From Rhodobiaceae bacterium (lineage in GTDB: Bacteria > Pseudomonadota > Alphaproteobacteria > Rhizobiales > Tepidamorphaceae), in NCBI GenBank assembly GCA_007118805.1, contig SKQW01000204.1, positions 1-33,822 on the forward strand: DNA of 33,822 nucleotides, in the 5' to 3' direction. The notes beneath the pieces are model-generated. The model was given only the letters and a program-made list of their open reading frames with translations. It was not told the origin of the DNA and ran no database searches. Shown here in pieces: positions 1-33,822 of this stretch (the first letter of the stretch is position 1; every line of letters begins with the position of its first letter). The position numbers and the translations under genes are program-made.

Positions 1-747
1 GACGGGCCGGGCGGATACCTGCTCACCGCGCGCGCCGAGGAGATGCGCCCGTTACTGCGGAACACGCTGGCAGGGGTCGGCGAACTGCTCGACGGCAGGG
101 CCTTCGATCCGATGCAGGCGGCCGGGACCGTGCGCCTCTTGATGGTGGATCTTGAGGCAGCAACTCTCGCCCCGCGCTTGATCGCCAGCCTCGCGGAACA
201 GGCGCCGGCGGTCGATCTTGAGGTCGTGCCCCCTGGGCCGCGGCCCGTGGCGGCCCTCGAAGCCGACGCCGTGGATGCCCTCGTCGGCGTTGTCGAGGAC
301 GCCCCTGCCGGAATCCGCAAACGCAGGCTCTACGAGGATGACTTCGTAACCCTGATGCGTGCCGAGCATCCCGCCGCGGGCCGGACGCTTTGTTTGGAAC
401 GTTACCTCGAACTGGATCATCTCGTGGTCAGCATAACCGGCGCCGGGCTGGCATGGGTTGATGCGGCCCTCGCCCGCTTGGGGAGGCAACGCCGGGTGAA
501 GGTGCGGGTCCCCAGCTTCTTCGCGGCCGTCGAAATCGCCGCGCGGTCCGATCTCGTCATGACGCTGCCGTCCAGCCTTGCTCGAACCGCCGCCAACATG
601 CGGCGCTTCGTGATGGCGCCGCCGCCGCTCGACCTCGGCAACGTGGCCATGAGCCTAGCCTGGCATGCGCGCCATCAGGACGCCCCACGGCATGTCTGGC
701 TGCGCAGGACCATCGTCGCGGCGATTGCCGATCTCGGGCTGTCGTGA
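1..747 (+). CDS. LysR-family transcriptional regulator, 3' part (N-terminus outside window)
   Basis: The reading frame is open from base 1 (DGPGGYLLTARAEEM...), so the ATG at 43 is internal and the gene starts upstream of the window. The first residues match the linker after a LysR winged helix, where 'G-Y-x-L-T' usually leads into the long dimerisation helix. The rest (LLMVDLEAATLAPRLIASL, then DALVGVVEDAPAGIRKRRLYEDDFVTLMR) has the two-lobed substrate-binding fold of LysR effector domains, closest in style to the NahR/LinR type. The DNA-binding half is not visible, so neither target nor ligand can be named. It would normally regulate a nearby or divergent gene, probably to the left. A strong hairpin follows the stop codon. 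Family assignment is fairly secure; function is unknown. Confidence 0.85.
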   Translation, partial: DGPGGYLLTARAEEMRPLLRNTLAGVGELLDGRAFDPMQAAGTVRLLMVDLEAATLAPRLIASLAEQAPAVDLEVVPPGPRPVAALEADAVDALVGVVEDAPAGIRKRRLYEDDFVTLMRAEHPAAGRTLCLERYLELDHLVVSITGAGLAWVDAALARLGRQRRVKVRVPSFFAAVEIAARSDLVMTLPSSLARTAANMRRFVMAPPPLDLGNVAMSLAWHARHQDAPRHVWLRRTIVAAIADLGLS

Positions 748-774
748 TCGCGAATGACGCAGCCATAACGAAGC

Positions 775-809
775 AGGCCCGGAGCACGTCACCGTGCCTC
801 CGGGCCTTT
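775..809 (+). terminator. Rho-independent terminator after the LysR gene
   Basis: AGGCCCGGAGCACG, loop TCAC, then CGTGCCTCCGGGCCT form a 14-bp stem with a single bulged C, followed by TTTCT. It begins 27 bases after the LysR stop codon. The rest of the gap up to the convergent transglycosylase gene (about 810-1016) shows nothing I can support. Confidence 0.75.
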
Positions 810-1016
810 CTCGCGAGCCCCCGAGCAGCGTGCCCCCCGCGAGCTTTCCAGTTTAAACATTAGCAGCTTGCCGGCCGCCGGGCTGTGACAGGAGCGCAAC
901 AGATCCGGCGAAACACGACGCGGGGGGCGGGCTTGCCCGAAAGGCCGGCGGCGTTCCCTTGAAAGCCCGTGCAGCCGCTGGCCGCAGAGCGCTGCGAACA
1001 GCACCCCGCTGGCGTC

Positions 1017-1910
1017 TCAATTGCGCATGACCATGCAGGCGCCGCCGGCGGCGCGCAGGTCGGCACAAACCGACTCCGCCTCCTGCCTCGTCTGCGTGCC
1101 GATGCGCACGGCAAAGAGCGGCCGATTGCCGCGCGCCGGCGCCCGGTGGCGCACCATGCTCGGCTCGCGGTCGCCAAGGACAGAAGGATACTCGCGTTGC
1201 AAGCGCCGATAGGTTGCTTGCGCCACGTCGCGCGAGAAATGCGCCGCAACCTGCACTCCCCACGGCAACACCGGTGCCGTCTCGAAGGGTGGCACCGCTG
1301 GGCTGGCCAGCAGGCCGGCCTGCACCAAACCGATACATGCCTCGGAAAAGGGCTTGTCGTCGTCGAGCGCCAGATCCGGCGGCTCGATTTCATTATCTCG
1401 CCAATCCTCCGCGCTCAGCCCGGTTATCACCCGCACGAAGTGCCGCGTCTCAAGCGGCAGCCCGGACTGTTGGGCAAGCCAGCGCCGCACACGGGCGGGG
1501 CCGGCATTGTAGCCGGCTGCGGCCAGCCCGATATTGCCGAAGGTCGCCGCCAGCTCCTCCAGATAGGCGGCGGATTCGGCAAGGGCGGTGGGGATGTCGA
1601 AAGGATCCTCCAGGGCACGTTCGCGCGCCGTGGCGGGCATGAACTGGGCGATACCCTGGGCTCCCTTCGGGCTGACGGCGTATTGGTTGAACCGGCTTTC
1701 CTGCCAGATCAGGCGCGCCAGAAACGCCGGCGGCAGGCCGCGGTCCTCGGCATTCGTTTCGATGAGGTCGCAGACGTCCGAAGCACCAAATTCATCCGCC
1801 TCCTCCGACTCCGCCGCGATCGTCTCCGGCCCCGAGATCGCCACGAACAGGCCAAGGGCCAAGACCAATAACGTCCAACGTACCTCCCACCGCGTCGGTC
1901 GTCGGGCCAT
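1017..1910 (-). CDS. Secreted lytic transglycosylase (SLT domain) with C-terminal SPOR domain
   Basis: This enzyme should cleave the MurNAc-GlcNAc bond of peptidoglycan in the periplasm. After an N-terminal hydrophobic signal/anchor (about residues 11-33) comes a family-1 SLT domain. It shows the catalytic glutamate in IWQESRFN (Glu71), then SPKGAQGIAQFMP and AAAGYNAGPARVRRWL. The last ~80 residues, from WGVQVAAHFSRDVAQATYRRL to LRAAGGACMVMRN, read as a full SPOR repeat pair. SPOR domains bind denuded glycan strands at division sites, so the fusion suggests a septal or glycan-targeted hydrolase. The ATG is preceded by AGGGG seven bases upstream. The gene is convergent with the LysR gene and monocistronic. 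The SLT call is firm; the SPOR call rests on pattern reading. Confidence 0.88.
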   Translation of the reverse strand: MARRPTRWEVRWTLLVLALGLFVAISGPETIAAESEEADEFGASDVCDLIETNAEDRGLPPAFLARLIWQESRFNQYAVSPKGAQGIAQFMPATARERALEDPFDIPTALAESAAYLEELAATFGNIGLAAAGYNAGPARVRRWLAQQSGLPLETRHFVRVITGLSAEDWRDNEIEPPDLALDDDKPFSEACIGLVQAGLLASPAVPPFETAPVLPWGVQVAAHFSRDVAQATYRRLQREYPSVLGDREPSMVRHRAPARGNRPLFAVRIGTQTRQEAESVCADLRAAGGACMVMRN

Positions 1911-2123
1911 GGCGACACCCCTATCACGCGAGTTCGACTGAACCCCAGCCTGCCCTGCACGGTTCCACTAGTCGGCCCGTCAAGCGCTAAGCTTCATCAT
2001 TCTATCATGCTCATCGGTACGCAACTGAGTCGCTTGACGCCGACGCTTCCGCCATTGACGCTGCAAGCACGGTTTGGCGGGAATGCGACTCGGCGCGTCC
2101 CGGCAGCTATGTCAGGAGTCGAG

Positions 2124-3224
2124 ATGGCAAGTTGGGGCCGGCCGCCGGCAAGTGTCGTCCTGTTCATCGCTATCGTGGCCGGGGTTGCTGCATGGATCGG
2201 CAGCGGCATGCTGCAGCGCGATCCGCCGACTGCCCCTACAGCCGAAGAACGGCCGCCCGTCACGGTTGCGGCGCGATGGAGCGAGGCTGAACCGATCGAG
2301 CGACGCCTGACGCTCTATGGAGATATCGTCCCGAACCAGATCGTCCTGGTGCGCGCCGAGGTCGCAGGCAGAGTGGCGGAGATGGCCACCGCAAGAGGTG
2401 AGTTAGTCGAACCGAACGAGGCGTTGGCCAGGCTGGCCCCAGGCGACCGCCCGGCGCGCCTGCGTCGCGCCCAGGCTCAGCTCTCCCAGGCCAGGCGCGA
2501 GTACCAGACGGCAACGCAGCTTGTCGAACGCGACGCGGCCCCGGCGATTCGGCTGGATACTGCGGAGGCCGAACTGGAGGCAGCCGAGGCCGAGGTTGAG
2601 GCAATCGAGGTCGAGGTCGAGAACCTCACCTTACGCGCCCCGATCGCGGGCGTGGTCAACCGGCTCATTGCCGAAGTGGGAGATTTCGTGCCGGTGGGCG
2701 GCGAAGCTGTAGAGATCGTCGACAATGATCCGCTCATCGCCGTCGTCCAGGTCCCGCAGCATTCGGTGGCCCGGGTGCGCGCGGGCGGGGAGGCGAACAT
2801 TACTATTACCGGTCGGGGCACAGTCGCGGGAGATGTGCGGTCCGTGGCGCCGCTTGCCGATGCCGAAACCCGCACCTTCCGCGTCGAGATCGAGATCCCC
2901 AATGCCGACCGACAACTACCCTCAGGCGTCAGCGCAGAGGTCATCATCCCGACGGAGACGGTGCTCGCCCATAGCATTTCCCCGGCTATCGTCTCCTTGA
3001 ATGATCGGGGCGAGACCGGTGTCTTTGCGGTCGACGACGCCAATACCGTGGTCTTCCACCCAATCCAACTGGTGCGGGCCGAGGAAAACGGCATCTGGAT
3101 TACCGGCCCGCCGGATCGCGCCCGACTGATCACTGCCCGCCCCGGCTTCGTCACCGAGGGACAGCAGGTGAACGCGCGCGACCCCGATGAGGTCGCCGAC
3201 GGGTTGACCGCTCCAGGCAGCTGA
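2124..3224 (+). CDS. RND efflux periplasmic adaptor (HlyD/AcrA-type membrane fusion protein)
   Basis: The adaptor links the inner-membrane RND pump to an outer-membrane channel. I chose ATG 2124, five bases after a clear AGGAG; the ORF track start at 2007 adds 39 residues lacking a signal. From there the 366-residue protein has an N-terminal membrane anchor (VVLFIAIVAGVAAWIGSGM). It then has a lipoyl/barrel half (RVAEMATARGELV), an alpha-hairpin coiled coil rich in Ala/Glu/Arg (about residues 110-165), and the second lipoyl half (APIAGVVNRLIAEVGDFVPVG). Beta-barrel strands follow. The pump gene starts two bases after the stop, so the two are co-translated. No outer-membrane channel gene is adjacent. 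Substrate cannot be read from the sequence. Confidence 0.93.
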   Translation: MASWGRPPASVVLFIAIVAGVAAWIGSGMLQRDPPTAPTAEERPPVTVAARWSEAEPIERRLTLYGDIVPNQIVLVRAEVAGRVAEMATARGELVEPNEALARLAPGDRPARLRRAQAQLSQARREYQTATQLVERDAAPAIRLDTAEAELEAAEAEVEAIEVEVENLTLRAPIAGVVNRLIAEVGDFVPVGGEAVEIVDNDPLIAVVQVPQHSVARVRAGGEANITITGRGTVAGDVRSVAPLADAETRTFRVEIEIPNADRQLPSGVSAEVIIPTETVLAHSISPAIVSLNDRGETGVFAVDDANTVVFHPIQLVRAEENGIWITGPPDRARLITARPGFVTEGQQVNARDPDEVADGLTAPGS

Positions 3225-3226
3225 AG

Positions 3227-6200
3227 ATGCACACGCTCATCGCCGGCGCGTTCTCTCGCCCAACCGCCACAGTCATGGTGCTGCTCCTGCTCCTGCTCGG
3301 CGGCGCCTACTCCTATGTCACGATACCGAAGGAAGCGGCCCCGGACATCGAGATCCCGATGTTCACGGTAAACGTCACCTATTCGGGCATTTCGGCCGAA
3401 GACAGCGCCCGGCTCCTCGTCCGGCCGATCGAGCGTCAGCTGCAGGGACTGCAAGGTCTGCGGCGCATAACCGCGCGTGCCGGCGAGGGCTTTGCCGATA
3501 TTCGGGTGGAATTCGACCCGGGAGGCAACCAGCAGCAGGCCCTTATGGACGTCCGCGACGCCGTCGAGATCGCGGAAGCCGACCTTCCCCCAGGCGCCGA
3601 CGAGCCGCGCGTTGCCGAGATCGACCTGTCGCTCTTTCCGGTGATTACCGCCACGCTGTCCGGCGCGGTCTCCGAACGCGCGCTGCTGACGATCGCGCGC
3701 AATCTCCGCGACCGCATTGAATCCCTACCCGGCGTTCTGGAGGTCGCGATCGCCGGCGATCGCGACGATCTGATGGAAATCCTGGTTGATCCGCTCGCCG
3801 TGGAATCCTATCGGATCTCCTATGGCGACGTCGTCCAGGCGGTTGAGCGCAACAACCAGCTCATCGCCGCGGGCGCGCTGGCCACCGGCGCGGGCCGCAT
3901 TCCTATCACCGTGCCGGGCGTAATCGAGGACATGGGCGATGTCCTCAACACCGCAGTTCTGGTGCGAAACGGAACCGTCGTGCGACTGAGCGACGTCGCG
4001 ACGGTTCGGCAGACCTACCGGGATCCGACGAGTTTTGCCAGGCTCAACGGCGAACCGACCATCGCACTGGAGATCCGCAAGTCTGCCGGGGCCAATATCA
4101 TCGAGACGGTCAACGCAGCCCGACGCGTCATCGCCGAGGATCAGCAAGACTGGCCCGAGTCGATCCAGGTCAATTATTTGCAGGACCTGTCGGCCGACAT
4201 CTCGGACCTGTTGGGCGACCTTCAAAACAATGTCATTGCGGCAATTCTGTTCGTGATGCTGACAGTCGTGCTGGCGCTGGGCGTCAGAGCCTCGATTCTG
4301 GTTGCGGTCGCCATTCCCGGTGCTTTCCTATCGGGAATCCTTGCTGTCCATGCCCTCGGCTTCACCCTCAACATTGTCGTCTTGTTTGCGCTGATCCTCG
4401 TCATCGGCATGCTGGTCGACGGGGCCATCGTCGTCGTCGAACTCGCCGAACGCCATCTGGCGAACGGAGCGACACGCGTCGAGGCGTTCCGGCGCGCGGC
4501 AACACGCATGGCGTGGCCGATTACCGCCGCCATCGCCACCACGCTCGCGGTATTCGTGTCGCTGCTGTTCTGGCCTGGCGTGGCCGGACAGTTCATGCGC
4601 TTTCTGCCGGCCACGGTGATCGTCACGCTCATTGCCTCACTACTGATGGCCCTTGTCTTCGTGCCTGTCGCGGGCAGCCTGATGCGGGCCCAGCGGGACG
4701 CGGAGCGCACACCTGAGCATCAGGCGCCGGGCTTTGCACCCGAAGTAGAACGTCCAACGAACTGGGTTTACGAACGAAGCCTCCGGTTTCTCGTCCGGCG
4801 GCCGGGCTTAGCGTTCGTCGGAACACTGGGGGCGCTGGTCGTGATGTATCTCGCCTATGCCACCTATGGTCGGGGCGTCGACTTCTTCCCTCAGGTCGAA
4901 CCGCAATTCGCCCAGGTCCAGATTCAAAGCCAGGGCAATTTGTCGATCTGGGAGGCCGATGCGCTGGTGCGCCGCGTTGAGCGCGAACTGGTTGACCTGC
5001 CTGAAGTGAATGTCCTCTATACGCGCACGATTGGCACAGTCCAGGCGCGCCTGGGCGCGAATGTCTCCGAGGATGTCATCGGGATAATCCAGCTCGATCT
5101 GATCGACTGGCGATTGCGGCGGCCGGCCACAGCATTGACCGAGGAACTCAGGGAGCTCCTGGGCAACGTGCCGGGGCTGGCAGTGTCGATCCGAGAGCAG
5201 GAGCGTGGGCCAGGTTCCGGCCTGCCCGTGGAGATACAGGTTGGCTCAAGGCAGGCGGATCTCATCCTTCCGGCCCTAGATCAGCTTCGCAACCTGATGA
5301 CCGAGATCGGGGGATTCGTCGACGTATCCGACGATCGGCCGCTTGCCGGCGTCCAGATCGATGTCAGCGTCAACCGCGAGGAAGCCGCCCGTTACGGCGC
5401 CGACGTTGCGACGCTCGGCGGAGCAATTCAACTCCTCACGCAGGGCGTTCTGCTTGGGACATATCTGCCCGAGTTCGCCGACGAAGAGGTCGAGATCCGC
5501 CTCCGTTTTCCGCCGGGTGAGCGCAATGTGGGCCAGCTTGCCAATCTGCGGGTCCTGACCGAGCGGGGCCTCGTTCCCGTCGTCAACTTCGTCACGATGG
5601 AGCCGGCGCCGCTCACCGGCCTTGTCACCCGCGTCGACGGCCAGCGCGTACACACCATCGAGGCCGACGTCGCACCGGGGCATCTGGTCACCGAACGTGT
5701 CGAGGCGCTGCAGGCAGCGATCGCGGAAGCAGACATCGATCCGCGCGTTTCGATTGCATTCCGGGGTCAGGTCGAGGATCAGGCCGAAGCCGGCAACTTC
5801 CTCGTAATCGCCTTTTTCGTCGCGCTGTCCCTGATGCTGCTCATACTCGTCGTGCAATTCAACAGCCTGTTCCAGGCATTCCTGGTTCTCAGCGCCATCA
5901 TTTTCTCCACGGCCGGCGTACTGCTTGGCCTCCTGGTGCGTCAGGAGCCCTTCAGCATCGTCATGAGCGGAATGGGCGTGATCGCGCTGGCCGGGATCGT
6001 GGTGAACAACAACATCGTGCTTATCGACGCCTATAACGAGCACAGGGAGAAGGGACTGGCCTCGGTTGACGCGGCAATGCGCGCCGGTGCTGAACGTTTT
6101 CGCCCGGTTGTTCTCACGGCGATCACCACGATCGTCGGACTGATGCCGATGGCGCTGGCCCTGACTATCGACTTTGCTGGGCGAGACGCCTATTTCGGGG

Positions 6201-6352
6201 CGCCGTCGACTCAATACTGGGTCCAGCTTGCGACCGCCATCATCGGCGGACTGTCCGTTGCCACGCTGGTTACTGTCTTCTTGACGCCGAGCATGCTGGC
6301 CTGGTGGGACCGCGAGCACGAGCCGGCCGTCGGCGCAAAAGGCCTCCATTGA
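3227..6352 (+). CDS. RND-family efflux pump permease
   Basis: A 1041-residue inner-membrane antiporter of the AcrB/MexF superfamily, of usual length for the family. TM1 lies at the N-terminus (ATVMVLLLLLLGGAYSYVTI). Two large periplasmic loops follow, each preceding a bundle of membrane helices (about 335-490 and 865-1030). TM4 reads IGMLVDGAIVVVE, with one aspartate (Asp398) followed by glycine where AcrB has Asp407-Asp408. TM10 reads VVNNNIVLID, where AcrB has the relay lysine. These are likely subfamily traits rather than damage, since the ORF is intact. The gene sits two bases behind the adaptor gene. Substrate is unknown; with no metal-binding motifs visible I would expect an organic or amphiphilic substrate, but that is inference. 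Confidence 0.93.
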   Translation: MHTLIAGAFSRPTATVMVLLLLLLGGAYSYVTIPKEAAPDIEIPMFTVNVTYSGISAEDSARLLVRPIERQLQGLQGLRRITARAGEGFADIRVEFDPGGNQQQALMDVRDAVEIAEADLPPGADEPRVAEIDLSLFPVITATLSGAVSERALLTIARNLRDRIESLPGVLEVAIAGDRDDLMEILVDPLAVESYRISYGDVVQAVERNNQLIAAGALATGAGRIPITVPGVIEDMGDVLNTAVLVRNGTVVRLSDVATVRQTYRDPTSFARLNGEPTIALEIRKSAGANIIETVNAARRVIAEDQQDWPESIQVNYLQDLSADISDLLGDLQNNVIAAILFVMLTVVLALGVRASILVAVAIPGAFLSGILAVHALGFTLNIVVLFALILVIGMLVDGAIVVVELAERHLANGATRVEAFRRAATRMAWPITAAIATTLAVFVSLLFWPGVAGQFMRFLPATVIVTLIASLLMALVFVPVAGSLMRAQRDAERTPEHQAPGFAPEVERPTNWVYERSLRFLVRRPGLAFVGTLGALVVMYLAYATYGRGVDFFPQVEPQFAQVQIQSQGNLSIWEADALVRRVERELVDLPEVNVLYTRTIGTVQARLGANVSEDVIGIIQLDLIDWRLRRPATALTEELRELLGNVPGLAVSIREQERGPGSGLPVEIQVGSRQADLILPALDQLRNLMTEIGGFVDVSDDRPLAGVQIDVSVNREEAARYGADVATLGGAIQLLTQGVLLGTYLPEFADEEVEIRLRFPPGERNVGQLANLRVLTERGLVPVVNFVTMEPAPLTGLVTRVDGQRVHTIEADVAPGHLVTERVEALQAAIAEADIDPRVSIAFRGQVEDQAEAGNFLVIAFFVALSLMLLILVVQFNSLFQAFLVLSAIIFSTAGVLLGLLVRQEPFSIVMSGMGVIALAGIVVNNNIVLIDAYNEHREKGLASVDAAMRAGAERFRPVVLTAITTIVGLMPMALALTIDFAGRDAYFGAPSTQYWVQLATAIIGGLSVATLVTVFLTPSMLAWWDREHEPAVGAKGLH

Positions 6353-6422
6353 GCGGTCGCACGAAACAATTCCACCTTTCGCGAATTGTTGTGACAAGCA
6401 TCAATCCGCAGAGGCCCCACTC

Positions 6423-6497
6423 ATGCACAATATTTTCTACATCATCGGTGTGATCGTTGTGATCCTCTTGATTCTGTCCTTTCTGGGTTTGCGCTAG
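6423..6497 (+). CDS. 24-residue single-helix membrane peptide
   Basis: This gene is too short for the ORF track. The ATG at 6423 follows AGAGG by eight bases and encodes MHNIFYIIGVIVVILLILSF followed by LGLR and a TAG stop. Nearly the whole peptide is one hydrophobic helix, with a short N-terminus and a C-terminal arginine, so it should span or sit in the inner membrane. It lies 70 bases after the RND pump gene on the same strand. Short single-helix peptides near transporters sometimes modulate them (AcrZ with AcrB is the known example), but no homology to AcrZ is claimed. The good ribosome site and membrane character support it as a real gene. Confidence 0.6.
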   Translation: MHNIFYIIGVIVVILLILSFLGLR

Positions 6498-6597
6498 GAG
6501 CCGGTTTGACGATCGGGTGGGCTGCATCGCCACCCCTAGTGACACGCAGAATGGTCATTTCCGTTATCGCCGTGGAGGTCGCCAGCGGCATCGCCGA

Positions 6598-6625
6598 TTG
6601 ACGCGTCCTTCCCGGTGCCTATGCT
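6598..6625 (+). promoter_or_regulatory. Possible sigma70-type promoter for the GST-like gene
   Basis: TTGACG, a 16-base spacer and TATGCT lie about 37 bases before the GST start codon. The -35 box matches five of six consensus positions and the -10 box four of six. Confidence 0.35.
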
Positions 6626-6661
6626 TTCCGGCGCCGCGCCCACTGGGAGGATCACTGAGCC

Positions 6662-7258
6662 ATGCGTCTGCGCCACAACACCACCTCGCCCTTCGTCCGC
6701 AAGGTCATGGTCGTCGCCAAGGAACTCGGGGCCGATGGCGAGATGGACCTCGTGCCGACCGATGTCTGGGCGCCTGATAGCGACATTTCGAACGACAATC
6801 CGCTCAAGAAGGTTCCCGCATTGATGACCGACGAAGGCACCTTCGTCGACTCCTCGCTCATCTGCCGCTATTTGAACGCGCGGGCGGGCGGCGCCCTGGT
6901 GCCCCATGACGGCCAGGGCTGGCGCACGCTTCAGCTCTATGAACTCGCCGACGGCATCATGGAGGCAACCGTCGCCTGCGTCGTCGAGACGCTCCGGCGC
7001 GAGAAGGAGCAGATCTCCGCCCCGCTCCTCAAGCGGCACAAGGCGCGCATTCGCGACACCCTCGAGGCGATCGAAAGCGATTACGCCTTGGACCCCGAAA
7101 CGGTCGACATCGCCACGATTACCCTGGGGGTCGCCCTCGGCTATCTCGACTTCCGCCTGCCCGATTTCGACTGGCGCACCGGCCATCCTCGGCTGACCGC
7201 CTTCTATGAGGGCTTTTCGGCCCGGCCCTCCATGCAGGCCACGATTCCCCACGGCTGA
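6662..7258 (+). CDS. Glutathione S-transferase family protein
   Basis: The 198-residue protein has a thioredoxin-like N-terminal domain (MRLRHNTTSPFVRKVMVVAKELG, then NPLKKVPALMTDEGTFVDSS). The 'VPALxxxxG..xxDSxLIxxYL' stretch is the glutathione gamma-glutamyl binding segment (cis-Pro and Asp-Ser) typical of GSTs. An all-helical C-terminal domain follows (about residues 85-198). 'TTSPF.RKV' is the usual position of the catalytic Ser/Thr/Cys, here Ser9 or a neighbouring Thr. A GGGAGG lies 11 bases before the ATG. Its 3' end is seven bases from that of the convergent znuB. Its substrate is unknown; detoxification or stress roles are only family-level expectations. Confidence 0.88.
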   Translation: MRLRHNTTSPFVRKVMVVAKELGADGEMDLVPTDVWAPDSDISNDNPLKKVPALMTDEGTFVDSSLICRYLNARAGGALVPHDGQGWRTLQLYELADGIMEATVACVVETLRREKEQISAPLLKRHKARIRDTLEAIESDYALDPETVDIATITLGVALGYLDFRLPDFDWRTGHPRLTAFYEGFSARPSMQATIPHG

Positions 7259-7265
7259 CGGCCGA

Positions 7266-8090
7266 TCACGGCAGGTCTGACCTGGCGCGCTGCTGCCAGA
7301 CCTCGACGAGCCGTGACAGGATGCCCGCGGCAAGGAACAGGACGAACGCCACCACGACGATCGACGGGCCGGCCGGCGTATCCCAGGTCAGGGAGGCGTT
7401 CAGTCCGCCGATAACGGCAAGCGCCCCGAATGCCGCCGCCCAGGCGGCCATGCCCTCCGGCGTCACGGCAAAGCTGCGCGCCGCTGCGGCGGGAATGATG
7501 AGAAGGGCGGTGACCAGGAGCACCCCGACGATCTTCATGGCGATCGCCACGACGAGCGCAATCAGCAGCATGTAGACGAGTTCGACGAGTCCTGCCCTGA
7601 CGCCCTCGGCGCGGGCCAGGTCCCGGTCGACCGTCAGCGCCACCAGCGGCCGCCAGATGGCGGCGAGCAGCCCCAGCGCGACCACGCCGCCGCCCCAGAT
7701 GAAGTAGAGGTCCACGCGGCCCACCGCCAGCACGTCGCCGAACAGATATCCGATCAGGTCGATCCGCACCCATGCCATGAAGGCCAGCACGACAAGGCCG
7801 ATCGCCAAGGCGGAATGCGACAGGATCCCCAAAACGGTGTCACCGCCGATGCGGGCAAGCCGAAGCAAGCCGATGAGCAGCAGCGCAACCAAGAGCGTTA
7901 CGACGAAGACGCCCACAGTGGGGCCAATGCCGGCGAGAAAGCCGAATGCGACGCCAAGCAGGGCGGCATGCGCGGTGGTGTCGCCGAAATAGGCCATGCG
8001 GCGCCAGACGATGAAGCAGCCAAGCGGGCCGGCAACGAGGGCCACGCCAATCCCGGCGATGATCGCCCGATAGAAGAAGTCGTCAAGCAT
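7266..8090 (-). CDS. znuB: Zinc ABC transporter permease ZnuB
   Basis: A 274-residue integral membrane protein of the ABC-3 (metal-ion) permease family with about eight hydrophobic helices. It starts MLDDFFYRAIIAGIGVALVAGPLGCFIVWRRMAYFGDTTAHAALLGVAFG; 'R.MAYFGDT.AHAALLG' is characteristic of ZnuB/MntB-type permeases. The loop with 'RADL...EG' (AEGVRAGLVELVYMLLIAL) and 'GVLLVTALLIIPAAAAR' is the cytosolic coupling region that contacts the ATPase. It starts 24 bases after znuC and is almost certainly co-transcribed with it. Zinc rather than manganese specificity is inferred from the His-rich ZnuA and the Zur-like operator. No zur gene follows it; the next gene is the convergent GST. Confidence 0.93.
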   Translation of the reverse strand: MLDDFFYRAIIAGIGVALVAGPLGCFIVWRRMAYFGDTTAHAALLGVAFGFLAGIGPTVGVFVVTLLVALLLIGLLRLARIGGDTVLGILSHSALAIGLVVLAFMAWVRIDLIGYLFGDVLAVGRVDLYFIWGGGVVALGLLAAIWRPLVALTVDRDLARAEGVRAGLVELVYMLLIALVVAIAMKIVGVLLVTALLIIPAAAARSFAVTPEGMAAWAAAFGALAVIGGLNASLTWDTPAGPSIVVVAFVLFLAAGILSRLVEVWQQRARSDLP

Positions 8091-8114
8091 GATGCCCGCC
8101 GTCGCCGAGGACCG

Positions 8115-8927
8115 TCATCGCGCGGTTTCGGCCTTCGTCCGATTGCGCGGATGATGATGTATCACCTCGCCGGCCGGATCATGGCTGTGATCGTGCTCAT
8201 GGGTATAAAGCGCCAGCGCCTCCGAAGCGCGAGGGCCGAACAGGCGCAGATACTCGGGGTGATGCTGCACGTCGTGGGGGACACCGGTGCAGCAGACATG
8301 TCCGCTCAAGCAGACGACGCGGTCGGTCTCGCGCATCACCACATGCAGATCGTGGCTCACCAGCACGATCCCGCAACCAAGGCGTTCGCGCAGCCCGGCG
8401 ATCAGCCGATACAGCTCGACCTGCCCGCCGAAGTCGACGCTCTGGACCGGTTCGTCGAGCATCAGCAGATCCGGGCGGCCCAGGAGGGCCCGGGCAATCA
8501 GGACGCGCTGGAACTCTCCGCCCGACAGCTGCTGCACGCCGGCATCGATGAGATGGGCAACGCCGGTCTCACCCAGCGCCGCCAAGAGATCGGCCCTGCG
8601 CACGCGCCGCGTAAGGGTCATCAGCCGGGCCACGGTCAAGGGCAGCGTGCGATCGATGGTCAGGCGCTGGGGGACGTATCCCAGCTTGAGACCGGCCCGA
8701 CGCACCACCTGGCCGGCGCTCGCGGCCTCGATCCCGAGCAGCGTGCGGATCAGCGTCGTCTTGCCCCCGCCATTCGGCCCCACGATTGACAGGATCTCGC
8801 GCGGCCGGACTTTCAGGTTCACGTCATGGATCAGCCAGCGGCCATCCCGGCGCACGCCCAAACCGTTCGCGGCCAATAAAGGCTCGGCGCGCCCGGCTTC
8901 GGACGCGCGCCCTGCATGTTCGTTCAT
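8115..8927 (-). CDS. znuC: Zinc ABC transporter ATP-binding protein ZnuC
   Basis: This cytosolic ATPase powers zinc import. Walker A is VGPNGGGKTTLIRTLLG, the signature motif is LSGGEFQRVLIARALL, Walker B is LLMLDEPVQSVD, and the switch histidine is in LVSHDLHVVM. The 270-residue length is slightly above the usual ~250. The extra is a C-terminal tail rich in histidine (HEHDHSHDPAGEVIHHH), which often marks ZnuC proteins and may sense or buffer zinc. It is the first gene of the znuCB operon. It is divergent from znuA, with the shared Zur-type box between them, so it should be induced under zinc shortage. Its ribosome site is weak. Confidence 0.95.
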   Translation of the reverse strand: MNEHAGRASEAGRAEPLLAANGLGVRRDGRWLIHDVNLKVRPREILSIVGPNGGGKTTLIRTLLGIEAASAGQVVRRAGLKLGYVPQRLTIDRTLPLTVARLMTLTRRVRRADLLAALGETGVAHLIDAGVQQLSGGEFQRVLIARALLGRPDLLMLDEPVQSVDFGGQVELYRLIAGLRERLGCGIVLVSHDLHVVMRETDRVVCLSGHVCCTGVPHDVQHHPEYLRLFGPRASEALALYTHEHDHSHDPAGEVIHHHPRNRTKAETAR

Positions 8928-8951
8928 CGCAACTTACCGGCACACTATCGC

Positions 8952-8980
8952 TTGAGAGGCGGCAATTGTTATACTATAAC
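8952..8980 (+). promoter_or_regulatory. znuA promoter (-35 TTGAGA, -10 TATAAC)
   Basis: TTGAGA, exactly 17 bases, then TATAAC, about 50 bases before the znuA ATG. The -10 box is the right half of the Zur-like palindrome, so bound repressor would directly block RNA polymerase. Confidence 0.6.
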
Positions 8981-8981
8981 A
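8967..8981. promoter_or_regulatory. Zur-type operator between znuA and znuCB
   Basis: TGTTATACTATAACA is a perfect 7-1-7 palindrome and fits the GNTATA-N-TATANC pattern known for alphaproteobacterial Zur sites. It lies in the 102-base divergent znuC/znuA gap, overlapping the znuA -10 box. A further half-site, GTATAAC, is at 8991-8997 and pairs with GTTATAC at 8968-8974. This predicts repression of both arms when zinc is plentiful. The regulator gene itself is not in the window. Confidence 0.75.
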
Positions 8982-9029
8982 TTTGCATCAGTATAACAAA
9001 CCGACGGCACACTGTAGAGAGGGATATCC

Positions 9030-10136
9030 ATGCACAAGCTTTTCAGGCATTGCCTGACGGCCGGCGCCACTGTGGCCTTGCTCGCCCTACCCGCCCATGC
9101 CGAGGACGGCCCGAGGGTCGCCGCATCGATCCAGCCGGTTCACGCGCTGGTCGCCGGTGTGATGGACGGCGTGGACACGCCGCACCTCTTCGTCGGTGGC
9201 GGCGACTCGCCACACACCTATGCCATGCGGCCATCCGATGCCGAGGCCCTGGCGGGCGCCGATGCGGTGTTCTGGATCGGGCGGGAATTCGAAGGCTTTC
9301 TAGTCCGGCCGATCGAGAACCTGGCCGGTGAGGTCGCGTCGGTGCCGTTGATCGATGCGCCGGGCCTGGTCCTTTACGAATACGAAGAGCCGCACGATCA
9401 TGACCACGGCCATGCGCATGGCGAAGCTCACGGCCATGAGCACCATGACGAAGACCGGCATGCCCAGGCCGAGGGAGACCACGCCCATGATGATGGCCAC
9501 TCACACGACGATGGCCATTCGCATGGCGATGGCCACGCACACGATGACGGCCATTCCCATAAAGACGGCCACGGACACCACGATGAGGCCGATCACGGCC
9601 ATGACCACGTGCATGAAGGCACGGACGGGCACATCTGGCTCGACCCGGCCAACGCCCGCGCCATGGTTGCCCACATCGCGGATGTGCTTGCCGAGATCGA
9701 CCCAGCGAATGCGGAGCTCTACCAAGCCAATGCGGCCCGGCTCACGGACCGCCTGTCTCAGCTCGAAGCCGACGTCGCCGCGCGGCTTGAGCCTTACGCC
9801 GAGATTCCCTTTTTCACCTTCCATGAGGCGTTCCGCTACTTCAATGAGCGTTTCGGCCTCAACTCGCGCGGCGCCATCACCATTAGCCCGGAGCGCCAGC
9901 CGGGGGCCCAGCGCCTTGCGGAAATCCGCGACGAGATCGGCGCCTATGACAAGGTGTGCGTCTTTGCCGAACCCCAGTTTCCGCCAAGTCTCGTCGACAC
10001 CGTGACCGAAGGAACGGGCGCGGGCACCGGAATCATCGATCCGCTGGGCGCGGAACTGGCCGAAGGGCCGGAGCTCTACTTCGAGCTTATCACTTTCAAT
10101 TCGGATGCCTTCGAGGCCTGCTTCGCCGGCACTTGA
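9030..10136 (+). CDS. znuA: Zinc ABC transporter substrate-binding protein ZnuA
   Basis: This periplasmic zinc-capture protein feeds ZnuBC. A signal peptide (HCLTAGATVALLALPAHA) precedes 'VAASIQPVHALVAGVMDG' and 'VGGGDSPHTYAMRPSDA', the cluster A-I receptor start with the first metal-binding histidine. Between residues ~115 and 198 lies a long His/Asp-rich loop with six-residue repeats (H-D-D-G-H-S). It is longer than in many ZnuA proteins. Further ligand motifs are DGHIWLDPANA, FTFHEAFRYF and the 'CVFAEPQF' segment; its cysteine and the one in EACFAGT at the C-terminus could form the usual disulphide. The ATG follows GAGAGGG. It is single-gene on its strand and ends at a strong terminator. 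The assignment is very secure. Confidence 0.95.
   Translation: MHKLFRHCLTAGATVALLALPAHAEDGPRVAASIQPVHALVAGVMDGVDTPHLFVGGGDSPHTYAMRPSDAEALAGADAVFWIGREFEGFLVRPIENLAGEVASVPLIDAPGLVLYEYEEPHDHDHGHAHGEAHGHEHHDEDRHAQAEGDHAHDDGHSHDDGHSHGDGHAHDDGHSHKDGHGHHDEADHGHDHVHEGTDGHIWLDPANARAMVAHIADVLAEIDPANAELYQANAARLTDRLSQLEADVAARLEPYAEIPFFTFHEAFRYFNERFGLNSRGAITISPERQPGAQRLAEIRDEIGAYDKVCVFAEPQFPPSLVDTVTEGTGAGTGIIDPLGAELAEGPELYFELITFNSDAFEACFAGT
9486..9575 (+). repeat. Five 18-base tandem units coding the ZnuA His-rich loop
   Basis: Five consecutive units of the form CAYGAYGAYGGCCAYNCN encode H-D-D-G-H-S, H-D-D-G-H-S, H-G-D-G-H-A, H-D-D-G-H-S and H-K-D-G-H-G. Units differ mainly at third bases, so the array is old enough to have drifted but could still vary in length between strains. 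Confidence 0.8.
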
Positions 10137-10161
10137 GGCCTCGGGCCGAGAAGACGCGAAG

Positions 10162-10192
10162 GCCGGGCCCCATGGCCCGGCTGTTTGTTGTT
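10162..10192. terminator. Terminator between convergent znuA and parC
   Basis: GCCGGGCC, loop CCAT, GGCCCGGC is a perfect 8-bp stem followed by TGTTTGTTGTT on the plus strand. It starts 26 bases after the znuA stop and sits between convergent genes, so it mainly serves znuA. On the other strand the tail is not U-rich. Confidence 0.65.
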
Positions 10193-10215
10193 GATCGCGA
10201 TCTGCCGTGCGCGAG

Positions 10216-12483
10216 CTATCCGGAGATCTCGCCGAGGCCCGCCTCGCCGAAGCGGTTCGACCGCGGAAAGCCCTTGGGCGGAAGCCGCCCGGCCTGGGCG
10301 CGATTGCCCCGCCACTCGTCGAGCTCCTTCACCGTCCATACGCGCTGCGAGGAATCGCGCCAGGTGAGCCCGTCCTCGGCCTGAAAGACCTTCGCGTCGG
10401 ACAGGCCCCCGTCGCGGTAGCGTTGCAGGCGCACCCCCTTGCCGCGGCTCATTTCGGGGATCTCCCTGGCCGGGAAGACCAACAGCTTCCTGTTCTCGCC
10501 GATGACGGCGACTGTATCGCCGGCGGCCGGCACGCACAGCCTAGCCTCGGCGGGCGTCGTCACATTCAAGACCTGCTTGCCCTTGCGGGTATTGGCGACG
10601 ACGTCGGCCTCGGCCACCAGGAAGCCGCGGCCGTCGGTGGCGGCGACAAGCAGCTTGCGGTCGGGATCGTGGACGAAGGCACTGACCACGTCATGGGTTT
10701 CCGCCAGATCGACCATCAGCCGCACCGGTTCGCCGTGGCCGCGCCCGCCCGGCAGCTTGTCGGCGCCCAGCGTGTAGAAGCGCCCATCGGTGGCAAAGAG
10801 CAGGATCTTGTCGGTGGTCTGGGCATGGAACGCGACCTTGAGCGCGTCGCCGCTCTTGAACTGCAGGCCGGACAGATCGGTGAGATGGCCCTTCATGGCG
10901 CGAATCCAGCCCTTATCGGACAGGACGACCGTCACCGGCTCCTTCTCGATTAGCGCCTCCTTCATCGCCTCGACCGCCTCACTTGACGGCAGCTCGAAAT
11001 CCTCGCGGATCTCGGTGCGGCGACGCCCGAGTTCGGTCGATTTCGAGAAGCGCTTTTTAAGCTCGCTGATCTCTTCGCCGATCCTGGCCCACTGCCGCTG
11101 CTCATCGCCCACCAGGGCCTGAAGGTCGGCCTGTTCCTCAACCAGCGCGGCGTGTTCCCGCCGGATCTCGATCTCCTCCAGCTTGCGCAACGCCCTCAGG
11201 CGCATATTGAGGATGGCCTCGGCCTGGACGTCGGAGAGATCGAACGCCGCCATCAGCTCCGGCTTGGCCTCGTCCGCCTCGCGGATGATCGAGATCACCT
11301 CGTCGAGGTTGAGATAGGCGATGAGGTAGCCGCCCAGCACCTCGAGCCGATGGGCGATCTTGGCCAGGCGGTGATCGGCACGGCGCACCAAGACGTCGCG
11401 CCGGTGGTCCAGCCATTCCCGCACGACCTCGCCAAGCCCCATCACCATGGGCACGCGCCCGCCGCTCAGCACATTCATGTTGAGCGAGAAGCGGGATTCG
11501 AGATCGGTGAGCTTGAACAGCGACTCCATGAGGAGCGCCGGATCGACATTGCGGCTCTTCGGCTCGAGAACGATGCGGATGTCTTCGGCCGACTCGTCGC
11601 GCACATCGGCCAGGAGTGGCAGCTTGCGGGCGGTCAGCAGTTCGGCGATCTTCTCGATCAGCCGACCTTTCTGTACCTGATAGGGGATCTCCGTGACCAC
11701 GGCCACCCACTGGCCGCGGCCGACCTCCTCGCTATGCCATTTCGCCCGCACCCTGAAGGCGCCTCGTCCGGTGCGGTAGGACTCGGTGATCGACTCGCGC
11801 GACTCGACCAACACGCCGCCGGTCGGAAAGTCCGGCCCCGGAATCTTGGCGACCAATGCCTCGAGGCTGGCGTTGGGATGGCGGATCAGGTGCAGCGCCG
11901 CATCGCACAGCTCCGCGGCATTGTGCGGCGGGATGGCGGTGGCCATGCCCACGGCGATGCCGGATGCCCCATTGGCAAGCAGATTTGGAAACGCGCCGGG
12001 CAGGACGATGGGCTCGCGGTCCTCGCCGTCATAGGTCTCGCGGAAGTCGACCGCATCCTCGTCGAGCCCGTCGAGCAGAAGCCGCGCCACCTCGGTGAGC
12101 CGCGCTTCGGTGTAGCGCATGGCGGCGGCATTGTCGCCATCGACATTGCCGAAATTGCCCTGCCCCTCGACCAGCGGATAGCGCACCGCGAAATCCTGGG
12201 CGAGGCGGACCAGCGCATCATAGACCGCCTGATCGCCATGCGGGTGATACTTACCGATCACATCGCCGACCACCCGGGCGCACTTCTTGAACCCCGCATC
12301 CGGATCGAGGCGCAACAGCCGCATGGCATAGAGCAGTCTTCGGTGGACCGGCTTCAGGCCGTCGCGCACATCGGGCAGCGCCCGGTGCATGATGGTAGAT
12401 AGCGCATAGGACAGATACCGCTCCTCGAGCGCCCGTCTGAGATCGATCGGCTCTACGCCGCCAGGAATCACCGTTTCACCCAT
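10216..12483 (-). CDS. parC: DNA topoisomerase IV subunit A
   Basis: The breakage-reunion subunit of topoisomerase IV, which unlinks replicated chromosomes. I chose the ATG at 12483, preceded by GGAGGGCGC; the ORF-track start adds 29 unlikely residues. The 755-residue protein shows the GyrA/ParC N-terminal core ([19 protein letters not shown]), the quinolone-region helix [20 protein letters not shown], and the active-site tyrosine in [15 protein letters not shown]. Coiled-coil and primase-like sections follow. The C-terminal beta-pinwheel is short and lacks a clear GyrA box, which argues for ParC over GyrA. Gln sits where E. coli ParC has Ser80. parE is not adjacent, as is common in alphaproteobacteria. 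It is divergent from the flavin hydroxylase gene. Confidence 0.93.
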
Positions 12484-12611
12484 GCGCCCTCCATAGTCCG
12501 GAAACCTAAGGCGAACAAGTCGCGCGGCGCGCGTCAAGCCGATCAGATCGAAGCATGACCGCGCCGGCATTCTGCGCTATGTGGAGTGCACCTGCGCCAG
12601 GAGTTCCCTTG

Positions 12612-13832
12612 ATGGCCAAGCCGCAACGCACAGTGCCCAATCGCGTGATCGTTGTCGGCGGCGGTCCGGTAGGGCTGACCGCAGCTCTGGCGCTCGCCGA
12701 TGCCGGCGTCGCCGTCACCGTCATGGACCCGGACCAGGAGGCAATGACGGACAGGCGCACTGCGGCGCTGATGGCAGCTTCGGTGGTCATGCTCGAACGA
12801 CTCGGCGTGTGGCGCGCGTGCCGGGACGCGGCCGCGCCGCTTCGACGGCTGCGTCTGATCGACGATACGGGCCGGCTCATCCGTGCTCCGACGGTGGAGT
12901 TCGACGCCGCCGAGATCGGCGAAGCGGCTTTCGGCTGGAATGTACCTCACCAGGCGCTCCTGCCGGCCATGCGCGCGGCCTGTACCGCCTCGCCCCTGAT
13001 CGAGCGCCTGACCGGAACGGTGGAGCGCATCCTGACCGAAGAGGATCGCGTCACCGTGCGCCTCGACAGCGGCCGCGAGATCGCGGCGCGGCTCCTCGTC
13101 GGCGCTGACGGCCGCGCCTCGCTGGCCCGCCGGGTCGCCGGCATACGGGTCGACGAATGGCGCTATGACCAGGCAGCGCTGGTCGCCAATCTCCGTCACG
13201 GCAAGCCGCACGAGGAAACCTCGACGGAGTTCCACCGCACCGCCGGGCCATTCACGCTGGTGCCCTTGCCGGGGCAAGGATCAAGCCTCGTCTGGGTGGA
13301 GTCCCGCGCCGTCGCCGAGGCGCTTGCGAGCTTCCGGCCGGCGGACTTGGCGCGCGAGATCGAGCGCCTGTCGCGCCGGCTTCTCGGATCGGTCGAGGTC
13401 GACGGCCCCGTTGCCGTGTTTCCGCTCTCAGGCCTGACGGCGCGGCGCTTTGCGGCGCGGCGCATCGCCCTGGTGGGGGAAGCTGCCCATGTCATCCCGC
13501 CGATCGGCGCGCAGGGCCTCAATCTCGGCCTTCGCGACGCGGCAGCCCTCGCCGACATCGTCGGCGAGGCGACGCGCCTCGGGGCCGATCCCGGCGGCGC
13601 GGCGGTGACGAGCGGTTACGACCGCAGCCGCTATCCCGATGTCGCCAGCCGGACCGGCGCCGTCGACCTGCTCAACCGGTCGCTGGTGTCGAGCCTGCTA
13701 CCCATCCAATTGGCGCGGGCAACGGGGCTGGCCGCGCTGAGCGCAATCGCCCCCTTACGCCGTGCATTCATGCGCGAGGGCGTGGCGCCGCGGCTTGCCC
13801 TGCCGGGCCTGATGCGGCGCGAGGCCGGATAG
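12612..13832 (+). CDS. UbiH/UbiF/VisC-family FAD-dependent hydroxylase
   Basis: A flavoprotein monooxygenase, probably adding a hydroxyl group to a ubiquinone ring precursor. I start it at ATG 12612, eight bases after AGGAG, giving 406 residues. Visible FAD-binding motifs are the N-terminal Rossmann fingerprint (VIVVGGGPVGLTAALALADAG), the DG motif (LLVGADGRAS), and GEAAHVIPPIGAQGLNLGLRD near residue 290-310. The last is the signature of the UbiH/COQ6 group. The closing helix region (RSLVSSLLPIQLARATGLAAL) resembles the membrane-associated C-termini of these enzymes. Which ring position it modifies cannot be decided by eye. Its gene ends 10 bases from the convergent CoA-enzyme gene. Confidence 0.88.
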   Translation: MAKPQRTVPNRVIVVGGGPVGLTAALALADAGVAVTVMDPDQEAMTDRRTAALMAASVVMLERLGVWRACRDAAAPLRRLRLIDDTGRLIRAPTVEFDAAEIGEAAFGWNVPHQALLPAMRAACTASPLIERLTGTVERILTEEDRVTVRLDSGREIAARLLVGADGRASLARRVAGIRVDEWRYDQAALVANLRHGKPHEETSTEFHRTAGPFTLVPLPGQGSSLVWVESRAVAEALASFRPADLAREIERLSRRLLGSVEVDGPVAVFPLSGLTARRFAARRIALVGEAAHVIPPIGAQGLNLGLRDAAALADIVGEATRLGADPGGAAVTSGYDRSRYPDVASRTGAVDLLNRSLVSSLLPIQLARATGLAALSAIAPLRRAFMREGVAPRLALPGLMRREAG

Positions 13833-13842
13833 GTGGCAAGTC

Positions 13843-14982
13843 TTAGTCGGCGGCTTCCTCGCCGTTGCCAAGCAGATCGTTGTCCGCACCGAGGGCCGGC
13901 GCCCGCCGTGCCGTGCCCGGCGCGTCGCGAAACTGTCGGTCGATCGGAACCGTGGTGGCGGCAACTCGCTCGCCCGCCCCGTTCTCGATCATGAGATCGA
14001 ACAGGCCGCGCTCGGCGAAATGCGGATCGGCGGCCGCCTCGTCGAGGCTGCGCACGACATTGGCGGCGCAATCCTCACCGTGCAGCCGACTGGCCCACGC
14101 CTCGGCCGGTTTGGAGGAGAAAATCGCCTTGAGGGCCCGTGTCGTCGCTTCCGGATCGCGCGCGTCGTCCCGCAGTCGGGGCTCAAGCTCGACGAGAGCG
14201 CACAATCGCTCCCAGAACTTGTCCTCAAGCGCAGCCACGGCAACGAGGCGCCCGTCGCGGGTCGCATAGGGTCGGTAGCGCGGCGAGCCCCCGATCAGCG
14301 CCCCCTCGGCGTTTCCGGGCCATCGCCCCGTTGCCCTGCCCTCGCCCAGCGCCCACCATCCGAGGGTGAACATCGCATCGGCCATTGCGATGTCGAGATG
14401 GGCCCCCGCGCCCGTCGTGCTGCGCCGAATCAGCGCCAGCAGGATGTTCAGGACCGCCGGCATCGAGCCGCCGCCGATATCCGCCATCAGGCCCGGCGGC
14501 ACGGTCGGCACGGCCGCCGACCCGTATGACAGGCTGAGCAGGCCGGTTTCGGCAATGTAGTTGAGATCGTGCCCGGCAATCTGGGCCTTCGGGCCTGACT
14601 GCCCGTATCCCGTGATCGAGCAGTAGATGATGTCGGGCCGGATCGCCTTGACCTGCTCGTAATCCAAGCCGAGCCGGGCCATGACACCCGGCCGGAACTG
14701 CTCGATGAGGACATCGGCGTTCTGGATCAGCGGCGTGAGGCGCGCCACCGCGTCGTCCGCCTTGAGGTCGAGCGCAACGCTCTTCTTGCCGCGGTTGAGC
14801 AGCGCGAAATACAGCGAATCGTCGCCCCAGCGCGGTGCATAGCGACGCATCTCCTCGCCTTCCGGGCGCTCGATCCGGATCACCTCGGCCCCTGCCTCGG
14901 CAAGCATCAGAGCGGCAAGCGGCCCAGGAAGGAGCGTCGAGAAATCGAGCACCCGGATGCCGGAAAGCGGCTGCTGGGACAA
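13843..14982 (-). CDS. CaiB/BaiF family protein, alpha-methylacyl-CoA racemase type
   Basis: Family III CoA-transferase fold enzyme. At 379 residues it is nearer to alpha-methylacyl-CoA racemases than to the ~420-residue formyl-CoA transferases. The racemase dyad appears present: His138 in AGHDLNYIAE and Asp168 in LMADIGGGSMPAV, the positions used by the mycobacterial racemase MCR. Other family motifs are VLDFSTLLPGPLAALMLAEAG and VIRIERPEG. It would act in the cytosol on branched 2-methylacyl-CoA, letting them enter beta-oxidation; substrate is not provable here. The start appears to be TTG at 14982 behind GGGAG (spacing seven). It follows the AEC transporter gene by 30 bases and is likely in its operon. 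The alternative is a CoA-transferase. Confidence 0.85.
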   Translation of the reverse strand: MSQQPLSGIRVLDFSTLLPGPLAALMLAEAGAEVIRIERPEGEEMRRYAPRWGDDSLYFALLNRGKKSVALDLKADDAVARLTPLIQNADVLIEQFRPGVMARLGLDYEQVKAIRPDIIYCSITGYGQSGPKAQIAGHDLNYIAETGLLSLSYGSAAVPTVPPGLMADIGGGSMPAVLNILLALIRRSTTGAGAHLDIAMADAMFTLGWWALGEGRATGRWPGNAEGALIGGSPRYRPYATRDGRLVAVAALEDKFWERLCALVELEPRLRDDARDPEATTRALKAIFSSKPAEAWASRLHGEDCAANVVRSLDEAAADPHFAERGLFDLMIENGAGERVAATTVPIDRQFRDAPGTARRAPALGADNDLLGNGEEAAD

Positions 14983-15012
14983 CGATATCTCCCCCAGTTG
15001 CGCAGGGCCGCC

Positions 15013-15975
15013 TTACGGAAACAGGTCCGTCGGCAGCAACCCGTTGGCCACAAGGTAAAGTACTGTCGTCAAGGTGGCCACCGACAGCACGGTACCCATC
15101 AAAATGCCCGTCGAGGCCCGTTCCACGTAGACTCCGTATTGCTGTGCCAGGATGAAGACATTGAGCGCCGGCGGGAGGGCGGCCATCAGCACCGCCGTAT
15201 AAACCCACACGGGCGGGAAGGTCCCCACAAGGCTCAGCAAGACCAGCACCAGCGCCGGATGGACCATCAGCTTGATCACGGCGTAGACGGGCAGCTCGGG
15301 CGCGGTCCGTTTGACGGCGCGCTGTGCCACCGTCACGCCCATGGCGAACAGAGCACACGGCGCGGCAGCATTGGCGAGGAACTCCAGCATGGTGTCGATC
15401 GCATCCGGTGGGCGAACCTCGAGCCACGCCGCGACCACCCCGGCCGCGGTCGCGATGATGAAGGGATGAAGAAGGATACGCCGCGCGATCTCGCCCGCCA
15501 TTCCGACGAGGCTGAGCTGCTCCGCGCGGCCCAACGCCATCATCAGGGGCACCAGCGTGAAGATCAGGATGCTGTCGAACGAGAAGATCAGCGCCGTGGG
15601 AACGGTCGCCGCCGGACCCAGCGCGGCGAGCGTCAGCCCCGGCCCCATATAGCCAATATTGGAATAGCTCCCCAAGGCGGCCTGGATGCTGGCGCTGCGC
15701 AGATCGCCGCGCGAGACCCAGAATCCGACAACGAGCGCCAGGGTGAAGACGCAGAAGGTGGTGAAGGTGGTGGTCAGGACGAACGACCATTGCGCCAGCT
15801 CGTGGAACGGGGCGCGCGACACCAGCCGGAAGAACAGCGCCGGAAGGGCGAAATAGAGGATGAAGGTATTGAGCCAGACAAGGCCCTCGGAGGGCGCACG
15901 AACGATCTTGCCGGCCGCGAAGCCGAGCAGGATCAGGCCGAAGAACGGCAGCGCCAGCGAAACGACCTGCTGCAA
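15013..15975 (-). CDS. AEC (auxin efflux carrier) family transporter
   Basis: A 320-residue inner-membrane carrier with about ten hydrophobic helices in two similar halves. It begins QQVVSLALPFFGLILLGFAAGK and has the paired 'NTFILYFALPALFFRLV' and 'AVLMAALPPALNVFILAQQYG' segments. These proline-broken helices (F-x-LP-x-L and P-x-x-N-x-x-x-x-A) are typical of AEC carriers such as malonate, malate or YfdV-like transporters. The start is TTG at 15975, eight bases after GGAG. It leads a two-gene unit with the racemase-like enzyme. Substrate is probably a mono- or dicarboxylate, from family knowledge only. A possible -35 (TTGACC) lies about 75 bases upstream on this strand, with no convincing -10. 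Confidence 0.88.
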   Translation of the reverse strand: MQQVVSLALPFFGLILLGFAAGKIVRAPSEGLVWLNTFILYFALPALFFRLVSRAPFHELAQWSFVLTTTFTTFCVFTLALVVGFWVSRGDLRSASIQAALGSYSNIGYMGPGLTLAALGPAATVPTALIFSFDSILIFTLVPLMMALGRAEQLSLVGMAGEIARRILLHPFIIATAAGVVAAWLEVRPPDAIDTMLEFLANAAAPCALFAMGVTVAQRAVKRTAPELPVYAVIKLMVHPALVLVLLSLVGTFPPVWVYTAVLMAALPPALNVFILAQQYGVYVERASTGILMGTVLSVATLTTVLYLVANGLLPTDLFP

Positions 15976-16275
15976 GTCTCAAGCTCCGTCGAGCACGCCG
16001 GTGGCGGATCACGGGGAGGCACCGCGTAGCCGCACCAGGATAGTCAGGTCAATTGGCCAGCGCCGTGCGGGCCCGGATGGGGCCTATGCAGAATGTCCTC
16101 CCCTTGTCCCGTTGAATTGGTGGTAGAGGGCTATGTGACCCCGCCCCCATATCCCCCAGGCAAGGAACCGCTTCCCTCGCTTGACATATCTATCGGTAGA
16201 CACAAATATTGCGCGCCGTCCGGGGGCGGACGCGTATCCTGTTACGCGCAGACGAGAGTTTGGATCAGTACATTG
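15976..16275. other. 300-base divergent intergenic region (AEC carrier / hspQ)
   Basis: The ORF track extends a frame leftwards from hspQ to 16093, but that stretch (VEGYVTPPPYPPGKEPLP...) has no recognisable family. Apart from the candidate hspQ promoter and the weak TTGACC on the minus strand I see no gene, repeat or RNA here. Confidence 0.5.
16180..16210 (+). promoter_or_regulatory. Candidate hspQ promoter, possibly heat-shock (RpoH) type
   Basis: CTTGACA then, after about 16-18 bases, CAAATATT. TTGACA is a perfect sigma70 -35, with AATATT 18 bases on as a poor -10. The same bases read as CTTGAC plus CACAAATAT, near the RpoH pattern (CTTGAA...CCCATNT). The leader to the ATG would be about 60 bases. 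Confidence 0.4.
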
Positions 16276-16605
16276 ATGAAGGCACGGAGCGCCAAATACG
16301 CGATCGGCCAGGTAGTCCGTCATCGCTTCTACTCCTTCCGGGGAGTGGTGTTTGACGTTGACCCGACCTTCGACAACACCGACGAATGGTGGCAGTCGAT
16401 TCCGGAGGAGGTCCGCCCGCACAAGGATCAGCCCTTCTATCACCTCTTCGCGGAGAATTCCGAAACGGAGTATATCGCCTACGTTTCGGAGCAGAATCTG
16501 CTGCCAGACGATACCGGAGACCCGGTGCGCCATCCACAGGTGGCGGAGATCTTCGAGGGGGTCGAAGGGGGCATCTACCGCTCGCGGGAAAAGCGCCTCA
16601 ACTGA
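16276..16605 (+). CDS. hspQ: Heat shock protein HspQ (YccV family)
   Basis: A 109-residue cytosolic protein. In enterobacteria HspQ is a heat-induced factor that stimulates Lon-dependent proteolysis. Family motifs: YAIGQVVRHRFYSFRGVVFDVDP near the N-terminus, DEWWQSIP, RPHKDQPFYHLFAEN, then YIAYVSEQNLLPDD and a final HPQVAEIF. Length and motif order match the family. I start at ATG 16276 because conserved HspQ proteins begin a few residues before the A-K-Y-A-x-G segment; the longer frame to 16093 is not homologous. No strong Shine-Dalgarno precedes this ATG, so the start is less sure than the identity. It is convergent with the IalB-family gene. Confidence 0.9.
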   Translation: MKARSAKYAIGQVVRHRFYSFRGVVFDVDPTFDNTDEWWQSIPEEVRPHKDQPFYHLFAENSETEYIAYVSEQNLLPDDTGDPVRHPQVAEIFEGVEGGIYRSREKRLN

Positions 16606-16694
16606 GGCGCGCAAGGCCCCGAACGATCTAGCCCGCAATTCTTTGACCGACGCACACTTGATCTGGGCACACTATTGACCCGGCGCGCCAGTTC

Positions 16695-16720
16695 GGCGTG
16701 GCCGGCTAACCGACCACGCC
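16695..16720. terminator. Hairpin between convergent hspQ and IalB-family gene
   Basis: GGCGTGGCCGG, loop CTAA, CCGACCACGCC forms an 11-bp stem with one C-A mismatch. There is no U tract (GTCCGTTCC follows), so it may be a weak or bidirectional terminator. Confidence 0.4.
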
Positions 16721-16750
16721 GTCCGTTCCGATCAGTCCCCGGGGAGGACC

Positions 16751-17428
16751 CTATTCGGTGGGCGCCGCTTCGCCCCCTTGGCCCCCTTGCTCCTCCAGGA
16801 GGCGCTGACGCGCATCGGCGGCCCGCCGTTGCAGCTCATCCTGCAATTGCTGGCGCTGCTGGGCAAGTTGCTCGGTGTCGATGGGCGGTCCGTCATAGGC
16901 CTTGGTAAAGCCGATCAGGGTAAAGCCCAGCCCACGCTGCTCCCCCTCATGGTCGATCCAGTAGAGGACGAGATTATTGCCGGCTTTCAGCGCATCCACA
17001 TAGTCGCTATCGATCTGCATCTCGCCGTAGCAGGCCTGTGGCAGGCACTGCGTGTAGGTGGCCTGCTCGGGCTCGGCCTCGTCGATCTGAACCGCGAAGC
17101 CGGGCGGCAGGATCGAGCCGATAGGCAGCATGGCTCGCAGGATCTTCTGATCCTCCTCGACCAGCGTCCCGACCGTCACGGCGGCGATGAACTCGCCGGT
17201 ATCGGCCCGCGCCTCCTGGGTGACGAGGCAGACTTCCTGATCCTCCAGCGTCGGCTCTTCGACGCAGACCTTGACCCAGCTACCCAGGTCATCGCCCCCC
17301 TCGGCTTGGGAGGCTTCCTGAGCCTGCGCTTGCATGCCGAATCCCGCCATCGCGAAGGCGCCGGCCGCGAGGAAGACGGAAAGGCGGCGCTTTCTCAATG
17401 CCTGCGCGGAAATCTGTCGAAATTGCAT
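16751..17428 (-). CDS. Invasion-associated locus B (IalB) family periplasmic protein
   Basis: A 225-residue exported protein when started at ATG 17428, behind GGGGACGACCT; the track's upstream 26 residues carry no signal. Residues ~10-37 (KRRLSVFLAAGAFAMAGFGMQAQA) are a signal peptide. The body carries the IalB fold features: SWVKVCVEE, EVCLVTQEARAD, a 'MLPIGSILPPGFAVQID' strand, then YTQCLPQACYGEMQID, with the paired cysteines of the family. The C-terminal ~40 residues are a charged Gln/Glu/Arg-rich coiled coil ending in a Gly/Glu tail. IalB was named for erythrocyte invasion by Bartonella, but the family is widespread in free-living alphaproteobacteria. No pathogenic role should be inferred. 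Its exact function is unknown. Confidence 0.87.
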   Translation of the reverse strand: MQFRQISAQALRKRRLSVFLAAGAFAMAGFGMQAQAQEASQAEGGDDLGSWVKVCVEEPTLEDQEVCLVTQEARADTGEFIAAVTVGTLVEEDQKILRAMLPIGSILPPGFAVQIDEAEPEQATYTQCLPQACYGEMQIDSDYVDALKAGNNLVLYWIDHEGEQRGLGFTLIGFTKAYDGPPIDTEQLAQQRQQLQDELQRRAADARQRLLEEQGGQGGEAAPTE

Positions 17429-17730
17429 AGGTCGTCCCCAAATCCTGTGCCAGATATAGCCTGAATTCTCGGTTGGCAGGCGTCCCCCCGAGCCGTGCCC
17501 GCGCACGCTTGGTCACCGTGAATTGCGGCAACACAATGTCGCGCTGCCACCACCTCGACGGTTGCGCCCACCCTTCGTTACCTCCAAGCCCAGCCTTAAA
17601 TACTCCGCGATTGGAACGCAACATTTCCGGCATTTGGCCCGTCGCGTTCGCTAGCTCCAATCGCGTGACAACATAGCGAGATTGGCCCGCAACTTTCCCA
17701 TCGCGATGGCCTGCGCGGTCGCGAATGTAA
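17429..17730. other. 302-base divergent intergenic region with repeated motifs
   Basis: The gap separates the IalB-family gene from the binding-protein operon. Around 17590-17730 it is richer in A/T than its surroundings and holds the repeat elements listed separately. I see no credible coding frame or RNA gene, and no promoter I would commit to. Confidence 0.5.
17606..17699. repeat. Inverted and direct repeats upstream of the binding-protein operon
   Basis: CGCGATTGGA (17606-17615) and TCCAATCGCG (17656-17665) are perfect 10-base inverted copies 40 bases apart. ATTGGAACGCAACATTTCC (17610-17628) recurs as ATTGGCCCGCAACTTTCCC (17681-17699), with 15 of 19 bases identical. The arrangement suggests a multi-site operator or a looped structure; its regulator is unknown. 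Confidence 0.55.
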
Positions 17731-19638
17731 ATGATGCAGGCTAGAATGGCCGGAGACGAATCGGAGAGCCGTCGGCGGCACATGACAGGTTTCAGCCTCG
17801 CAACCCGGATCCGGCGCCCGTATCGGGCGCCGTTCATTGCCGTCCTTGCGAGCTTGTTGCTGATCTCGCCACAGGCCGTGGCGGCGGATCGGGGGGGTCC
17901 GGATCACGGCATCGCGATGCACGGCGAATTGCTCTATCCGCCGGAATTCGAGCATTTCTCCTATGCTGACCCCGATGCGCCCCAGGGTGGACGGCTGACC
18001 CGCGCCGTCTTGGGCAGCTTCGACAGCCTGAACCCGCTGGTAGTGCGCGGCGTGCCGGCGCGCGGCTTGCGTGAATATGTCTTCGAATCGCTCATGGCGC
18101 GCAGCTTCGACGAACCGTTTTCCCTCTACGGGCTGCTGGCTGAATCGGTCGAGGCGGCCGAAGATCGCAGTTGGGTCGCATTTACCCTCAATCCTGACGC
18201 CCAGTTCTCGGATGGTGAGCCGGTGACCGTCGAGGACGTCGTCTTTTCCTGGGACGTCCTGAGGACAAAGGGGCGCCCCAACCACCGCAACTACTATAAT
18301 CAGGTGAGCGAGGTCGAACAGGTCGGCGAGCGGACGATGCGCTTCACCTTCTCGGGCGAGCCGGACCGCGAGATGCCCCTGATCATGGGGCTGATGCCCA
18401 TCCTGCCATCGCACTACTACGATGCCGACACCTTCGAGCGCAGCGGGCAGACAATGCCGCTGGGCAGCGGACCCTATGTCGTCGATGACGTCTCCTACGG
18501 CTCGACCATCACCTACCGGCGCGATGAGGATTATTGGGGCAACGATTTGCCTGTCACCGCAGGGCATCACAATTTCGAAGAGATCCGCTTCGAGTACTAC
18601 CGGGACGCCAACACGATGTTCGAGGCGTTCCGGACCGGGGCCATCGATGTACGCCCGGAGGACGACCCGACGCGCTGGGCCACGGGTTACGACTTTCCCG
18701 CCGTGCGCAGCGGTGAAATCGTGCTGGATACGTTCGAGACTGGTGTCCCGCGCGGCATGTCGGCGCTGGTGTTCAATACCCGCCGCGCGATCTTTGCCGA
18801 TCGCCGCGTGCGCAATGCCCTGCTCCACCTCTTCGACGCCGATTGGATCAATCGCAATCTGTACTACGAAAACTACGAGCGCACGGTGAGCTATTTCGAG
18901 GGCTCAGAACTGTCGGCGCGCGGCCGTCCGGCAAGCCCGCGTGAGCTCGAAATCCTCGAGCCATGGCGCGACCGGATCGACGATGCGTTTCTCGACGGCA
19001 CCTATGAGCCGCCCGTCTCGGATGGCTCGGGCCGCGACCGGCGCAACATGCGCGCCGCGCTGGCCCTGCTGGCGGAGGCCGGTTGGCAGCTTGACGGCGG
19101 CAAACTGCACAATGTGGACACCGGAGAGCCCTTCACCTTCGAGATCCTGGTCGCCACGCGCGATCATGAGCGCCTGGCGTTGGCCTATTCGCAAAGCCTG
19201 GAACGGGCCGGCATTCAGGTCAGCGTCCGGCAGGTCGACTCGGCGCAGTTCGAGCGCCGCCGCCAGGTCTACGATTACGACATGATCCCCAATTTCTGGT
19301 TCGCCTCGCTGTCACCGGGCAACGAGCAGCGCTTCTATTGGGGCAGCGATGCGGCGGAGACCGAGGGGACCCGAAACTACATGGGCGTGGCCGATCCCGC
19401 CGTCGATGCGGCGATTGATGCGTTGCTTGCCGCGGAGGAACGCGAAACCTTCATTGACGCCGTCCGCGCCCTCGACCGGGCGCTGATGTCAGGCCTTTAT
19501 GTCGTGCCGCTGTTCCATTTGCCGGAGCAATGGGTGGCGCGTTGGGCGCATGTGGGTCGGCCCGAAGAGGACTCGCTCTACGGCTATGTGATCGAGAGTT
19601 GGTGGCGCGTGCCCGACGGCCAGGCCGCGCAGCAATAG
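17731..19638 (+). CDS. YejA-like extracellular solute-binding protein, family 5
   Basis: Periplasmic binding protein of the oligopeptide/YejA class, 635 residues in the longest frame. A signal peptide (YRAPFIAVLASLLLISPQAVAA) is followed by 'HGIAMHGELLYPPEFEHFSYADPDAPQGG' and 'GSFDSLNPLVVRG'. This N-terminal signature belongs to the microcin C/oligopeptide receptor subgroup. Further family segments include GLLAESVEAAEDRSWVAFTL, SDGEPVTVEDVVFSWDVL and the closing HLPEQWVARW. The start is uncertain: 17731, 17746 and 17782 (MTGFSLATRIRR) are all possible, the last giving the most normal signal peptide. No permease or ATPase genes are adjacent, so it either serves a distant transporter or acts alone. 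The next gene begins 12 bases after its stop. Confidence 0.88.
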   Translation: MMQARMAGDESESRRRHMTGFSLATRIRRPYRAPFIAVLASLLLISPQAVAADRGGPDHGIAMHGELLYPPEFEHFSYADPDAPQGGRLTRAVLGSFDSLNPLVVRGVPARGLREYVFESLMARSFDEPFSLYGLLAESVEAAEDRSWVAFTLNPDAQFSDGEPVTVEDVVFSWDVLRTKGRPNHRNYYNQVSEVEQVGERTMRFTFSGEPDREMPLIMGLMPILPSHYYDADTFERSGQTMPLGSGPYVVDDVSYGSTITYRRDEDYWGNDLPVTAGHHNFEEIRFEYYRDANTMFEAFRTGAIDVRPEDDPTRWATGYDFPAVRSGEIVLDTFETGVPRGMSALVFNTRRAIFADRRVRNALLHLFDADWINRNLYYENYERTVSYFEGSELSARGRPASPRELEILEPWRDRIDDAFLDGTYEPPVSDGSGRDRRNMRAALALLAEAGWQLDGGKLHNVDTGEPFTFEILVATRDHERLALAYSQSLERAGIQVSVRQVDSAQFERRRQVYDYDMIPNFWFASLSPGNEQRFYWGSDAAETEGTRNYMGVADPAVDAAIDALLAAEERETFIDAVRALDRALMSGLYVVPLFHLPEQWVARWAHVGRPEEDSLYGYVIESWWRVPDGQAAQQ

Positions 19639-19649
19639 AAAGGGGCAAC

Positions 19650-21269
19650 GTGATCCTCGCCGACCCGACGGAGATCGCACACTACGCTCGCGACGGGCTG
19701 TGGGGCCGGGTAACTCTGGACGGTCTGCTCTCGCGCAACGCGGCGTCCCGGCCATTGGACCTCGCCCTTGACGATGTCTCGGCGCGCGCCCAGGCCGATA
19801 GCGGGCAGTCCGGGTTGACCTGGGGGGAGCTTGATGCCCGGGTCTCGCGGCTTGCGGTGTTTTTCGCCGAGTTGGGTCTGCGCCCCGACGAGTCGATCGG
19901 CATCCAGCTTGCCAACACGGCAGAGGCCGTCATCGCGCACCTCGCCGCCTTGCGCGCTGGCCTCATTCCCCTCGCCCTTCCCTGCCTCTGGCAACGGGCG
20001 GCCCTCACCGAAGCCGCGCAGCGCCTTGCCCCCGTTGCCCTGATAACCAGCAGCACCATTGGCCCAGCCCGGCAGGCCGATACCATGCGCGAAGTCGCTG
20101 CGGACAGCGTGTCCGTGCGCTTCGTCCTTGGTTTCGGTGAGGCGGTCCCGGATGGGGTCCACTCGCTCGACGAGGTCATGGCCATGCCGCTAACGACCGA
20201 GGGCGCGGCTGTCGAGCGCGAAGACAATCCCGCCGATCACGTTGCCATGGTGACCTTCGATACGGCCACGCGCGCGCCGGCGCCGGTCGCCCGCAGCCAT
20301 AACCAGTGGCTGGCGGCGGCGACCGCCTGCGTCGGCGCGGCACGCCTGGGACATCACGCCGCGCTTGCGACAACGATGATGCCCACAACGCTTGCCGGCT
20401 TGGCGACCGGCTTGGCGAGTTGGCTGCTCGCCGGCTGCCGCCTCGTCCTCGTGATGCCGGACCACATCGACGCAATTGACAGCAAGGAGGTTACGCATCT
20501 CGTCCTGCCGGGCCCGGCCGCGATGCACCTCAAGTCGCAAGGCCACGCGCCGCCGGTGAAGACGCTGCGCGTGTGGCGCGGCGGCGCTGCCTTGATTGCA
20601 ACGCCGGACCCAGAGGCCATCGACATCCTGTCGCTTGGCGAACTGGCGATCTGGTCCGGCAAGCGCGGTTTGACCATCCCTCTTGCCGGCGAGGACGTGG
20701 ACGAACCCCTGGCCGAACTCCTCAAGGCACGCATGCAGGGTTTGTCCCAGAAGGCGGCGGACTGCGACCAGCCGGGCGCCATGCTGCGGGGAACGCTCTC
20801 GGTCGCCGGGCCACAGCTTCCCGGTCGGCCGTTTCCGGGGGGCGACGACCAGGCCGATGGCGAAGAGAGCGCCGATCCGGACGGCTTCCGGCCGACCGGG
20901 CTACGCTGCAGCCTGACCGGCACCAGCCCGGCGGTGGTTCGCATCATCGGCTATGCCGGCGAGGTGTTCGCCCGCGGCGGCATTGCCGTGGCCGCCGAGG
21001 CGGTCGATGCGCTGTATGCTGACTGTCCGGGGGTTGCCGATGCGGCGGTGGTGCCGGTGCCGGACCCGCTGCTGGGCACGCGCTTTCACGCCGCCGTGGT
21101 CGAGCAGAGCGAAGGCGCCTGCACGCTCGAAGCCTTCCGGGCGCATCTGGCCGAGTTGGGCGCCGCGCCATATCTGCTCCCCGACGCCGTCATCAAGGTC
21201 GACAGCATTCCGCGCGGACAGAACGGGCGCACCTTGCGCAGCGTGCTCGAAACGCAGGCGGCCGCCTGA
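19650..21269 (+). CDS. Adenylate-forming (AMP-binding) superfamily protein with degenerate active site
   Basis: I start at GTG 19650, behind AAAGGGG; the track start at 19530 lies inside the upstream gene. The 539 residues have the acyl-CoA ligase layout: ALDDVSARAQADSG...TWGELDARVSRLAVFFAELGLRPDESIGIQLANT at the N-terminus and a small C-terminal domain from about residue 434. The catalytic motifs are eroded. The A3 P-loop (normally S/T-S-G-T-T-G-x-P-K-G) reads TFDTATRAPAPVA at 202-214. The ribose-binding TGD reads TGL at 416-418. The hinge GR reads GY at 434-435. The A10 lysine is Arg527 in PRGQNGRTLR. The frame is intact over 1.6 kb, so it is maintained, but probably not as an ordinary ligase. 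It is co-transcribed with its neighbours. Confidence 0.8.
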   Translation: MILADPTEIAHYARDGLWGRVTLDGLLSRNAASRPLDLALDDVSARAQADSGQSGLTWGELDARVSRLAVFFAELGLRPDESIGIQLANTAEAVIAHLAALRAGLIPLALPCLWQRAALTEAAQRLAPVALITSSTIGPARQADTMREVAADSVSVRFVLGFGEAVPDGVHSLDEVMAMPLTTEGAAVEREDNPADHVAMVTFDTATRAPAPVARSHNQWLAAATACVGAARLGHHAALATTMMPTTLAGLATGLASWLLAGCRLVLVMPDHIDAIDSKEVTHLVLPGPAAMHLKSQGHAPPVKTLRVWRGGAALIATPDPEAIDILSLGELAIWSGKRGLTIPLAGEDVDEPLAELLKARMQGLSQKAADCDQPGAMLRGTLSVAGPQLPGRPFPGGDDQADGEESADPDGFRPTGLRCSLTGTSPAVVRIIGYAGEVFARGGIAVAAEAVDALYADCPGVADAAVVPVPDPLLGTRFHAAVVEQSEGACTLEAFRAHLAELGAAPYLLPDAVIKVDSIPRGQNGRTLRSVLETQAAA

Positions 21270-21285
21270 GGCAGGAGCGCATTGC

Positions 21286-21936
21286 ATGGACCATAAGATC
21301 ACCCTCGACATCATTTCCGACACGATCTGCCCCTGGTGCTTCATCGGCAAGCGCCGGCTGGAAGCCGCGCTGGAGATGCGGCCCGATCTCGATATCGACA
21401 TCCGGTGGCGCGCCTACCAGCTCAACCCTGACATGCCCAAGGAAGGCATGGACCGGCGCGCCTATCTGGAGCGCAAATTCGGCCCGGACGGCGCCGAGGG
21501 CGTCTATCAGCGCATCTCCGAGGCCGGCCGGCAGGCCGGGCTTGCGTTCGCGCTGGAACGCATCGAGCGGACCCCGAGCACGACCGATTCACACCGCCTG
21601 ATCCGCTGGGCGGCGACCGCCGGGGTCCAGAACGAGGTAGTGGAGGCCCTGTTCACCGCCTATTTCATGGAGGGCCGCGACATCAGCGACCCGGCGGTGC
21701 TCACCGAGATCGCCGCGGCCACCGGCATGGATCGCGCGCGCACAAGCGAGCTCCTGGACAGCGATGCCGATGTCGAATTGATCCGCGAAGAGGTTCGGCT
21801 GGCCAGCGAGATGGGCGTCACTGGCGTTCCCTGCTTCATCTTCGACAACCGCTTCGCCGTGATGGGCGCCCAGGCGCCGGAGACCCTCGTCGAGGCGTTG
21901 GACCGCGTCCGGTCCGAGGCGGCCGCCGCCGGCTAA
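21286..21936 (+). CDS. FrnE/DsbA-family thiol oxidoreductase
   Basis: A 216-residue thioredoxin-fold protein with an inserted helical domain. The active site is CPWC in IISDTICPWCFIGKRRLEAAL, the classic FrnE motif, and the cis-proline is in MGVTGVPCFIFDN, which also holds a third cysteine. No signal peptide is present, so it should be cytosolic, unlike DsbA itself. FrnE homologues act as disulphide isomerases, some tied to oxidative or metal stress; close relatives include 2-hydroxychromene-2-carboxylate isomerase, which uses glutathione and lacks CxxC. ATG 21286 follows AGGAG at eight bases, 17 bases after the upstream stop, so it completes the three-gene operon. Its 3' end lies five bases from that of convergent mfd. 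Confidence 0.9.
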   Translation: MDHKITLDIISDTICPWCFIGKRRLEAALEMRPDLDIDIRWRAYQLNPDMPKEGMDRRAYLERKFGPDGAEGVYQRISEAGRQAGLAFALERIERTPSTTDSHRLIRWAATAGVQNEVVEALFTAYFMEGRDISDPAVLTEIAAATGMDRARTSELLDSDADVELIREEVRLASEMGVTGVPCFIFDNRFAVMGAQAPETLVEALDRVRSEAAAAG

Positions 21937-21941
21937 CCCCC

Positions 21942-25456
<3,515 letters not shown>

Positions 25457-25460
<4 letters not shown>

Positions 25461-25765
25461 GATCGGTTGTTGTCCTGAACGGTGGGATTGGTCGAATGAA
25501 ACACGCGGATCGCGTCGATGAGCCGCTGGTTGTCCTCGCTGTTGGCGCGGCCGGCGCCGGTCAGCCAAGCCAGAAGCTCCGAGTCGGGTATATCGAGCAG
25601 AGTCTCGAGGCGCGCAAGATCGCCCCGCGACATTTCCGGGACATGGGCGTCGGCGAAGCGCCCTAGCAAGAGGTCGACCTCCCGCATGCCGCGATGCCAG
25701 CAGCGGAAGACGAGGCGACGACGCCGAGTCTCGTCGGACAGCTCAATGGGATTGGCGGGCAGCAT
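25457..25765 (-). CDS. sdhE: SdhE / FAD assembly factor (succinate dehydrogenase assembly factor 2)
   Basis: A 102-residue cytosolic protein that helps attach FAD covalently to the flavoprotein subunit of succinate dehydrogenase. The hallmark RGMREVDLLLGRFAD contains the RGxxE motif that contacts SdhA. It is preceded by RRRRLVFRCWH and followed by the short helical bundle LETLLDIPDSELLAWLTG. The ATG at 25765 follows GGAG by five bases; the track start eight residues earlier has no such site. It is the first gene of the sdhE-mfd unit and is divergent from recG, with 141 bases between the start codons. The stop TGA overlaps the mfd GTG. Confidence 0.93.
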
Positions 25766-25906
25766 AGGATCTCCGGACCGGGCGATCACAGCGCGCGGTA
25801 TAGCGCGGCGCCGGGCGCCAGGCCAGTGCGGACGAGATTCCCGGCCGGACAGATACCCGCCCGCTGTGCTACAGCGGCGGCGGATCGAACCGTGGACGAG
25901 CCCGAG

Positions 25907-28012
25907 ATGCGGCCTGCCGAACTCAATCCCCTGTTCGCCGCCATCACCGACCTGCCCGGCGTCGGCGGCAAGCTGGGGAACCTGTTCGCCCGGCTACTGG
26001 GCAGCGAGGAGGGCGGCGGCCCGCTCGTGATCGATTTGTTGTGGCATCTGCCCACCGGCGTCATCGACCGGCGCCATCGCCCGCCCCTCGGCGAAGCCCG
26101 CGCGGGTGAGATCGCAACCCTGAGGGTGAGCGTGGCCGCCCATCATCCGCCCCCGCCGGGACGCAGCCGTACGCCCTATCGCATCTACTGTCATGACGAG
26201 ACCGGGGACCTCGCCATCGTCTTCTTCAATGCCCGGCGCGATTGGATCGAGCGCACCCTGCCGGTCGGCGCAACCCGGTGGGTCAGCGGCCGGCTGGACG
26301 ACTATGGCGGCCACCTCCAGATGGCGCATCCCGACTTCATCGTGGCCGAGGCCGACCTCGACCGCATTCCCCCGATCGAACCGGTCTACCGGCGCACCGA
26401 CGGGCTCACCGGCGGCGCGATCACGCGCGCCGTCGCGGCGGCCCTGGAGCGCCTTCCCGAGGTGCCGGAATGGCAAGAGGAGAACTGGCGCAACAGCCAT
26501 GGCTGGCCTGGTTTCGCCGACGCCCTGAGGCGGGTTCACCGACCCGCCCTCCCCGAGGACGCCACGCCCGAAAGCCTTGCCTGGTCGCGCCTTGCCTATG
26601 ATGAATTGCTGGCCGGGCAGCTTGCGCTGGCCCTGGTGCGCGGACATCTGCGGCGAGCCAGGGGCACGCCGCGTATCGGCGACGGGTCGAGGCGCTCCCG
26701 CATCATCGCGGCGTTGCCCTTCGAGCTGACCGGCGCGCAGCGCCGGGTAATCTCGGAGATCGAGCAGGACCTCGCACGCCCTGAACGCATGCTGCGGATG
26801 CTCCAGGGCGATGTCGGCAGCGGCAAGACACTGGTCGGTCTGCTTGCCATGGCGACGACATCGGAAGCCGGTGCGCAATCCGCGCTCATGGCCCCCACCG
26901 AGCTGTTGACCCGCCAACACTACCGCACCATCCAACCGCTCGCCGAGGCGGCCGGCCTGTCCGTCGCCGTGCTCTCTGGCCGCGAGAAGGGCAAGGAGCG
27001 CGAGGCGGTGCTCGCCAGCGCCGCCGCGGGCGACGTCGACATCCTTGTCGGCACCCATGCGCTGTTCCAGTCCGGCGTGGCGTTCCGCGAGCTGGGCCTC
27101 GTGGTCGTCGACGAGCAGCACCGGTTCGGCGTCCACCAGCGCCTGGCGCTCGCCTCCAAGGGGCAGGCTGTCGACATGCTGGTGATGACGGCAACGCCAA
27201 TTCCGCGCACCCTGCTGCTCACCCATTACGGTGACATGGATTCAAGCCAGCTCACCGACAAGCCGGCCGGCCGGCAGCCGGTTCAGACCCGCACGGTTTC
27301 GGCGGAGCGCCTTGAGGAGGTGGTGGGCGCTGTGCGCCGCGCGGTCGACGGCGGCGAACAGGTCTACTGGGTGTGCCCCCTGGTCGAGGAGTCAGAGGCG
27401 CTCGAGGTAACCTCCGCCGAAACCCGCTTTGCCGAGCTGAAAACTATATTCGGCGAGCGGATCGGCCTGATCCATGGCCGGATGAGCGGGCCCGACAAGG
27501 ACGCGGCCATGGCCCGCTTCCTGTCCGGGGATATCCGGGTTCTGGTGGCGACGACCGTGATCGAGGTCGGCGTCGACGTGCCCGATGCCACGATCATGGT
27601 GATCGAGAACGCGGAGCGCTTCGGCCTCGCCCAGCTCCACCAGCTACGCGGCCGGGTGGGCCGCGGGGCCCGCGCATCCCATTGCCTGCTGCTCTATCGC
27701 GGCCCGCTCGGCGAGACTGCGCGTGCCCGGTTGGCTATCCTGCGCGAGAGCGATGACGGCTTCCGCATCGCCGAGGAGGATCTGCGGCTGCGCGGGGGCG
27801 GCGAGGTGCTCGGCACGCGGCAGAGCGGGATGCCGGACTTCGCGGTTGCCCGCCCCGAGGCCCATCTCAAGCTCGTCGAGGCGGCGCGCGATGACGCCCG
27901 GCTTATCCTCGATCGCGACCCGCGTCTTGAGGGCCCGCGCGGACGCGCGCTGCGGCATCTGCTCTATCTGTTCCGGCGCGACTCGGCGATGCAGCTGGTG
28001 GCTGCGGGCTGA
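25907..28012 (+). CDS. recG: ATP-dependent DNA helicase RecG
   Basis: This branched-DNA helicase regresses stalled forks and processes recombination intermediates. I use ATG 25907 (MRPAELNPLFAAITDLPGVG), a start typical for alphaproteobacterial RecG; a GTG 15 bases earlier is possible. The result is 701 residues. The wedge/OB domain (GDLAIVFFNARRDWIERTL, ...GRLDDYGGHLQMAHPDFI) precedes the helicase core. Motifs there are GDVGSGKTLVGLLAM (Walker A, ~300), DEQHRFGVHQR (DExH, ~402), MTATPIPRTL, and VIEVGVDVPDATIMVIENAERFG with LHQLRGRVGRG (~575). All catalytic motifs are intact. It is divergent from sdhE-mfd, and convergent with the DUF502 gene. Confidence 0.96.
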   Translation: MRPAELNPLFAAITDLPGVGGKLGNLFARLLGSEEGGGPLVIDLLWHLPTGVIDRRHRPPLGEARAGEIATLRVSVAAHHPPPPGRSRTPYRIYCHDETGDLAIVFFNARRDWIERTLPVGATRWVSGRLDDYGGHLQMAHPDFIVAEADLDRIPPIEPVYRRTDGLTGGAITRAVAAALERLPEVPEWQEENWRNSHGWPGFADALRRVHRPALPEDATPESLAWSRLAYDELLAGQLALALVRGHLRRARGTPRIGDGSRRSRIIAALPFELTGAQRRVISEIEQDLARPERMLRMLQGDVGSGKTLVGLLAMATTSEAGAQSALMAPTELLTRQHYRTIQPLAEAAGLSVAVLSGREKGKEREAVLASAAAGDVDILVGTHALFQSGVAFRELGLVVVDEQHRFGVHQRLALASKGQAVDMLVMTATPIPRTLLLTHYGDMDSSQLTDKPAGRQPVQTRTVSAERLEEVVGAVRRAVDGGEQVYWVCPLVEESEALEVTSAETRFAELKTIFGERIGLIHGRMSGPDKDAAMARFLSGDIRVLVATTVIEVGVDVPDATIMVIENAERFGLAQLHQLRGRVGRGARASHCLLLYRGPLGETARARLAILRESDDGFRIAEEDLRLRGGGEVLGTRQSGMPDFAVARPEAHLKLVEAARDDARLILDRDPRLEGPRGRALRHLLYLFRRDSAMQLVAAG

Positions 28013-28018
28013 CAGCGT

Positions 28019-28039
28019 AGGCCCCGGCGCGCCGGGCCT
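28019..28039. terminator. Hairpin between convergent recG and DUF502 gene
   Basis: AGGCCCCGG-CGCG-CCGGGCCT is a GC-rich stem with a single bulged C, seven bases after the recG stop, followed by TACTTACG. The U tract is poor, so termination strength is uncertain. Confidence 0.4.
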
Positions 28040-28042
28040 TAC

Positions 28043-28840
28043 TTACGAGTCCGCGGCCTCGGGCTTTCTTGACGACGGAACGTCGTCCAGATCGGTCAGC
28101 AGCGGAGCCGGACGCTCGGCGGTCGGCAGTTCGCCGCCGGCCAGCTCCCTGGCCCGCCATTCGGGCACCACCAGCCCGGCCGAGATGACGGCTTTCGCCG
28201 CATCCTCGACCGTCATCTCGAGGATCGTCACATCGCGTTTCGGCACGAACAGCAGATAGCCGGAAGTGGGGTTCGGCGTCGTCGGCAGGAACACGCTGTA
28301 AAGCTCGGCTTCGTCCCCGCCGGCATGGACGGCAACCTCGCCGCGGGTCTCTGTCGACACGAAGACGATCGACCACAGCCCCTTGCGGGGGTATTCGATC
28401 AGCCCGACCTGCTTGAAGGTGGGCGAGGACTGGGACAATACGGTCTCGAAGATCTGCTTGAGACCGCGATAGATCGAGCGCACCAGCGGCATGCGGTCGA
28501 GCATCAGCTCGCTGTAGCGCACGATGGTGCGACCGAACAGATTGGCCGTTGCGGCCCCCAGCAGCGTCAACGTGACGACGGCGACGATTACGCCGAAACC
28601 GGGCACGGTGAACGGCAGATAGGTGTCCGGGTTGTAGTCGGACGGGATCAGGGGCTTGACCCAGGAGTCGATCCACCCGATCAGCGACCACGTAATGTAG
28701 ATCGTGATCGACAAGGGCGCGGCGATGATCAGCCCGGTGAAGAAGTAGTTGCGCAGGCGCAGGAATACCGCCGTGCGATGTCGCTCCGGCGGTTCCGGCT
28801 GCAACAGTCCCGGGATCGGCTTCTGCTCGTTTTCGCTCAT
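28043..28840 (-). CDS. DUF502 family inner-membrane protein
   Basis: A 265-residue protein with two N-terminal membrane helices (YFFTGLIIAAPLSITIYITW and PGFGVIVAVVTLTLLGAATA). Between them is a short segment with 'W.KPL.P...NPDTYLPF'. A soluble domain follows, containing 'RMPLVRSIYRGLKQIFETV', 'VGLIEYPRKGLWSIVFVS', 'VFLPTTPNPTSGYLLFVP' and an acidic-proline tail. These are the defining DUF502 segments; the family has no settled function. It lies downstream of glmS on the same strand after a 133-base gap and may share its transcript or have its own promoter. The family call is firm; a link to envelope biogenesis is only suggested by position. Confidence 0.9.
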   Translation of the reverse strand: MSENEQKPIPGLLQPEPPERHRTAVFLRLRNYFFTGLIIAAPLSITIYITWSLIGWIDSWVKPLIPSDYNPDTYLPFTVPGFGVIVAVVTLTLLGAATANLFGRTIVRYSELMLDRMPLVRSIYRGLKQIFETVLSQSSPTFKQVGLIEYPRKGLWSIVFVSTETRGEVAVHAGGDEAELYSVFLPTTPNPTSGYLLFVPKRDVTILEMTVEDAAKAVISAGLVVPEWRARELAGGELPTAERPAPLLTDLDDVPSSRKPEAADS

Positions 28841-28973
28841 CTCACATCGCGGCCCGCCGCTCCCGTGACGGGGTCATGTCCGGGTAAAATTTATTCCGCG
28901 GCGCGCAGCTTATGCAACTGGCGATCCCGTGCGCCTCGGCGGCGGCGCCTGTCGGCCCCGGATACGGCCCATC

Positions 28974-30800
28974 CTATTCAACCGTCACCGACTTGGCGAG
29001 GTTCCGCGGCTGATCGACGTCGGTGCCCATGAACACGGCCGTATGGTAGGCGATGAGCTGCACCGGGATCGCATAGACGATGGGCTGCACGAAGGCCGGC
29101 GTGTCGGGGATCACCAGCTTGGCCAGCATGTGGTCGCCGGCGGCCGCCGCACCGGCGGCATCGCTCAACAGGACGATCAGGCCGCCGCGCGCGGCAACCT
29201 CCTGCATGTTCGACACTGTCTTGTCGAACAGCTCGTCCGACGGGGCCACGACGATGACCGGCACCGCCTCGTCGATCAGCGCGATGGGGCCGTGCTTGAG
29301 CTCGCCGGCGGCATAGCCCTCGGCATGGATATAGGAGATCTCCTTGAGCTTAAGCGCTCCCTCGAGGGCCACCGGAACGCTGTAGCCGCGGCCGATATAG
29401 AGCACGTCGCTGGCCCGCGCGAGCTCCTTGGCGAGATCCTCGATCTCGTCCTCCAGTCGCAGCACCTGGGAGATCAGGCGCGGCACCTCCATCAAGTCGC
29501 TGACCAAAGCGCTTTCCCCCGCGCCGTCGAGGACGCCACGGCCCCGGCCGGCGGCGATTGCGAGGCAGGCTAGCGCGGCGAGCTGGCAGGTGAAGGCCTT
29601 GGTCGAGGCCACACCGATCTCCGGCCCGGCAAGGGTCGGGAACACCAGATCGGCCTCCCTTGCCATGGTCGATTCCTGCACGTTGACGATCGCCAGCGTG
29701 GTCTGGCCGGCCTTCTTGCAGTAGCGCAGGCTGGCCAGGGTATCGGCGGTCTCGCCGGACTGGGAGACGAAGACCGCCAGGCCATTCTCCGCCATCGGCG
29801 GGTCGCGGTAGCGGAACTCCGAGGCTACATCGACCTCCACCGGCAGCCGCGCATAGCGCTCGAGCCAGTATTTCGCGACCAGGCCGGCATAGTAGGCGGT
29901 GCCGCAGGCGGAGATCGTAATGCGGTCGAGCTTGGCGAAATCGAGCTGGAAGCTCTCTGGCAACCGCACCCGCCCGTCGACCATGTCGATGTAATGGGCG
30001 AGGGTGTGCGCGACCACTTCGGGCTGCTCGTAGATCTCCTTGGCCATGAAATGGCGATAATTGCCCTTGTCGACCAGCATCGCCGTCGCCACCGATTGGC
30101 GCACCGGCCGCTCGACCGGATTGCCGTCCTGGTCGAAGACCTTGAGGTGGTGGCGCGTCACGACCGCCCAATCGCCCTCCTCGAGATAGGTGATGGCATT
30201 GGTGAAGGGGGCAAGCGCGATCGCATCGGAGCCGAGATACATCTCCCCATCGCCGTGGCCAATGGCCAGCGGGCTGCCGCGCCGAGCCGCAATCAGCAGC
30301 TCTTCCTCGCCGGCGAACAGCATCGCCAGGGCGAATGCCCCTTCCAGGCGGGCCAGCACATTGCGCACCGCTTCGACCGGCCCCTCACCGGCATCGAGTT
30401 CGCGGGTGACGAGATGCGCCACGACCTCGGTATCGGTGTCCGTCTCGAAGCGCCGCCCGGCGGCGGCAAGCTCGTTCTTGAGCTCACGGAAATTCTCGAT
30501 GATTCCATTATGCACGACCGCCACGCGGTCAGTGACATGCGGGTGGGCGTTCCGTTCGGTGGGCGCGCCGTGAGTCGCCCAGCGCGTGTGGCCGATTCCG
30601 ATGGTCCCGGACAGAGGTGCCTCGGCCAGGCGAGAGTCGAGATTGACCAGCTTGCCTTCGGCGCGCAACCGGGTGAGCTGGCCGGCCTCCAGCGTCGCAA
30701 CGCCCGCCGAATCATAGCCGCGGTACTCCAGCCGCTTGAGCGCGTCCACCAGGCGCGGCGCCACCGCTTCCTTGCCGATAATGCCCACAATCCCGCACAT
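28974..30800 (-). CDS. glmS: Glutamine-fructose-6-phosphate aminotransferase (isomerizing)
   Basis: GlmS makes glucosamine-6-phosphate from fructose-6-phosphate and glutamine, the first committed step to UDP-GlcNAc. The 608-residue length is standard. The N-terminal glutaminase domain begins MCGIVGIIG, with Cys2 becoming the nucleophile after Met removal, and includes GIGHTRWATHGAPTERNAHPH. Two SIS domains follow (SQSGETADTLASLRYCKKAG; then YIGRGYSVPVALEGALKLKE), and the C-terminus is ...NLAKSVTVE, where the closing residues cap the ammonia channel. GGGA sits seven bases before the ATG. It lies 135 bases after glmU, so the two pathway genes are probably co-transcribed. I see no glmS ribozyme, which is a Gram-positive feature. 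Confidence 0.97.
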   Translation of the reverse strand: MCGIVGIIGKEAVAPRLVDALKRLEYRGYDSAGVATLEAGQLTRLRAEGKLVNLDSRLAEAPLSGTIGIGHTRWATHGAPTERNAHPHVTDRVAVVHNGIIENFRELKNELAAAGRRFETDTDTEVVAHLVTRELDAGEGPVEAVRNVLARLEGAFALAMLFAGEEELLIAARRGSPLAIGHGDGEMYLGSDAIALAPFTNAITYLEEGDWAVVTRHHLKVFDQDGNPVERPVRQSVATAMLVDKGNYRHFMAKEIYEQPEVVAHTLAHYIDMVDGRVRLPESFQLDFAKLDRITISACGTAYYAGLVAKYWLERYARLPVEVDVASEFRYRDPPMAENGLAVFVSQSGETADTLASLRYCKKAGQTTLAIVNVQESTMAREADLVFPTLAGPEIGVASTKAFTCQLAALACLAIAAGRGRGVLDGAGESALVSDLMEVPRLISQVLRLEDEIEDLAKELARASDVLYIGRGYSVPVALEGALKLKEISYIHAEGYAAGELKHGPIALIDEAVPVIVVAPSDELFDKTVSNMQEVAARGGLIVLLSDAAGAAAAGDHMLAKLVIPDTPAFVQPIVYAIPVQLIAYHTAVFMGTDVDQPRNLAKSVTVE

Positions 30801-30935
30801 GCGCGTCCCATCACCCGTTCAGCCACGAAGCAGCCCGCCCGATAGCGCGCGCATCGCGGGCTGGAAAGTCAATTCTTCTATCGCAACCTAACCGGGTTTG
30901 CTGCCCGCCCGATGCACTCGGAGCCCGTTTGAGAG

Positions 30936-32291
30936 TTAACCCGCCTCGCCCTTCGGCTCGGCCTTGCGCTTGAGGTTGGTGACCCATCCCGGCTTCTCGA
31001 CCTGGCGCGCCCGGCCGATTGCCAGCGCGTGGGGCGCGACGTCCTTGGTGAGGACGGTCCCGGTGCCGACATAGGCGCCCTCCCCCACACGGACCGGGGC
31101 GACCAGCGCCGTGTTCGAACCGATGAAGGCGCCCGGCCCGATATCGGTGAAATGCTTGGCGACGCCGTCATAGTTGCACGTAATCGTGCCGGCCCCGACA
31201 TTGGCGCCTTCGCCCACTCTCGCATCGCCGATATAGGTGAGATGGTTGACCTTCGCCCCGGTCTCGACGCGGGCGGCCTTGACCTCGACGAAATTGCCGA
31301 TCCGCGCCGTTGCGCCGATATCGGCGCCCGGCCGCAAGCGGGCATAGGGTCCGATCGTGGCGCGTTCAGCGATCATCGCACCCTCGATATGGGAGAAGGC
31401 GCGGATCGTGGCGCCATCGGCGACGGTCACCCCCGGCCCGAAGAAAACATGCGGCTCGACAGTGACATCGCGGCCGATCTTCGTATCGTGACTGAGGAAC
31501 ACCGTGTCCGGAGCGATTAGCGTCGCGCCGCCGGCCAGCGCCGCCTGACGCAGGCGCTGCTGCGCTGCCGCCTCGGCCTCGGCCAACCCGGCACGGTCAT
31601 TGACCCCGAGCACCTCCTGTTCCGTCCCCTCGACGAGTCCCACCGTCTTGCCAAGGCCCACCGCGATCTCCACGGCATCGGTTAGATAGTATTCGCCCTT
31701 GGCATTGCTGGTGCTGATCCTGCCCAGCAGCTCGGGCAAGACACCCGAGCGGAACGCCATAACGCCGGAATTGCAGAGCCTGATGTCGCGCTCCGCTTCG
31801 CTTGCGTCGCGCTCCTCGCGGATGGCGACCAGCCGCCCGCCCTCCCGGATCAGACGTCCGTAGCCGCTCGGGTTAGCCGCCTCGAAGCCCAACACGGCGA
31901 CATCCGCGCCCTGCGCGAGGGACTCGATCATTGCCGTCAGCGTGCCGGGCCGGATCAACGGCGTATCGCCGTAAAGGACGACGATGTCGCCGTCATGGCC
32001 ATTGACGGCCTCCCCCGCGGCGCGCACCGCATCGGCCGTTCCGCGCCGCTCGCGCTGGATGAAGGTCTGCGCGCCGGGCGCGCGCGCCACCGCATAGTCG
32101 GCAACCGCCTCCATCGCCGGCCCCACCACCACGGCAAGGTCGGCCTTGCCGTTGGCGGCCTGCGCGGCGTCCAATACGCAGCCCAGCATCGGCTGTCCGG
32201 CCACCGCGTGCATGACCTTGGGGCTGTCTGACTTCATGCGCGTTCCCTCTCCCGCAGCGAGAACGACGAACAAGGTGGCGCGAGCGGGCAT
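30936..32291 (-). CDS. glmU: Bifunctional UDP-GlcNAc pyrophosphorylase / glucosamine-1-P acetyltransferase
   Basis: GlmU acetylates glucosamine-1-phosphate and then attaches UMP, yielding UDP-GlcNAc for peptidoglycan and lipid A. The 451-residue protein starts with the nucleotidyltransferase loop LAAGEGTRMKSDSPKVMH and includes VLYGDTPLIRP and SGVMAFR. From about residue 250 the left-handed beta-helix of hexapeptide repeats begins (IGRDVTVEPHVFFGPGVTVADG...). It carries NHLTYIGDARVG, GTITCNYDGVAKHFT and FIGSNTALVAPV, the acetyltransferase active-site segments. The C-terminal tail is Lys/Glu-rich. GGAG is eight bases before the ATG. GlmM, the intermediate mutase, is not in the window. It is divergent from the SPOR-protein gene. 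Confidence 0.97.
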   Translation of the reverse strand: MPARATLFVVLAAGEGTRMKSDSPKVMHAVAGQPMLGCVLDAAQAANGKADLAVVVGPAMEAVADYAVARAPGAQTFIQRERRGTADAVRAAGEAVNGHDGDIVVLYGDTPLIRPGTLTAMIESLAQGADVAVLGFEAANPSGYGRLIREGGRLVAIREERDASEAERDIRLCNSGVMAFRSGVLPELLGRISTSNAKGEYYLTDAVEIAVGLGKTVGLVEGTEQEVLGVNDRAGLAEAEAAAQQRLRQAALAGGATLIAPDTVFLSHDTKIGRDVTVEPHVFFGPGVTVADGATIRAFSHIEGAMIAERATIGPYARLRPGADIGATARIGNFVEVKAARVETGAKVNHLTYIGDARVGEGANVGAGTITCNYDGVAKHFTDIGPGAFIGSNTALVAPVRVGEGAYVGTGTVLTKDVAPHALAIGRARQVEKPGWVTNLKRKAEPKGEAG

Positions 32292-32310
32292 TCATCTGGC
32301 TCCGATGGCA

Positions 32311-32353
32311 GGGACCGGTCCCCTGCCCTTCAAGCGACGGCGTCGGGACCGGT
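32311..32353. repeat. GGGACCGGT palindrome and direct repeat upstream of glmU
   Basis: GGGACCGGTCCC (32311-32322) is a perfect 12-base palindrome, extended by GCA/TGC arms with one extra C. GGGACCGGT recurs at 32345-32353, 34 bases on. It sits in the 135-base divergent gap between glmU and the SPOR gene and could be an operator; this is speculative. Confidence 0.4.
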
Positions 32354-32426
32354 TACCGAATTGTTTATTCGCGGTCGCCACTGTAGCGACAGAATCAGAT
32401 AACTGTTGGTAACGGTGCGCAACACG

Positions 32427-33176
32427 ATGAATCAAGCCAACGCTGTCAGACGGTTGAACTATGCGGCGGAGCGTAGCGCCACCCGTGCGCGCATTGCCGC
32501 GTGCATCTGGGCCGGCGTCGCGGTGATTTCCGTGGTGGCTGCCCTGTCGACCGCCCTGAGCGAGCGGGGGACGACGCGGCTTGCCGCTCTGGCGACCTCG
32601 CCGGACACCGGATTTGCGGGCCGGATCGAGCAGCGGCTCGACCAGGGCGATGTGACCCGGCTCGCCGCCGAACTCGACCAGTTGCGCTCGCAGGTGCGGC
32701 TTCTGGCCCTTGAGAATCAGGCGCTCGATACTAGGCTTTCCGCGTCGAACGCCGAGGCGAACCCGATCGCGACGGCCTCCCTGCCCGATGAGGCGCCCGC
32801 CGAAACGTCTCCGGAACGCGGCGAAGCGCACGCGGAGTCGCCCCCCGCGGACTCCGGCGGGCCGCAGGCGGCAGGGGGCGGGCGCGGCCTGGAGTCCAAC
32901 CCTGAGCGCTTCGCCCTGGAGCTTGGCAGCGGCGCCGATATCGGCGAGCTTCACGCCGCCTGGGGGACGCTCGTGGAGCGCCATCCCGACCGGCTCGGCG
33001 GGCTGGAGCCGACCGTCGGCCTCGCCGAAGGCCGCGACGATCCGGATCGCTTGCGGCTTATCGCAGGCCCTGTCGTCGACCCGGCGGAGGCGATCTCGGC
33101 CTGCATGGAGCTGCGTCAGGCGGGGACGACCTGCCATCCGGTCTCGGGACTCGGAGAACCGCTGACGGACGAATGA
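32427..33176 (+). CDS. Single-pass membrane protein with coiled coil and C-terminal SPOR-like domain
   Basis: I start at ATG 32427 (MNQANAVRRLNYAAERS); the track uses a TTG at 32406 and neither has a strong ribosome site. The 249-residue protein has a short basic cytosolic N-terminus, one membrane helix (IAACIWAGVAVISVVAALST), and then a periplasmic coiled coil (DVTRLAAELDQLRSQVRLLALENQALDTRL). An acidic Pro/Glu/Ala linker follows, then a ~85-residue end (RFALELGSGADIGELHAAW...RLIAGPVVDPAEAISACMELRQAGTTC). That end has the two-repeat SPOR pattern and a cysteine pair like the one in the transglycosylase at the left edge. The layout resembles division proteins of the FtsN/DamX type, though no direct homology is claimed. 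Confidence 0.72.
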   Translation: MNQANAVRRLNYAAERSATRARIAACIWAGVAVISVVAALSTALSERGTTRLAALATSPDTGFAGRIEQRLDQGDVTRLAAELDQLRSQVRLLALENQALDTRLSASNAEANPIATASLPDEAPAETSPERGEAHAESPPADSGGPQAAGGGRGLESNPERFALELGSGADIGELHAAWGTLVERHPDRLGGLEPTVGLAEGRDDPDRLRLIAGPVVDPAEAISACMELRQAGTTCHPVSGLGEPLTDE

Positions 33177-33343
33177 CGGGACCCGGCTGCGGCGTTCCAC
33201 GACGGCGCTGCGGCGCATAGCACAGTCCCGCGCGCCCGCCTTGTCGGTGGCTCCGGCATCTGACACAACCTGCCGTCACGTGCCCCCGGCCAGGCAGATG
33301 CCGACCCTGAGGTGCCGGGTGTCGTCGGGAGTACTACGGCCAC

Positions 33344-33822
33344 ATGCAGCGAGATGCCGCAACGGTCCGCGCCTATGCGGTCCTCGTCGTCATGCCACTG
33401 TTCTTTTCTTCGAACATGGTCATCGGGCGGGCTGCGGTCGCCGAGGTGGAACCCTGGACCCTGGCCTTCTGGCGCTGGTTCCTGGCCGCGCTCATCCTGC
33501 TTCCGGCCGCCTGGCCGGGCCTGAAGGCCCACCGCGCGACGCTCGTCGCCGAGTGGCGGCTGCTCGCCGTTCTCGGCTTCCTGGGCATGTGGGTGTGCGG
33601 CGGGGTGGTCTACCTGTCGCTGGCCCACACCACGGCCACCAACGGCGTATTGATCTATACCTCGTCGCCGGTCTTCATCCTGCTTCTGGAGATCGCGTTT
33701 CGCGGCCAACGCACGACCCTGCGCCAAGGGCTCGGAAGCTCACTGGCCATTCTCGGCGTGGCGGCGATCCTGATGCGTGGGGATCTGGCGCGGCTCCTGG
33801 CCCTGCAACTCAATCCGGGCGA
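33344..33822 (+). CDS. EamA/DMT-family transporter, 5' part (cut by window end)
   Basis: This frame is missing from the ORF track because it runs off the window; 159 codons are visible from ATG 33344, after a stop at 33308. It begins MQRDAATVRAYAVLVVMPLF and has 'FFSSNMVIGRAAVAEVEPWTLAFWRWFLAALIL'. That is the EamA opening, with the F/W-x-x-N-x-x-I-G-R and A-F-W-R-W segments. 'VYLSLAHTTATNGVLIYTSSPVFILLL' and 'LGVAAILMRGD' close the first half-repeat. About five helices are visible of an expected ten. GGGAG lies 11 bases upstream. It would export or import a small metabolite across the inner membrane; the substrate cannot be inferred. Confidence 0.85.
   Translation, partial: MQRDAATVRAYAVLVVMPLFFSSNMVIGRAAVAEVEPWTLAFWRWFLAALILLPAAWPGLKAHRATLVAEWRLLAVLGFLGMWVCGGVVYLSLAHTTATNGVLIYTSSPVFILLLEIAFRGQRTTLRQGLGSSLAILGVAAILMRGDLARLLALQLNPG

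Follow-up and report, generated by a model that had tools for sequence, protein, structure and literature searches.

A degenerate ANL-fold protein encoded in a probable yepA locus of Rhizobiales: evidence for an ancient, selected pseudoenzyme family

We analysed a 33,822-nt stretch of DNA from a Rhodobiaceae bacterium (contig SKQW01000204.1, hereafter the window), which encodes a degenerate class I adenylate-forming (ANL) homologue of 539 residues, here designated dANL. The loss of the catalytic motifs within one clade, the purifying selection on the gene in relatives and the confidently predicted fold together give good support to the view that dANL represents an ancient, selected, non-adenylating ANL-fold pseudoenzyme family. 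Its gene lies directly downstream of a gene for a binding protein that is most probably YepA, and dANL may well act, with about an even chance, in muropeptide recycling as a cytosolic protein that binds or regulates without adenylating.

Catalytic motifs and predicted fold of dANL

The gene and the sites discussed below are as follows.

19650..21269 (+): dANL, degenerate class I adenylate-forming (ANL) protein of 539 aa with a GTG start (from Pfam, orthologues and AlphaFold)
20253..20291 (+): position of the A3 P-loop, residues 202–214, TFDTATRAPAPVA; the canonical sister has CWTSGTEAxPKGVPR (from the alignment)
20292..20303 (+): RSHN, residues 215–218, immediately 3' of the lost P-loop; retained by the majority of orthologues, with RTHN as its counterpart in EntE
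20640..20642 (+): Glu331, at the aligned position of the A5 Glu
20895..20903 (+): A7 motif, residues 416–418, TGD changed to TGL
20949..20954 (+): A8 hinge, residues 434–435, GR changed to GY
21228..21230 (+): Arg527, at the position of the A10 Lys

The reading frame of 539 codons, described as open in the first-pass annotation, runs uninterrupted from 19650 to 21269 on the forward strand. Its GTG start is preceded by AAAGGGG, which resembles a ribosome-binding site, and orthologues have ATG (MIL...) at the equivalent position, which supports the assigned start. The GC3 value is 0.82, and the codon-position composition resembles that of the neighbouring genes. The Pfam models AMP-binding (E 1e-21) and AMP-binding_C (E 7.7e-9) both matched dANL beyond their cut-offs, and these domains together with the two-domain fold place it in the ANL superfamily by fold and homology.

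The canonical A3 P-loop of adenylating enzymes follows the pattern [ST][SG]GTT..PK; in ANL enzymes the A7 Asp contacts the ribose hydroxyls and the A10 Lys is catalytic. The window dANL has none of the A3 P-loop, the A7 Asp, the A8 Gly-Arg and the A10 Lys. The proposal that these four motifs had changed together thus held at residues 202–214, 416–418, 434–435 and 527, and the A5 aromatic-Gly pair, a loss not listed in the first-pass annotation, has also gone, the A5 Glu being retained as E331.

The same losses were found throughout the order. dANL was present in 7 of the 8 family genomes searched, the window's own included, and the aligned copies have the same losses. The canonical motif set occurred in none of the 54 distinct orthologues read, which come from dozens of families of the order. 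Among the 45 that were aligned, the A7 Asp was never found, its replacement being mostly Leu, Ile or Val; the P-loop Lys was kept in 2, the A5 Gly in 1 and the A10 Lys in 3. The A8 Arg was present in 10 of the 45, a figure that is less sure because the A8 region aligns poorly. The same residues were present in all seven members of the canonical comparison set (7/7). Alignment of homologues, suggested earlier as a check, therefore gave motif changes common to the whole clade, and as judged from the aligned residues these changes exceed chance or a local artefact. Searching genome contigs with dANL alone as the query yielded a single weak match, from an actinobacterium. The order-wide extent of the motif loss and the link to a muropeptide importer described below were both absent from the first-pass annotation.

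The AlphaFold model of dANL, built with the 45-sequence alignment, had a pLDDT of 90.7 and a pTM of 0.92, so that the structural modelling also proposed earlier yielded a confident two-domain, EntE-like fold. The best PDB matches of the model were CahJ and EntE (TM about 0.8). The aryl-acid adenylating enzymes EntE, DhbE and CahJ are likewise the best family-model and PDB sequence matches of dANL and have in common with it the [S/T]HN that follows the P-loop. Unlike these enzymes, dANL has lost the A3, A7, A8 and A10 motifs and the A5 aromatic-Gly pair, and it is not a member of their group by function. A siderophore or aryl-acid pathway was rejected, as no such genes lie nearby. The confidence of the fold is silent on the activity of dANL.

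We considered whether the remaining pocket might carry out adenylation-free catalysis, such as CoA- or acyl-transfer or thioester hydrolysis. The A5 Glu is kept in 32 of the 45 aligned orthologues despite the loss of the aromatic-Gly pair and the A7 Thr in 40, most dANL proteins have retained both domains, and the modelled structure is similar to the thioester-forming arrangement, fitting 3cw9 better than 1t5d. However, no new conserved catalytic set is present, the conserved positions are mostly scaffold residues, and three families include members without the C-terminal domain, which forms part of the CoA site. Altered chemistry of this kind is distinctly unlikely. A conserved ligand pocket did not emerge from the conserved positions of dANL either.

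In families f12 and f42 and in some f50 genomes, the dANL gene ends at about 435–463 codons, before the C-terminal domain, and the persistence of these forms suggests that dANL can do without the catalytic C-terminal half. At four loci (L112, L113, L114 and L124) such forms have about 435–450 aa, and at two of them (L114 and L124) yepA is absent and the shortened dANL adjoins the IalB-domain gene.

Phylogeny and selection

In the maximum-likelihood tree, the degenerate sequences formed one clade (SH-aLRT 100). Its sisters (SH-aLRT 100) were L090, L091 and a Cupriavidus enzyme, all of them canonical and from outside the order, and a class-level profile search gave two strong matches outside the order, which were again the canonical L090 and L091. 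The simplest history is therefore a single ancient loss of activity. These nearest tree relatives, class I adenylate-forming enzymes of the WP_078201890.1 type, differ from dANL in carrying the canonical TSGTE..PKG, FGS.EG, GDL, GRxKD/GRKRE and Lys, and the Cupriavidus enzyme, unlike dANL, adjoins genes for a nitronate monooxygenase, a hydrolase and a carotenoid oxygenase.

We compared unsaturated close pairs of dANL genes among the relatives, since the window gene itself has no sufficiently close relative, and obtained dN/dS values of 0.05–0.17, near the value for the adjacent binding-protein gene. The branch of the window dANL is no longer than those of its sisters. These values, with the clade-wide losses, support the earlier suggestion of selection for another role rather than decay. 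Two observations had been named that would speak for decay, canonical relatives in the same neighbourhood and relaxed selection. The canonical ANL found in that neighbourhood in other genomes (cANL) belongs to a different deep clade and no dANL orthologue is canonical, and the close pairs show no relaxation.

A dying adenylating enzyme is therefore an extremely improbable reading of the window copy. The loss of the catalytic motifs and the one family member without dANL at the locus are what decay would predict, but all orthologues share the losses, their frames are open, the window branch is not long and the structure model is confident. Order-wide conservation has largely refuted decay already, and decay or a sequencing artefact was rejected on that conservation and the dN/dS values.

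dANL-type genes match the AMP-binding models and would be annotated as adenylate-forming enzymes; judging from the motif losses, such an annotation is probably mistaken in about half of the genomes of the order.

The probable yepA locus and the position of dANL

The genes that adjoin dANL in the window are as follows.

16751..17506 (-): RgsG-type protein with an IalB domain, its gene divergent from yepA
17731..19638 (+): YepA-type orphan periplasmic binding protein (SBP_bac_5), whose stop lies 11 bp before the dANL start and whose start codon may be slightly downstream
21286..21936 (+): DsbA-like protein of 216 aa, beginning 16 bp after the dANL stop, the counterpart of the Atu1775-type neighbour of yepA

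In all of the 40 loci compared (40/40), a family-5 binding-protein gene lies directly upstream of dANL on the same strand, with a median gap of 25 bp and a 4-bp overlap in 7 of the 40. In most dANL loci a divergent IalB-domain gene lies further upstream, and the DsbA-like gene, mfd and recG lie downstream. This binding protein belongs to the YejA type, and yejABEF is on another contig of the window genome. Work on Agrobacterium (PMC9790009) showed that YepA, a paralogue of YejA whose gene lies apart from yejBEF, binds muropeptides for the YejBEF importer; it also noted the conserved position of yepA next to genes for a cytoplasmic DsbA-like protein and for RgsG, which carries an IalB domain (PMC7327166). 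The window protein is likewise a YejA paralogue encoded away from yejBEF and adjoining RgsG-type and DsbA-like genes. Its YejA type, the published setting of yepA and the presence of yejABEF elsewhere point, as far as sequence and gene order can tell, to its being most probably YepA.

The place of dANL, between yepA and the DsbA-like gene, is new. The Agrobacterium locus (Atu1774/Atu1775) has the same RgsG-type, YepA-type and DsbA-like arrangement with yejABEF elsewhere, but the part of PMC9790009 drawn on here names no adenylate-forming protein in it and leaves the neighbours of yepA without an assigned function. Limited literature searches turned up no paper on the dANL family and nothing pertinent on an ANL pseudoenzyme at such a locus. 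The YepA muropeptide-import locus gains a conserved member from this analysis, as well as a naturally occurring replacement of YepA by AmpG in one and the same slot.

States of the locus across the order and the role of dANL

We compared the positions of these genes by hand in 249 genomes of the order, and the resulting counts of arrangements depend on the E-value limits and on incomplete assemblies. A YepA-type binding protein was found in 242 of the 249 genomes at E 1e-90, some of which have YejA only. dANL was found at 269 bits or more in 122 of the 249 by hand count, and families f42 and f51 have additional shorter or divergent forms beyond these. Four arrangements were seen: yepA-dANL, yepA-dANL-cANL, yepA-cANL, and yepA without either ANL, where the DsbA-like gene or other genes come next. 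In about half of the genomes, that of the family member G003 included, YepA occurs but no dANL can be recognised, which indicates that recycling does not require dANL.

cANL is a canonical ANL of about 520 aa that matched long-chain and benzoate-CoA-ligase models below their cut-offs, and it lies directly 3' of dANL or yepA in many genomes (L056, L057, L065, L105 and others). Because the two occupy separate deep clades in the tree, dANL as a recent duplicate of the neighbouring cANL was rejected. dANL might be an activating or scaffolding subunit of the downstream cANL in some relatives, since the hand comparison shows a fixed yepA-dANL-cANL order in about 22 of the 249 genomes, and yepA is followed by cANL alone in about 21 more. 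This partnership is nevertheless very unlikely: a locus cANL is missing from most dANL genomes, the window's included, no clear orthologue of cANL occurs anywhere in the window genome, and the two proteins are of different deep descent. An obligate dANL-cANL pair was rejected on the absence of a locus cANL from most dANL genomes.

AmpG is a muropeptide transporter unrelated to YepA. In G125, G153 and G199 (loci L128, L129 and L134), YepA is missing and an AmpG-family gene lies between the IalB gene and dANL, oriented opposite to (divergent from) dANL; G056 and G092 of the same genus (loci L115 and L138) have YepA in the slot. The AmpG neighbours scored 432–438 bits with TIGR00901, above the curated cut-off of 350, and fell below the stricter AmpG equivalog cut-offs. 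In families f42 and f51, dANL adjoins the IalB gene with no importer between them. The f51 genomes (loci L135–L137) retain dANL beside rgsG and have neither a YepA-type protein at E 1e-90 nor any match to AmpG. No co-variation of AmpG presence with dANL presence was seen across the order. dANL as a strict partner of YepA is unsupported, since f42 and f51 retain it without YepA.

The exchange of YepA for AmpG favours a recycling role of dANL, and it makes such a role directly testable. The f51 case and the many YepA genomes without dANL point to an accessory role only, or to another function tied to rgsG. In keeping with the latter, dANL could be a selected pseudoenzyme acting in RgsG-dependent or polar growth or elsewhere, its adjacency to the importer being inherited gene order. 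The block of hspQ-like, rgsG, yepA, dANL, dsbA-like, mfd and recG genes is syntenic across the order, housekeeping genes included, and dANL remains beside rgsG in f42 and f51 where YepA is gone. On the other side, dANL runs in the same direction as yepA and close to it, the two genes overlapping at their ends in some loci, whereas rgsG is divergent, and gene order alone poorly explains an AmpG gene in the YepA slot of three genomes. We regard inherited linkage as somewhat unlikely.

The explanation given at the outset, that dANL has a cytosolic binding or regulatory part in muropeptide recycling, draws on the fixed position of dANL in the block of rgsG, muropeptide importer, dsbA-like gene and mfd, and on its orientation along yepA at a spacing close enough for a single transcript. 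dANL would be cytosolic, having no signal peptide as judged by eye, and would be unable to adenylate. Its large N-terminal domain may have been kept because a cytosolic product or partner of muropeptide import and recycling binds or docks there, and the protein would serve as a sensor, a carrier or an adaptor in tuning import or subsequent handling, rather than as a ligase. Since many relatives have no dANL, it would form an accessory, lineage-dependent layer of recycling. It counts against this explanation that most members keep the C-terminal domain, which would be superfluous for a bare N-domain binder, and that the conserved positions are largely scaffold and outline no ligand pocket. The more specific version, in which dANL, as a sensor or adaptor in the cytosol, would bind muropeptides, their stem peptides or the importer ATPase and adjust import or fate, is unlikely as it stands; if true, a ligase fold would have been repurposed as a control protein of cell-wall recycling and kept through the exchange of the YepA and AmpG importers.

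Two further genes of the locus were noted. Among the small genes of the block, a YccV-like (HspQ) gene near the IalB gene (16093–16605, +) is the best conserved, with about 54–81% identity across the order. A response-regulator/GGDEF protein of about 450 aa is encoded downstream of dANL in 22 of the 40 loci (L040, L051 and L068 among them), and its GGDEF signature looks degenerate in L040 and L051, which makes it a possible second pseudoenzyme in the locus.
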